64,000 nt of DNA, from the NCBI GenBank assembly GCA_902572345.1, contig CACGEW010000002.1, forward strand, positions 62,001 to 126,000. The letters run 5' to 3'. Made by a program: the position numbers and the translations under genes. Of the stretch, positions 1 through 64,000 are shown piece after piece. This DNA is from an uncultured Pelagibacteraceae bacterium. GTDB lineage: Bacteria > Pseudomonadota > Alphaproteobacteria > Pelagibacterales > Pelagibacteraceae. Each line of letters begins with the position of its first letter. Within the stretch, counting starts at the first letter, position 1. The notes under the pieces are model-generated. The model had not been told where the DNA came from, searched no databases, and saw nothing but the letters and a program-made list of their open reading frames with translations.

Positions 1-2736
1 TTCTGGCCCGAGCAAAAGATCACTATTTGGAAATTTATTAAATGGGAATACTGCTTCTTTGACTGCAAACATATCTTTCGTTTTACTTTTTAAGTTAAAT
101 TTAGTTAATTTTTCTCCAGCCATAACTCTTGAGGCTATCTTAGCAAGTGGTAAATTTTTTGCTTTTGAAACAAATGGAACAGTTCTACTGGCTCTTGGAT
201 TTACCTCGATCACATAAATTTTATCATTTTTAATTGCATATTGAACATTCATGAAACCTTTTACCTTAAGTGCTAGAGCTAATTTTTTTGTTTGATTTTC
301 AATTTCTTTTATTAAAAAAGATTTAATTGATACTGGCGGTAGACTACAAGCAGAGTCACCTGAGTGGACTCCAGCTTCTTCTATATGCTGCATAATACCG
401 GCTACGAAAACATTCTTTCCATCTGATATAGCGTCAACATCAACTTCCATTGCATTATCAATAAATTTATCAATTAAGATTGGATTTTTTTCTGCTACTT
501 TAAATGCTTCTTTTACAAAGTTCTTAAGCTGGCTTTTTTCATGAACTATTTCCATAGCTCTCCCTCCTAACACATATGAAGGCCTTACCATTAATGGCAA
601 TCCTATTTTATCAGCTATCTTAATTGCTTGAGGAAAAGTTTTTGCTATACCGCTTTCAGCTTGATTTAAATTTAACTTGTTTAAAAGATTTCTAAATCTG
701 TCTCTATCTTCTGCAAGATCAATCGAAGTATACTGTGTACCTAAAATCGGAAGTTTGTTTTCGTGTAAAAATTTTGCAAGCTTTATAGGTGTTTGACCTC
801 CAAATTGAGTAATTACTCCTTTTACATTACCTTTTGATTTCTCTTTTTTTATAATGTTAAAAACATATTCATCAATTAAGGGTTCAAAATACAATCTATC
901 ACTTGTATCGTAATCTGTTGATACAGTTTCTGGATTACAATTAACCATAATTGTTTCAAATTTAGCCTCTTTGAGAGCAAAACTAGCTTGGCAACAGCAA
1001 TAATCAAACTCGATTCCTTGACCAATTCTATTTGGACCTCCACCCAATATAATAATTTTATTTTTACTAGAAGGGCCAGACTCACATTCTACATAAGATG
1101 AGAAATGTCTTTGATAGGTAGAATACATGTATGGAGTAAAAGATTTAAATTCCGCAGCACAAGTATCTACTTTTTTATAAACTGGTAAAACTTTTAACGC
1201 AGTTCTTTTTTTTCTAATTAATGACTCCGAGGTGTTAGTGAGTTCCGATAATTTTTTATCAGAAAATCCTATTGACTTTATATAATTGAATTCATTGAAA
1301 GTTTTTGGAAGACCTTTTTTCTTTATTTTGATTTCACTATCTATGATCTCTTTAATTTGACTTAAAAACCAAGGGTCTATTTTTGAAAGATTATGTATTT
1401 TATTTAAATTGATTTTTTTTCTAATAGCTTCTGCAACGAGTAAAATTTTATTAGGAATATTTTCTTTTAGCTTCTTTTCTATTTTTTCTTTGCTAAGATT
1501 AAATATTTGATCTAAACCTGAGAAATCTGTCTCCAAAGAAACCAAAGCTTTTTGTAAAGACTCTTTAAAGTTTCTGCCTATTGCCATAGCTTCACCCACA
1601 GACTTCATTGAAGTTCCTAAAACTGCGGCAGAAGTTGAGAATTTTTCAAAGGTAAATCTTGGAATTTTTGTCACTACATAATCTATTGTAGGCTCAAAGG
1701 AGGCAGGAGTTACTTTCGTAATTTCATTTTTTAACTCATCTAAAGTATATCCAACCGCTAGCTTTGCAGCTACTTTTGCTATTGGAAACCCAGTTGCTTT
1801 AGAAGCTAAAGCAGATGACCTTGAAACTCTAGGGTTCATCTCAATAATTACCATCCTTCCATTTTTAGGATTGATCGCAAATTGAACATTAGATCCACCT
1901 GTTTCTACTCCAATTTTTCTTAAGCAAGCTATAGAGGCATTTCTCATTATTTGGTACTCTTTGTCGGATAAAGTAAGTGCAGGTGCAATAGTAACGGAGT
2001 CACCAGTATGTATGCCCATAGGATCTACATTTTCTATTGAACAGATAATAATGCAATTATCATTTTTATCTCTTACTACTTCCATCTCAAATTCTTTCCA
2101 ACCTTCTAGACATTCCTCTACTAAAACTTGACTTACAGGCGACTCATGTAGTCCATTCTTTATTATTTTAAAAAACTCTTTCTTATTTTTAGCAATACCA
2201 CCGCCTAACCCACCAAGAGTGAAAGCTGGTCTAATGATTGCAGGTAATCCAATCTGCTTTAATGCTTGGGTGGACTGACTAAAATTATTTACAATTTTTG
2301 ATTTAGGAAGATCTAAACCGATCTCAATCATGTTTTTTCTAAACTTTTTTCTGTCTTCAGCATTAGATATTGCTTTTGAATTAGCGCCTATTAGTTCAAT
2401 TTTATATTTTTTAAGAATTCCTTTTTTTTCAGCCTCCATTGCTAAATTTAATGCAGTTTGACCTCCCATGGTCGGTAAAATTGCATCGGGTTTTTCTTTA
2501 ATAAGAATTTTCTCTAGAACTTCTATCGTAATAGGCTCGATGTAAGTTTTATCTGCAACATTTGGATCGGTCATTATGGTTGCTGGATTAGAATTAACTA
2601 AAATTACTTTAAACCCTTCATCTTTTAATGCTTTACACGCTTGTGTTCCTGAGTAATCAAATTCACAAGCTTGCCCGATAATTATAGGACCAGCACCAAC
2701 AACTAAAATTTTTTTAATATCTTTTCTTTTTGGCAT
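1..2736 (-). CDS. carB: Carbamoyl-phosphate synthase large subunit (partial, C-terminus off the window)
   Basis: CarB makes carbamoyl phosphate from bicarbonate, ammonia supplied by CarA, and two ATP, feeding pyrimidine and arginine synthesis in the cytoplasm. The minus-strand frame is open from the ATG at 2736 to the window edge, 912 codons. It begins [20 protein letters not shown] and continues with the CarB hallmarks [17 protein letters not shown] and [11 protein letters not shown]. Both ATP-grasp halves are present, and the last visible residues ([20 protein letters not shown]) match the region just before the regulatory MGS-like domain. About 160 of the usual ~1070 residues lie outside the window. 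The start overlaps the 3' end of carA by 23 bases, so the two subunits are translationally coupled. No frameshift was seen. Confidence 0.97.
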
Positions 2737-3922
2737 ATTTTTTCATACTTTTTATAAATTCTTGAAATAAATAAACGCTATCCTGTGGCCCAGGATTAGA
2801 CTCAGGGTGATATTGCACAGAATAAACAGGTTTATTTTTTAATCTTATTCCCTCAATACTTTTATCAAAAAGAGATTGATGTGTGATTTGAATATTTTTT
2901 TTAAGACTGCTTTTAATAACTTCAAATCCATGATTTTGACTTGTTATTTCAACTTTACCATTCAATAAATTTTTTACCGGATGATTAGCGCCCCTATGGC
3001 CTAAGTTCATTTTTTTTGTTTTTGCACCTAATGCTAAAGCAAGAATTTGGTGGCCTAGACAAATACCGAATATAGGTAAATTTTTACTAATTAGTTCTTT
3101 GATAATTGGTATTGCATATTTTCCTGTAGCAGCTGGATCACCTGGACCGTTGGATAAAAAGATTCCGTTTGGTTTTAGTTTAATTATATCTGGCGCTGAT
3201 GTTTTACAAGAGACCACAGTAACCCTGCAATCAAAATCTGAAAAATATCTTAAAATGTTTTTTTTTACCCCATAATCAATTGCAACAATATGAAAGTTTT
3301 TTTTATTATTTTTTACAAAACCTGTTTCTTTTTTCCATGTTTTAAAACCCTTCCAAGTATAATTCTTTTTTGTAGAAACTTTTTGAGCCAAATCTAAATT
3401 TCTTAGGCCACTCCATTTTTGTGTTTTTCTAAGAAGTTTTTTTATATTTAGTTTATTATTCTTAGAGTAGGATATTGTTCCCTTTGGAGCTCCTTTATCT
3501 CTTATAAAATTCGTAAGATTTCTTGTGTCTATACCAGTAATGCCTACAATTTTATTTTTTTTTAACCACTCCTCTAAGTGTTTAAGTGCCCTATAGTTTG
3601 AAGGACTTGTAATTTCAGAGTTTATAATAACTCCTTTAGTCCAAATTTTATCAGATTCATGATCTTCTTGATTAGTTCCTACATTTCCAACATGGGGGAA
3701 TGTAAAATTTATAATTTGTTCAGCGTAAGATGGGTCTGATATTATTTCTTGATAACCAGTGATAGATGTATTGAAACATACTTCACCAGTAGCGGTTCCT
3801 TGGTGCCCTAGACCTAAACCTTTAAAAAATTTACCATTTTGTAGAATTAAAATAGCATTGGAATCGATCTTATTAAGATTTTTAATTGAGTTTATATTTT
3901 GAATAAAAGGTTTCAAATACAA
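2714..3922 (-). CDS. carA: Carbamoyl-phosphate synthase small (glutaminase) subunit
   Basis: CarA hydrolyses glutamine and channels ammonia to CarB. The product is 402 residues, usual for the family. The N-terminal CPSase small-chain domain carries the [22 protein letters not shown] signature. The C-terminal class I glutamine amidotransferase domain shows the nucleophile elbow [16 protein letters not shown] (Cys) and the His-Glu pair in [12 protein letters not shown]. The oxyanion motif LSNGPGDPA is also present. It is the first gene of the carA-carB pair and overlaps carB by 23 bases. The 122-base spacer to the divergent yqeY gene must hold promoters for both directions, but I cannot pick out a convincing -35/-10 pair there. 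The start ATG gives a roughly 20-residue leader before the conserved '[12 protein letters not shown]' block, so an internal start is possible but not needed. Confidence 0.97.
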
Positions 3923-4044
3923 CTCATGAGTTAAAGTAAAAAACTTATAAACATGATTTTGCGCAACATATGAAATAGTAATAAAATCGTCAAGAAAGTT
4001 CTTTTTATTTTATATAAGAATTGTGATTAAAATAATTTTTAAAC

Positions 4045-4500
4045 ATGTCTTTAAAAAAGCAAATTGAACAAAAACTTAATGAAGCACTTAAGGCAAAGGA
4101 CAAGAGCATTTATCCAACCCTCAGATTAGTAGTATCAGCTATTAAAGACGCTGAGATAGCAAAACGAACCAAAGATCAAAAGGAAATGTCTGATAGCGAT
4201 TTGACCTCTATTTTAAAAAAAATGATTAAACAGAGAAATGAGTCCTGCGAAGTGTATAAAAAGGCTGGACGGAATGAACTCTTAGAAAATGAAACTAAAG
4301 AAATTGAGGTGATAAGTGCTTTTTTACCAAAACAACTTAGTGAAGAAGAGACAAAAAAAATATGTGAGGAAGCTATAAAATCTTCTGGCGCATCTTCTAT
4401 GAAAGATATGGGAAAAGTTATGGGAGTCTTAAAATCAAAGCATGCAGACACTCTTGATTTTTCAAAAGTTAGCTCAATTATAAAAACACTTTTGAATTAA
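4045..4500 (+). CDS. yqeY: GatB/YqeY domain protein
   Basis: This is a stand-alone YqeY protein of 151 residues, a family related to the C-terminal tRNA-contacting domain of GatB, the amidotransferase subunit. Its exact cellular job is not established. The typical opening (MSLKKQIEQKLNEALKAKDK), the PTLRLVVSAIKDAEI block and the FLPKQLSEEE block before the C-terminal helices are all visible. Its stop codon touches the dnaG ATG with no spacer (TAA-ATG), so it is co-translated with dnaG. In many bacteria yqeY lies beside rpsU/dnaG/rpoD, and here it takes the place of rpsU at the head of that cluster. Identification is by family features and context. Confidence 0.92.
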   Translation: MSLKKQIEQKLNEALKAKDKSIYPTLRLVVSAIKDAEIAKRTKDQKEMSDSDLTSILKKMIKQRNESCEVYKKAGRNELLENETKEIEVISAFLPKQLSEEETKKICEEAIKSSGASSMKDMGKVMGVLKSKHADTLDFSKVSSIIKTLLN

Positions 4501-6288
4501 ATGAAATATCCTAAAGAATATCTTGATGAAATAAAATTAAGATTAAAAGTATCTCAAGTTGTAGGAAAAACAGTTCAGCTAAAAAAAAGAGGAAAAGAAT
4601 TTATTGGACTCTCACCTTTTAAGAATGAAAAAAGTCCATCATTCACAGTAAATGATGAAAAAGAATTTTATCATTGTTTTAGTAGTGGTGAACATGGAAA
4701 TATTTTTGATTTTTTGATGAAAACAAAATCTGTAGGATTTGGAGAAGCAGTTAGGACTTTAGCAGCAGAAGCAGGAATGCAACCTCATAGATTTTCCAAT
4801 TTTGATAAAAAGAAGGACTTAAGATTTCAGACTTATAAAAATATTTTTAAAGAATATTCAAATTATTTTCACCAGCAGTTATTCAATTCAAATAATAAAG
4901 AGGCTTTAGAATATCTTTTAAAAAGAGACTTAAAGAAAAATATAATTGAAGAGTTTCAATTAGGATATGTGCCTTGGCAAAATAATTTTTATGAAGAGCT
5001 ATTAAAAAAATACTCTGAGGAAGAAATTAACTTAACCGGCCTGTATTATAAAAATGATAAAACTGGAAAATTTACGGACAGATTTAATTCAAGAGTAATT
5101 TTTCCTGTTAACAATATAACTGGTGAAACAATTGCCTTTGGTGGAAGAATTATTCGTGAAAGTAAATTAGCTAAATATATAAATTCACCAGAAACAGAAT
5201 TTTATAAAAAAGGTAATATAATTTTCAATTTAGATAAAGCAAAAGACTCAAGGTCGGAAACAGATGAGGTTTTAATTGTTGAAGGTTATATGGATGTTGT
5301 GAGCGTTTACTCTTCTGGAATAAGAAATGTAATTGCAAACTCTGGTACAGCTCTGACGGAAAGACAAATTAGTTTGATATGGAAATTTTTTTCAAACCCC
5401 ATTATTTGTTTAGATGGCGATGAAAGCGGTCAAAAAGCTGCCCTAAGAATCGCAGAAAAATTATTTTCATTAATAAACGAAAAAAATAAAATTTATTTTT
5501 CAATTATGCCTGATGGTACTGATCCAGATGAATATATTAAACAAAAAGGTAAAGATGGATTAATAAATTTGTTAAAAGAAAAACAAATAATACAATCTTT
5601 TATTTGGAACTACCACCTTAGTAAAATTAACATGAGCAATCCTTATGAAATTTCAAAATTTGAAAAAGAGATTAAAAGCCTATCATACTCAATTCAAGAT
5701 GAAACACTTAAAAAATATGTTTTAGAAGATTTTTTAGAAAAATTAAAAAAATTGACTCCAATACAATCTTCAAGGAGAGATTATAAATATTCCCCATATA
5801 AAAAGAAACAAGATTTTCAAGTTCTCAAAGAGACAAAACTTTTGCATCAAAAAAGAAAAGATTTATCTAGAATTCAAATAATTGAATTTTCTATTCTATT
5901 TATAATTTTGAATTATTTCGAAATAGCATCAGAAAAATTAGAGGATTTATCAGAAATAGAGTTTCTTGCTGAAAAAAATGAGGGTTTAAAAAAAGAAATT
6001 ACAACTTATTTAGTAGAGGGAAATGACAAAGAGGTAATAAATAAAAAAATAAACAATAGCTACGAAAAAATAATTAGAGAAATTAACGAAAATTCAAATA
6101 TTCAAATAATAATAAAAAATAAAAATGATGAAGAGGTTGCAAATCTTCTTGATGAATTACTCAAAGACCACAAAGAACAAAGCAACTTAAGAAAGATAGA
6201 ATCTCTCGAGCAAAAATTAATTAACAACTTGGATGAAAGCTCGTATTCAGAGCTAATTAAGCTAAAAAGTCAGCTAAATAGGGATTAA
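4501..6288 (+). CDS. dnaG: DNA primase
   Basis: DnaG synthesises RNA primers at the replication fork, working with the DnaB helicase. The product is 595 residues, normal length. The order is an N-terminal CHC2-type domain (about 1-100), the TOPRIM catalytic core (about 255-345, with VEGYMDVVSVY and the acidic CLDGDESGQKAA motif), and a C-terminal helicase-interaction region. The primase motif FGGRIIRESKLAKYINSPET is intact. The zinc-binding motif is changed: where many primases read CPFH and CFGC, this one reads SPFK and CFSS, leaving one of the four classical ligands. I recall similar replacements in other alphaproteobacterial primases, so this may be ancestral rather than a lesion. The gene starts directly on the yqeY stop codon and precedes rpoD by 53 bases. 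Confidence 0.96.
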   Translation: MKYPKEYLDEIKLRLKVSQVVGKTVQLKKRGKEFIGLSPFKNEKSPSFTVNDEKEFYHCFSSGEHGNIFDFLMKTKSVGFGEAVRTLAAEAGMQPHRFSNFDKKKDLRFQTYKNIFKEYSNYFHQQLFNSNNKEALEYLLKRDLKKNIIEEFQLGYVPWQNNFYEELLKKYSEEEINLTGLYYKNDKTGKFTDRFNSRVIFPVNNITGETIAFGGRIIRESKLAKYINSPETEFYKKGNIIFNLDKAKDSRSETDEVLIVEGYMDVVSVYSSGIRNVIANSGTALTERQISLIWKFFSNPIICLDGDESGQKAALRIAEKLFSLINEKNKIYFSIMPDGTDPDEYIKQKGKDGLINLLKEKQIIQSFIWNYHLSKINMSNPYEISKFEKEIKSLSYSIQDETLKKYVLEDFLEKLKKLTPIQSSRRDYKYSPYKKKQDFQVLKETKLLHQKRKDLSRIQIIEFSILFIILNYFEIASEKLEDLSEIEFLAEKNEGLKKEITTYLVEGNDKEVINKKINNSYEKIIREINENSNIQIIIKNKNDEEVANLLDELLKDHKEQSNLRKIESLEQKLINNLDESSYSELIKLKSQLNRD

Positions 6289-6321
6289 AAAAGTATAGAT
6301 TTTTTGAACTTAGCTATTATA

Positions 6322-6327
6322 TATAAT
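6322..6327 (+). promoter_or_regulatory. Candidate -10 box upstream of rpoD
   Basis: A perfect TATAAT stands 14 bases before the rpoD ATG at 6342. A TTGAAC lies upstream, but only 12 bases away, too close to act as a standard -35 element. Transcription from here would begin near 6334 and give a leader of about 8 bases. The box is AT-embedded, so a chance match is possible; rpoD may also be co-transcribed with dnaG. Confidence 0.35.
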
Positions 6328-6341
6328 CCTCTATTCTCACT

Positions 6342-8213
6342 ATGGCTGAAAAACTAATAACCAAATCATTTGAAAGACTCTTAGACAAAGGAAAGCATAG
6401 AGGCTTTATAACCTATGAGGAGCTTGGAAAGTCTCTAGGAAAAAGAAATAGCACAATTGATAATATAGAACGTGCTCTAATAATATTAGTAGATGAAAAA
6501 ATTACAGTAGTAGAAAAAAAATCTCAATATCAATCTAACAAGAAAAAAGAAAACGCCACTCAAGCTGAAGAAAAAACCTCTGATAAAAGTGACGATCCAA
6601 TAAGAATGTATTTGAGAGAAATGGGTGGAGTTGAACTACTTTCAAGAGAGGGAGAAATTGCTATAGCTAAAAGAATTGAGGCAGGGAAAGATGTTATGAT
6701 AAATGCTTTGACCCAAAGCCCAATAGTTGGAAAAAAAATTTCAGAATGGAAAGATTTGATAGAGAACCAGCAGATGTTGGTGAGAGAAATCATTGATATT
6801 GACTCAACCTACGAAGATTTTGAGTCTCTAGAAGATGATGATGAATTAAAGATTAATAAAAAAGTTAAATCTAAAAAAAATAATGAAAAAGATAAAATAG
6901 ATGATAAGGAAAAAAAGGATGAAAATATTCCAAATGAAGATGATGAATTCAATGTATCACTCGCTAAAATGGAAGAGGAAATAAAACCGAAAATTTTAAA
7001 TATCTTAGAGTCTTTAACAAAAAATTACTCTAAACTTAAAAAATATCAACTAGAAAAACTTGAATGTTTACTTAACTCCAAAGAGCTGTCTATATCAAAA
7101 AATAAAAATTTTAAGAAAATACAAGAAATTTTAGTTGATAACTTCAAAAATTTACAACTTGCACCGAGTGTTGTGGAAGAGCTAGTTCAATCTCACTATA
7201 AAGAAAATAAACGCATAGTATCTTTAGAGGGCGTTTTATTAAGGCTTGCTTTAGATAACAAAATATCAAGAGAGGAGTTTTTAAAATATTATTTAGGAAA
7301 TGAAATTAACCCTAAATTTGAGACATTTTTAAAAGAAAACCCTACATGGAAAGCTTTTTTTAAAAAATTTAAAAAAGATTTTACGGAAATAAGAGATAGA
7401 CTTGTGGAATTTAGTAAAAAGATAGGATTATCCGTAGGTGAATTTAAAAAATTGGTAAGTAGAATTCAAAAAGGAGAAAGAGAGTCTAGAGTAGCAAAAA
7501 AGGAAATGGTTGAAGCTAACTTGAGATTAGTAATTTCTATAGCAAAAAAATATACAAATCGAGGCCTTCAGTTTCTAGACCTTATTCAAGAAGGAAACAT
7601 TGGTTTAATGAAAGCAGTAGATAAATTTGAATATAGAAGAGGATATAAATTTTCAACATATGCAACATGGTGGATAAGGCAAGCAATAACAAGATCAATT
7701 GCAGATCAAGCTAGAACAATTAGAATCCCAGTCCATATGATAGAAACAATTAACAAAATTGTAAGAACCCAAAGACAGATTATGAGCGAATTTGGTAGAG
7801 AGCCTACTCCCGAAGAACTTGCTAAGAAATTGGCGATGCCACTAGAAAAAGTTAGAAAAGTTTTAAAAATTGCTAAAGAGCCAGTTTCATTGGAAACACC
7901 TGTTGGAGATGAGGAGGATAGCAGTCTTGGAGATTTTATAGAGGATAAGAACGCTTTACAACCTTTGGATACAGCTATTCAATCTAACTTAAGTGAGTCA
8001 ACTACAAAAATTCTAGCTTCCTTGACTCCAAGAGAGGAAAGAGTTTTAAGAATGAGATTTGGTATAGGAATGAACACCGACCATACACTTGAAGAAGTGG
8101 GTCTTCAATTTTCGGTCACAAGAGAACGAATAAGGCAGATTGAAGCCAAAGCTTTAAGAAAACTCAAACATCCTAGCAGATCAAAGCAATTAAAAAGTTT
8201 TTTAGAGAAATAG
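6342..8213 (+). CDS. rpoD: RNA polymerase primary sigma factor (sigma-70)
   Basis: This is the housekeeping sigma factor, directing RNA polymerase to -35/-10 promoters. The 623-residue product has region 1.1 (about 1-60), region 1.2 ([22 protein letters not shown]), a non-conserved middle section, region 2 with [20 protein letters not shown] and the -10 recognition helix [19 protein letters not shown], region 3 ([12 protein letters not shown]) and region 4 with the -35 recognition helix ([20 protein letters not shown]). The middle section holds a lysine- and glutamate-rich low-complexity stretch (about residues 168-205). Near-consensus -35/-10 pairs elsewhere in the window fit its conserved region 2.4 and 4.2 helices. 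It follows dnaG and is trailed 21 bases later by an FkbM methyltransferase gene. Confidence 0.98.
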
Positions 8214-8234
8214 TAAAAACTACTGGTTTTTTAA

Positions 8235-9038
8235 ATGTCTCTTGCATTAAAAAGAAAACTCCCCAAAATTTACTCATTTTTGAAAAAATATGAAAGATTT
8301 GTCCCTGCTTGGACTCTGTTTTGGGATAAAAAAAAATATTTCGTTAATTTAAAGATTATATCTATCATTCGTTATTGGAGACATTACCCAAGATTAAAAG
8401 CCGAGGCAGAAGTAGTATACAAAGAATACAAAGGCGGTGATTTTATTGATGTTGGAGCCTTTGAAGGAATTTATTCTATCATTTTAGCCCCTAAAGCAAA
8501 ACCTGGTGATGTTTTTATCTCATGTGAACCAAATTTAGATTTAAAAAAAAGTTTAGGGGAAAATCTTAAGACGCTTAAAAGAATATTCAAAAATATAAAT
8601 TTTATAAGTTATTCAAACCCAATTGGTAACGGGAAAAGTGTAGTTAAAAAACTGACAGAATATGGTCATCCAGTTTTTATATATCAAAAAAATCAAACCT
8701 CAGAAATTAATTCTCAAATTGAAATAATCAAGTCAACTTCATTGGATGATTTGATCTCTCAAAACCACTATAATCCTAAGTTTATCAAAATTGATGTAGA
8801 GGGGGCAGAATTAGATATTTTAGAAGGTATGAAAAAATTACTAATGATAAACAATCCAACAATAATGCTTGAAAAACACCCTGGTTTATTACCCAAAGAT
8901 ATATCTGTTGATCAGATTGATAATTTCTTAAAAGAAAAAGGTTATTTCTTAGAAAAAGAAATTTTTAAAGATGAAATTGCAATAACAGAAATTTGGAAAA
9001 AAAAATTTTCCCAAAAAATCTCTAGAAGTAATACTTGA
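8235..9038 (+). CDS. FkbM family SAM-dependent methyltransferase
   Basis: The 267-residue product carries the FkbM methyltransferase fold: a SAM-binding loop FIDVGAFEGIYSIILAPKA (about residues 71-89), an acidic second motif (FISCEPNLDLKK), and the family signature FIKIDVEGAELDILEG near residue 185, followed by PTIMLEKHP. FkbM enzymes O-methylate sugars or small-molecule hydroxyls, often on surface polysaccharides; the substrate here cannot be read from sequence. No signal peptide is seen, so it should be cytoplasmic. It sits 21 bases behind rpoD and is probably read through from it, though the functions are unrelated. The gene ends 36 bases before the tRNA gene. Confidence 0.85.
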   Translation: MSLALKRKLPKIYSFLKKYERFVPAWTLFWDKKKYFVNLKIISIIRYWRHYPRLKAEAEVVYKEYKGGDFIDVGAFEGIYSIILAPKAKPGDVFISCEPNLDLKKSLGENLKTLKRIFKNINFISYSNPIGNGKSVVKKLTEYGHPVFIYQKNQTSEINSQIEIIKSTSLDDLISQNHYNPKFIKIDVEGAELDILEGMKKLLMINNPTIMLEKHPGLLPKDISVDQIDNFLKEKGYFLEKEIFKDEIAITEIWKKKFSQKISRSNT

Positions 9039-9074
9039 AGAAATTACAAAAGACTTGTAAATATTAAATCTAAA

Positions 9075-9151
9075 GGGCCTGTAGCTCAGTTGGTTAGAGC
9101 AGTACACTCATAATGTATTGGTCCCAGGTTCGAGTCCTGGCGGGCCCACCA
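9075..9151 (+). tRNA. tRNA with CAT anticodon (elongator Met or Ile2)
   Basis: A full 77-base cloverleaf can be drawn: acceptor GGGCCTG paired with CGGGCCC, D arm GCTC/GAGC, anticodon stem GTACA/TGTAT around loop CTCATAA, and T arm CCAGG-TTCGAGT-CCTGG, with the ACCA tail encoded. The anticodon is CAT. The first acceptor pair G1-C72 and the short D loop argue against the initiator, which lacks a 1-72 Watson-Crick pair. C4-G69 and C5-G68 resemble E. coli tRNA-Ile2, whose CAT anticodon is lysidine-modified by TilS, rather than E. coli elongator Met (U4, A5). I lean towards Ile2, but an automatic call would probably say Met. It ends 2 bases before the mlaC stop codon, which lies on the other strand. 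Confidence 0.95.
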
Positions 9152-9153
9152 AA

Positions 9154-9750
9154 CTAATTGTTTGTAAATTCGTTTAATTTATCAATTAAAATTCTAATAT
9201 CATTGTTATTTGAGTTTAAGATTGAAGCAAACTCCTCTTTTTGAGTTCTGGCAAGACTCAAGCCTTCAACAATTAAATCTCTTATTAAAGGTTTTTCAGG
9301 ATTTTTAGTGTAAACCCTCCAATCAATTTTTATATCAACTCCACCATCACTTGGAATAACTTTTGTATTAACTATTGTATAGTTTGCACTTTTTTTGTCA
9401 GCGCCCACTACCTCAAACTTACTAGACGCATAGTCACTTAATCTTGAAGTAAGACTTTTTAAAAAATACTTTTTAAATGAAGTCTGATAATCAGCAATAT
9501 CACTCTCGCTTGATGATTTTCTTAATTCTCCTAAAGTATAAAGTCCAAGAGCATTGATATCAACATTTTCTAAGGCTACTTTTGATATAAAATCTTTTTT
9601 TTGATCTTTATCAATATTTTTATCAGATAGTTTGTCAATCACCTCGACAACCAATTCATTAATAAAATCTTTTGGAATAGAGCTGTAAGCAAATAAAGAA
9701 GTTTGAAATAAAAGAAATATTGAAATTAAATAAACACTTAATTTTTTCAT
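9154..9750 (-). CDS. mlaC: MlaC-type periplasmic phospholipid-binding protein
   Basis: MlaC (Ttg2D) ferries phospholipid through the periplasm between the outer-membrane MlaA complex and the inner-membrane MlaFEDB transporter. The 198-residue product starts with a signal peptide (hydrophobic stretch about residues 4-20, cleavage likely after the FAYS region). It then shows the family pattern: an all-helical front part (FINELVVEVIDKL...), a middle ALGLYTLGELRKSS helix, and the strand KIDWRVYTKNPEKPLIRDLIVEGLSLARTQKEEF, which forms the lipid cavity and C-terminal helix. It lies 7 bases behind mlaA and is presumably co-transcribed. The inner-membrane mlaF/E/D genes are not in this window. Confidence 0.88.
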   Translation of the reverse strand: MKKLSVYLISIFLLFQTSLFAYSSIPKDFINELVVEVIDKLSDKNIDKDQKKDFISKVALENVDINALGLYTLGELRKSSSESDIADYQTSFKKYFLKSLTSRLSDYASSKFEVVGADKKSANYTIVNTKVIPSDGGVDIKIDWRVYTKNPEKPLIRDLIVEGLSLARTQKEEFASILNSNNNDIRILIDKLNEFTNN

Positions 9751-9757
9751 GAGAATT

Positions 9758-10501
9758 TTAATTATCTAAATTTCCCCATTCATCTTGATTATTAACAGAA
9801 TTTTTTATTTTATTCTCTCTATCTTGAAGATAAATGCTTTTTAAAGAGGAATATAAATCTATAGAATTTTTCTCTAAACTTTCAAAATTTCTATCATTGT
9901 CAGCCCTAAAGTCAATTGTACCTGTAGCTTTGACAGAGTAATAATCCAAGTTGTTACCTGATGCACCTAAAAGTTCTTTCTCTCTAATAGTAACATGCGC
10001 AAAAGGATCTACAAAAGTATCCGCGACCATACCTATCGAGTCCCTAACTGTTGTAGGACCAAATAATGGAAGGACAAAATAACACCCTGCACCAAATCCA
10101 TATGTTCCTAAAGTTTGACCCACATCTTCTTTGCTCGGTTTAAGTCCAATCCTTTCAGCAGGATTTAAAAAGCCTAAAATTCCCACAGTCGAATTTATTG
10201 CAAAACTTCCAACAGAGTGACCTAATTGTTTAAAGTTGCCTTGCATTACATTGTTAGGAATTGATAATAAAGTTCCTATATTTGAAGTAAAATTACTCGT
10301 GCCTGTTTTCAATGGATCGGGCAATTTATTGTATCCTTTTGCCAAAGGTTCTAAAATTATATCATCTAATGCCATATTAAATTTAAAAATTGCTCTGCTA
10401 GTGCTTTCAAAACATTCTTCAGTTGAGTTAGCATTAGGTACAAAAACCAAAATAATTACGAGGGCGAATGCTAATTTTTTTAAATTAATTATAAATTTCA
10501 T
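9758..10501 (-). CDS. mlaA: MlaA/VacJ family outer-membrane lipid-asymmetry protein
   Basis: MlaA removes misplaced phospholipids from the outer leaflet of the outer membrane. The 247-residue product has a signal sequence (about 1-26) and the VacJ core: AIFKFNMALDDIILEPLAKGY, the NFTSNIGTLLSIPNNVMQG region, FAINSTVGILGFLNPAERIGL, and GQTLGTYGFGAGCYFVLPLFGPTTVRDSIG. Family members are often lipoproteins, but the only nearby cysteine here (in STEECFES) is not preceded by a lipobox, so this copy may be held by its transmembrane-like helices alone. It is the first gene of mlaA-mlaC. A good promoter reading leftwards lies at 10535-10562. Confidence 0.92.
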   Translation of the reverse strand: MKFIINLKKLAFALVIILVFVPNANSTEECFESTSRAIFKFNMALDDIILEPLAKGYNKLPDPLKTGTSNFTSNIGTLLSIPNNVMQGNFKQLGHSVGSFAINSTVGILGFLNPAERIGLKPSKEDVGQTLGTYGFGAGCYFVLPLFGPTTVRDSIGMVADTFVDPFAHVTIREKELLGASGNNLDYYSVKATGTIDFRADNDRNFESLEKNSIDLYSSLKSIYLQDRENKIKNSVNNQDEWGNLDN

Positions 10502-10534
10502 AATGGCTATATATATATATTTAACTTATATTCT

Positions 10535-10562
10535 ATAATAAATTTAGTTAAAATTTAGTCAA
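10535..10562 (-). promoter_or_regulatory. Promoter of mlaA-mlaC
   Basis: On the minus strand TTGACT (10557-10562) and TATTAT (10535-10540) are separated by 16 bases, each one or two bases off consensus. Predicted transcription start is near 10527, leaving a leader of about 26 bases before the mlaA ATG at 10501, which includes a (TA)n run. Confidence 0.6.
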
Positions 10563-10596
10563 AGTTATGAATAAAGGGAATCTACCCCAATAAGTA

Positions 10597-11304
10597 ATGA
10601 AAATATTCGAAAATTTTTCTCCAAATTTTACAAAAAAAACCAGAACTAAAGAGAAAATTAAATTTGTGATCATACATTATACAGGCATGCAATCAGAAAT
10701 TGAATCTGTTCAAAGGCTCAAAGATCCTAAATTTAAAGTTAGTTGTCATTATTTAATAAATAGAAATGGTGCAGTGACTCGGCTGGTAAAAGACACCAAT
10801 ATTTCTTGGCATGCCGGGAAATCTAAGTGGAAAAAGTTTAATAACCTTAATTATAACTCTATTGGTATTGAATTGGTAAATAAAGGGCATCAATACGGGT
10901 ATGAGAGCTTTAGAGCAAAACAAATTAATAGTTTAATTTTACTGTGTAAAATTCTAAAAAAAAAATATGGAATTAAGAAAGAAAATTTTCTAGGCCATTC
11001 TGATGTTGCACCGTTAAGAAAAAAAGACCCAGGTGAAAAATTCCCTTGGAAAAAACTAAATTTTCACAATGTAGGCAAATGGTACAAAAAAGAACGAAAT
11101 CTTGCAAAAATGAGCAAAGAAGAAATGGAAATAAAATTTTTTAAAAATTTGCATAAACTGGGGTTTAGATATTTCAGTTTAAAAAAACGAAATATTAAAG
11201 ATAAAAAAGTTATTATATCCTTCCAAAGGCATTATTTGCCAAAGCATGTTACCGGAAAATTAGATAGAAAAACCTTCGAAATTAGCCATTTTTTAACGAA
11301 ATAA
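10597..11304 (+). CDS. N-acetylmuramoyl-L-alanine amidase (AmpD/AmiD type)
   Basis: Amidase_2-family zinc enzyme that cuts the bond between N-acetylmuramic acid and L-alanine in muropeptides. The 235-residue product shows zinc ligand motif FVIIHYTGMQS (His), SCHYLINRNGAVTRLV, the substrate-side WHAGKS, NSIGIELVNKG, and the second histidine plus catalytic aspartate in GHSDVAPLRKKDPG. After residue 160 there is a small helical domain resembling a peptidoglycan-binding module (IKFFKNLHKLGFRYFS...FQRHYLP). There is no signal peptide, so it should act in the cytoplasm on recycled muropeptides like AmpD, although the two-domain layout is more like AmiD. The gene stands alone between divergent mlaA and rnpB. 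Confidence 0.88.
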   Translation: MKIFENFSPNFTKKTRTKEKIKFVIIHYTGMQSEIESVQRLKDPKFKVSCHYLINRNGAVTRLVKDTNISWHAGKSKWKKFNNLNYNSIGIELVNKGHQYGYESFRAKQINSLILLCKILKKKYGIKKENFLGHSDVAPLRKKDPGEKFPWKKLNFHNVGKWYKKERNLAKMSKEEMEIKFFKNLHKLGFRYFSLKKRNIKDKKVIISFQRHYLPKHVTGKLDRKTFEISHFLTK

Positions 11305-11314
11305 CTCAAACATC

Positions 11315-11343
11315 TTGATTAACATTCTGCAATTCATTAAAAG
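11315..11343 (+). promoter_or_regulatory. Promoter of rnpB
   Basis: TTGATT (11315-11320) and TAAAAG (11338-11343) are 17 bases apart. A start about 7 bases after the -10 box falls at 11350, exactly the first base of the RNase P RNA P1 helix, which is strong positional support. Confidence 0.55.
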
Positions 11344-11349
11344 CATAAT

Positions 11350-11706
11350 GCCAGATAATTGGATAGTCGCTATTATTAATTTAATAGAGGAAAGTCCGGG
11401 CTCCGTAAAGACACAGTGCCAGCTAATAACTGGCGAAGGTGACTTCAGGGATAGTGCCACAGAAAATAAACCGCCTTATCAAGGCAAGGGTGAAACGGCG
11501 AGGTAAGAGCTCACCGGTTTTTTGGTAACAAAAAACGCACGGCAAACCCCACTGGGAGCAAGGTTAAATAGAGAGGACATAGTGTGTAATACACGAAAAA
11601 CAGTCTTTAGTTAGTCCTCTGGGTTAACCGCTTGAGCTTAAGTGTGAATTTAAGCCTAGAGAAATGACATCTTCAATGACAGAACCCGGCTTACAGATTA
11701 TCTGGC
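11350..11706 (+). ncRNA. rnpB: RNase P RNA (bacterial type A)
   Basis: This is the catalytic RNA that trims tRNA 5' leaders. The ends form a perfect 10-bp P1 helix: GCCAGATAAT at 11350-11359 with ATTATCTGGC at 11697-11706. Conserved core segments are easy to read: GAGGAAAGTCCGGGCTCC at about 11388, the ACAGTGCCAG..CTGGCG hairpin, AGGGATAGTGCCACAGAAA, AAGGGTGAAACGGCG, CACTGGGAGCAAGGTTAAATAGAG, and the 3' universal AGAAATGACA...ACAGAACCCGGCTTACAG. Length is about 357 nt. A T run (about 11707-11712) follows immediately and may end transcription. A 63-codon open frame starting at 11315 lies inside it and is not a gene. The remaining bases to mraZ (11707-11857) hold the dcw promoter and operator. 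Confidence 0.97.
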
Positions 11707-11764
11707 TTTTTTCCTGATAAAAAAATGTTCTATATTTGTGCTTTTTTAGCTATGTATTAACTTA

Positions 11765-11792
11765 TTGACTAATCTATAAAAACCCATACTAT
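11765..11792 (+). promoter_or_regulatory. Candidate promoter of the dcw cluster (Pmra)
   Basis: TTGACT (11765-11770) and TACTAT (11787-11792) are separated by 16 bases. Transcription would start near 11799, about 60 bases before mraZ. The -10 box begins on the last base of the first CCCAT repeat and ends just before the second, so a protein bound to those repeats would cover it. Confidence 0.5.
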
Positions 11793-11807
11793 CCCATCAA
11801 ATCCCAT
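11783..11807 (+). promoter_or_regulatory. Three CCCAT direct repeats, probable MraZ operator
   Basis: CCCAT occurs at 11783, 11793 and 11803, an exact 10-bp period, one helical turn, 51 bases before mraZ. MraZ of E. coli is reported to bind TGGG-type repeats with 5-base spacers upstream of its own gene. Here the same core appears as its complement (ATGGG on the minus strand). The placement across the predicted -10 and start region fits repression of the whole cluster by MraZ. Confidence 0.65.
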
Positions 11808-11857
11808 TATGGAGGGTATATTGAAAAAGTTAAATATTAAAAGGTTTTGCAAAGAAA

Positions 11858-12322
11858 ATGTTTTTATCAAGTTACGAGAACAAGATAGACAAGAAAGGTC
11901 GTGTTTCAGTGCCTGCTACTTTTAGATCTTATTTGAACTCTATGGGTTACAACGGATTTATAACTTACCCGTCATTTAATCATTCAGCGTTAGAAGCCTG
12001 CTCACAAGATAGAATAGAAAAACTTTCTAATACTATAGACTCTTTAAATCCTTTTGAAGAAAAAAGGGATTTTTTTGCTACTTCTGTTCTATCAGAAAGT
12101 GAAAACTTACAGTTTGATACCGAAGGGAGAATTTCTCTATCTATCAAATTATTAAATCATGCAAAAATAGATAATAAAATTTTATTCGTTGGTCTTGGTA
12201 AGACCTTCCAAATTTGGGAACCAAAACTTTTTGAAAAATTTAAAACTATAGCAAGAAAAAAAGCTTATCAAAATAGATCTAGCTTAAAATGGGAAAATAA
12301 ACAGAAGGGAGAACTGTCATGA
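11858..12322 (+). CDS. mraZ: Transcriptional regulator MraZ
   Basis: MraZ is the DNA-binding regulator encoded at the head of dcw clusters and acts on its own promoter. The 154-residue product has the two tandem AbrB-like SpoVT/MraZ domains. The first starts MFLSSYENKIDKKGRVSVPATFRSYL, with the conserved DxKGRxxxPxxFR motif; the second repeats it as FDTEGRISLSIKLLNHAKI. Both are needed to form the DNA-contact loops. The stop codon overlaps the ftsZ start in ATGA, so MraZ and FtsZ are translationally coupled, an unusual pairing. Three 10-bp-spaced CCCAT boxes upstream are its likely target. Confidence 0.95.
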   Translation: MFLSSYENKIDKKGRVSVPATFRSYLNSMGYNGFITYPSFNHSALEACSQDRIEKLSNTIDSLNPFEEKRDFFATSVLSESENLQFDTEGRISLSIKLLNHAKIDNKILFVGLGKTFQIWEPKLFEKFKTIARKKAYQNRSSLKWENKQKGELS

Positions 12323-13788
12323 GTATAAATATAGGAGGAGGAGAACTTAAAGAATTGAAACCTAGAATATTAGTTTTAGGTGTTGGCGGAGCTGGAGGAA
12401 ATGCAATAAATGCAATGATCGAGTCAGGTATGGAAGGCGTCGAATTTGTTGCAGTGAACACTGATGCGCAAGATTTAAAAATGAGCAAAGCTCAAGCTAA
12501 AATCCAAATTGGAATGAATTTAACAAAAGGTTTAGGAGCTGGAGCAAAACACGATATTGGACAAGCTGCTGCAGATGAGTCATTGAATGAAATAATAAAT
12601 TATATGCAAGGCGCTAATATGGTTTTTATTACTTCTGGAATGGGCGGAGGAACAGGGACTGGTGCATCGCATGTTATAGCTAAAGCGGCAAGAGAATTAA
12701 ATATTCTTACAGTTGGTGTAACAACATTACCTTTTTCTTATGAAGGCCCTAAAAGGATGAGAAGAGCTGTTGAAGGATTAGAAGAATTTAAAAAACATTT
12801 AGACACTGTAATAGTGGTGCCTAACCAAAATCTTTTTAAAATTGCTAGTGAAACAACTACTTTTGAAGAGTCATTTAATCTATCTAACAATGTTTTAAAA
12901 CATGGAGTGCAGAGCGTGACCGACTTGATGGTAAGACCCGGAATGATAAATTTAGATTTCGCTGATGTTGAAACTGTAATGAGCGCTATGGGCAAAGCTA
13001 TGATGGGAACAGGTGAAGCAGATGGAGATAATAGAGCAATGGTGGCAACAGAGATGGCTTTAAACAATCCTTTGATAGATGAGTATTCTCTTCAAGGAGC
13101 AAAAGGATTGTTAATAAATATTACTGGTGGAAATGATCTTACTCTTTTTGAAGTAGATCAGTCTGTAAATAAAATTAGAGCGGAGGTTGATCCAGAAGCA
13201 GAATTAATTTTTGGAGCAATTAAAGACGAGAACATGACTGGTAAAATTAGAGTATCAATAGTTGCAACTGCATTAGACGGACAACAAACTGAAAATAAAA
13301 CAGTTTTAAACATGGTCTCACGTATTCATAATCGAAATACAGGTTACTCTGAAAATTTATTTTCACAAAATCAAAGACTGGAAAATAATACTTTAGGTTC
13401 TATTGATGGAGCAACGGCGCTTAAACTTGATGAAACGTATCAAATTGATGAGGAGCAAAGCAATTCCTTTAATAATATTGAACAAAATTTAGAAAATGAA
13501 AGTTCAATTGTTTCATCTATTGGCCCAGAAAATGTTGTTAACAACATACCAGCAGGAGTTTCTATTGAAAGCGCATCTTACATAGAGAACAATAACCTAG
13601 ATGAAAGTGAGAACAGTAGTGATGAATACACTCCAAAGTTATTTTCTGAAGAGCAAAACTATCAGAATGAGGAAAGTAAAGAAATTAAAGATCAAGTTGA
13701 TCAAGATACTGAACAATTATTTGATCAAGACGTAAACGAAGACGAAGACTTTGAAATTCCCGCTTTTTTAAGAAAACAAAAGTTTTAA
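12319..13788 (+). CDS. ftsZ: Cell division protein FtsZ
   Basis: FtsZ is the tubulin-like GTPase that forms the division ring at mid-cell. The 489-residue product contains the nucleotide-binding block ([17 protein letters not shown]), the tubulin signature [12 protein letters not shown], the T7 synergy-loop region [11 protein letters not shown], and the GTPase C-terminal domain to about residue 330. A long acidic, glutamine- and asparagine-rich linker follows (about 340-470), ending in the conserved C-terminal peptide [11 protein letters not shown] that binds FtsA and other partners. The gene lies directly behind mraZ with a 4-base overlap rather than behind ftsA, as in most bacteria. SD-like AGGAGG bases occur only inside the coding region, so initiation probably relies on coupling to mraZ. 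Confidence 0.98.
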
Positions 13789-13806
13789 TGAGCAAATTTT
13801 GGATTC

Positions 13807-14817
13807 ATGAACAATCAAACTTCATCACTGGAATACTCCCATTTTCCAGTGATGTTGAATGAAATATTAAATTTATCTGCACTTGCCAAAGGAAAAAAAA
13901 TTATTGACTGCACTTTTGGTGGTGGCGGTTATTCAAGAAAGATTTTAAAGACATCTAAATCAAGCGTAATAGCTCTGGATAGAGACCAAAGAACTTTACC
14001 GCTAGCCAAAGAACTAGAAAAACAATTTCCTGATCGATTTAAATTCTTCCAAATTAAGTTTAGCCAATTAGAGACTGCTTCCAAAGAAAAGGTAGATATT
14101 ATAATTTTTGACCTAGGATTGTCTTCCATTCAATTGGATGATTTAAGCAGAGGTTTTTCTTTTAAATCAAAAAAAAATCTAGATATGAGAATGGGGCTTA
14201 ATGAGATGTCCGCTTTAGATGCAATTAATAATTTGAGTGAACAAGAATTAAAATCAATCATCAAAATTCTAGGAGATGAAAAAGAAGCATTTAAAATTGC
14301 AAAAAATATTATAAAACACAGAGAAATTAAAAAGATTACTAGCACAACAGATTTAGTAAAAATTATTGAAAGAAGTAAAAAAAATAATTACTCAAAAAAA
14401 ATTAACCCATGTACAAAAACTTTTCAGGCACTCAGAATTTTTGTGAACAAAGAAATTACAGAATTAATTAATGGGGTGATATCTGCAGCTAAAAAGTTAA
14501 AACCAGGAGGTAAAATTTTAGTTGTAAGTTTTCATTCAATAGAGGACAGAATCATAAAATATTTTTTTACTAACTTTTCTAAAAATAAATCCAGATCATC
14601 AAGATATTTTCCAGATTTCAAAGAAAAAGATACGTCTTTATTTGAAGCTTATAAAAATGATTTTTTGATTCCCACAAACAAAGAAATTTTAGAGAATAGA
14701 AGATCAAGATCAGCAAAATTGAGATACGCAACAAGGAGCAAAAATAAATTTCAATACCCAAATAAATTAATTATAAAATTTAAAAAGTATTTAGATTTGG
14801 AGTCTGTGCATGTTTAA
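13807..14817 (+). CDS. rsmH: 16S rRNA (cytosine-1402-N4)-methyltransferase
   Basis: RsmH (MraW) methylates the exocyclic nitrogen of C1402 in the decoding centre of 16S rRNA. The 336-residue product begins with the family opening HFPVMLNEIL, followed by the SAM loop IIDCTFGGGGYSRKIL. DLGLSSIQLDD, RGFSFKSKKNLDMRM, and the C-terminal VVSFHSIEDRIIKYFF and NRRSRSAKLR motifs are also present. It is in its usual dcw position before ftsL, but here ftsZ separates it from mraZ. The 3' end overlaps ftsL by 8 bases. Confidence 0.97.
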   Translation: MNNQTSSLEYSHFPVMLNEILNLSALAKGKKIIDCTFGGGGYSRKILKTSKSSVIALDRDQRTLPLAKELEKQFPDRFKFFQIKFSQLETASKEKVDIIIFDLGLSSIQLDDLSRGFSFKSKKNLDMRMGLNEMSALDAINNLSEQELKSIIKILGDEKEAFKIAKNIIKHREIKKITSTTDLVKIIERSKKNNYSKKINPCTKTFQALRIFVNKEITELINGVISAAKKLKPGGKILVVSFHSIEDRIIKYFFTNFSKNKSRSSRYFPDFKEKDTSLFEAYKNDFLIPTNKEILENRRSRSAKLRYATRSKNKFQYPNKLIIKFKKYLDLESVHV

Positions 14818-15127
14818 AATGAAATTTTTAATTTCCGCCTCCATATTCATAATTTTTCTAGCATTAACCTCTACAATAAAAAATAAAACTCGCTTAATCG
14901 AGAAGAACATTAGATTTCTCAACTCAAAAATTTTTTTAAAGAAAAAAAATATTAATGAAGCTCAACTAGACCTTCATTATCTTACTTCACCCGCTGAAAT
15001 AGAAAAAAAATTAAATACAATAGGATTTTTAAATTATAAACCTATTTCCCTCTCAAATATATTTTTCGATATTTCAGATTTTAATGAAATTGAAAATAAA
15101 ATTACAAATATTAAAAAATATAAATGA
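14810..15127 (+). CDS. ftsL: FtsL-like divisome protein
   Basis: This is a small bitopic membrane protein of 105 residues. One transmembrane segment lies near the N-terminus (about residues 4-21), then a lysine-rich helical stretch able to form a coiled coil and a short C-terminal tail. FtsL proteins diverge greatly in sequence. The call rests on size, topology and position between rsmH and ftsI, its standard place, where it would join FtsB and FtsQ to activate FtsW-FtsI. The fragment EAQLDLHYLTSPAEIEKKLN resembles the 'yLtsP.RIEklA' region seen in alphaproteobacterial FtsL. It overlaps rsmH by 8 bases and ftsI by 4. Confidence 0.75.
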   Translation: MFKMKFLISASIFIIFLALTSTIKNKTRLIEKNIRFLNSKIFLKKKNINEAQLDLHYLTSPAEIEKKLNTIGFLNYKPISLSNIFFDISDFNEIENKITNIKKYK

Positions 15128-16845
15128 AGAAAAAATATAAAAAGGATAATAATATAAATCAAAGAAGTTTTTATTTTGAAGACTATCTAGAAACTGATAA
15201 AAAAAATAAAAGGTTAAAAAGATATAATAATTTCCAAGATAGAATCTATATATTATTTTTTTTATTTTTTTCTTTAATATTAATATTTTCAATTAGAATT
15301 ACTCACATTGCTCTTGATAAAAAAGATAATTTTAATTTTGAGAAAGAAAAGTCAAAATTTTCATTATTGAGAAGAGACATTGTTGACAGAAAAGGAGTAA
15401 TTATTTCAAGAAATGTAAATACTTTTCATGTAGCAATTAATCCTAGTTTGGTAAAAGATAAAAAAAATTTTTTAATTAAATTAAGATTAAATTTTCCCGA
15501 AATCGATATAAATAAAATCGAAAAAAAATTAAGTAAGGACAAATATTTTAGATTAAAGAAGAGAATTGATCAAAATGATAAAGAAAAATTTTGGGCTCTG
15601 GGGGAGAAAGCAATAAAATTTGAACCTTTCCAGGCAAGAATGTATACCCATGGAAATTTGTTTAGTCATATAATTGGACAAGTTGATTATGATAACTACG
15701 GTATTTCAGGCATAGAAAAATTTTTTGATAAAGAATTAAAAAAAAAGAGTCATTTAAATAAGCCTCTTAAATTAACTTTAGATAGCAACATTCAATATAT
15801 TATCAACAAAGAGGTAAGTAGTGCCATTAAAATTTTTGATGCTACTGGAGGGGCGGCCTTATTGATGGATGTAAATAATGGAGATATTTTATCTTTAGTC
15901 TCTTTACCAAATTTTAATATTAATCAAAGATCAACAATTAAGGATAAAAAATTTATAAATAAAATTACCAAAGGTGTCTATGAACTTGGTTCAATTTTTA
16001 AAACATTTACTGTGGCATTAGCACTTGATCATAATTTAGTTGAGACTGGAACACTTCTTGAAAACATTCCAAAAAAAATTAAATGCTCAATTCATGAAAT
16101 TACAGATATGAAAGAGCATCCAAAGAATTTATCTGTCGAAGAAATTTTAATAAGATCATCTAACGTGGGTTCAGTAATTCTTGCAAAGAAGGTTGGGGAA
16201 AAAAAATATAAGGAGTTTATTAAAAAAGCTAAACTTACTAATAATCCTGATATTGAATTAGAAGAGGTAGGGATGCCCCATCAACTTAAGTGGAACAAAT
16301 GTAAGTTAGAAACAATTTCGTATGGACATGGTATCACTACTACACCTCTACAAGCTACAGCGCTATATGCTGCTATGACTAATGGTGGAAAATTGATCAC
16401 ACCTAGTTTGATTAAAGATAGAACAATTAAATACTCAGGATCAATAATATCTAAAGAAACTAGCATCAAACTAAGCAAAATCTTAAGGAAAGTTGTTAAC
16501 AGTAAGATCGGTACTGCAAGTTTAGCTGACAAAGACGGTTATTATGTTGGTGGCAAAACTGGAACCGCTGAAAGTTATGGAGATAAAAGAAATAGAATTA
16601 ATACTTTTATTTCTATTTTTCCTACCAATAAACCTAGTTACACACTTTTTGTAATGTTAGAAAATCCTAAAATCAACAAAGATCTAATTTATAATTATAG
16701 GGGTATTGAAACAAAGGCGCCATATAACACTTCAGGCTGGAATTCTGTTTATGTGGCTGGCAAAATAATAGAGAAAATAGGACCAATTTTAGCCATAAAT
16801 AATAGTGAGTTTACTAATTTGCATGTTGCTGAAAAAACTAATTAA
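15124..16845 (+). CDS. ftsI: Division-specific peptidoglycan transpeptidase PBP3 (FtsI)
   Basis: FtsI cross-links septal peptidoglycan in partnership with FtsW. The 573-residue product has a lysine-rich cytoplasmic tail, one membrane anchor (about 43-62), the PBP dimerisation domain starting RRDIVDRKGVIISRNV, and a transpeptidase domain. Its three active-site motifs are intact: SIFK (serine nucleophile, in ELGSIFKTF), SSN (in IRSSNVGS) and KTG (in GGKTGTAESYG). The protein overlaps ftsL by 4 bases at the front and runs past the murEF start at the back. It is in the normal ftsL-ftsI-murE order. Confidence 0.96.
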   Translation: MKKKYKKDNNINQRSFYFEDYLETDKKNKRLKRYNNFQDRIYILFFLFFSLILIFSIRITHIALDKKDNFNFEKEKSKFSLLRRDIVDRKGVIISRNVNTFHVAINPSLVKDKKNFLIKLRLNFPEIDINKIEKKLSKDKYFRLKKRIDQNDKEKFWALGEKAIKFEPFQARMYTHGNLFSHIIGQVDYDNYGISGIEKFFDKELKKKSHLNKPLKLTLDSNIQYIINKEVSSAIKIFDATGGAALLMDVNNGDILSLVSLPNFNINQRSTIKDKKFINKITKGVYELGSIFKTFTVALALDHNLVETGTLLENIPKKIKCSIHEITDMKEHPKNLSVEEILIRSSNVGSVILAKKVGEKKYKEFIKKAKLTNNPDIELEEVGMPHQLKWNKCKLETISYGHGITTTPLQATALYAAMTNGGKLITPSLIKDRTIKYSGSIISKETSIKLSKILRKVVNSKIGTASLADKDGYYVGGKTGTAESYGDKRNRINTFISIFPTNKPSYTLFVMLENPKINKDLIYNYRGIETKAPYNTSGWNSVYVAGKIIEKIGPILAINNSEFTNLHVAEKTN

Positions 16846-19585
16846 AAATATTCCAAAAGATAAAAAGAATATTATCATTTCAGGCCTTTCTATAAAAAGC
16901 TGGGAAGTTAAAAAAAATTATATTTTTTTTGCAATCAAAGGAAACAAACAAAACGGTGAAAAATACATACCAGCCGCAATTAAAAATGGGGCATCTGTAA
17001 TAGTATGTTCTAAAAAATGTAAAATAAAAGATAATAGAATTTTAATCATAAAAACAAATGATGTTAGATATCTTTTAAGTGAAATAGCTTCAAAATTTTA
17101 TAAATTAAAGCCAAAAAATATAATTGCTGTCACAGGAACAAACGGAAAAACGTCTGTAGCAGACATATTTTATCAAATACTAAAAGCAAACAATGTACCA
17201 ACAGCATCTATCGGCACCTTGGGAGTAAAATATGAAAACAAAATAATAAAAACAAATCTTACTTCGCCTGACACAATTACAATTCATAAAACGCTAAATT
17301 TTTTAAAAAAGAAAAAAATTAATAATGTGATTATAGAAACCTCCAGCCATGGTTTAGAGCAAAAAAGATTACATCATTTAAATTTTGTTGGAGCGATTTT
17401 TACAAATTTTAGCCAAGATCACCTAGATTATCATAAAACTATGAAATCCTATTTAAACGCAAAACTAATTTTATTTAGGAAAATTTTAAATAAAAATTCT
17501 AAAATAATCACAGATAAAAAAATTGAACCATTCTCATTATTAAAAAAAATAGCTAAAAAAAGAAATTTAAAAATCTTGGACATAACTAAAGAATTAGAAA
17601 AGATAAAATATGTTTCTTTAAAGTTTCAAAGTGACTTTAAGTTTAAGAATTTAGCAATGGCAATTAAAGCTGCCAAAATATGCGGATTAAAAGAAAACAA
17701 TATTTTTAAAAAGATAAGTAAAATTGGTGATGTAAACGGTAGACTTGAGTTAGTAAAAAAATACCCAAATGAAATAAAAGTTTTTGTTGATTATGCACAC
17801 ACACCTGACGCATTAATTAAAACACTCAAAGCTTTAAAAGATAATTATGAAAAAAAAATATCAATTATTTTTGGTTGTGGAGGTGATAGAGATAAAAAAA
17901 AAAGACCTTTGATGGCTAAGATAGCTAATAAATATTGCAACAAAGTTTATATAACAGACGATAACCCAAGAAATGAAAATCCAAAAAAAATTAGAGATAA
18001 ATTAATAAAATATATTAAAAAAGAAAAAGTTTTTAATATAGGTAACAGAGAAGTTGCAATTAAAAAAGCCATACATGATGCAGTTGATCATGAAATTATT
18101 CTAATTGCCGGTAAGGGCCATGAAGAAAAACAAATTTATAAAAATAAAACAATAAATATTTCTGATAAAAAAATTGTTAAAAAGATCAGATTTAAAAAAA
18201 AAATTATTGATATAAAAAAAAAAAATTATATTCATAATCAATTTTTACTAAGTAAAATTTTAGGAAAAATAAAACCTATTAATTTTAACGGGCTTTCTAT
18301 TGATACGAGATCAATCAAAAAAGATAATTTATTTTTAGCGATTAAAGGAAAAAAAAAAGATGGAAACGACTTCATCCAAGAAGCCCTTAAAAAAAGAGCA
18401 GGATGTGTAGCATCCTCTTTAATTTTTAAAAAAAACAATAAAAAGATAATTAAGATAAATAACCCTATTGCTTTTTTAAACCGATTTGCAAATTTAAAAA
18501 GATTTCATACCCCAGCTAAGATAATAGCAGTGACAGGAAGTGTAGGAAAAACATCTTTTAAAAATTTACTAAAAGCCTTACTTCAAAATTTTGGCAAGAC
18601 TCATGCTTCGCCTTTGTCTTTTAATAACTATTTAGGAGTTCCTATAAGTTTATCTAATTTAAGTTGCGAAGATAAATTTGGAATTTTTGAGGTTGGTATG
18701 AGCCGAGCGGGAGAAATTAAAGCTTTAACAGGTTTAATTAAACCTCATATTGGCGTAATTACAAACATTGGTGAAGCACACCTTGAGAATTTCAAAAATA
18801 TAAGTGGAATTGCAAAAGCTAAGTCTGAAATTATCGAAAATATTGAATCTGGCGGAACAATTATTTTAAATAGAGATGACAAATTTTATAACTATTTATA
18901 TAAAAAAGCTAAATCATATAATTTAAAAATTTCAACATTTGGAATACATAAAAATTCAGATATTTGTCTTAAAAAGATCATAAAAAAAAGTGATGTGACA
19001 AAAATAATTCTAAAAATTGATAATCGCTTATTGGATTTAAAATTTAAAGATTTAAATATTCAAAATATATTATCCTCAATAGCAGTTTTACATCAACTTA
19101 AAGTCAATATTTATGAAATTAAAGATAAATTTATACATTTTAAACCACCCCAAGGAAGAGGTAGAGAATATTTCATTTCAAGATATAAAAAAAAGTTTCG
19201 TTTGATTGATGAAAGCTATAATGCTAGTCCGACATCAGTTAAAAATGCAATAAAAAAACTCAGCTTAATTAAGAAAGTAAAATTCAAAAAATACCTGATT
19301 TTAGGTGATATGCTTGAATTAGGATCTAAATCGCAAAAATTTCATGAAGATTTGTCCAAAGTTATTAACAATTCTGATATTGATAAAGTTTTCATTAAAG
19401 GAAAAAAAACAATTTTCACATATAAACATTTAAACAAAGATAAAAGAGGAAACATTTTACAAAATAACGAAGATATAGACACGAGTTTAAGCCAAATGTT
19501 ATCTAACAATGATTATTTGATGATAAAAGGTTCAAACGCAACTGGGCTTAATAAATTTAGCAAAAAATTGATAATGGGATTATAA
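16823..19585 (+). CDS. murEF: MurE-MurF fusion: UDP-MurNAc-tripeptide synthetase / UDP-MurNAc-pentapeptide synthetase
   Basis: One reading frame of 920 residues encodes two consecutive Mur ligases. The first half (to about residue 455) is MurE: P-loop AVTGTNGKTSVAD, SSHGLEQKR, and DNPRNE. The DNPR motif marks use of meso-diaminopimelate. After a lysine/isoleucine linker (about 455-470) the second half is MurF: SIDTRSIKKDNLFLAIKG, P-loop AVTGSVGKTSFKNLL, NNYLGVPISL, GEAHLENF, DESYNASPTS. It would add meso-DAP and then D-Ala-D-Ala to the precursor. I chose the ATG at 16823 (MLLKKLIKN) over a GTG 18 bases upstream. It overlaps ftsI by 23 bases, and its stop abuts the mraY ATG. No separate murF is present. 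Confidence 0.95.
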   Translation: MLLKKLIKNIPKDKKNIIISGLSIKSWEVKKNYIFFAIKGNKQNGEKYIPAAIKNGASVIVCSKKCKIKDNRILIIKTNDVRYLLSEIASKFYKLKPKNIIAVTGTNGKTSVADIFYQILKANNVPTASIGTLGVKYENKIIKTNLTSPDTITIHKTLNFLKKKKINNVIIETSSHGLEQKRLHHLNFVGAIFTNFSQDHLDYHKTMKSYLNAKLILFRKILNKNSKIITDKKIEPFSLLKKIAKKRNLKILDITKELEKIKYVSLKFQSDFKFKNLAMAIKAAKICGLKENNIFKKISKIGDVNGRLELVKKYPNEIKVFVDYAHTPDALIKTLKALKDNYEKKISIIFGCGGDRDKKKRPLMAKIANKYCNKVYITDDNPRNENPKKIRDKLIKYIKKEKVFNIGNREVAIKKAIHDAVDHEIILIAGKGHEEKQIYKNKTINISDKKIVKKIRFKKKIIDIKKKNYIHNQFLLSKILGKIKPINFNGLSIDTRSIKKDNLFLAIKGKKKDGNDFIQEALKKRAGCVASSLIFKKNNKKIIKINNPIAFLNRFANLKRFHTPAKIIAVTGSVGKTSFKNLLKALLQNFGKTHASPLSFNNYLGVPISLSNLSCEDKFGIFEVGMSRAGEIKALTGLIKPHIGVITNIGEAHLENFKNISGIAKAKSEIIENIESGGTIILNRDDKFYNYLYKKAKSYNLKISTFGIHKNSDICLKKIIKKSDVTKIILKIDNRLLDLKFKDLNIQNILSSIAVLHQLKVNIYEIKDKFIHFKPPQGRGREYFISRYKKKFRLIDESYNASPTSVKNAIKKLSLIKKVKFKKYLILGDMLELGSKSQKFHEDLSKVINNSDIDKVFIKGKKTIFTYKHLNKDKRGNILQNNEDIDTSLSQMLSNNDYLMIKGSNATGLNKFSKKLIMGL

Positions 19586-20671
19586 ATGTTATTTAATTTA
19601 CTTACTTCTTTAATTGATCAATATACTTTTTTAAATGTATTTAAATATTTAACCTTTAGAACCGGTTTATCAGTTGTTACCTCGCTAATTATAGTATTTT
19701 TAATTGGCGGACCACTTATAAAATTATTTTCAGAAAAAATGATAACTGGACCAATAAGACAAGATGGTCCTTTAGATCATATAATCAAAAAATCTGGCAC
19801 TCCGACAATGGGCGGAGTTATTATTATAATAGGAATTATCTCAAGTACAATTTTGTGGGCTGATTTGACTAATATATATGTTTGGACTTTAATTTTTGTA
19901 TCACTATCTTTAGGTGGCCTAGGCTTTTTGGATGATGCTTTAAAAATTAAATATAAAAATTCAAGAGGTCTGAAATCAAAATACAAATTTTTAGGACAAA
20001 TTATTATAAGTGCAATCACTTTATTAATTTTAATTAAATATTCTAATCATGAATTTTTATATAATTTATATTTTCCATTTTTTAAAAATTTAATATTAGA
20101 TTTGGGTTTGTTTTTTTTACTTTTCGGGTTATTTGTAATTATAGGTGCTTCAAATGCCGTTAATTTAACTGATGGTTTAGACGGCCTGGCAACAGTGCCA
20201 GTAATGTTGGTGGCACTCTCATTTACCTTAATTTCTTACGTAGTGGGTAATACAATTTTCTCTGAATATTTACAGATACAATATATTCCTGACGTTGGTG
20301 AACTATCTATTTTTTGCGGATCAGTCGTTGGAGCATGCCTTGGTTTTCTTTGGTACAACGCACCACCTGCAAAAATTTTTATGGGTGATACCGGCTCACT
20401 ATCTCTTGGAGGCTCCTTAGCAGCAATAGCAATTATCGTTAAACATGAAATCGTTTTAGCTATTATAGGAGGATTGTTTGTTTTAGAAACAGTTTCAGTT
20501 ATAATACAAGTGGCTTCATTTAAATTGACTGGTAAAAGAATTTTTAAAATGGCACCTATCCATCATCACTTTGAGAAAAAAGGATGGCCAGAGTCAACAA
20601 TCGTAATTAGATTTTGGATTATTGCCATCATCCTAGCACTAGTTGGCTTAGCAACATTAAAATTAAGGTAA
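19586..20671 (+). CDS. mraY: Phospho-N-acetylmuramoyl-pentapeptide transferase
   Basis: MraY transfers phospho-MurNAc-pentapeptide to undecaprenyl phosphate, forming lipid I in the inner membrane. The 361-residue product is a polytopic membrane protein of about ten segments. Signatures include GTPTMGGVIII, the aspartate pair in GFLDDALKIKYKNSRGL, NAVNLTDGLDGLA, and the cytoplasmic-loop KMAPIHHHFEKKGWPE. It starts immediately after the murEF stop codon (TAA-ATG), so translation is coupled. Confidence 0.97.
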   Translation: MLFNLLTSLIDQYTFLNVFKYLTFRTGLSVVTSLIIVFLIGGPLIKLFSEKMITGPIRQDGPLDHIIKKSGTPTMGGVIIIIGIISSTILWADLTNIYVWTLIFVSLSLGGLGFLDDALKIKYKNSRGLKSKYKFLGQIIISAITLLILIKYSNHEFLYNLYFPFFKNLILDLGLFFLLFGLFVIIGASNAVNLTDGLDGLATVPVMLVALSFTLISYVVGNTIFSEYLQIQYIPDVGELSIFCGSVVGACLGFLWYNAPPAKIFMGDTGSLSLGGSLAAIAIIVKHEIVLAIIGGLFVLETVSVIIQVASFKLTGKRIFKMAPIHHHFEKKGWPESTIVIRFWIIAIILALVGLATLKLR

Positions 20672-20674
20672 ATA

Positions 20675-21952
20675 ATGCTACACACAACAATACTCAAAGA
20701 ACGATCGTTCCTTGTGTATGGTTTGGGTTTATCTGGGATATCTGTAATTAAATTTTTTAAAAAGAATGGGGTTAATAATTTTAAAGTATGGGATGATAGA
20801 AATAAAAATTTATTTAAAAATTTTAGAACTAAAGATTTAAAAAAAACTTTGAAAGAAGTAGATTTTATTATTTTATCACCTGGTATCAGCTTAACTAAAA
20901 AAAGATTTCTTAAAAAATTTAAAAAGAAAATCATTACAGACATTGATTTATTTTACTTATCTCAAAAAAATATAAAAAGCATAGTAGTTACTGGAACTAA
21001 TGGTAAATCGACTACTTGTAATTTAATAGCGCACCTTTTTAAAATGAATAGATTAAAATATTCACTTGGTGGTAATATTGGCGTCCCAATTTTGAATTTA
21101 AAGAATTTCAAAAATAGTTATGTTATTATAGAAGCCTCATCTTTTCAGCTTTCTCACTCTCAATTTATTAATCCAGATTTTGCTTTATTTTTAAATTTTA
21201 CCAATGATCATCTTGATTGGCACAGAAGTATGGAAAATTATTTAAATGCAAAATTTAAAATATTTAATCTCCAAAATAAAAATCAATACGCAATTGTCAA
21301 TAAAAAGTTTAGAGGCAAATTTTTAAAAAGAAATTTTAAGAGTAAAATTATTTTACCTAAGCTTACAAAATATAAAAAAATAAAAAATAAAATCAATAAC
21401 GAATATCTTAGATCTGAAATTAATGAAGAAAATATGAGCTTTGTTTTCACACTAGCAAAAATTATGAAAATAAGTAATAAAAATTTTCTACAGTCAATGA
21501 TTTCTTTCAAGGGCTTACCGCATCGTTTCGAATTATTTATGAAAAAAAAAAATGTAACATTTATCAACGACTCGAAAGCTACATCGTTTACTTCAACAAA
21601 ATTCGCTTTATCAAGCCTGAAAAACATTTTTTGGATTTTAGGTGGGCTACCAAAGAAAGGTGATAAAATAAACTTATTAGATCTAAAAGATAAAATTATA
21701 AAATGTTATCTTATTGGTAAAAATACAAATTTTTTTATAAAGCAAATTAAAGGAAAAATTGATTACGCTGTTACAAAAAATCTTCAAAATTCAATAATTC
21801 AAATTTCTAATGATATGTCTAAAATAAAACGTAATAAAAAAATCGTTTTATTAAGTCCTGCTTCTGCCTCATTCGACCAGTTTTTAAATTTTGAAGAAAG
21901 AGGTAATGAGTTTAAAAAATTGTGTAAAAAATATGCCAGAAAATTCGCCTAA
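20675..21952 (+). CDS. murD: UDP-N-acetylmuramoyl-L-alanine--D-glutamate ligase
   Basis: MurD adds D-glutamate to UDP-MurNAc-L-Ala. The 425-residue product shows an N-terminal Rossmann-like domain (VYGLGLSGISVIKFF), the P-loop VVTGTNGKSTTCNLIAH, NFTNDHLDWH, the C-domain FINDSKATSFTST (carboxylate-binding loop), WILGGLPKKGDK, and LLSPASASFDQF near the end. It follows mraY by 3 bases. The 3' end overlaps the proposed ftsW start. Confidence 0.96.
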   Translation: MLHTTILKERSFLVYGLGLSGISVIKFFKKNGVNNFKVWDDRNKNLFKNFRTKDLKKTLKEVDFIILSPGISLTKKRFLKKFKKKIITDIDLFYLSQKNIKSIVVTGTNGKSTTCNLIAHLFKMNRLKYSLGGNIGVPILNLKNFKNSYVIIEASSFQLSHSQFINPDFALFLNFTNDHLDWHRSMENYLNAKFKIFNLQNKNQYAIVNKKFRGKFLKRNFKSKIILPKLTKYKKIKNKINNEYLRSEINEENMSFVFTLAKIMKISNKNFLQSMISFKGLPHRFELFMKKKNVTFINDSKATSFTSTKFALSSLKNIFWILGGLPKKGDKINLLDLKDKIIKCYLIGKNTNFFIKQIKGKIDYAVTKNLQNSIIQISNDMSKIKRNKKIVLLSPASASFDQFLNFEERGNEFKKLCKKYARKFA

Positions 21953-23060
21953 GTTTTTTTTCATTAACTATTGGAGAAGCATAGATAAAAAAATTTTAAT
22001 TTGTTTTTTTATTTTATTTTTTTTAGGATTATTTTTCTCGTTCTCTTCCACATCTTCTCTTGCTGGCGAAAGACTAAATAAAGATTATTATTTTTTTTTT
22101 ACAAAACACTTTTTTTTTACAATTTTCGCATTAACAATTATGTTTCTTATTTCAATAATAAAAACGGAAGTCTTAGTAAAATTGGTTGTGCCTCTTTTTA
22201 TAGTTTCATTTACCCTTTTAGCATTAGTTCCAATTATTGGCGTAGAAGCAAAAGGTGCCAAAAGATGGCTGGACTTTTATTTTTTTAGGCTTCAACCAAT
22301 TGAAATATTGAAGCCGTTATTTGTATTAATTACGGTAAAAATTTTAACTTTAGAAAAATTTAAAAATTCTCAAATAAAATATTTTGTAAGTTTTTTATTA
22401 TTAAGTTCAGTAATTGTTTTATTAATTGACCAACCTGATTTAGGACAATCTATTTTATTAATAGCAAGTTGGATTTCAACAGTTTTTATTTCTGGAGTAA
22501 GTTTAATTTATATAATACTTTTTATATCACTTTTTTTTATGACCTTAACTTCTTTACTTTTTATTTTGCCAGAAAAATTTGGCTATATAACTAATCGATT
22601 GATTACCTTCTTCGATCCAAACCAAGGGGATAAGTTTCAATCATCTTCTGCATTAGATGCAATTAAACTTGGAGGATTAACTGGACAAGGTATGGGAGAA
22701 GGAATATTGAAAGAAAGTGTGCCAGAGGCTCATACAGATTATGTCATTGCTGTGATCTCCGAAGAATACGGCTCAATAGTTTCAATAATGATATTAGTAA
22801 TTTTTTTATACATTTCTTTTAGAATTGTAAAAAATTGTTTTAATCAAGATGATCAATTTTTGAAAATATCTTTAAGCGGTCTAGCTACACTTTTAGTCTT
22901 TCAAACCTTTATTCACGCAGGCGTAAATACCAATTTACTTCCAACTACAGGAATGACATTACCTTTTTTAAGTTATGGCGGGTCATCTTTAATTGGAAGT
23001 GCAATCTTAGCTGGATTAATTTTAAATTATACCAAAAATAAATCGTATCTGTATGATTAA
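21933..23060 (+). CDS. ftsW: SEDS-family lipid II polymerase of the divisome (FtsW)
   Basis: FtsW polymerises lipid II at the septum together with FtsI. This is a polytopic membrane protein of 375 residues from the start chosen here. SEDS marks are KGAKRWLDFYFFRLQPIEILKP, the catalytic-loop region DQPDLGQSILL, GGLTGQGMGEG...PEAHTDYVIAVISEEYG, and TGMTLPFLSYGGSSLIGSA. Three starts are possible: TTG 21891, ATG 21906 and ATG 21933. I prefer 21933 because it gives a short leader before the conserved YWRSIDKKIL and a 20-base overlap with murD; the AGAGG before 21906 is too close to that start to be a good ribosome site. It overlaps murG by 8 bases. Confidence 0.94.
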   Translation: MPENSPKFFFINYWRSIDKKILICFFILFFLGLFFSFSSTSSLAGERLNKDYYFFFTKHFFFTIFALTIMFLISIIKTEVLVKLVVPLFIVSFTLLALVPIIGVEAKGAKRWLDFYFFRLQPIEILKPLFVLITVKILTLEKFKNSQIKYFVSFLLLSSVIVLLIDQPDLGQSILLIASWISTVFISGVSLIYIILFISLFFMTLTSLLFILPEKFGYITNRLITFFDPNQGDKFQSSSALDAIKLGGLTGQGMGEGILKESVPEAHTDYVIAVISEEYGSIVSIMILVIFLYISFRIVKNCFNQDDQFLKISLSGLATLLVFQTFIHAGVNTNLLPTTGMTLPFLSYGGSSLIGSAILAGLILNYTKNKSYLYD

Positions 23061-24144
23061 AAAAATACTAATTGCTACAGGTGGAACAGGTGGACACACT
23101 TTTCCAGCATATAGTTTGGCTACTTACCTAACCAAAGAAAATTATACCGTAGAATTAACGACAGATAAAAGAGGCTATAATTATTTAAAAGATTATAAAA
23201 ATTTAAAATTGTATAATATCCAATCTTCTCCGTTAATTAAAAAAAATATTTTTAAATTTATAATCTCATTATTAACAATTTTTTTTTCAATATTAAGGTC
23301 TTTATCTTTTTTAGCATTTAATAGGCCTGCAATTATTTTTGGTATGGGCGGCTATTCTTCATTTCCGATTTGTGTTGCTGCATCAATTTTAAGGATAAAA
23401 TTTATCATTTATGAAAATAATCTTATCATTGGAAAAGCAAATAAATATTTATTACCTTTTGCAAAAAAAATATTTGTTTCTTACGAAGATATAGCTGGTA
23501 TTTCAAAAAAATATACCAATAAAATTATTGTTATTGGAAATATAATTAGGGAAGAGATAATAAAAACAGATTTTGATAAAAAAAAATACGAAGATTTAAA
23601 TAAAATAAAAGTTTTAGTTTTAGGCGGGAGCCAAGCAGCTAAAATCTTTGCAGATGAATTGCCACAAATTTTTTATAAGATAAAAAAATCTGAAATACCG
23701 ATTGAAGTCTTCCAGCAGTGTCAAAAAAAACAATTAGATAATTTATCCCACTTTTATAAAGATAAAGAAATAGACTTTGAGGCTTTTAATTTTACTGATA
23801 AAATTAGTAAATATTATTTGAAAGCAAATCTCGTAATAACAAGGGCGGGTGCCTCAGTTTTAGGAGAGTTACTTAATTCAAAAATACCTTTTATTTCCAT
23901 ACCCTTACCGTCATCTGCAGATAATCATCAATACAAAAATGCCGAGTTTTATAAAAGAAAAGGTTATGGATTTTTTTTAGAGGAAAAAGATATCAAGACA
24001 AAATTGTTTGACTTAATTATAAGGATTTTTAATGATAAATCTCTTACTAAAAATATTTTGTTTAATCAAAGTCAATATTCGGACAAAGATATTTTTAGTA
24101 ATTTAAATAAACAAATTAAAGAAATTATTGATGAAAAAAATTAA
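23053..24144 (+). CDS. murG: UDP-GlcNAc:undecaprenyl-PP-MurNAc-pentapeptide GlcNAc transferase
   Basis: MurG converts lipid I to lipid II on the inner face of the cytoplasmic membrane. The 363-residue GT-B enzyme begins with the glycine loop ILIATGGTGGHTFPAYSLA. It then shows GMGGYSSFPICVAA, YENNLIIGKANKYL, the second glycine loop VLVLGGSQAAKIFAD, and the donor-binding block ITRAGASVLGELL...IPLPSSADNHQYKNA. It overlaps ftsW by 8 bases and murC by 14 (from the ATG used here). Confidence 0.97.
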   Translation: MIKKILIATGGTGGHTFPAYSLATYLTKENYTVELTTDKRGYNYLKDYKNLKLYNIQSSPLIKKNIFKFIISLLTIFFSILRSLSFLAFNRPAIIFGMGGYSSFPICVAASILRIKFIIYENNLIIGKANKYLLPFAKKIFVSYEDIAGISKKYTNKIIVIGNIIREEIIKTDFDKKKYEDLNKIKVLVLGGSQAAKIFADELPQIFYKIKKSEIPIEVFQQCQKKQLDNLSHFYKDKEIDFEAFNFTDKISKYYLKANLVITRAGASVLGELLNSKIPFISIPLPSSADNHQYKNAEFYKRKGYGFFLEEKDIKTKLFDLIIRIFNDKSLTKNILFNQSQYSDKDIFSNLNKQIKEIIDEKN

Positions 24145-25528
24145 TTTAGGTCAAAAAGATATAATTCATTTTGTAGGAATAGGCGGCATCGGAATGAGCG
24201 GTCTAGCTCAAATTATGAAAAATATGGGATTTAACATTCAAGGAAGCGACCAAAATAAAAATAAGAATACAATAAATTGCTCAAAATCTGGAATAAAAAT
24301 ATTTATTGGTCATTCCTCAAAAAATGTAAAAAAGGCCACTATATTGGTAAAATCTTCAGCAATTAAAAAAAATAATATTGAAATTAAAATTGCAAAAAAA
24401 AATAAGATACCAATTTATTCACGTGCTGAGATATTAGCGGACGCTGTTTCCTTAAAAAAAAATATAATAATTACTGGTTCACATGGCAAAACAACCACAA
24501 CATCTTTAGTAGCAAAAATATTAACAGATCAAAAATTAGATCCTACGATTATCAATGGGGGAGTAATTAATTCATTGAAAAGTAATGCAAAACTTGGAAA
24601 AGGAGATTGGGCTATATTGGAAGCAGACGAGTCTGATGGTAGTTTTTTAAAATTACCGATTAATTACTCTATTGTTACAAATATTGATTATGAACATTTA
24701 GATTATTATAGAAACTATAAGAATCTAGAAAATTCATTTATTGAATTTATTAATAAAACTCCACCAATGGGAAAATCGATAATTTGTTCAGATAATAATA
24801 ATGTAAAGAAAATTTTAAGTAAAATTAAAAAAAAAAATTTGATAACTTACGGATTGAATAAAAGAGCTGATTATCAAATTAAAAAAATAAGGTATAAATT
24901 TGATAATACTACTTTTGATTTATATTTTAAAGAAAAAGATAATAAGAACAAAAATATAAAGAATATAAGTGTAAAATTATTGGGAAAACATAACGTTCTA
25001 AATGCTACCGCTTCTCTGATTGTTTGTTTGTATCTTGGTGCGAATTTGAATAAAGCTAAGAAATCTTTAAAAAATTTTTCTGGAGTTCAGAGAAGAATGA
25101 CAAAGGTTTTTTCTAAAAATAAAAATGATTTTTATGATGATTATGCTCATCATCCAACTGAGATAAGATCAATTTTAGAGGGTGTTCACAACGTTAATCC
25201 AAAAAGAAAAATTATAAGTGTTTTTGAACCCCATAGATATTCAAGAGTATTGTCTCTTAAAAAAGAATTTACTAAATGTTTTTCAAGGTCCAATATAGTG
25301 ATTTTATGTCCTTTATACGCAGCTGGAGAGAAAAAAAATCTTAAATATAATGAAATTAAATTTGCTAATTTGATTTCAAAAAATTCTAAAGTTCAAGTTA
25401 TAATAGTAAAAAATGAAAAAGAATTAGGCCTATATTTGAAAAAAAATTTAATACATGATGAAATAATTATAGGAATGGGAGCTGGCGTTATATCAAAATG
25501 GATTTCAGAGCTCAAATTTTTGTTATGA
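24131..25528 (+). CDS. murC: UDP-N-acetylmuramate--L-alanine ligase
   Basis: MurC adds the first amino acid of the stem peptide. The 465-residue protein has the Rossmann entry HFVGIGGIGMSGLAQIM, the P-loop ITGSHGKTTTTSLVAKIL, EADESDGSF, TNIDYEHLDYY, and the C-terminal DDYAHHPTEI and FEPHRYSR motifs. A TTG lies directly before the ATG used here, and the ATG is the better start. It overlaps murG upstream and ends in an ATGA overlap with murB. Confidence 0.97.
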   Translation: MKKINLGQKDIIHFVGIGGIGMSGLAQIMKNMGFNIQGSDQNKNKNTINCSKSGIKIFIGHSSKNVKKATILVKSSAIKKNNIEIKIAKKNKIPIYSRAEILADAVSLKKNIIITGSHGKTTTTSLVAKILTDQKLDPTIINGGVINSLKSNAKLGKGDWAILEADESDGSFLKLPINYSIVTNIDYEHLDYYRNYKNLENSFIEFINKTPPMGKSIICSDNNNVKKILSKIKKKNLITYGLNKRADYQIKKIRYKFDNTTFDLYFKEKDNKNKNIKNISVKLLGKHNVLNATASLIVCLYLGANLNKAKKSLKNFSGVQRRMTKVFSKNKNDFYDDYAHHPTEIRSILEGVHNVNPKRKIISVFEPHRYSRVLSLKKEFTKCFSRSNIVILCPLYAAGEKKNLKYNEIKFANLISKNSKVQVIIVKNEKELGLYLKKNLIHDEIIIGMGAGVISKWISELKFLL

Positions 25529-26430
25529 ACTTAGAAAACGAATTGTTAAAAAAATTTAAGGGTAGCTTTAGTAAAAATGTAAATTTATCGAATTACAGCT
25601 GGTACAATCTAGGTGGAAATGCAGAATATTTTTATAAAGCGAGAGACAAGAAGTCACTCATTGAATTTCTTACTGAAGTAAAAAGAAAAAATTTAAAAAC
25701 TACTGTTTTGGGCGCTGGCTCAAATACTCTTTTCAGAGATAGTGGCGTTCAAGGAGTAGTATTCAAATTGGTTCAAGATTTTTCTTACACCAAACTAATT
25801 GATAAGAATATAATTGAAGCAGGAGCAGCGACACTAGATCGAAAAGTAGCAAATTTTGCGAAAGAAAATAATCTGGCTAACTTAGAATTTTTATCGTGCA
25901 TACCTGGATCAATTGGAGGTGCAATTATAATGAATAGTGGCTGTTACGATAATGAAATATCAAAGGTCTTATTATCAATAAAAGCCATTGATAAAAAAAA
26001 TTTATCTGAAATAGAAATTAAAAACAAAGATATTAAATTTTTATACAGAGGGACAAATTTATCTCATGATTTGATTATAACCTCAGCTAGATTCAAAGGA
26101 TTAATTGGAAACAGTGAAGAAATAGAAAAAAAACAAAATGAGTTAATTCAAAGAAAAAAACTGTCTCAACCAAGCCAAGTAAAAACATGCGGAAGCACCT
26201 TTAAAAATTTAAGCAAAGAAAAAAAAGCTTGGATGTTAATAAAAGAAGCAGGTTGCGAGGATTTTAAAGAAGGAGATGCAATAATATCTCGAAAACATTG
26301 TAACTTTTTTGTAAATAATGGTAACGCTAAATCTTCTGATATTGAAAATTTAATAAAAAAAGTACAAAAGCAAGTATATACAAAAACCGGAGTAAATTTA
26401 GAGCTAGAGATAAAAATTATTGGTGATTAA
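25525..26430 (+). CDS. murB: UDP-N-acetylenolpyruvoylglucosamine reductase
   Basis: MurB reduces the enolpyruvyl group of UDP-GlcNAc-enolpyruvate to make UDP-MurNAc, using FAD and NADPH. From the ATG at 25525, which overlaps the murC stop in ATGA, the product is 301 residues. An in-frame ATG at 25498 would add nine residues but is less likely. Motifs are SWYNLGGNAEYF, VLGAGSNTLFRDSGVQGVVFKL, the FAD-site SCIPGSIGGAIIMNSGCY, and CGSTFKNL, which holds the general-acid serine region of type I enzymes. The C-terminal ISRKHCNFFVNNGNAKSSDI is also typical. Confidence 0.96.
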   Translation: MNLENELLKKFKGSFSKNVNLSNYSWYNLGGNAEYFYKARDKKSLIEFLTEVKRKNLKTTVLGAGSNTLFRDSGVQGVVFKLVQDFSYTKLIDKNIIEAGAATLDRKVANFAKENNLANLEFLSCIPGSIGGAIIMNSGCYDNEISKVLLSIKAIDKKNLSEIEIKNKDIKFLYRGTNLSHDLIITSARFKGLIGNSEEIEKKQNELIQRKKLSQPSQVKTCGSTFKNLSKEKKAWMLIKEAGCEDFKEGDAIISRKHCNFFVNNGNAKSSDIENLIKKVQKQVYTKTGVNLELEIKIIGD

Positions 26431-27361
26431 AAGAAAATTTAAAAATGTTCTGGTTGTCTTAGGTGGTATTTCTGGTGAGAGAACTATCAGTTTAGAGAGC
26501 GGTAAGGCATGCATCAAAGCTTTGAAAATAAAAGGGTATAACGTAAAATCTTTTGATCCGAAATTCCATAATTTCAATTTAATTAATAGAAAAAACACAG
26601 ATGTTATTTTTAATGCGTTACATGGTAAAGATGGAGAGGATGGAGTAGCACAAAGTTATTTTGAATATTTAAAAATTCCTTACACTCACTCAGGAGTTAT
26701 CAGTTCGTATAACGCAATGAATAAAATTATTTCTAAAGAGCTATTTATTAAAAATAAAATTAAAACTCCAAAATATATTTCAATTGATAAATTTGAGTTC
26801 AAACAAAACAAAATTAAAAAACTTTTAAAAAAAAAAAAATTTAACTTTCCGGTTGTTGTTAAGCCAACTAATGAAGGATCTAGTCTTGGAGTTAAAGTTT
26901 GCAAGGATTTAGATAAATTTAATAAATTTTCTAAAAATTTATTTAAAAAGTATGATGAACTTTTAATTGAAGAATACATAGCAGGCCAGGAAATCCAAGT
27001 AGCAGTAATTAATGGAAAACCAATAGGAGCTATTGAGCTTATTCCAAAAAGATTGTTTTACGATTACAAAGCTAAATATACAAAAAAAGCTAAAACTAAA
27101 CATATAATGCCAGCAAAATTAAAAAAAAAAAAATATAAGGAAGTTTTAATGATAGGAAAAAAAACTCACAATATTTTAGAATGTAGAGGAGTAACAAGAT
27201 CAGACTTTAAGTTCTTTAAAAATAATTTTTATTTACTCGAGATCAATACGCAGCCAGGAATGACTAGCTTATCTCTTGTACCTGAGATAGCCAATTATGT
27301 GGGTATATCCTTTGAAAATTTAGTTGAAAAAATTTTGTTAGACGCAAGCATAAATAGATGA
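26423..27361 (+). CDS. ddl: D-alanine--D-alanine ligase
   Basis: Ddl makes D-Ala-D-Ala, the substrate of the MurF half of the fusion protein. The ATP-grasp enzyme is 312 residues from the GTG start used here (a TTG lies one codon upstream). Visible motifs are LGGISGERTISLESG (serine/glutamate substrate pocket), NALHGKDGEDGVAQSYFEYL, PVVVKPTNEGSSLGV, LIEEYIAGQEIQVAV, and the metal site FYLLEINTQPGMTSLSLVPE. It overlaps murB by 8 bases and ftsQ by 4. Confidence 0.96.
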   Translation: MIKRKFKNVLVVLGGISGERTISLESGKACIKALKIKGYNVKSFDPKFHNFNLINRKNTDVIFNALHGKDGEDGVAQSYFEYLKIPYTHSGVISSYNAMNKIISKELFIKNKIKTPKYISIDKFEFKQNKIKKLLKKKKFNFPVVVKPTNEGSSLGVKVCKDLDKFNKFSKNLFKKYDELLIEEYIAGQEIQVAVINGKPIGAIELIPKRLFYDYKAKYTKKAKTKHIMPAKLKKKKYKEVLMIGKKTHNILECRGVTRSDFKFFKNNFYLLEINTQPGMTSLSLVPEIANYVGISFENLVEKILLDASINR

Positions 27362-28014
27362 AAAAACGTACTGTAATTGCGTTTGCATTACTAATACTTC
27401 TGACAACGATAGTTCCAGAAAAAAAAATTCAAATATTAAAATTTAATATCAAAGAAATAAAAATTGAAAATAATTTTATTCTCAAGGAGCGAGACATAAA
27501 AAATTTATTAAGCAAGTTTTATGATGAAAATCTTATATTTATTAAAAATGAAGATATAAAAAAAGCTTTATTGAAAAATACATTTATTGAAAGTTTTAAT
27601 GTAAAAAAAAAATATCCAAATACACTAAAAATAAAAGTTTTTGAAAAAAAACCGATTGCAATTTTATTTCATAATAAAAAAAAATTTTATCTCAGTGATA
27701 AGGCTGATTTAATAGAATTTAATAATCTCAAAAATTTTCAAAATTTGCCTTATGTTTTTGGAAGACAACAAGAATTTAAGAAATTATATTTAAATTTAAA
27801 AAAAATTGACTTTCCATTAGAGACTATAAAAAAATATACCTTTTTCGAGTCAAAAAGATGGGATTTAGAAACAAAAAATAATGTGATAATAAAACTTCCA
27901 TCAAAAAATTATAAAAAAAATTTAGAAAATTTTTTAAAATTAATTGATAAAAAAAGTTTTAAAAAATACAAGGTATTTGATTTCAGAATTGAGAATCAGC
28001 TAATCTTAAAATAA
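27358..28014 (+). CDS. ftsQ: FtsQ-like divisome protein
   Basis: FtsQ is a bitopic inner-membrane protein that joins FtsL and FtsB in the divisome. The 218-residue product has one N-terminal membrane segment (about 5-20), then a POTRA-like domain (IKEIKIENNFILKERDIKNLL...ALLKNTFIESFNVKKKYPNTLKIKVFEKKPIAI) and a beta domain ending near residue 215. The 'yPntL.I.v.Ek.Pia.w' pattern is the clearest family mark. It starts in a 4-base overlap with ddl and ends 3 bases before ftsA, the usual ddl-ftsQ-ftsA order. It is shorter than the 250-280 residues common in the family. Confidence 0.9.
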   Translation: MKKRTVIAFALLILLTTIVPEKKIQILKFNIKEIKIENNFILKERDIKNLLSKFYDENLIFIKNEDIKKALLKNTFIESFNVKKKYPNTLKIKVFEKKPIAILFHNKKKFYLSDKADLIEFNNLKNFQNLPYVFGRQQEFKKLYLNLKKIDFPLETIKKYTFFESKRWDLETKNNVIIKLPSKNYKKNLENFLKLIDKKSFKKYKVFDFRIENQLILK

Positions 28015-28017
28015 ATT

Positions 28018-29211
28018 ATGAGCAAGTCTTCATTAAATCTTTATATTGAAATAAATAATTTAGATTTGGTTTTTTTTGCAGGAAAAAGCAGTGACATAAA
28101 TGATTTTAAGATTTTATATAAACTAGCTGTTCCAATTATGGGATTAAAAGATAATAGCATTTCTAACTTTGATGAAATTTTTAATTTAATAAAAGAAAAT
28201 ATATACTTAATCGAAAAAAAATATGAGTTTACTTTTAAAGAAATAATAATAATTTTGGAAAATTTTAATTTGAGTTTTTTAAACTTATCAGGTTACCAAA
28301 AACTAAATGGATCACAGATATTAAGAGAAAATATTACTTATATTATAAATTCATTAAAATCTTATGTAGATAAAATCGAGTCAAAAAAAACAATAATACA
28401 TATTTTTAACTCTAAATATAATTTAGATTATAAGAAAATTGAAAATCTTCCTATTGGATTATTTGGAGATTTTTATTCGCACGAACTTTCATTTGCACTA
28501 ATAAACACAAATGATTATAAAAATTTAGAGAAGATTTTTACAAACTGTAATTTAAAGATTAAAAAAATTTTACTTAAAAGTTATGTTGCTGGCGCATTGA
28601 TAAGTGAAATTCACAAAACAGAAACATTTTTTAAAATTAATATTCAAAAAGAAAAATCAAAAATTTTTTATTTTGAAAATAACTCGCTTAAGTATGAACA
28701 AAACTTTAAATTTGGTTATGAAATAATAAAAAGAGATATATCTAAAATCACATCCTTGAAAATTTCAACTATTGAAAATATTATTGATAATGTTGAATTT
28801 ACTCCAAATTTGATTCCAACAGAATTAATTGACAAGAAGTTTTTTAATGGTGAGCCATATAGAAAAATCAAAAAAAAACTAATCTATGATATAGCATTTG
28901 CTAGAATAAATGAATTTTTTGAGATTATTGTTACAAAAAATGTAAACTTTGGACACTACAATAGGTTTAAAAAAGACATTTTTATAGAGTTTGACTCTAA
29001 GAGTTTGTCAAAAAACATTGTAGATATTTTTAGATATTATCTCTCAACTAGAGAAGATTTAGACGTTAATTTTTTATTCAATTTAAATTCTGACATGATG
29101 TTGAATACTGCCCATAAATTAGTTCATTTTGGTTGGAAAAAAGAGGCGATACCTATCGCCCAATCAAAAAAATCCTTAATAAGTAAGTTTTTTGAGGCGA
29201 TCTTCGGTTAA
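28018..29211 (+). CDS. ftsA: Divergent FtsA-like protein, nucleotide-binding motifs lost
   Basis: By position (ddl-ftsQ-ftsA-lpxC) and length (397 residues) this is FtsA, the actin-like protein that anchors FtsZ to the membrane. Faint FtsA landmarks remain: TIIHIFNSKYNLDYKKIENLPIG aligns with the SHI-to-1C 'HiipqeY.lDg..gi..PiGm' region, and a C-terminal KKSLISKFFEAIFG matches the membrane-targeting amphipathic helix. The actin-type ATP motifs are not recognisable: the N-terminal DIGT loop reads LYIEINNLD, the second DIGGGTTD loop reads KINIQKEKSKI, and the C-terminal TGGxxxLPG adenosine loop reads EFDSKSLSKNI. It may no longer bind ATP. ftsZ, normally next, is missing here. The name rests mainly on context. 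Confidence 0.75.
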   Translation: MSKSSLNLYIEINNLDLVFFAGKSSDINDFKILYKLAVPIMGLKDNSISNFDEIFNLIKENIYLIEKKYEFTFKEIIIILENFNLSFLNLSGYQKLNGSQILRENITYIINSLKSYVDKIESKKTIIHIFNSKYNLDYKKIENLPIGLFGDFYSHELSFALINTNDYKNLEKIFTNCNLKIKKILLKSYVAGALISEIHKTETFFKINIQKEKSKIFYFENNSLKYEQNFKFGYEIIKRDISKITSLKISTIENIIDNVEFTPNLIPTELIDKKFFNGEPYRKIKKKLIYDIAFARINEFFEIIVTKNVNFGHYNRFKKDIFIEFDSKSLSKNIVDIFRYYLSTREDLDVNFLFNLNSDMMLNTAHKLVHFGWKKEAIPIAQSKKSLISKFFEAIFG

Positions 29212-29277
29212 TTTGTTATTTTTAGAAACATTAGTTGTTTAAAGGACCATGTAATTCTTAGTGTATAACCGTTGGGA

Positions 29278-30204
29278 ATGTTAGAAATTTTTCAAAAAAC
29301 TATCAATAAACCAGTAAAATTTGTAGGTGTTGGTCTGCATACAGGGAAAAAATCAGAAATTACTATTTTTCCAGGTGAAGCTAATCAAGGGGTAGTCTTT
29401 AAAAGAAAAGATTTAAAAAGTAATAACTTAATAATCGCGAGTTACAAGAACGTTTCATCAGCGAAGTTGTGCACTACACTTGAAAACGCTTATGGAACAA
29501 AAGTTTCAACTGTAGAACATTTGTTGGCTGCACTATATATTTCTGAAATAGATAACGCTGTAATAGAAGTAAATAGTGAGGAAGTTCCTATAATGGATGG
29601 TTCAGCAAAAGAGTTCTTAAAAAAAATTAACGAAACTGGAACAAAAAAGTTGGACTCTAAAAGGAAATATTTAAAAGTATTGGAGGCCGTGCATTTAGTT
29701 GATGGTACTAGAAAAATATCAATAGAACCTAATAAAAATTCCTTAGAGGTTGACTTTCAGCTAGATTACAAAAACAAACTTATCGGCAATCAAAGAAACG
29801 TTATTAATTTTTTGACTGATGATTTAGAGGACGTTTATAATTCCAGAACATTTTGTCTCTTTGAAGATATAGAAAAGATCAAAAAACTTGGACTAGCAAA
29901 AGGGGGATCACTTGAAAATGCAATCGTTGTTGACCAAGAAAAAGTATTAAACGGAGATGGGCTGAGAAATCAAAAAGAATTTGTAAATCACAAGATATTG
30001 GACTTAGCTGGAGATTTTCTTTTATCTGGTTATAGAATAATTGGAAAAGTAACGTGCTTTCAAGGCGGTCATGAGTTAAGCAACATGTTCTTGAGAAAAC
30101 TAATGAGCACAAAAAATAGTTACACAACTTTAGAGTTAGATTTTAAAATTATTTCTAAAAAATCAAATTTATTACATTCTGATAGGGTCGCAGTTAACGG
30201 CTAA
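29278..30204 (+). CDS. lpxC: UDP-3-O-acyl-N-acetylglucosamine deacetylase
   Basis: LpxC is the zinc enzyme for the committed step of lipid A synthesis. The 308-residue product (from the ATG at 29278; a TTG two codons earlier is also open) shows FVGVGLHTGKKSEI, the first zinc-ligand motif STVEHLLAALYI, VPIMDGSAKEF, and SRTFCLFEDIEKIKKLGLAKGG. The other zinc ligands lie in FVNHKILDLAGDFLLSG (His, Asp), and the catalytic histidine lies in FQGGHELSN. A TATAAC lies 8 bases before the start but has no good -35 partner. Presence of lpxC behind ftsA is standard alphaproteobacterial order and shows that the organism makes lipopolysaccharide. Confidence 0.97.
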   Translation: MLEIFQKTINKPVKFVGVGLHTGKKSEITIFPGEANQGVVFKRKDLKSNNLIIASYKNVSSAKLCTTLENAYGTKVSTVEHLLAALYISEIDNAVIEVNSEEVPIMDGSAKEFLKKINETGTKKLDSKRKYLKVLEAVHLVDGTRKISIEPNKNSLEVDFQLDYKNKLIGNQRNVINFLTDDLEDVYNSRTFCLFEDIEKIKKLGLAKGGSLENAIVVDQEKVLNGDGLRNQKEFVNHKILDLAGDFLLSGYRIIGKVTCFQGGHELSNMFLRKLMSTKNSYTTLELDFKIISKKSNLLHSDRVAVNG

Positions 30205-30259
30205 AATACCAAAAAAATTTATTATTCTAATTAGATTTTAATCTGATAATAATTTAATA

Positions 30260-34819
<4,560 letters not shown>

Positions 34820-34832
<13 letters not shown>

Positions 34833-36865
34833 TTTAACATCTTATTTTTTTTGTATCGATCCCAACCAGGACTTCTGTATTCTTCATCAAATTCAATTGA
34901 ATTATCTTGGTTGAATTCAAAGTCTTCATTTTCACCTAATCCAATTTCATTTTTTTCTACGCTTTCTTCTGGTATTTCATTTATAAATCTTGATGGTAAA
35001 GCATCCATCCAGTCTCCATGGTAAGCTCTTTTCATTGCAAATGATAAATAAGCCTCTTTTTTTGCTCTTGTAATTCCAACGTATGCAAGTCTTCTTTCTT
35101 CCTCCAAAGCAAAATCACCTTTTTCCTCTAATGATTTTTGATGAGGAAATAAGCCCTCTTCCCATCCAGGTAAAAATACAACGTCAAACTCTAAACCTTT
35201 AGCGGCATGCATTGTCATCAAATTTATTTTTGCTCCCTCCCATTCTTGATCAATTGAGGTTGCCAAAGCTACATGTTCCAGAAAACCCTGCAAGTTGTCA
35301 TAATCCTGCATGGCTCTCAGTAATTCTTTTAAGTTTTCTAATCTATTCTCATTTTCTAAATCTTTTTTGTTTTTTAACATCGAGGAATAACCCGACTCAT
35401 CCAAAACTAATTTTAATAAATCAAAATGTTTCATTTTCAATGAATCATTCCGCCATTTTTGGATCATATTTATTAATTGACTAAGCGTAGTTTTTATCTT
35501 GGGTTTAAAATCTCCTTTCTCTATTAACTTTATTATAGAGTCTTCTAGACAAAGTTTATTAGTTTTACCGTAGGTATAAATTAGGTTAAGCGTGCTATCA
35601 CCAACTCCTTTTTTTGGTGTACCAATAACTCTTTCTAAAGCTAAATCATCGAATTTTTGATTTATAATTCTAAGATATGCAACAGCATCTTTAATTTCTG
35701 CTCTTTCATAAAACTTTATTCCTCCTAGAACTCGATATCCTATTCCGACCTGAAGAAATCTTTCCTCAAATTCCCGTGTTTGATATATAGCCCTCACTAA
35801 TATTGAAACATCGTTAAAAGAATATTTTTTTTTAATTTTTTGTTCAATAATATCACTTATGCCTTGGGCCTCTTCTTTACCGGTCCTGTAACAATTTAGT
35901 TTTACTAATTCCCCTTGATTTGATGATGACCATAATTTTTTTCCAACTCTACTTGTATTATTTGAAATCAAGCTCGATGCTGTTTCTAAAATATTTTTTG
36001 TAGATCGATAATTTTGTTCAAGCTTGAATACTTTACAATTTTTATAAATTTGATCAAAAGTTAGAAAGTTTTTAATTTCTGCACCTCGCCAGCTATAAAT
36101 AGACTGGTCATCATCACCGACACAACAAATATTTTCATTTTTATTAACTAACAAATTTAACCATTTATTTTGTATAAAGTTAGTATCTTGAAACTCATCT
36201 ACTAAAATATATTTGAAATTTTTTTGATAAATTTCTCTTATATCTTCATGTTCTTCAAAAAGTTTCACACAGAATAAAATTAAATCTCCAAAATCAAATG
36301 CATTTAGGTCTTTAGTTTTATTTTGATAAATATCATAAACTTTTAAAATAGATTTTAATATTGAGCTTGATTTTTCTAGTTTTACATTTTGAGGAAGAAG
36401 ACCTTTGTTTTTCCACTGGTCGATATGATACATTATTAATTGAGGAGAAAATTTTTTAGCATCTAAATCCTCTCCTTTAACAATATTTCTTATTAATTTT
36501 TTTTGATCGTCAGTATCTAAAATTGTAAAATTACTTTTGTATTCTAAAGCTTCAGCGTGCCTCCTTAAAAATTTAACACTAATAGAGTGAAAAGTTCCTA
36601 ACCATGGCACAGCATTAGCGCTTCCTTTTACATATTGCATAACTCTATTTTGCATTTCTTTTGCTGCTTTATTTGTGAAAGTCACACAAAGAATTTGATT
36701 TGCCCAAGCTTTTTTTTGGTTAATAATATGAATAAGTCTTGTAGTTAAAACTCTAGTTTTTCCAGAACCAGCTCCAGCAACAATTAAGTTTGGTCCTTCA
36801 GTGCTAAGCACTGCCTCTTTTTGTTCCTTGTTTAGGTTTTTAATTAAGTTATCAATGTTATTCAT
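34820..36865 (-). CDS. uvrD: UvrD/PcrA-type DNA helicase
   Basis: Superfamily 1A 3'-5' helicase used in nucleotide-excision and mismatch repair. The 681-residue product shows the Q motif (NLNKEQKEAVLST), Walker A VAGAGSGKTRVLTTRL, motif Ia VTFTNKAAKEMQNR, motif II ILVDEFQDTN, motif III VGDDDQSIYSWRGAE, motif IV (FKLEQNYRST), motif V LMTMHAAKGLEFDVVFLPG and motif VI EERRLAYVGITRAKKE. The C-terminal region after residue 630 is acidic and short compared with E. coli UvrD. UvrD and PcrA cannot be separated by eye. Confidence 0.95.
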
Positions 36866-36907
36866 AAGATGGAATTTTCATTTATATACTACATATAAAA
36901 TAAAAAA

Positions 36908-38308
36908 ATGTTTAATAAATTTAAAAAAACTATTCACATTAAGTACTCGAGATTTTTTAAGTTTGTCTTTTTTTTAAGATATTTGTTACTGATATTCTTA
37001 ATTTCAATATCTCTATTTCTAACAATCCCTGCCTTTTTCAATTACGAGAGAAAAGCCGAAGCTATTAAACTCAATCTTTTAAATAATTATAATTTTGAAA
37101 TAAAAAATTATGAAGAAATAAAATACAATATTTTTCCATTACCTAATTTAGAAATTATTGGCGTTAAAATGAATTTAAAATTTATTAAAGGTTTAAACGT
37201 TGAAAAAATTAAAATATATCCAGATATTTTAAGCATTTATAATTACAAAAATTTTTCATCGAAAAGAATAAATCTTAGAAAGATTAATGCAGAGATACAA
37301 ACTTCAGATTTAAAATTTTTAGTCAGAGAATTATTTCATAAAAAAAATAAATTATCTTTTTTAAATTTGAAAATTAATATATTCGATGAAAAAATTCCTG
37401 TTGTTACATTAGAAAATATAAAATTTGCAAATTTTGGGTATAAAGAAAACTTAATAAGAGGAAGAGTTTTTGGTAAAAATTTTCAAATTAAGATAGATGA
37501 CAATTATAAGAATATTAATTTTAAATTACTCAATTCAGGAATAAATGCAGAGATTAATTTTGATAAAAAACAAAAAACTAATTTCAAGCTTGGTGTTTTT
37601 AGAGCAAAAATACTTAATACTAACTTTAAATCTAGTTTTGAGTATGATGGTAAAAATATTAAAATTTTTAATGCTTACTTTAGAAGCAAAGATCTATCTT
37701 TCAAACATAATAGTGAAATTATTCTAAATCCATTTTTAGATATTAATTCCAACTTTATTATTGAGGAATTAAATACCCAAATTTTAACAAATCCAAAATT
37801 TATAAAACTTTTTAAAGTTAAAGACTTATTAAGAAAAATAAATAATAAAAGTGAAATAAAATTTATACCAAAAAAATTTAATCGAAATTTTTTTGAAGAC
37901 ATTTATTTAAAAATAAACCTAGCTTATGGAAGATTGAATTATTCAAAAAAGTTATTGATCGCAAACACTTCAATAAAATGTAATGGTAGTATAAATTTTT
38001 TAGAGGAATATCCTCTTTTGTTTTTTGATTGTTATTTAAAAGCAGAAAATAAAAGAGAATTTCTTAAAAAATTCTCTATTAAAACAAAAAACAAAAAAGA
38101 AACTTTAGAACTAAAAGTTAAAGGTAATATAAATGTTCTAAGTAAAAAAGTAAATTTTAAAAATATTTCTATGAATAATAATTATAATGCTTCAAAAGAA
38201 GATCTAAAATATTTTAAAAATGCGTTTGAAAATATTCTTTTTGATAAAAATTTTTCAGAAATTTTTAATTTAAAAAAGATAAAAGAATTTATAATGGAAA
38301 TTTCTTAG
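36908..38308 (+). CDS. AsmA-like membrane-anchored protein
   Basis: The 466-residue product has a basic N-terminus, one membrane segment (about 20-45) and a long periplasmic part rich in short beta strands with no cysteine cluster or enzyme motif. The order of a membrane anchor followed by IKYNIFPLPNLEIIGVKMNL... is the pattern of AsmA-family proteins, where 'PlPsl.l..v.l' follows a first beta repeat. Members span the periplasm and are linked to lipid transfer to the outer membrane. It is lone, divergent from uvrD and convergent with fumC, whose stop lies one base beyond its own. Family placement is by layout rather than strong motifs. Confidence 0.55.
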   Translation: MFNKFKKTIHIKYSRFFKFVFFLRYLLLIFLISISLFLTIPAFFNYERKAEAIKLNLLNNYNFEIKNYEEIKYNIFPLPNLEIIGVKMNLKFIKGLNVEKIKIYPDILSIYNYKNFSSKRINLRKINAEIQTSDLKFLVRELFHKKNKLSFLNLKINIFDEKIPVVTLENIKFANFGYKENLIRGRVFGKNFQIKIDDNYKNINFKLLNSGINAEINFDKKQKTNFKLGVFRAKILNTNFKSSFEYDGKNIKIFNAYFRSKDLSFKHNSEIILNPFLDINSNFIIEELNTQILTNPKFIKLFKVKDLLRKINNKSEIKFIPKKFNRNFFEDIYLKINLAYGRLNYSKKLLIANTSIKCNGSINFLEEYPLLFFDCYLKAENKREFLKKFSIKTKNKKETLELKVKGNINVLSKKVNFKNISMNNNYNASKEDLKYFKNAFENILFDKNFSEIFNLKKIKEFIMEIS

Positions 38309-39697
38309 TTATTTTGGTTTTGTCATTTTAAGAGGGCTCATAATTTTATCATAGTCTCTTTCTTTAATTAGACCAGCTTTAACCACCTCATGTTTTAAAG
38401 TAGTTCCATTTTTATGTGCAGTTTTTGCTATGAGCGCTGCTTTGTCATAACCAATTTTAGGAGCCAAAGCTGTGACAAGCATTAAGGAGTTATCTAACAA
38501 ATGTTTTATTCTTTTCTTATCTGCCTTAATACCTTTTACGCAATACATTGCGAATGTTTTGGAAGAGTCACTCATAATTTCAATTGATTGCAAAATATTA
38601 TGAATGATAAGTGGTTTAAAAACATTTAATTCAAAATGACCATGAGAGCCAGCCATAGTAATACCATTATGATTCCCAATTACTTTCACGCAAACCATAG
38701 TAACTGCCTCCGATTGAGTTGGATTTACTTTTCCAGGCATTATTGATGAACCCGGTTCATTTGAGGGAAGAATAAGTTCCCCGTAACCTGCTCTTGGGCC
38801 AGAACCTAAAAATCTTATGTCATTTGCAATTTTCATCAAACATACCGCAGTCGTGTTCAAAGTCCCTGAAAAATTCACAATTTCATCATGTGCTGCTAGA
38901 GCTGCAAATTTATTTGAGGCTGGCTTAAATGGAATTTTAGTTATTTTGCAAATCTCTTTTATAATGTTTTTATCAAAATTTTTTCTAGTATTAAGTCCGG
39001 TTCCAACTGCAGTTCCTCCTTGAGCTAGATAATGGATCTCTTTAAGTGCATTTTCTATTCTAAAAATACATTTTTTTAATTGAGCGTGATAACCTGAAAA
39101 TTCCTGCCCTAAAGTCAAAGGTGTCGCATCTTGTAAGTGCGTTCTACCTACTTTGACAATATTTTTAAATTCCTTAGACTTTTTCGCTAATTCTTTCTCA
39201 AGTAATTTTAATGAAGGTAAAAGTTTTTCTTTAGCCTTTATCGCTATAGCAATGTGCATAGCTGTAGGAAAAACATCATTAGTAGACTGAGATTTATTTA
39301 CATGATCATTGGGATGAACTGGTTTTTTTGTTCCCAATTTACCGCCCATCATCTGGATAGCTCTATTAGCTATCACCTCGTTTACATTCATATTAGTTTG
39401 AGTGCCCGAGCCCGTTTGCCAAACTTTTAAGGGAAAATGCTCATCATGTTTTCCTTTAATAACTTCTTCCGCTGCCCTGATAATAAATCTACTTATTTTT
39501 GGATCTAGATCTTTATTTTTAGTATTTACTATAGCTGCAGCTTTTTTAATTATTGCTATAGAGTGAATTACTAAAGGTCTCACTAAAAAATCCCCAATAT
39601 TGAAATATTTATTTGATCTTTCAGTTGAGGCGCCCCAATACTTATCACCAGGCACTTTAATTTTTCCAATACTATCAAATTCTATTCTGTATTTCAT
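38309..39697 (-). CDS. fumC: Fumarate hydratase, class II
   Basis: FumC interconverts fumarate and L-malate in the TCA cycle and needs no iron-sulfur cluster. From the ATG at 39697 the product is 462 residues; an in-frame GTG 24 bases upstream is less likely. Motifs are [64 protein letters not shown], and the superfamily signature [16 protein letters not shown]. The catalytic histidine and serine regions are intact. It is transcribed away from the MazG-like gene. Confidence 0.96.
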
Positions 39698-39756
39698 ATT
39701 TGAATCATTGATATAATACACTCTTATTTAATAATTATAAAATATAAAGGAAATAA

Positions 39757-40128
39757 ATGACTAATTTTGAAAGGGTAAGAAAGTTTATGGAAACTTTTGG
39801 TCAAGAAATTAAAGAAAAAGCTAAGTTTCCGAATGAACAAATTACCTCTCTAAGATACGAGTTGATTAAAGAAGAACTCAACGAGCTAAAAGAAGCTTTA
39901 GAAAATAGAGATATAAAAGAAGTTGCAGATGCCTTAACTGACATCTTGTATGTGACATATGGAGCAGGACACGCATTTGGTATAAATTTAGATAAATGTT
40001 TTAATGAAGTTCAAAATTCAAATATGAGTAAATTAGGTTTAGATGGAAAGCCGATATTTAACGATAAAGGAAAAGTGATGAAGGGACCAAATTATTTTAA
40101 ACCTAATTTAGATAAGTTTATTACATGA
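39757..40128 (+). CDS. MazG/HisE-like nucleoside triphosphate pyrophosphohydrolase
   Basis: This all-alpha NTP pyrophosphohydrolase of 123 residues belongs to the MazG/HisE superfamily, hydrolysing nucleoside triphosphates or related compounds to monophosphate and pyrophosphate. Metal-binding acidic motifs are visible: RYELIKEELNELKEALENRD (EExxE type) and EVADALTDILYVTYGAGHAFG (ExxD type). The C-terminal tail NSNMSKLGLDGKPI...KVMKGPNYFKPNL is a conserved extension in a subfamily often found in phages and marine bacteria. The substrate is unknown; a house-cleaning role is likely. An AAAGGA ribosome site precedes the ATG. Its stop overlaps the start of a microprotein in ATGA. Confidence 0.85.
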   Translation: MTNFERVRKFMETFGQEIKEKAKFPNEQITSLRYELIKEELNELKEALENRDIKEVADALTDILYVTYGAGHAFGINLDKCFNEVQNSNMSKLGLDGKPIFNDKGKVMKGPNYFKPNLDKFIT

Positions 40129-40208
40129 TCAAAGATAACTATTATTGGATTTTGTTGGGTGTTGCTGTTGGAATTCTAATTTACTTAGCCGATAAATATA
40201 TATTTTAG
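40125..40208 (+). CDS. 27-residue single-span membrane microprotein (predicted)
   Basis: An ATG overlapping the stop of the preceding gene (ATGA, 40125-40128) opens a 27-codon frame encoding one hydrophobic helix flanked by charged ends. It begins MIKDNYYW, then has a leucine/valine/glycine membrane core, and ends ADKYIF. The tight overlap implies coupled translation with the MazG-like gene. Its own stop lies 1-4 bases into the tail of the convergent methyltransferase gene. I do not recognise a family; the support is the coupling, the clean transmembrane composition and the fact that it fills the gap exactly. It could still be chance. Confidence 0.5.
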   Translation: MIKDNYYWILLGVAVGILIYLADKYIF

Positions 40209-40951
40209 ATTTTTGTTCCGTAAAAAATCTGATTAAATTTTTTATCCTCTAAAAAATAGTATTCGGTAGAAACATTAAAATTTTTAAAAAGATTAGTATA
40301 GTATTTTTCTGTCCTAAAACTCCATTCATCCTCAACTTCTTTTTCAGAAATAGCCTCTACTATTAATATCTTACCTTTTGGTTTAATTTTTTTTTCCAAT
40401 AATTGTATTATATCTAACGCTTTTTTTTTCTTAAAACCACCAAATACAGCAAAAACAAAAAGTAAATCAAAATAATTATCTAGTTCGGTGTTTTTTTTTA
40501 ATATTTCAAAACTAATGAATTTTTTATTTTCTTTATTTTTAAAATTTTTAATAAAATATTCGTTATCCTCAACTCCTGTATAATCACAATCAAATTTTTT
40601 AACAAAAAAGTCTGAAAATCTTCCATAACCACATCCGAAGTCTAAAATTTTAGATCCTGAATTTAAATTATTATCAAGAAATTTACTCAAAATTTTTTCA
40701 TGAATATTTGTAATTTTCTCCTGTTCAGAAGTAGAAATTTGATTTCCAAATACTGATGAGTTGCCCATTATCTCTGATCTTTCACTCCAGTCTATTTCTT
40801 TTGAATGTTTCTTAAACTCCCACATAATTCTCGGAAAGATTTTCAAAGGATTTCTGATATATTTAAGTACTTTTTTATGAAATGGATTTTCATTTTTTTG
40901 TTTTAAAGCAGATAATGACGTATTAAAATTTTCTAAAAGAATTTTTTTCAT
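40205..40951 (-). CDS. Class I SAM-dependent methyltransferase
   Basis: The 248-residue product has a poorly conserved N-terminal third and a Rossmann methyltransferase core: SAM loop KILDFGCGYGRFSDFF (about residues 101-116), YTGVEDNEYFI (acidic ribose-binding residue), and a post-motif region YFDLLFVFAVFGGF and GKILIVEAISEKE. The substrate cannot be told. The lack of membrane segments suggests a cytosolic enzyme. The start codon lies just beyond the 3' end of the tmRNA gene on the same strand, so it may be read through from the ssrA promoter. Confidence 0.8.
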   Translation of the reverse strand: MKKILLENFNTSLSALKQKNENPFHKKVLKYIRNPLKIFPRIMWEFKKHSKEIDWSERSEIMGNSSVFGNQISTSEQEKITNIHEKILSKFLDNNLNSGSKILDFGCGYGRFSDFFVKKFDCDYTGVEDNEYFIKNFKNKENKKFISFEILKKNTELDNYFDLLFVFAVFGGFKKKKALDIIQLLEKKIKPKGKILIVEAISEKEVEDEWSFRTEKYYTNLFKNFNVSTEYYFLEDKKFNQIFYGTKI

Positions 40952-40956
40952 ATTTA

Positions 40957-41215
40957 AGGGGCGTTCTGTTGCCAGGTGCCCCGGACCCCGTTACCTAATT
41001 AACAAAGTTAATTAAGCTGCAAGTGCGTAACTTTCGTTAGCATTTGTAAATTGGCCCGTTACGTCGGAACCATCTCGTACGAAAGAATAGCCTTTAGACA
41101 TCCGTCGATCCTAATTCACCCCCATAAGTTGTAAATGGTGGAGGTGGTGGGTACTGCCCCCACGTCCGTAATGTTTATTACGAAATTCGTTTATCGTCAT
41201 AGTTGGAAAACCAAC
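40957..41215 (-). ncRNA. ssrA: Two-piece (permuted) tmRNA, tag peptide ANESYALAA
   Basis: tmRNA rescues stalled ribosomes and tags the nascent chain. Reading the minus strand, the acceptor piece comes first and ends CCACCTCCACCA (CCA at 41138-41136). A 12-base internal spacer follows (41135-41124), then the coding piece starts GGGGGTGAATTAGGATCGACGG at 41123, the usual tmRNA 5' half. GGGGGTG pairs with CACCTCC to give a 7-bp acceptor stem with a G3-U70 wobble, the alanine identity element. The tag frame GCT AAC GAA AGT TAC GCA CTT GCA GCT TAA (41041-41012) encodes ANESYALAA, ending in the LAA degron. A GTTGG/CCAAC hairpin marks the precursor's 5' end, and a GGGGC..GCCCC pairing marks its 3' end. 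Exact mature ends are estimated. Confidence 0.93.
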
Positions 41216-41221
41216 ACTATT

Positions 41222-41249
41222 AATATAAAACTCTTAAGCAGAGATTCAA
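41222..41249 (-). promoter_or_regulatory. Promoter of ssrA
   Basis: On the minus strand TTGAAT (41244-41249) and TATATT (41222-41227) are 16 bases apart. The predicted start near 41215 coincides with the first base of the tmRNA precursor hairpin. It overlaps the upstream region of thyX on the other strand. Confidence 0.55.
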
Positions 41250-41262
41250 TAAATTTATTCAA

Positions 41263-42210
41263 ATGAAACTTACACCAGAACAAAAGCAAGAAATTGCAGA
41301 CCAACAAGCACAAAAAAACTCAACTAAAAGAGTTACCTCTCCTGAATTGGAAAAAATTTTGTACGAGGCCCTACCTGTTTTAGACCATGGCTTTGTAAGA
41401 GTAATTGATTATATGGGAGATGATAGCTCTATCGTTCAGTCTGCGAGGGTATCTTATGGAAAAGGAACAAAGAAAGTTTCAACAGATGAGGGTTTAATTA
41501 AATATTTAATGAGACATTGGCACTCTACTCCTTTCGAAATGTGTGAAATAAAATACCATGTAAAGCTTCCAATATTTATTGCACGACAGTGGATTAGACA
41601 TAGAACAGCAAATGTAAACGAGTATTCAGCTAGATATTCTATTTTAGATAAAGAGTTTTACATTCCAGCTAAGGATCAGCTTTCAGCTCAATCAACTTCG
41701 AATAGACAAGGAAGAGGAGATTTAATTACAGGTGAGCAAGCTGATGAAGTTTTAAAAATTTTAAAAGATGACGCTACAAGAACCTATGATAATTACGAAA
41801 AAATGCTAAATGAAAGATTTGATGGAACTACTATAGACGAAAACAAAGCTGGTCTAGCAAGAGAACTTGCCAGGATGAATCTTACTTTAAACTCTTATAC
41901 GCAATGGTATTGGAAAACAGATTTATTAAACTTACTTAATTTTTTATTTTTAAGAGCTGATAGTCACGCTCAATATGAAATAAGAGTATATGCCGAAGCA
42001 ATGCTTGATACTGTTAAAAAATGGGTGCCGATTACTCATGCTGCATTTTTAGATTATAGAGTTGGAGCGGTTCATGTTTCAGCTAAAGGTAAAAAGGTAA
42101 TTCAACAAATGGTAAAAGGTGAGAAGGTAAGTCATGAAAGTTCCGGTCTTTCAAAAAGAGAATGGAACGAATTAATGACCTCTTTTGATTTTAAAGAAAA
42201 GATTGTTTAA
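41263..42210 (+). CDS. thyX: Flavin-dependent thymidylate synthase
   Basis: ThyX makes dTMP from dUMP using FAD, NADPH and methylene-tetrahydrofolate. The 315-residue product carries the ThyX signature as [13 protein letters not shown] (RHR-x7-type motif, about residues 116-128), preceded by [20 protein letters not shown]. The C-terminal substrate region [22 protein letters not shown] is also present. It is longer than many ThyX proteins (about 230-260), with an N-terminal extension and a tail after residue 270. The 3' end overlaps the convergent mrp gene by 20 bases. No ThyA is seen in the window. Confidence 0.96.
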
Positions 42211-43018
42211 TTTTTTCAGCTATATTTTTAAATAATTTTGAAATCTCATGATTAGGATCAGAATGTGTTAACGGATCGCCCTTATCAGCTGAACTTCTTA
42301 AATCCTGATGAATAGGAAGGCGACCTAAAAATTCCTTATTAAATTCTTTAGCGGTTTTTTCTACACCACTTTCTCCAAAAATTTTATACTCTTTTCCGTC
42401 ATCGCCCTTAAAATAACTCATGTTATCAATTAATCCTAAAATTTTAACACCTGTTTTATCAAACATTTGAATTCCTCTTTTTACATCAAGTAAAGCAAGA
42501 TCTTGCGGTGTAGAAATAATTATAGCTCCATCAACTTTTACTTCTTGTGCAAATGTTAATTGGGTATCCCCAGTTCCAGGAGGCATATCAATTATAATTA
42601 CATCACGATCTTTCCATAAAACTTTTTGTGTCATTGTTTTAATTGCACTAATTACCATTGGACCTCTCCAAATCATTGGAGTTTGTTCATCAACCAAAAA
42701 TCCCATGGACATAAATTGAGCATCATATTTTTCTAAAGGGGACATTGCTTTCCCATCTTCACTTTTTGGTTTTTCATTTAAGTTTATTAATTTTGGAAGA
42801 GAAGGGCCATAGACATCAGCGTCTAAAATACCAATTTTTAATCCTAAATTTTGTAAAGCGAAAGCAAGGTTAATTGCGACGGTAGATTTACCAACGCCGC
42901 CTTTAGCACTTGAAACTAATATTGTATTTTTAGTCCCATTTATTGGAGTTTTGGTAAATTGCTTAGGAGCAAGATTTTCTCTCATTGTTTTGCTCATTTC
43001 TACTTTTTTTTCAGACAT
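42191..43018 (-). CDS. mrp: Mrp/ApbC-family iron-sulfur carrier P-loop ATPase
   Basis: Mrp proteins (ApbC/NBP35) bind and deliver iron-sulfur clusters in an ATP-dependent way. From the ATG at 43018 the product is 275 residues; a longer frame runs into the divergent hflK region and is unlikely. Deviant Walker A ([17 protein letters not shown]), [30 protein letters not shown] and [14 protein letters not shown] are typical. Two departures stand out: the N-terminal DUF59/MIP18 domain is absent, and the usual CxxC cluster-binding motif after NMSYF is replaced by KGDDG. Loss of these cysteines is something I recall from other alphaproteobacterial Mrp proteins. Confidence 0.9.
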
Positions 43019-43037
43019 AATATCGCTCTTACATAAC

Positions 43038-43065
43038 TTGTTTTTGGAGTAAAAGTCACTATATA
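43038..43065 (+). promoter_or_regulatory. Candidate promoter of hflK, close to the start codon
   Basis: TTGTTT (43038-43043) and TATATA (43060-43065) are 16 bases apart. Only 7 bases separate the -10 box from the hflK ATG at 43073, so transcription would begin at or next to the start codon and give a leaderless message. Confidence 0.45.
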
Positions 43066-43072
43066 AAGTGTC

Positions 43073-44188
43073 ATGAGCTTCAAAGATAAGATTTTCAAAA
43101 ACCAATCCCCTTGGGGATCGCCCCCTCCTGGTGGCGGAGGACGTATGCCAGGTGGAAACGGATCAGGTTCAAGACAAGATCCTCCAAACCTAGATGATAT
43201 AATTAAAAATTTTCAAAAAACAATTAATAAGTTTTCTGGAGGTAAATCTGGCGGTTCGCGTCCTATTATAATTGGTTTGCTAATTTTAGCGTTATTGTAT
43301 GTTGCAAGTGGACTTTATAGAGTCTTGCCGGATGAACAAGGTGTTGTTCTAAGATTTGGAAAATATGTGAATACTACTCAACCAGGATTACATTATCACT
43401 TTCCAACACCATTCGAGAGAGTACTAACTCCTAAAGTTACTAAGGTTAACAGAGTTGATGTTGGTTTTAGACCTGCAAGTGACACTGGAAGATCTTCTGG
43501 AGTTGGAAATGTTCCTGAAGAAAGTTTAATGTTAACAGGTGATGAAAATATTGTAGACATAAACTATTCTGTATTCTGGGTAATAAAGGATGCTCAGAAA
43601 TTTTTATTTAATATTCAAAGTCCAATCGAAACTGTTAAAGCAGCTTCAGAAACAGCTATGAGAGAAGTAATAGCAAAAAATAGAATTCAAAATATTCTAA
43701 CAGAAGGTAGATCAAAAATCGAAGTAGAAGTTCAGGAAATTACACAGATAATTTTAGATGAATATGGTTCAGGAATACAAGTCACACAAGTTCAAACCCA
43801 ACAAGCCGATCCACCTGAGCAAGTTATCGATGCATTCCGTGATGTGCAGGCTGCAAGAGCTGATAGAGAAAGATCAAAGAATGAAGCAGAAGCTTATGCT
43901 AATGATGTGATACCAAGAGCACGAGGTGAAGCAGAACAAGTTTTACAACAAGCTGAAGCCTATAAAAAAGAAGTTGTTGCAAAGGCAGAAGGTGAAGCAA
44001 GCAGGTTTTTAGCAATATATAATGAGTATAAAAATGCAAAACAAGTAACCCAAGAGAGAATGTACTTAGAAACTATGGAAAAAGTTTTAGCTGATATAGA
44101 TAAAGTGATCATAGATAAAGAGTCAGGCTCAGGCGTAGTTCCTTATTTACCATTACCAGAACTAAAAAAATCAGGGAGTAATAATTAA
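43073..44188 (+). CDS. hflK: FtsH-protease modulator HflK
   Basis: HflK is an SPFH/band-7 protein that with HflC forms a large periplasmic cage around the FtsH membrane protease. The 371-residue product has a glycine- and proline-rich cytoplasmic N-terminus (about 1-60), one membrane segment (GLLILALLYVASGLYRVLP, about 65-84), the band-7 domain (QGVVLRFGKYVNTTQPGLHYHFP), and a long helical region with QADPPEQVIDAFRDVQAARADRE. Its stop overlaps the hflC ATG by one base. No Shine-Dalgarno is visible, in line with a leaderless transcript. Confidence 0.95.
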   Translation: MSFKDKIFKNQSPWGSPPPGGGGRMPGGNGSGSRQDPPNLDDIIKNFQKTINKFSGGKSGGSRPIIIGLLILALLYVASGLYRVLPDEQGVVLRFGKYVNTTQPGLHYHFPTPFERVLTPKVTKVNRVDVGFRPASDTGRSSGVGNVPEESLMLTGDENIVDINYSVFWVIKDAQKFLFNIQSPIETVKAASETAMREVIAKNRIQNILTEGRSKIEVEVQEITQIILDEYGSGIQVTQVQTQQADPPEQVIDAFRDVQAARADRERSKNEAEAYANDVIPRARGEAEQVLQQAEAYKKEVVAKAEGEASRFLAIYNEYKNAKQVTQERMYLETMEKVLADIDKVIIDKESGSGVVPYLPLPELKKSGSNN

Positions 44189-45063
44189 TGAGAGGCGTTA
44201 AACTTATTATTCCTGCAATAGTTTTAATAGCGGTAGTAGTATTTCAATCTTTGTTTATAGTTCAAGAGATTAGCCAAGCAATAGTTCTTCAATTTGGTGA
44301 CCCTAAAAAAATTATAACTAAAGCAGGATTAAACTTTAAATTACCATTTATTCAAAACGTAGTTTATCTAGATAAAAGAATTTTGAACTTAGATAACGAT
44401 CCAGAAGAAGTAATTGCTGCAGACCAAAAGAGATTAATCGTTGATGCTTTTGCAAGATTTAAAATTGTTGATCCATTAAAATTCTATATTTCGGTTGGCA
44501 ATGAAAGAGTTGCTAGATCAAGACTTTCTACAATTATAAACTCTAGAATAAGAGGTGTATTGGGCACACAAGAATTAGCGACTTTATTATCAACTGATAG
44601 AGCAAGACAAATGCAAGACATTCAATCTCAAGTTAATCAGGAGGCACAGAATTTTGGAATTCAAATTGTAGATGTTAGAATTAAAAGAGCTGATTTACCC
44701 CCAGCAAACAGTGAAGCTATTTACAAAAGAATGCAAACTGAAAGGGAGAGAGAAGCTAAAGAGTTTAGAGCACAAGGAGCTGAGATAGCACAAAAAATTA
44801 GATCAACAGCAGATAAAGATGTAACAGTAATTTTAGCAGAAGCTAATAAGAAGTCAGAAATCATGAAAGGAGAAGGCGATGGTGAAAGAAATAAAATTTT
44901 TGCTAATGCCTTCGGAAGAGATCCGCAGTTTTTTGCTTTCTATCGAGCAATGCAGGCTTATGAAAAAGCGCTAATCGGTGGAGAAACTTCACTTGTATTA
45001 TCTCCTGACAGCGAATTCTTTAAATTTTTTGGTAAATCTATAAAGCCAAATATTAAAAGATAA
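44188..45063 (+). CDS. hflC: FtsH-protease modulator HflC
   Basis: Partner of HflK in the FtsH-regulating complex. The 291-residue product has one N-terminal membrane segment (about 4-26), the band-7 domain (IVLQFGDPKKIITKAGLNFKLPF), DKRILNLDNDPEEV, VDAFARFKIVDPLKFY, and the coiled region with VDVRIKRADLPPANSEAIYKRMQTERER typical of HflC. GEGDGERNKIFANAFGRDPQFFAFYRAMQAY near the C-terminus is also diagnostic. It overlaps hflK by one base and is followed by a DUF2065 protein and a DegP protease, the usual quality-control cluster. Confidence 0.96.
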   Translation: MRGVKLIIPAIVLIAVVVFQSLFIVQEISQAIVLQFGDPKKIITKAGLNFKLPFIQNVVYLDKRILNLDNDPEEVIAADQKRLIVDAFARFKIVDPLKFYISVGNERVARSRLSTIINSRIRGVLGTQELATLLSTDRARQMQDIQSQVNQEAQNFGIQIVDVRIKRADLPPANSEAIYKRMQTEREREAKEFRAQGAEIAQKIRSTADKDVTVILAEANKKSEIMKGEGDGERNKIFANAFGRDPQFFAFYRAMQAYEKALIGGETSLVLSPDSEFFKFFGKSIKPNIKR

Positions 45064-45075
45064 ACTAGTCACTTT

Positions 45076-45261
45076 GTGAAAGAGCTTATTACTGCAATCG
45101 GATTGCTTTTCTTTATAGAAGGTCTTTTCCTTGCCATTTTCCCGTCAAGAATAAAAAATATGTTAGAGATGATCAAAAATACACCAGAAAATAAGCTGAG
45201 ATCATTTGGTTTGTTTTTTTTGATTATCGGTTTTTTAATAATTTGGTATATAAAAAATTAA
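45076..45261 (+). CDS. DUF2065 family small membrane protein
   Basis: A 61-residue protein with two hydrophobic helices (about 4-22 and 43-59) joined by a basic loop. The pattern 'GL.f.iEGl...fP.r' near the start and 'R..Gl..li.G..iiw' near the end is that of the DUF2065 (YjeT-like) family, which commonly sits beside hflKC. The role is unknown. It begins with GTG 12 bases behind hflC and is followed by degP after one base, so it belongs to the same operon. Confidence 0.85.
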   Translation: MKELITAIGLLFFIEGLFLAIFPSRIKNMLEMIKNTPENKLRSFGLFFLIIGFLIIWYIKN

Positions 45262-45262
45262 C

Positions 45263-46666
45263 ATGAATATTCTAAAGAAAATATTTTTTGTATTATTATT
45301 TTTAAATTTTTCATCTATTCAAGCCAAAGCAGTTCCAAATTCTTTTGCCGATTTGGCAGAAAAACTAATGCCGTCAGTTGTTAATATTTCAACTACTCAA
45401 ACAGTGAGAACAACGACTAATCAATTTCCTTTTCAATTTCCTCCAGGTTCACCTTTTGGTGAAATGTTTAAAGATTTTGATAGACCAACGGAGAGAAAAG
45501 CCTCATCTTTAGGTTCTGGTTTTATAATTAAAGAGGAAGGTATCGTAATTACGAACAACCATGTCATTGCCAATGCTGAGGATATTTTAATAAGAGTTGG
45601 TGACAAAGAATATAATGCAGAGGTTATAGGTGCAGATCCTTATATGGATCTTGCAGTTTTAAAAATGAAAACGAAAGATAAATTTAAACCTGTAAGTTTT
45701 GGAGACTCAAATAAAGCAAGAGTAGGCGACTGGGTTGTTGCTATTGGTAACCCATTTGGTTTAGGTGGAACAGTAACGTCCGGAATAATCTCGGCAAGAA
45801 ACAGGCAAATTGGTTTAACGCGATATGAAGATTTTATTCAAACTGATGCATCAATCAACCAAGGTAATTCTGGTGGACCGTTATTTAACCTTAAAGGAGA
45901 AGTAATTGGAGTTAACACCGCAATCATCGCCCCAGGTCAGTCTGGATCAATTGGAATCGGTTTTGCAATTCCATCCAACGCAGCATCTAATGTAATAGAT
46001 CAATTAATAAAATTTGGTGAAACAAAAAGAGGATGGTTGGGAGTAAGAATTCAAGAAGTAACAAAAGAAATTGCAGACGTTGAAAAACTAAAAAAACCAG
46101 AGGGAGCTCTAGTAGCAAGTGTTGGACAAGGTAGTCCGGCAGAAAAAGCAGGAATTAAAGCAGGTGATATTATTTTAGAATTTGATGGAAAAAAAATAAA
46201 TACAATGAAAAAACTTCCTAATGTTGTTGCAAGTACAGAAGTAGGAAAAAGTGTTGAACTTAAAATTTGGAGAAATAAAAAATTAATCTCAAAAAGATTA
46301 ACTTTAGGAAGACTTGAAACATCAGAGGAATTTAAAGAAACAAAACCAAAAATTGTTAAAAAAGATGTAGACATTCAAAGTTTAAAAATTGCAGTAAGAG
46401 AATTAAATGATAGAGATATCTCTAATAGAAATTTAAACAAAAAAACTAAAGGAGTTGTAATAACTGAAATTTCTAATCGGAGTCCTCTAGCGAATCTTTT
46501 GAATGTGAACGACATAATCATAGAGGTTCAAAAAACTTCTGTAAAAAATTCTTCAGACTTGAATAAAATTGTAGATAGCATTTTCAAAAAAGGCGAAAAA
46601 ACTTTATTATTGACTATTATAAATAATAACAATCGAAGAAGATACCTTGGTGTAAAGATAAATTAA
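45263..46666 (+). CDS. degP: Periplasmic serine endoprotease, DegP/HtrA (Do) family
   Basis: DegP-type proteases degrade misfolded envelope proteins. The 467-residue product has a signal peptide (about 1-22, ending SIQAKA), a trypsin-like domain with the complete triad (His in ITNNHVIANAED, Asp in YMDLAVLKMK, Ser in QGNSGGPLFNLKG) and two PDZ domains. The first is clear (RGWLGVRIQEVTKEIADV...GSPAEKAGIKAGDIILEFDG). The second is more divergent (VVITEISNRSPLANLLNVNDIIIEVQ). Its place behind hflK-hflC-DUF2065 is a common arrangement in alphaproteobacteria. Confidence 0.96.
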   Translation: MNILKKIFFVLLFLNFSSIQAKAVPNSFADLAEKLMPSVVNISTTQTVRTTTNQFPFQFPPGSPFGEMFKDFDRPTERKASSLGSGFIIKEEGIVITNNHVIANAEDILIRVGDKEYNAEVIGADPYMDLAVLKMKTKDKFKPVSFGDSNKARVGDWVVAIGNPFGLGGTVTSGIISARNRQIGLTRYEDFIQTDASINQGNSGGPLFNLKGEVIGVNTAIIAPGQSGSIGIGFAIPSNAASNVIDQLIKFGETKRGWLGVRIQEVTKEIADVEKLKKPEGALVASVGQGSPAEKAGIKAGDIILEFDGKKINTMKKLPNVVASTEVGKSVELKIWRNKKLISKRLTLGRLETSEEFKETKPKIVKKDVDIQSLKIAVRELNDRDISNRNLNKKTKGVVITEISNRSPLANLLNVNDIIIEVQKTSVKNSSDLNKIVDSIFKKGEKTLLLTIINNNNRRRYLGVKIN

Positions 46667-46667
46667 T

Positions 46668-47585
46668 TTGTCAAAAAAAATAATCCTTTTAGCAGGACCT
46701 ACAGCTTCAGGAAAATCAAAACTAGCTATTTATCTAGCAAAAAAAATAAATGGAGAAATTATAAATGCAGATAGTATGCAAATTTATAAAGAATTCTCTA
46801 TTTTATCCTCTAGACCGAAAAGATCTGAAACAAAAAAAATTAAACATCATTTGTACGGCATAGTGTCAGTTAAAAGATATTTCTCAGCAGGCGACTGGCT
46901 AAAACAAGCGAAAAAAAAAGTAAATTTATGTTTAAAAAATAATAAAGTTCCAATTATTGTTGGGGGTACTGGTTTATATTTTAACATTATTACAAAGGGA
47001 ATTAGTAAAATTCCAGATATTGACATTAAAACAAGAAAAAATGTGAGAGTTTTATTTAAAAAACTCGGCGCTAAAAAATTTTATGAAAAACTTTTAGTGC
47101 TAGATCCTAAAGTTAAAAATAGAATTAATCCAAAAGATTCCCAAAGGATTCAAAGAGCCTATGAAGTAAAACTTAAAACAAAAAAGTCTTTGTTTGACTG
47201 GTTTGCTAAAACGAAATCAGATTTTTTGGATTTCGATTTAAGAAAAGTTTTTATTGATATCCCAAGGATGGATCTACTTCCGAATATTTCAAAAAGAACA
47301 GAACTTATGTTTAAAGAAGATTGCTTAAAAGAGGTTAAAAAATTTAATTCAATGAGGTTAAATAAAAGTCTATCAGCCAATAAATTGATAGGAGTTCAAG
47401 AAATTAATCAATTTATTAAAGACAGTATCTCACTAGACGAATGTAAAGAGCTTATCAATATTAAGACAAGACAGTACGCTAAAAGACAAAATACATGGGC
47501 TCGGGGACATATGAAGAATTGGAACAAGCTATATTCCAAAAATTTCTCTATTCTTTTAAAAAAAACATTAAAAGTCATCAGCTAA
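46668..47585 (+). CDS. miaA: tRNA dimethylallyltransferase
   Basis: MiaA adds an isopentenyl group to A37 of tRNAs that read U-starting codons. The 305-residue product starts with the P-loop ILLAGPTASGKSKLAIYLA, then NADSMQIYKEFSILSSRP, HHLYGIVSVKRYFSAGDW, PIIVGGTGLYFNIITKG and the C-terminal TRQYAKRQNTWARGH motif. The only start that keeps the P-loop is TTG at 46668, one base after the degP stop, so it should rely on coupling. It is the last gene before the ilv promoter. Confidence 0.95.
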   Translation: MSKKIILLAGPTASGKSKLAIYLAKKINGEIINADSMQIYKEFSILSSRPKRSETKKIKHHLYGIVSVKRYFSAGDWLKQAKKKVNLCLKNNKVPIIVGGTGLYFNIITKGISKIPDIDIKTRKNVRVLFKKLGAKKFYEKLLVLDPKVKNRINPKDSQRIQRAYEVKLKTKKSLFDWFAKTKSDFLDFDLRKVFIDIPRMDLLPNISKRTELMFKEDCLKEVKKFNSMRLNKSLSANKLIGVQEINQFIKDSISLDECKELINIKTRQYAKRQNTWARGHMKNWNKLYSKNFSILLKKTLKVIS

Positions 47586-47588
47586 AAC

Positions 47589-47616
47589 TTGACGGTTGGT
47601 ATTTCTAGGCTAGATT
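47589..47616 (+). promoter_or_regulatory. Promoter of ilvBHC, close to the start codon
   Basis: TTGACG (47589-47594) and TAGATT (47611-47616) are 16 bases apart and just behind the miaA stop. Only six bases separate the -10 box from the ilvB ATG at 47623, predicting a leaderless transcript and leaving no room for a classical leader-peptide attenuator. Confidence 0.55.
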
Positions 47617-47622
47617 GTATGA

Positions 47623-49392
47623 ATGCCAAAATTATTCAGTGGAGCGGAAATAGTATTTAAAGCATTGGAAGACCAAAAAGTTGAATATATTTTTGGTTAT
47701 CCAGGAGGAGCTGTGCTCCCAATTTATGATGAATTAAAAAATCATAAATCAATCAAACATATTTTAGCGAGACATGAACAAGGCGCGGGTCATGCCGCAG
47801 AAGGTTATGCAAGATCAAGCGGCAAGCCTGGAGTTTTATTAGTTACATCAGGTCCAGGAGCAACGAATGCAGTTACAGCGTTAACCGATGCTTACATGGA
47901 CTCAATTCCTGTAGTTTGTATTTCTGGACAAGTTCCAACACATTTAATTGGAACAGATGCATTTCAAGAATGTGACACAACGGGAATAACACGACCGTGT
48001 ACAAAGCATAATTGGTTGGTAAAAGATGTAAATGATTTAGCAGACATTATGAATCAAGCTTTTAAAATCGCAACAACAGGTCGACCGGGACCAGTTTTAG
48101 TAGATATTCCAAAAGATATTCAATTTAACAAAGGTGTTTATAAAATAAGTAAAAATAAATTAGAAAAAAAATTGAATGGCGCTCTTTCTAATAAAATTAA
48201 TTTAAAAGACGTAGATAATTTTATTGAGATGATAAAAAAATCATCTAAACCTATTTTTTACACAGGCGGTGGAGTCATTAACTCAGGTCCAAAAGCAAGT
48301 GAACTTTTAAGAGAACTAGTTTCATTAACTGGTTTTCCTATCACTTCTACTCTACAAGGGTTAGGAGCTTTTCCGGGTGACGATCCACAGTTTTTAGGAA
48401 TGCTTGGCATGCATGGTACTTATGAAGCTAATAATGCTATGCATGATTGTGACTTAATGATTAATATTGGAGCAAGATTTGATGACAGAATAACAGGAAA
48501 AATTGACGAATTTTCTCCAAAATCAAAAAAAATTCATATTGATATAGACCCATCTTCAATTGGAAAAAATGTAAAAGTTGATTTAGCCATTACAAGTGAT
48601 GTTACAGAATTATTACAAGCAGTTATAAAAAGATTTAAAGAAAAAAATAAAAATTTTATTGAGTCGAATAAACAAAAAACTGCTAAGTGGTGGAGCCAAA
48701 TTGATAAATGGAGAGAAAAAAAATCTTTAAATTTTATCAATAGCAAGGAGACTATTAAACCACAGCATGCTGTACAAAGATTATATGAATTAACAAAACA
48801 CCAAGACACTTTTATTACAACGGAAGTTGGACAACATCAGATGTGGGCTGCTCAACATTATAAGTTCAATAAGCCTAACAGATGGATGACATCTGGAGGT
48901 CTTGGAACTATGGGGTATGGTTTACCTGCAGCTATCGGTGTTCAAATTGCTCATCCTAAAAAACTAGTTGTAGATATAGCTGGTGAAGCTTCAATATTAA
49001 TGAACATTCAAGAAATGTCGACTGCAATACAATATAGATTACCAGTTAAGATTTTTATTTTAAATAATGAATACATGGGAATGGTTCGACAATGGCAAGA
49101 ATTGTTGCACGATAAAAATTATTCTGAAAGTTACACGGAAGCTTTACCAGATTTTGTGAAATTAGCCGAGGCTTATGGCGCCGTTGGAATCAGAGCTAAA
49201 ACTCCTGATGAATTAGATGAAAAGATAAAAGAAATGATTAATACAGACAAACCCGTAATTTTTGATTGTGTGGTTGATAAAGTAGAAAACTGTTATCCGA
49301 TGATACCATCTGGAAAACCTCATAATCAAATGCTTCTTGGACCAGAGGACGAAAAAGAAGAAGTTTCAGATGAAGGAAAAACTTTAGTCTAA
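47623..49392 (+). CDS. ilvB: Acetolactate synthase large (catalytic) subunit
   Basis: Thiamine-diphosphate enzyme that makes acetolactate or acetohydroxybutyrate, the first common step to valine, leucine and isoleucine. The 589-residue product shows the catalytic glutamate region ARHEQGAGHAAEGYARSSG, the FAD/middle domain (GGGVINSGPKASELL, GMLGMHGTYEANNAMHDCDL), and the ThDP motif AGEASILMNIQEMSTAIQYRLPVKIFILNN. In that motif the usual GD of GDGS is GE. It has no Shine-Dalgarno, which fits its near-leaderless promoter. Its stop overlaps the ilvH ATG by one base. Confidence 0.96.
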   Translation: MPKLFSGAEIVFKALEDQKVEYIFGYPGGAVLPIYDELKNHKSIKHILARHEQGAGHAAEGYARSSGKPGVLLVTSGPGATNAVTALTDAYMDSIPVVCISGQVPTHLIGTDAFQECDTTGITRPCTKHNWLVKDVNDLADIMNQAFKIATTGRPGPVLVDIPKDIQFNKGVYKISKNKLEKKLNGALSNKINLKDVDNFIEMIKKSSKPIFYTGGGVINSGPKASELLRELVSLTGFPITSTLQGLGAFPGDDPQFLGMLGMHGTYEANNAMHDCDLMINIGARFDDRITGKIDEFSPKSKKIHIDIDPSSIGKNVKVDLAITSDVTELLQAVIKRFKEKNKNFIESNKQKTAKWWSQIDKWREKKSLNFINSKETIKPQHAVQRLYELTKHQDTFITTEVGQHQMWAAQHYKFNKPNRWMTSGGLGTMGYGLPAAIGVQIAHPKKLVVDIAGEASILMNIQEMSTAIQYRLPVKIFILNNEYMGMVRQWQELLHDKNYSESYTEALPDFVKLAEAYGAVGIRAKTPDELDEKIKEMINTDKPVIFDCVVDKVENCYPMIPSGKPHNQMLLGPEDEKEEVSDEGKTLV

Positions 49393-49943
49393 TGCCAAAA
49401 CCAAAATCAGCTTATAGCCAACCAACTAAATTTGGAAAAGAGGATCATCATATAATTGTTGTTTGGGTAGATAACGAAGCTGGAGTTTTAGCTAGAGTTA
49501 TCGGACTGTTTTCTGGGAGAGGTTATAATATTGAGTCTCTAGCAGTAGCTGAAATCGATAAGAAAAAACATTTATCAAGAATTACGATCGTTACTAAAGG
49601 AACACCTGAAGTAATTCAGCAAATTAAACTTCAGCTTGGAAAATTAATTCCAGTTCATAAAGTAGCCGATTTTTCTAGAAATGATCCTAAAATTTTATTT
49701 AAGGAACTAGCTTTACTTAAAGTAGTCGGAGCTACAAAAAAACTAGATAAAGCAAAGAAATTATGTAAAAAATACAACGGATTAATTTTGGATAAAACAA
49801 AAAAGTCTTTTGTTATTCAAGTAACTGCTTTAAGAAGAGAAATTGATAAATTAGTTGTAAGCCTAAAGCCTCTGGGACTTATGAGTGTTTCTAGGACCGG
49901 CGCAGTTGCAATGACAAAAGGTGAAGAAATTTTTACACAATAG
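49392..49943 (+). CDS. ilvH: Acetolactate synthase small (regulatory) subunit
   Basis: Regulatory subunit that activates IlvB and confers valine feedback inhibition. The 183-residue product has an N-terminal ACT domain (IVVWVDNEAGVLARVIGLFSGRGYNIESLAVAEID, about 21-95) and the C-terminal ALS_ss domain (RELALLKV-type strand as FKELALLKVVGATKK; LGLMSVSRTGAVAMTKGEE at the end). It overlaps ilvB by one base and ilvC follows after 10 bases. Confidence 0.96.
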   Translation: MPKPKSAYSQPTKFGKEDHHIIVVWVDNEAGVLARVIGLFSGRGYNIESLAVAEIDKKKHLSRITIVTKGTPEVIQQIKLQLGKLIPVHKVADFSRNDPKILFKELALLKVVGATKKLDKAKKLCKKYNGLILDKTKKSFVIQVTALRREIDKLVVSLKPLGLMSVSRTGAVAMTKGEEIFTQ

Positions 49944-49950
49944 GAGTTAA

Positions 49951-50973
<1,023 letters not shown>

Positions 50974-51016
50974 CCCAATCTGACTCTAGAATAGCTCTTA
51001 TTGAATACATAATAAT

Positions 51017-51044
51017 TTGCAAATTCTATCTTTGATTGTATTAT
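51017..51044 (+). promoter_or_regulatory. Candidate promoter of leuA
   Basis: TTGCAA (51017-51022) and TATTAT (51039-51044) are 16 bases apart. Transcription would start near 51051, seven bases before the first ATG at 51058, so the leader is almost absent. A second in-frame ATG at 51076 would leave about 25 bases. Confidence 0.5.
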
Positions 51045-51057
51045 GAGAAACTTTTGA

Positions 51058-53681
<2,624 letters not shown>

Positions 53682-53700
53682 TTTATTTTTGAATAAATAA

Positions 53701-54546
53701 ATGTCAGTCAGTAGAGATGATTTTAGTATAGCTTTTCGTTCAGCTCTTTTACAAAGAGGAGCTAGCCAGAAATTTTCAATTTTCTCACTTATAATTGTGG
53801 CTTTAGTGGTTTTCTTTTTAGACGTTTACGGTTTTACTTTAGTAAAAACAGCAAGAAGTTTTATAAATGATATTGTTTATAGAGTAACTTATTTAGCTTC
53901 TGCCCCAACTAGATTATTTCCAGGCATCAATCAAGGTATAACAAGTCATTTTAATTTAAAAAAAGAAAATGAGCAATTAAGACAAGTCATAGAGCGCTAT
54001 AAAGCACAAGATTTAAATTTAGAGTATATATCTAATGAAAATAAAAATTTGAAAAAAGTTCTAGATACAGAAGATGTACAAAGTGTTTCTAATGTGGTTT
54101 TAGCTAAAGTTTTGGTAGATAGAAATAGTCCATTTTTAAAATCAATAATTATTAATAAAGGAAGTAAAGAAGGCATTATAAAAGGAATGCCTGTTACACA
54201 AAATAAATACTTAGTTGGGCGTATAGTTGAGACAAATTATTTATCATCAAGAGTATTACTATTAAATGACTTAAACAGCAGGATTCCAGTAACCTTTGAT
54301 GAAAAAAGTACTCAAGCGATATTAACTGGTGGCGGCACACGTAAGCCTTCTCTATCATACTTGCCTGAAGATTATCAAATTGTTGAAGATATAACAGTAT
54401 TTGCCTCTGGTAAAGACGGGATTTTTAATGCAGGAACACCTATCGGAAAAACTAAAGAGAACGGAGAAGTCGAGCTATTTGTTGATCCTAACCAATTATC
54501 TTTTGTAACAGTAAATTTGATTAAACAAACCAAGGAAGTCTTCTAG
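53701..54546 (+). CDS. mreC: Rod shape-determining protein MreC
   Basis: MreC is a bitopic periplasmic scaffold that activates the PBP2-RodA synthase. The 281-residue product has a cytoplasmic tail, one membrane helix (about 24-45), a coiled coil (LKKENEQLRQVIERYKAQDL, about 85-120) and a two-barrel MreC domain with VLVDRNSPFLKSIIINKGSKEGI, MPVTQNKYLVGRIVE and RIPVTFDEKSTQAILTGGG. It follows mreB by 19 bases, and its stop overlaps the mreD GTG start. Confidence 0.94.
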   Translation: MSVSRDDFSIAFRSALLQRGASQKFSIFSLIIVALVVFFLDVYGFTLVKTARSFINDIVYRVTYLASAPTRLFPGINQGITSHFNLKKENEQLRQVIERYKAQDLNLEYISNENKNLKKVLDTEDVQSVSNVVLAKVLVDRNSPFLKSIIINKGSKEGIIKGMPVTQNKYLVGRIVETNYLSSRVLLLNDLNSRIPVTFDEKSTQAILTGGGTRKPSLSYLPEDYQIVEDITVFASGKDGIFNAGTPIGKTKENGEVELFVDPNQLSFVTVNLIKQTKEVF

Positions 54547-55058
54547 TGGTTAAGTCCAATATTATAAATAAATTATTTGCTTCAGGCCCTTTAATTTTAT
54601 TATATTACCTATCAATAAGTGAAGTAGATACTAATTTAGAAAAATTATTTGAAGTTTTTTCTTTAAATTTACAAATTATAATAATTTACTTTTGGATAAT
54701 AAAACGTCCTAATTTAATGGGTACGGGACATATTTTTTTTGTTGGATTAATTAATGATGTAGTTATGGGATTTCCATTAGGCATAAGCTCGTTGTCTTAC
54801 CTTGTTGTTTGTTTTGTTGGAAATTACGTTAGAAACAAAAGTGTTAATACAACTATTGCATCTGACTGGTTTACTTTTTTTATAGCTTTGTTGTTAGCTA
54901 ATTTACTCTTCTTTTCATTATTAAATAATTTTTCAGAAGTTGCTATTTCATACACAAAAATTGGTTATAACACTTTTTTCACTTTATTTTTATTTCCCGT
55001 TTTTTGGTTTTTATTTCATCTTTACCAAATTAGTTTTATAGGATCGCAAGATGCTTAG
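54546..55058 (+). CDS. mreD: Rod shape-determining protein MreD
   Basis: MreD is a small polytopic inner-membrane partner of MreC. The 170-residue product is very hydrophobic with about five membrane segments, and IIIYFWIIKRPNLMGTGHIFFVGLINDVVMGFPLG carries the family's 'P...g....f..Gll.D...g.plG' pattern. It starts with GTG overlapping the mreC stop by one base and overlaps mrdA by 8 bases. Confidence 0.88.
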   Translation: MVKSNIINKLFASGPLILLYYLSISEVDTNLEKLFEVFSLNLQIIIIYFWIIKRPNLMGTGHIFFVGLINDVVMGFPLGISSLSYLVVCFVGNYVRNKSVNTTIASDWFTFFIALLLANLLFFSLLNNFSEVAISYTKIGYNTFFTLFLFPVFWFLFHLYQISFIGSQDA

Positions 55059-56985
55059 CCCTGGTTCAGGAAGTACTGTCATTAAATCAAAGCTTATAAG
55101 CAGGAGAATGTTTTTAATTACTGCTGCAAAAGCTGTAGTTATGGTCGGATTAGTAGGCAGACTTATATCACTACAAATAAATCAAGCTACAAAATACAAA
55201 TCTTTGTCAGATAAAAATAGATTTAGAGAATGGAAGTTAGCACCCGAAAGAGGATCAATAAAAGATTTCTTTAATACAAAAATTGCATCGAGTGAACCTC
55301 TTTACCAATTACATTTAGTTCCAGAAAATACTAAAGATTTAGACAATTTATTTGTAAGATTAAAAGCAATTTTAAATATAACTGATCGAAAAGTTTCTTA
55401 TTTAAAAAGAGTTATTAAAAAACAAAAACCTTGGGAGCCAGTAATAGTCTCTGAAAATTTAGATTGGTCAGATTTTTCAAAAATAAATTTGTTTTTACAT
55501 GAACTTGAAGGAGTAGAACCTATAGTCTCTGTTGCGAGAACTTATCCTGATAATTCCTCTGCTCACATTTTAGGATATGTTTCTCAAATTAGTACAAAAG
55601 ATTTACAAACAAAAGAATATCTTCAGGAATTAGCTGTACCAGGCATGGCTATAGGAAAAACTGGTTTAGAAAGAAAACTAGATGAAAAAATTATTGGTAA
55701 AGTCGGTTATCAACGTTATGAGGTTAATGCTTATGGAAAAAGAATAAGAGAAATTAAAATTGATGAAGGTCAAGCAGGAAAAAGTTTTAAAACAACTTTA
55801 GATTACGAAGTACAAAAATATACTAATGAACTCTTAAAAGACAAAGCAGCCGCAGTGTGTGTGATGGATGTATATAACGGAGATATAGTCTCTTTAGTAT
55901 CGTCTCCAACATTTGAACCCAATGAATTTGTTCATGGATTAGACAAAGCTTATTGGAATAGTTTAATAAAAAACGACAAGAAACCCTTGGCAAATAAAGC
56001 ATTATCAGGATTATATCCGCCAGGATCTACTATAAAAACCTTAGTAGCATTGAGTGCTTTAGAAAATAATATTATTAGACCTTTAGATACTTTTAGATGT
56101 AAGGGAAAAATAGAATTATACGGTGAGAAATTTCATTGTTGGGAAAAAGATGGGCACGGCATAGTAAATCTTAGAAAAGGAATTCAAAGATCTTGTGACG
56201 TTTATTTTTATGAAGTTGCTAGAAAACTTGGCGTAGACCGATTATCAGAAACTGCAAAAAGATTTGGTTTAGGAAAAAAAGTTTTAAGTGACTTTATAGA
56301 AGAAAGGTCAGGAGTAGTACCTAATACAAAATGGAAGAAAAAATTTATTGGACAAAATTGGTACCTTGGAGAAACTTTGCACTCAGGAATTGGACAAGGT
56401 TACTTTCAAAGCACACCAATACAATTATGTTTAATGACTGCACAAATAGCTAATGGTGGATTTAAAATTAAGCCGAGAATAGTATTTGATAAAAAAAATG
56501 ACAATTTAAGAGACTATTTAAAATATAAAAACGAAAATCCAAATGAACCTCTTCCAACAGATTTACTAGTATCAAATTTTAGTTTAGAACCTTTATTTAA
56601 GAATCAGGAACACATAAATCTTATTAAAGATGCCATGTTCTCATCATCAAATGAACCTGGCGGAACTTCATATAGACATAGATTAGAAGATCCAAAATAT
56701 ACTTTTGCGGGAAAAACTGGATCATCGCAGGTTAAAAGATTTACCGAGGCTCAGCGAGAAGCGGAAGTAAAACAAGAGAGTCTACCTTACAAAGATAGGG
56801 ATCATGCTTTATTTGTTGCGTTTGCTCCCTATAAAAATCCACAATATGCAATTAGTGTTCTAGTTGAGCATGGTGGATCAGGAGGTAAGGCAGCTGCACC
56901 AATTGCGAAAAAAGTTATCAAAAAAGTTCTTGAAAGACACGAGTTGAGAAGAAACGTCAATAATCAAACTGGAGAGTCTGTCTAA
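55051..56985 (+). CDS. mrdA: Elongation-specific transpeptidase PBP2
   Basis: PBP2 cross-links peptidoglycan during elongation together with RodA. The 644-residue product has one N-terminal membrane segment (about 19-40), a dimerisation domain (APERGSIKDFFNTKIASSEP), GLERKLDEKIIGKVG, and a transpeptidase domain with SxxK in YPPGSTIKTL, the SxN-equivalent SCD in RSCDVYFYEVARKLG, and KTG in AGKTGSSQVKR. The SCD triplet is usual for PBP2. It overlaps mreD by 8 bases and rodA by one. Confidence 0.96.
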   Translation: MLSPGSGSTVIKSKLISRRMFLITAAKAVVMVGLVGRLISLQINQATKYKSLSDKNRFREWKLAPERGSIKDFFNTKIASSEPLYQLHLVPENTKDLDNLFVRLKAILNITDRKVSYLKRVIKKQKPWEPVIVSENLDWSDFSKINLFLHELEGVEPIVSVARTYPDNSSAHILGYVSQISTKDLQTKEYLQELAVPGMAIGKTGLERKLDEKIIGKVGYQRYEVNAYGKRIREIKIDEGQAGKSFKTTLDYEVQKYTNELLKDKAAAVCVMDVYNGDIVSLVSSPTFEPNEFVHGLDKAYWNSLIKNDKKPLANKALSGLYPPGSTIKTLVALSALENNIIRPLDTFRCKGKIELYGEKFHCWEKDGHGIVNLRKGIQRSCDVYFYEVARKLGVDRLSETAKRFGLGKKVLSDFIEERSGVVPNTKWKKKFIGQNWYLGETLHSGIGQGYFQSTPIQLCLMTAQIANGGFKIKPRIVFDKKNDNLRDYLKYKNENPNEPLPTDLLVSNFSLEPLFKNQEHINLIKDAMFSSSNEPGGTSYRHRLEDPKYTFAGKTGSSQVKRFTEAQREAEVKQESLPYKDRDHALFVAFAPYKNPQYAISVLVEHGGSGGKAAAPIAKKVIKKVLERHELRRNVNNQTGESV

Positions 56986-58109
56986 TGTTACAACCAAGAT
57001 CTATTCAATCTTCACTTGGTATTAGAGATAAAATTCAATCTTTTGACTTTATCCTAGTTATTTCAATTTTACTTTTAGGGATAATAAGTATGTTTGCAAT
57101 GTATTCAACAGATGGTGGGGAATTTAAATATCATACAAACAGTCATATTTTAAGATTTTTTGTATTCTTTGGCATGTTTTTTGTCGTTTCATTAATTTCT
57201 ATTAGATTTTGGCATGAGACAAGTTATCTAATTTATATTGGAATATTTATTTTACTCTTAGGGGTAAAGTATTTTGGCTTAACATCGTCAGGTTCTAAAA
57301 GATGGTTAGATCTTTATTTTATGAACTTACAACCTTCTGAATTGATGAAAATTGGATTAATACTATTTCTTGCTAAATATTATCATCGTATTTCAATTGA
57401 GAGTATCAATAGTTTTAGATATTTAATTTTGCCAATTACAGTTCTTGTGGCGCCAATTATATTGGTTGCAACACAACCCGATCTTGGAACATCAATCTTA
57501 ATAGCATCAGGAGGTATAATCGTAGCTTGGCTAGCAGGCGTAAGAGCAAAATTTTTTACAATTTCTGGATTAGCGATGATTGCGTTATTGCCAATAGCTA
57601 TCTCATTTTTAAAACCTTATCAAAAGTCCCGAATTTTAACTTTTCTAAACCCTGAAAGGGATCCACTTGGAGCCGGATATCAGATTATCCAATCTAAAAT
57701 TGCTATTGGTTCTGGAGGGCTATTTGGCAAGGGTTTTTTAAATGGATCTCAAAGCTACTTAGATTATTTACCAGAGAAACATACAGACTTTATTTTTACA
57801 CTCTTTTCCGAAGAATTTGGTTTTTTTGGGTCACTGTTTATTTTGCTGCTTTATGCTTTGATTTTATCGAGAATTATTCGAATTGGTCACATGACAAGAA
57901 GTAATTTTGGAAAGTTATATTGCTATAGTTTTGCTACAGCTTTTTTTATTTATGTGGCAGTAAATATGATGATGGTTTTAGGATTGCTACCTATTGTAGG
58001 GTCACCTTTACCTATAATGTCATATGGTGGATCATCTATGATGGCAATCATGTTTGGGCTTGGAATAGTAATGTCTTGTAAGATATATAAAGACGTTCCA
58101 GTTAATTAA
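56985..58109 (+). CDS. rodA: SEDS-family peptidoglycan polymerase RodA
   Basis: RodA polymerises glycan strands for cell elongation and pairs with PBP2. The 374-residue polytopic product shows SGSKRWLDLYFMNLQPSELMKIGLIL, the catalytic loop TQPDLGTSILIASGG, FLNPERDPLGAGYQIIQSKIAIGSGG, PEKHTDFIFTLFSEEFGF, and PIMSYGGSSMMAIM. It starts on the last base of the mrdA stop codon. RodA and the FtsW encoded at 21933 are the two SEDS polymerases in the window. Confidence 0.96.
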   Translation: MLQPRSIQSSLGIRDKIQSFDFILVISILLLGIISMFAMYSTDGGEFKYHTNSHILRFFVFFGMFFVVSLISIRFWHETSYLIYIGIFILLLGVKYFGLTSSGSKRWLDLYFMNLQPSELMKIGLILFLAKYYHRISIESINSFRYLILPITVLVAPIILVATQPDLGTSILIASGGIIVAWLAGVRAKFFTISGLAMIALLPIAISFLKPYQKSRILTFLNPERDPLGAGYQIIQSKIAIGSGGLFGKGFLNGSQSYLDYLPEKHTDFIFTLFSEEFGFFGSLFILLLYALILSRIIRIGHMTRSNFGKLYCYSFATAFFIYVAVNMMMVLGLLPIVGSPLPIMSYGGSSMMAIMFGLGIVMSCKIYKDVPVN

Positions 58110-58190
58110 TTCAAAGCCTAAAATGATCGATTTTTATTAAAATTAAAACTTGTATATTTTTCAAATTGATGATTAGTTAACTAAAAATTT

Positions 58191-58643
58191 ATGTTTGGTG
58201 ATAAAAAAATAAAAATCAAAGATTCAGAAAGATCACTTATAAGTGAAACTGTTAGCATAGAAGGGACTATAAATAGTTCAGGTGCTATTGATGTTGCTGG
58301 TTTAGTTAAAGGTCCAGTATATTCAAAAGAATTGATTGTTAGAGATACAGGGTCAATAACAGGATCAATTGAAGCTGATGATGTTGAAATACACGGTCAT
58401 CTAGATGGAAAGGTTTCTGCTCAAAATATTGTTATTGGAGCAACTGGAACAGTTAAAGGCGATATAGAATTTGGAAATAATTTAAGAACTGAGAATGGTG
58501 CTGATATCGATGGTTACATCAAAAAAACTAATAGCTCAAAATCTAAGTTAACAGGTGACTTCTTATTCAAGAAAAAAGATAAGAAGGAGACATCTGAAAC
58601 AGAAGAAAGACCAGAAGTAGTTAATAAAGAGGCTATAGCCTAA
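58191..58643 (+). CDS. Bactofilin
   Basis: Bactofilins polymerise without nucleotide into cytoskeletal filaments tied to local wall synthesis. The 150-residue product has a short polar N-terminus, a right-handed beta-helix core of repeated turns (TISETVSIEGTINSSGAIDV-like, VKGPVYSKELIVRDTGSITGSIEADDVEIHGHLDGKV, ATGTVKGDIEFG) and a charged lysine/glutamate C-terminal tail (about 113-150). The location 81 bases behind rodA fits a shape-related role. I see no convincing promoter in that spacer. Confidence 0.93.
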   Translation: MFGDKKIKIKDSERSLISETVSIEGTINSSGAIDVAGLVKGPVYSKELIVRDTGSITGSIEADDVEIHGHLDGKVSAQNIVIGATGTVKGDIEFGNNLRTENGADIDGYIKKTNSSKSKLTGDFLFKKKDKKETSETEERPEVVNKEAIA

Positions 58644-58688
58644 TCTACCGCACTACTAATTTTCGATACATTGCAATATAATTTTCAA

Positions 58689-59948
58689 ATGGAAAATTAT
58701 AAGTGTAAATCCGTTGGCATTGTAGGATCCGGAATACAAGGTGTGTGTACTGGATTACAATTAATTAAAAAGGGTATACCAGTGACTATATTTGATAGAC
58801 ACGATCCTTTATCAAATGAATTCAAAGCCGCATCTTACGGAAACGCTGGTCACTTTTCACCATATGCTGTTTTACAGTTTAATCGTCCAGATGTTTTATA
58901 CGACGTTCCTAAAATGTTAATTAGTTCTTACGGTCCACTTGCTCTTAAATGGAACTATATTCCAAAAATGTTTAATTGGTTTTTACATTATTTTAAAAAC
59001 TGTAATCATAATTCGATGATGCATACTGCAAAAAATATGCATCAAATTTTAAGCCTTTCAAATGATGCTTATGAGGAAATTTTTCAAGAGATTGACACCT
59101 CAGGATTAGTTGAAAAAAAAGGTATTATTTATATATGGACTAATAAAAACATGAAAAGCAGAAATCTAGAAATAAAAGTTCGTAAGGAACTAGGTATTGA
59201 ACAAAAACTTCTTTCTCAAAAAGAGGTTTTAGACTTAGAGCCAAATTTGCAACCTGTTTTTGATTCAGGGGTAATTTATGAAAGCGCTATGCATGCAAGA
59301 GATCCACATGGAATTCTTAAAAAGATATTTAAATTATATTTAGAGCGTGGTGGAAAGTTTGTACAAACAAACATTAAAAATTTAGAACAAATAAATTTAA
59401 ACGAAACAGCAATTAGATCAGAAAATGAGGAGTATAAATTTGAAAAAACCGTAGTGGCTTCTGGAGCATTTTCTAAATTATTAACTGATCAATTAGGAGA
59501 GAATATACCTCTTGATACGGAAAGGGGTTATCATGTTCATTTTAAAGGAAAAGATCATCTGATAAGTCGACCTGTAATATTCTTAGATAGAGGATTTGGT
59601 ATGACACCGATGAATCAAGGTTTGAGAGCTGTAGGAACCGTCGAATTAGGAGGTTTAAAAAACCCTCCTTCTAAAAAAAGGATTGATTATATTATTAAGT
59701 GTGCCAAAGAACTTTTACCTGATCTTGGTAAACATGAGGACGAATGGCTAGGTTTTAGACCCACGCTTCCTGATTTTCTTCCAATTTTAGGCCCTTCATT
59801 AAAAAATAAAAATATTATTTATGCTTTTGGACATCAGCATTTAGGCTGGACATTAGGTGCTATTACAGGCAAAATTATTTCTAAAATAGTTGCAGGAGAA
59901 AAAACAAATTTAGATTTAACTCCATACAGCTCAAAAAGATTTAATTAG
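58689..59948 (+). CDS. FAD-dependent oxidoreductase, D-amino acid dehydrogenase (DadA)-like
   Basis: DAO-superfamily flavoprotein of 419 residues. The dinucleotide-binding motif VGIVGSGIQGVCTGLQLIKKG is followed by the acid DRHDP. Other conserved blocks are AASYGNAGHFSPYAV, the LEPNLQP...VIYESAMHARDPHGILKKIF region, ERGYHVHFKG and the C-terminal GFRPTLPDFLPILGPS...FGHQHLGWTLG motif, typical of DadA-type enzymes that deaminate D-amino acids or related amines. The substrate is not determined. I use the ATG at 58689; a TTG 18 bases upstream is also open. It begins a three-gene module with an EamA permease (8 bases on) and a 2-hydroxyacid dehydrogenase. Confidence 0.88.
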   Translation: MENYKCKSVGIVGSGIQGVCTGLQLIKKGIPVTIFDRHDPLSNEFKAASYGNAGHFSPYAVLQFNRPDVLYDVPKMLISSYGPLALKWNYIPKMFNWFLHYFKNCNHNSMMHTAKNMHQILSLSNDAYEEIFQEIDTSGLVEKKGIIYIWTNKNMKSRNLEIKVRKELGIEQKLLSQKEVLDLEPNLQPVFDSGVIYESAMHARDPHGILKKIFKLYLERGGKFVQTNIKNLEQINLNETAIRSENEEYKFEKTVVASGAFSKLLTDQLGENIPLDTERGYHVHFKGKDHLISRPVIFLDRGFGMTPMNQGLRAVGTVELGGLKNPPSKKRIDYIIKCAKELLPDLGKHEDEWLGFRPTLPDFLPILGPSLKNKNIIYAFGHQHLGWTLGAITGKIISKIVAGEKTNLDLTPYSSKRFN

Positions 59949-59955
59949 GAAATTT

Positions 59956-60849
59956 TTGTCAAAAAATTATTTAGCTTATACTTTTCTAACTTTAGCAGCT
60001 TTATTTTGGTCAGGAAATTTTATTATTGGCAAATTTGCAACTTTATTCGAGGTTCCACCACTAACTTTAAATTTTTTAAGATGGGTCATGGTATGGTTTA
60101 TATTGATACCTTTCACAATTAAAGAAATTTTATCAAAGAGAAACTATATTAAAGAAAACTTTTTAGTAATAAGTTTTATGGGTATATTAACAATTAGCAC
60201 TTTTAATTCAGTTGTTTATTTTGCTTTAAACTATACTCAAGTAATAAATGCAGTTTTAATGTTAGCTGCTATCCCTCCAATGATAATAATTTTTTCATCG
60301 ATTATGAAAATTGAAAAAACGAACATGTTTCAAATTTCAGGATTAATTTTATCTATATTTGGAGTAGGAACAATTATTTCAAATGCAGATATTCAAAAAA
60401 TAATTTCTTTAACTTTTAATATTGGCGATATATGGATGTTAGTTTGTGTTTTAAGTTGGTCATTATATTCAACTTTGCTAAAAAAAAGTAAGCTTGAATT
60501 ATCTCAATTTTCCTTAATTCAAATAATGGTCACTGTAGGATTAATATTTTTGTTTCCACAATTTTTATACGAAAAATCAATAGGACTAGATTTAAAAATA
60601 AATAAAGCTTTTATTTTTATTTTAACTTATGTAGTTATCTTTCCTGCAATCGCAGCATATTATTGTTGGCAGAAAGCAATAGAACTTATAGGACCCAATA
60701 GATCATCTATGTTTATTCAGCTAATGCCTTTATTCAGCGCAGTGATGGCTATAATTATTTTTAATGAAAAATTTGAATTATATCATTTTGCCGGAGCAGT
60801 TTTTATAGTATCTGGTATTTATTTATCGAATAAAAAAATCAATGATTAA
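59956..60849 (+). CDS. EamA/DMT-family membrane transporter
   Basis: A 297-residue polytopic protein with about ten membrane segments in two EamA repeats. The first repeat opens AYTFLTLAALFWSGNFIIGKFA and contains RWVMVWFILIPF. The second opens around IGDIWMLVCVLSWSLYSTLLKKS and ends FSAVMAIIIFNEKFELYHFAGAVFIVSGIYLSN, both standard for drug/metabolite exporters or permeases. Start is TTG at 59956 with an AGGAAA six bases before. It overlaps the next gene by 8 bases. Its cargo may be the substrate or product of the flanking oxidoreductases, which is inference. Confidence 0.88.
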   Translation: MSKNYLAYTFLTLAALFWSGNFIIGKFATLFEVPPLTLNFLRWVMVWFILIPFTIKEILSKRNYIKENFLVISFMGILTISTFNSVVYFALNYTQVINAVLMLAAIPPMIIIFSSIMKIEKTNMFQISGLILSIFGVGTIISNADIQKIISLTFNIGDIWMLVCVLSWSLYSTLLKKSKLELSQFSLIQIMVTVGLIFLFPQFLYEKSIGLDLKINKAFIFILTYVVIFPAIAAYYCWQKAIELIGPNRSSMFIQLMPLFSAVMAIIIFNEKFELYHFAGAVFIVSGIYLSNKKIND

Positions 60850-61795
60850 AGTTGCAGTTTTAGATGATTATCAAGATGCTTTTCAACAAATTGTTGAAAC
60901 AGAAAAGTATAAAAATAAATTTAGTTTCAAAGTTTTTAACGAACCTTTCGCAGATGAAAGAGAAGCTATTGTTGAATTAGAAGATTTCGAAGCCTTATTT
61001 ATCATGAGAGAAAGAACTCCAATGACAAAGACTTTAATCGAAGGCTTACCAAAATTAAAATATATCATGACTTCTGGAATGAGAAACAATGCAATTGATT
61101 TAGAAACAACAAAGAAAAAAAATATTATCGTTTGTGGTACAGAAATTAATTCTAATCCTGCAGCTGAGGTAACTTGGGCTTTGATTTTGGGGCTTTATCG
61201 AAACATGAAGCAAGAAATTGACAATATGTTCCAAGGTTATTGGCAAACAACAATTGGCTTTGAACTAAAAGGTAAAATGTTGGGTTTAATTGGTCTTGGA
61301 AAAATTGGAACACAAGTTGCCAAAGTTGCAAAAGCATTTGGAATGGAAGTTTGCGCCTGGAGTGAAAATTTAAATCTTTCTCATGCAAATGAACTAGGAG
61401 TTTTACCAATGAGCAAAGAAGATCTGTTGAGAAATTCAGATATAATTTCAATACATTTAGTTTTGAGTGAAAAATATAAAAATCTTATAACAATAAAAGA
61501 ACTCAACATGATGAAAAAAACATCTTTCTTAATAAACACCTCTAGAGGCCCAATAATTAAAGAGGATGATTTAGTAAAAGCATTAAAAGATGAAAAAATT
61601 GCTGGGGCTGGGTTAGATGTTTATGAAAAAGAACCACTTCCCCAAGACCATAAGTTAAGATTTCTTCCTAATGCATTATTGCTTCCTCACATTGGTTACG
61701 TGACTGCTGAAAATTATACAATTTTCTATAAACAAATGATTGAAAATCTTGAATTTTGTCTAGATGGAAAACTTAAGCGTAACTTAATTAATTAA
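60842..61795 (+). CDS. D-isomer-specific 2-hydroxyacid dehydrogenase
   Basis: NAD(P)-dependent dehydrogenase of 317 residues in the D-2-hydroxyacid family, interconverting 2-hydroxy and 2-oxo acids. The nucleotide-binding loop LIGLGKIGTQVAKVAKAFG (about residues 145-163) and the catalytic triad Arg (INTSRGPIIKEDDL), Glu (GLDVYEKEPLP) and His (LPHIGYVTAE) are intact. The family resembles phosphoglycerate and glyoxylate/hydroxypyruvate reductases, but the substrate is not readable. It would act on a 2-oxo acid made by the DadA-like enzyme two genes upstream, a plausible but untested link. Confidence 0.9.
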   Translation: MIKVAVLDDYQDAFQQIVETEKYKNKFSFKVFNEPFADEREAIVELEDFEALFIMRERTPMTKTLIEGLPKLKYIMTSGMRNNAIDLETTKKKNIIVCGTEINSNPAAEVTWALILGLYRNMKQEIDNMFQGYWQTTIGFELKGKMLGLIGLGKIGTQVAKVAKAFGMEVCAWSENLNLSHANELGVLPMSKEDLLRNSDIISIHLVLSEKYKNLITIKELNMMKKTSFLINTSRGPIIKEDDLVKALKDEKIAGAGLDVYEKEPLPQDHKLRFLPNALLLPHIGYVTAENYTIFYKQMIENLEFCLDGKLKRNLIN

Positions 61796-61880
61796 CATAT
61801 TTATTCTTTTCTTTTTATGATAAACTCAAATTGAGCAAGTGATTTGTTTTTTTTCTTTAAATAATGGTTAAGAGGATTGG

Positions 61881-62102
61881 GTGGGAAATATAAAAAAAAT
61901 ATCTTTATTATCAATCTGTCTACTTATTCTTAGCAGTTGTGCTAATTCCGTTGCGCTGCTAGGACCAGCTTCTACCTCTGTTACGGGAGGAAACATTGCT
62001 CAATCAGCATTAACTTCTTCAGTAAGTTATGGAATAAAGAAGCAAACAGGAAAAAGTCCCATGGAGCATGCAATGGCATATGCTGAAAAACATAATCCTT
62101 AA
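61881..62102 (+). CDS. Small lipoprotein, possibly truncated by an in-frame stop
   Basis: A GTG start with AGAGG seven to eight bases upstream opens a 73-codon frame. It encodes a lipoprotein signal ending LILSSC (Cys20), a small serine- and threonine-rich segment, and a polar tail (KSPMEHAMAYAEKHNP). I do not recognise a named family. The stop TAA (62100-62102) is followed directly by more A residues and an open continuation in the same frame up to 62276, described separately. The spacer before the gene (61796-61880) shows no clear promoter. Confidence 0.7.
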   Translation: MGNIKKISLLSICLLILSSCANSVALLGPASTSVTGGNIAQSALTSSVSYGIKKQTGKSPMEHAMAYAEKHNP

Positions 62103-62276
62103 AAAAAAAAAACAAACTGCGTAGCTTTTTTAAAATCAACAGAGTCAGAAGTTTGTGAAGCTGTAAAGAAAAATATCCTTGAAACAAAAGAATATTTCAA
62201 AAACAAAAATAGAATATTTGTAAGATCTAAAATAGAAAATTTAGCAAGAGAGTCAGTTATTTATAACAGAAGGTAA
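62103..62276 (+). pseudogene. In-frame continuation of the lipoprotein gene beyond the TAA
   Basis: After the stop at 62100-62102 the same frame stays open for 57 codons to a TAA at 62274. It encodes a lysine-rich but ordinary-looking polypeptide with two cysteines (KKKTNCVAFLKSTESEVCEA...). Composition and cysteine spacing look like real coding sequence rather than random AT-rich DNA, so the full gene was probably 131 codons (61881-62276) and one base change such as GAA or AAA to TAA split it. No start codon with a ribosome site precedes it. Its end overlaps the convergent rhodanese gene by 24 bases. Confidence 0.5.
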
Positions 62277-62621
62277 TCCTAAGTTTTTCCAGCCGGGATC
62301 TTGATCATTTCCACTAAAACCATCAGAGATATTAAAAGTATTATACCCCTCACTTGATAAAAGATTTGCAGCTATAATTGATCTTCCTCCCGCAGCACAC
62401 ATTACAAGCACTTGATTTTTTTTATCAATATTTTTTTTAACAGTTTCTAAAAAACTTGGGTCTTGAGAAATTGTAATAAAGAAAGATTTAATATTAAGAT
62501 CTTTTGTATCGGGTTTACCAATTTTTTTCCATTCATTTTCTGTTCTAACATCTAGCAAAACAGTGTTTGGATTATTTTCTATAAATTTTTTTATGCCTGA
62601 GGATTTGATTTGTTTAATCAT
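62253..62621 (-). CDS. Rhodanese-like sulfurtransferase domain protein
   Basis: A single rhodanese domain of 122 residues. It shows the CH2A-type N-terminal motif VLLDVRTENEWKKIGKPDTK and the active-site loop VMCAAGGRS, in which the cysteine is the persulfide-carrying residue. The C-terminal YNTFNISDGFSGNDQDPGWKNLGLP tail is typical of small rhodaneses with a YgaP-like GFxG block. There is no signal peptide. It lies 43 bases behind metY on the same strand, in keeping with a sulfur-metabolism link. Its AGGA ribosome site is inside a hairpin at 62624-62654. Confidence 0.92.
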   Translation of the reverse strand: MIKQIKSSGIKKFIENNPNTVLLDVRTENEWKKIGKPDTKDLNIKSFFITISQDPSFLETVKKNIDKKNQVLVMCAAGGRSIIAANLLSSEGYNTFNISDGFSGNDQDPGWKNLGLPSVINN

Positions 62622-62623
62622 TG

Positions 62624-62654
62624 AGTGGTCCTAATATAAATAATCAGGACCACT
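62624..62654 (-). promoter_or_regulatory. Hairpin enclosing the rhodanese ribosome-binding site
   Basis: AGTGGTCCT (62624-62632) and AGGACCACT (62646-62654) form a perfect 9-bp inverted repeat with a 13-base loop between metY and the rhodanese gene. Read on the minus strand the second arm holds AGGA seven bases before the rhodanese ATG, so the stem covers the likely ribosome site. No U run follows, so it is not a typical terminator. Confidence 0.55.
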
Positions 62655-62664
62655 AAATCAATTA

Positions 62665-63957
62665 TTAAGCGGCTAAAGCTTGTTTAATATCTGCAATGAT
62701 ATCATCTGGATGTTCGATACCAATAGAAAGTCTTACATAGCCTGGTGTTACACCTGCTGCTGCTAACGCTGCATCATCTAATTGACTATGCGTTGTAGTA
62801 GCTGGGTGAATTGCTAAACTTCTAGCATCACCAATGTTAGCAACGTGGTAAAGCATTTTTAAGTTATCAATAAACTTTGCACCAGCTTCCTTAGTGCCTA
62901 AGTCCATACCAACTAAAGATCCGTATCCACCTTGCATATATTTTTTAGCTCTTTCTTTAATCTCACCTTGGTGATTAGTAGGGTAGATTACATTCTTTAC
63001 TTTCTTTTGTGTTTCTAAGAAAGAAACAACTTTTTCTGCATTACTACAGTGTTGTTTCATTCTAAGAGCAACTGTTTCCAAGCCTTGAATAATTTGGAAA
63101 GCATTAAATGGACTTAAAGGAGCGCCTAAGTCTCTCAATAAAACCACTCTTGCTCTAATTACAAAAGGAATATTAGCTCCTGTTAATTGAGGAACCGCAT
63201 CTGCCCATATTGCACCACCATAACTTTGATCAGGTTCGTTTATTAATGGTTGTCTTTTTCTGTCTTTAATCCAGTCAAAGTTTCCACCATCAACAATTAT
63301 TCCACCAATTGAAGTTCCGTGACCACCAATATACTTCGTCAATGAGTGCATTACGATTGCAGCACCGTGAGCTAAAGGTTTACAAATTACTGGTGAAGCT
63401 GTGTTATCGATAATTAAAGGAATACCCTTTTTTCTACCAATATCTGAAACTTCCTTGATTGGGAACACACGAAGATAAGGATTTGGACAAGACTCACCAT
63501 AGTAAGCTCTTGTTTTATCATCAGTAACTTTTTCAAAGTTTTTAGGATCTGCAGGATCTGCAAATCTAACTTCAATACCTTGTTGTCTAAGGGTATTTTT
63601 GAATAAGTTTACTGTACCTCCGTACAAGTCAGTTGAAGCAACGATATTATCTCCAGCTTGTGCTAAATTTTGTATACACATTGCTGATGCTGCCTGACCT
63701 GAGCCAACCGCAAGTGCTGCTACACCACCTTCTAGTGCTGCAACTCTTTTTTCTAACACATCACATGTTGGATTCATTATTCTTGTGTAAATATTACCGA
63801 ACTCTTTTAAACCAAATAAATTTGCAGCGGTTTCTGCATTTTTAAATTGGTATGATGTAGTTTGGTAAATTGGAACTGCTACTGCTGTAGTTGCGGGATC
63901 ACTTCTGTAATCGCTACCATGTAAGCCAATAGTTTCCGGATGTTTAAAATCAGCCAT
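62665..63957 (-). CDS. metY: O-acetylhomoserine sulfhydrylase-type PLP enzyme (MetY)
   Basis: Cys/Met-metabolism PLP enzyme that forms homocysteine from an O-acyl-homoserine and sulfide. The 430-residue product starts MADFKHPETIGLHGSDYRSDP and shows PIYQTTSYQFKN, NIYTRIMNPTCDVLEKRVAALEGG, SGQAASAMCIQNLAQAGDNI and the PLP lysine region IVMHSLTKYIGGHGTSIGG. The C-terminal NIGDARSLAIHPATTTHSQL block is typical of the O-acetylhomoserine branch. An unusual AAGGGGGG ribosome site lies six bases upstream. The gene precedes a rhodanese gene, both probably in sulfur assimilation. Confidence 0.95.
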   Translation of the reverse strand: MADFKHPETIGLHGSDYRSDPATTAVAVPIYQTTSYQFKNAETAANLFGLKEFGNIYTRIMNPTCDVLEKRVAALEGGVAALAVGSGQAASAMCIQNLAQAGDNIVASTDLYGGTVNLFKNTLRQQGIEVRFADPADPKNFEKVTDDKTRAYYGESCPNPYLRVFPIKEVSDIGRKKGIPLIIDNTASPVICKPLAHGAAIVMHSLTKYIGGHGTSIGGIIVDGGNFDWIKDRKRQPLINEPDQSYGGAIWADAVPQLTGANIPFVIRARVVLLRDLGAPLSPFNAFQIIQGLETVALRMKQHCSNAEKVVSFLETQKKVKNVIYPTNHQGEIKERAKKYMQGGYGSLVGMDLGTKEAGAKFIDNLKMLYHVANIGDARSLAIHPATTTHSQLDDAALAAAGVTPGYVRLSIGIEHPDDIIADIKQALAA

Positions 63958-64000
63958 TGATTTCCCCCCTTACTGTTTCTCTTGTCGTTTCTTTTTTCAT
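63958..64000 (-). promoter_or_regulatory. Start of the metY leader with a G6 ribosome site (cut by window edge)
   Basis: On the minus strand AAGGGGGG (63964-63971) sits six bases before the ATG, unusually G-rich for this genome. SAM-sensing riboswitches are known in Pelagibacter in front of methionine genes and can hide the ribosome site in a pseudoknot, but the 43 visible bases are too few to show an aptamer. Confidence 0.35.

Follow-up and report, generated by a model that had tools for sequence, protein, structure and literature searches.

The ftsA gene in the SAR11 DNA analysed here, a stretch of 64,000 nucleotides referred to below as the window, encodes an FtsA orthologue by descent, a true descendant of FtsA. 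Sequence comparison and a predicted structure suggest that this protein no longer uses ATP and serves as an ATP-independent, static membrane adaptor, a reading to which we assign a probability of about 0.6; it appears to keep what recruitment and partner binding need, without the motifs of the ATP cycle. What FtsA uses ATP for is still debated. SAR11, one of the ocean's most abundant bacterial groups, offers a natural experiment on this question, as one clade keeps FtsA under selection with its ATP motifs gone and a related genus (g4) often keeps only about half of the protein. If the reading is confirmed, three functions of FtsA, those of ATP, of FtsZ binding and of partner binding, are separated from one another in the SAR11 proteins. 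A literature search found no paper on a degenerate FtsA nucleotide site, and no title on SAR11 FtsA stood among the literature matches listed, preprints and most subscription papers being outside its scope. The features discussed are collected in Table 1.

Table 1. Features of the window, with the evidence on which each is placed
Feature	Position	Strand	Basis
ftsZ, 489 residues, directly after mraZ	12319..13788	+	intact open reading frame
ftsQ	27358..28014	+	POTRA_1 and FtsQ_DivIB_C
FtsA orthologue without nucleotide loops, 397 residues (P0001)	28018..29211	+	profile, AF2 model, structure comparison
Phosphate loop 1 site, YIEINNLD, residues 9-16; Glu11 kept, Gly lost	28042..28065	+	alignment with E. 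coli FtsA
1C (SHS2) domain, residues about 82-163, with the NSKYNLDYKKIENLPIG block	28261..28506	+	borders from alignment and model
Phosphate loop 2 site, KINIQKEKSKI, residues 206-216; Asp and Gly lost	28633..28665	+	alignment with E. coli FtsA
2B helix, residues 286-306, with R296 and E299	28873..28935	+	alignment, model
Adenosine loop site, EFDSKSLSKNI, residues 324-334; GG motif lost	28987..29019	+	alignment with E. coli FtsA
C-terminal amphipathic helix, residues 384-397 (KKSLISKFFEAIFG), presumed membrane anchor	29167..29208	+	model, hydrophobic moment

Locus, orthology and predicted structure

The open reading frame has the length of FtsA and occupies the place of ftsA in the dcw cluster, as a sequence-only reading of this DNA had stated: it follows ftsQ, starting three bases past its end, and is followed by lpxC (from 29272). 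The NCBIfam ftsA profile TIGR01174 matches residues 21-310 with an E-value of 7.2e-27. The score of 94.4 bits is about half of the curated equivalog cut-off (175.85), which is exceeded in only 38 of 297 family genomes and is also missed by several genomes that keep the nucleotide loops. Pfam gives SHS2_FTSA (E 0.0012, below the gathering score) and FtsA (E 0.22), and a phmmer search of the PDB returned three sequences at E-values of up to 10, all of them FtsA, the best at 1.2e-7. A TIGR01174 search of the 92%-complete genome found no second ftsA. Its further matches lie at 53037-53597 of the window, at C2:23598-23861 outside the window and, in two pieces, in one 643-residue frame of C4; these three regions are probably other actin-fold proteins (MreB, DnaK and the like).

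AF2, given 20 aligned SAR11 sequences, models the protein with a mean pLDDT of 85.9 and a pTM of 0.83. In the structural comparison proposed by the sequence-only reading, the best matches are all FtsA (Foldseek E 5.7e-23). VIA-align superimposes 360 residues of the model on FtsA 7q6g at a Z-score of 25.0 (rmsd 5.3, 14% identity), and the first rows that are not FtsA follow at Z 17.4 (pilus machine 3jc8) and 17.2 (PilM-PilN 2ych). The model thus predicts that the whole four-subdomain FtsA fold is kept, with 1C in place of the 1B of actin.

Within this fold, 1C is the best-conserved domain in the window genus (g1), with a mean pairwise identity of 0.67. Domain 2 is complete in the window clade and is modelled with good confidence, and the 2B helix that carries an arginine and a glutamate is among the better-kept parts there (0.60). 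Both residues (R296 and E299, equivalent to E. coli R300 and E303) are invariant in all 69 distinct full-length SAR11 FtsA sequences; we take them to be the FtsZ-contact residues of the 2B helix. A C-terminal amphipathic membrane helix is predicted as well, modelled at residues 387-396 with low confidence (pLDDT 52-58); its amphipathicity is matched by about 5% of the other 11-residue segments (shuffle p 0.04).

Loss of the nucleotide loops

The three strings that had been proposed as remnants of the nucleotide loops are not misplaced, since alignment with E. coli FtsA puts them on all three loops. E. coli phosphate loop 1, GLEIGTAKV, corresponds to YIEINNLDL, phosphate loop 2 to KINIQKEKSK and the adenosine loop IVLTGGAAQIEG to FIEFDSKSLSKN. 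The claim that all three are unrecognisable holds with one correction: phosphate loop 1 retains its acid, Glu11, which is equivalent to E. coli E14. Apart from this residue, the motifs of both phosphate loops and of the adenosine loop are absent, although the loss of motifs is no proof that ATP binding is lost.

The state of the loops was scored at fixed columns (the acid and glycine of both phosphate loops and the first glycine of the adenosine loop) in the 69 distinct sequences among 70 aligned full-length SAR11 FtsA (one duplicate). All three loops are missing from 33 sequences and present in another 33, with three intermediate. The loop-less group comprises 14/14 sequences of the window genus, 11/11 distinct sequences of named relatives, 7/7 of g2 and the single g8 sequence; in all 33, the pseudo-actin that the sequence-only reading had envisaged is recovered, with a predicted FtsA fold, the 1C block and the C-terminal helix. 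The loops are kept in 18 of 19 full-length g4 sequences and in all of g3, g5, g7, g9, g10, g11 and g12, the intermediates being one g4 and two sister-family sequences. The count leaves out g13, g14, the partial locus L050 (one of 13 from named relatives) and, through a start-codon filter, two g6 genomes, which carry D-x-G, D-x-G-x-x-K-T-S and GEGS. A tree built on nine proteins encoded nearby, with 104 of 113 rows after nine were dropped for low coverage, places g8, g2, g1 and the named relatives on one branch (support 0.96, or 1.00 without g8). As the loop-less sequences form one clade, a single loss explains all of them. Very small cells, offered earlier as the setting of the loss, fail as its whole cause, because SAR11 genera with similarly small genomes (1.0-1.2 Mb), g5 and g9 among them, keep the loops.

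In the sister family f2 (L077-L079 and L081-L100), the loops are partly eroded (DIR, DIQ or EVQ, TGYGA) and not fully lost. Across the class, scores exceed the FtsA cut-off in 131 of the 144 genomes searched, of which two are SAR11. The loops were inspected at 50 of these class loci, 30 best and 20 mostly low scorers with the middle of the list left out; one genome is in both sets, and eight rows are truncated, seven of them ahead of loop 1 and one inside it. Nearly all 50 keep loops that can be recognised in full or in part, and a few besides L241 are partly eroded. The latter locus (genome G428, 1.4 Mb, from another alphaproteobacterial family) encodes a 397-residue FtsA with loops eroded likewise and also without the Arg/Glu pair of the 2B helix, possibly an independent case.

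These patterns bear on whether the window protein might still bind ATP through diverged loops that sequence comparison does not see. The four-subdomain fold kept in the model would allow for this, as would the loop 1 acid, which is kept in 30 of the 33 distinct loop-less sequences; this is more retention than free drift would suggest, as if something still holds the acid. Against residual binding, one clade lost the three loops jointly, and little conservation remains in them today; nearly all of the 50 class loci retain a recognisable part of the set. We consider such binding quite improbable. In g1 and the named relatives, mean pairwise identity is 0.41, 0.40 and 0.27 in the three loop regions versus 0.67 in 1C; in four basal loop-keeping genera taken together, it is 0.58, 0.66 and 0.54 in the loops and 0.46 in 1C. 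The shift in conservation is not clean, since in loop-keeping g3 1C (0.78) also exceeds the loops (0.71, 0.64 and 0.65).

It is less probable still that ftsA is a decaying gene without function. A broken ftsA does occur in this place in one complete g4 genome (G078, described below), but frames of 390-401 residues are open in 32 distinct g1, g2 and named sequences, and one of 419 residues in g8. Moreover, dN/dS (NG86) lies between 0.08 and 0.21 in 13 close pairs, nine from g1 at 0.13-0.21 and four from g2 at 0.08-0.12; among basal genera that keep the loops, eight pairs are likewise at 0.08-0.12. These are rough values (pairs of at least 68% identity, dS up to 2.0) and the window protein is in no pair, its nearest relative being 59% identical. 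They show purifying selection on the loop-less ftsA of close relatives, where the gene is not decaying. Both sequence and evolution support the pseudo-actin reading well.

FtsZ, divisome partners and the mini-FtsA of genus g4

In the adaptor reading, the C-terminal helix of the window protein would lie in the membrane, the 2B helix would grip the tail peptide of FtsZ through R296 and E299, and the 1C face, the most conserved, would hold a second FtsA or a membrane divisome protein. Any contacts between FtsA molecules would depend on their concentration and on partners, not on an ATP cycle. The role as an FtsZ adaptor is plausible because the 2B helix keeps the two presumed FtsZ contacts; their retention could instead be structural.

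The sequence-only reading had tied the loss of the loops to the removal of ftsZ from the side of ftsA, and the two genes are indeed not adjacent: mraZ and then ftsZ, whose start overlaps the end of mraZ, stand at the head of the cluster (11858-13788) and not after ftsA, so that ftsZ lies about 14 kb upstream of ftsA. The proposed link does not hold, however. In every genome with both genes on one stretch, ftsZ is 12.9-14.9 kb upstream on the same strand, and as the distance is the same in loop-keeping g3, g5, g7, g9 and g12 and in full-length g4, the position of ftsZ is unrelated to the loss of the loops. A loss of ftsZ itself is rejected by the intact gene in the window. Between ftsZ and ftsA, a 926-residue frame (16805-19585) contains two stretches of each Mur ligase domain and is apparently a MurE-MurF fusion, the E and F labels being inferred from gene order. 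The FtsZ tail EIPAFLR[RK]Q is found in 82/82 FtsZ overall and is unchanged in 33/33 genomes that have ftsZ on the stretch together with a shortened FtsA (mini-FtsA); since it is equally kept where FtsA is without 2B, the tail is no evidence for binding by the window protein.

The mini-FtsA belongs to g4 (loci L101-L120 and L161-L200). Among 60 g4 genomes, 19 have a full-length FtsA (368-391 residues), 36 a mini form (220-236 residues) and one a broken gene, with four cut by contig ends; as the 60 were hand-picked from about 100, some for their FtsA result, 36/60 is no frequency. By an alignment read on either side of its middle part, the mini form is missing one large internal block, 2A and 2B including phosphate loop 2 and the adenosine loop; 1A-1C is kept, and beyond the gap the alignment resumes with the last helix of 1A, followed by the membrane helix. 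Its model (pLDDT 87.8, pTM 0.81) aligns with FtsA once domain 2 is passed over (Foldseek E 5.5e-13; Z 13.9, 196 residues, rmsd 4.4), and a dN/dS of 0.14-0.30 in 12 pairs indicates purifying selection.

A domain-2 profile found no match in 17 g4 genomes without the full-length gene (16 mini, one broken), with 4/4 full-length g4 genomes detected as controls. A split gene for domain 2 was thus rejected in these 17 genomes, although a diverged piece could escape the profile, which also misses domain 2 of g1 and g2 genomes; a match in G000 (E 0.03) falls in another gene of the window, at 46980-47102. The broken g4 gene (L105) stands between ftsQ and lpxC in G078, a single-contig genome rated 100% complete, where in-frame stops leave frames of 75 and 81 residues.

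A single mini clade is rejected (p-AU 1.25e-7; fewest changes 3) by a dcw tree that was built with a quick search and a simple model from 33 rows, comprising 19 of the 36 mini genomes, ten of the 19 full-length g4 genomes and four others; the mini group tested was defined after seeing an earlier tree. In a tree of FtsA domain 1 (34 rows), the full-length genes are grouped at 81/87, which is not firm but would be consistent with one deletion followed by a regain. The mini form may thus have arisen in at least two lineages, or once with regain by recombination. At L113 (G097) and L196 (G228), the concatenated neighbouring proteins are near-identical and the N-termini of the mini-FtsA clearly different, which hints that the ftsA allele was replaced or that the gene changes very fast.

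The mini form lends some weight to a different view of the window protein, in which FtsZ tethering has been abandoned. The only parts that count would then be 1A-1C and the membrane helix, serving at the membrane as receptor for a divisome protein other than FtsZ; domain 2 would be a relic in the course of being lost, and FtsZ would have a different tether. In g4, the mini form is kept under purifying selection without domain 2, which was not found elsewhere in the 17 genomes, and the FtsZ tail of the mini genomes is intact, probably with another ligand; no domain is kept better than 1C in the window genus either. Nevertheless, g4 is a separate lineage, domain 2 of the window clade is complete and confidently modelled with its Arg/Glu helix well kept, and a substitute tether was not found, with ZipA_C in 0/17 genomes and SepF with no match over the cut-off in 17 (two at E 0.08-0.09). 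We regard abandoned tethering as rather unlikely for the window protein.

As for the 1C partner, no FtsN was recognised by a SPOR search of 17 genomes. The search matched eight of them, and FtsN as partner was rejected on the basis of these matches, since all eight proteins read by eye (signal, Cys) as lipoproteins that are presumably RlpA-like; a diverged FtsN may still be the partner. In one published study, the FtsN tail binds the IA-IC cleft of Vibrio FtsA, making 1C a known partner site, and FtsA filaments form longitudinal contacts through IIA-IIB and lateral contacts through IC (PMC7613929). In another, four E. coli FtsA mutants altered near the active site recruit FtsZ to lipid to varying degrees in vitro, three of the four fail to destabilise FtsZ polymers, and the mutants have ring assembly defects in vivo (PMC10213515). 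The binding of FtsN to the IA-IC cleft fits an ATP-free adaptor, whereas the E. coli mutants warn that the ATP site matters, and their defects in vivo imply that an ATP-free FtsA would need changed partners.

In SAR11 cells with a loop-less or cut-down FtsA, division probably proceeds without ATP driving FtsA in the usual way. To judge from the mini form, 1A-1C and the helix are the part of FtsA that cells cannot do without. At even odds, SAR11 would have dismantled the actin engine of FtsA by two routes, erosion of the loops with the fold kept in the window clade and removal of domain 2 in the g4 mini form, leaving 1A-1C and the helix as the common, indispensable core, with species that have the mini form tethering FtsZ by something new. 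The mini-FtsA genomes also suggest that FtsZ has a tether beyond those recognised so far.

Comparison with known systems

FtsA of E. coli, Vibrio maritimus and Thermotoga maritima has the same four-subdomain fold with 1C and a C-terminal amphipathic helix, and E. coli FtsA further resembles the window protein in following ftsQ and in the Arg and Glu of its 2B helix. The window protein differs from these in having lost both phosphate loops as well as the adenosine loop and in scoring under the curated cut-off; 52 of 394 aligned residues are identical to those of E. coli FtsA.

The cytoplasmic domain of GspL/EpsL in type II secretion is, like the window protein, an actin-like fold at the membrane. 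It is not known to use nucleotide, and its anchor differs from that of FtsA. Cyto-EpsL (1yf5) matches the window model with Z 12.4 over 225 residues (rmsd 4.0), a level also reached by several unrelated actin-fold proteins (Z 12.3-12.9), and GspL (4pht) is the best match of the mini-FtsA model after FtsA (Z 10.6, 156 residues, rmsd 3.9). GspL/EpsL is not orthologous to FtsA, and its partner is GspE.

PilM of type IV pili has an FtsA-like fold with 1C and matches the window model with Z 17.2 over 306 residues (2ych, rmsd 5.4). In the Vibrio FtsA study, PilN binds the same cleft on PilM that FtsN binds on FtsA (PMC7613929). Unlike the window protein with its lost loops, PilM has been solved with ATP, ADP or AMP-PNP bound, according to PDB titles.
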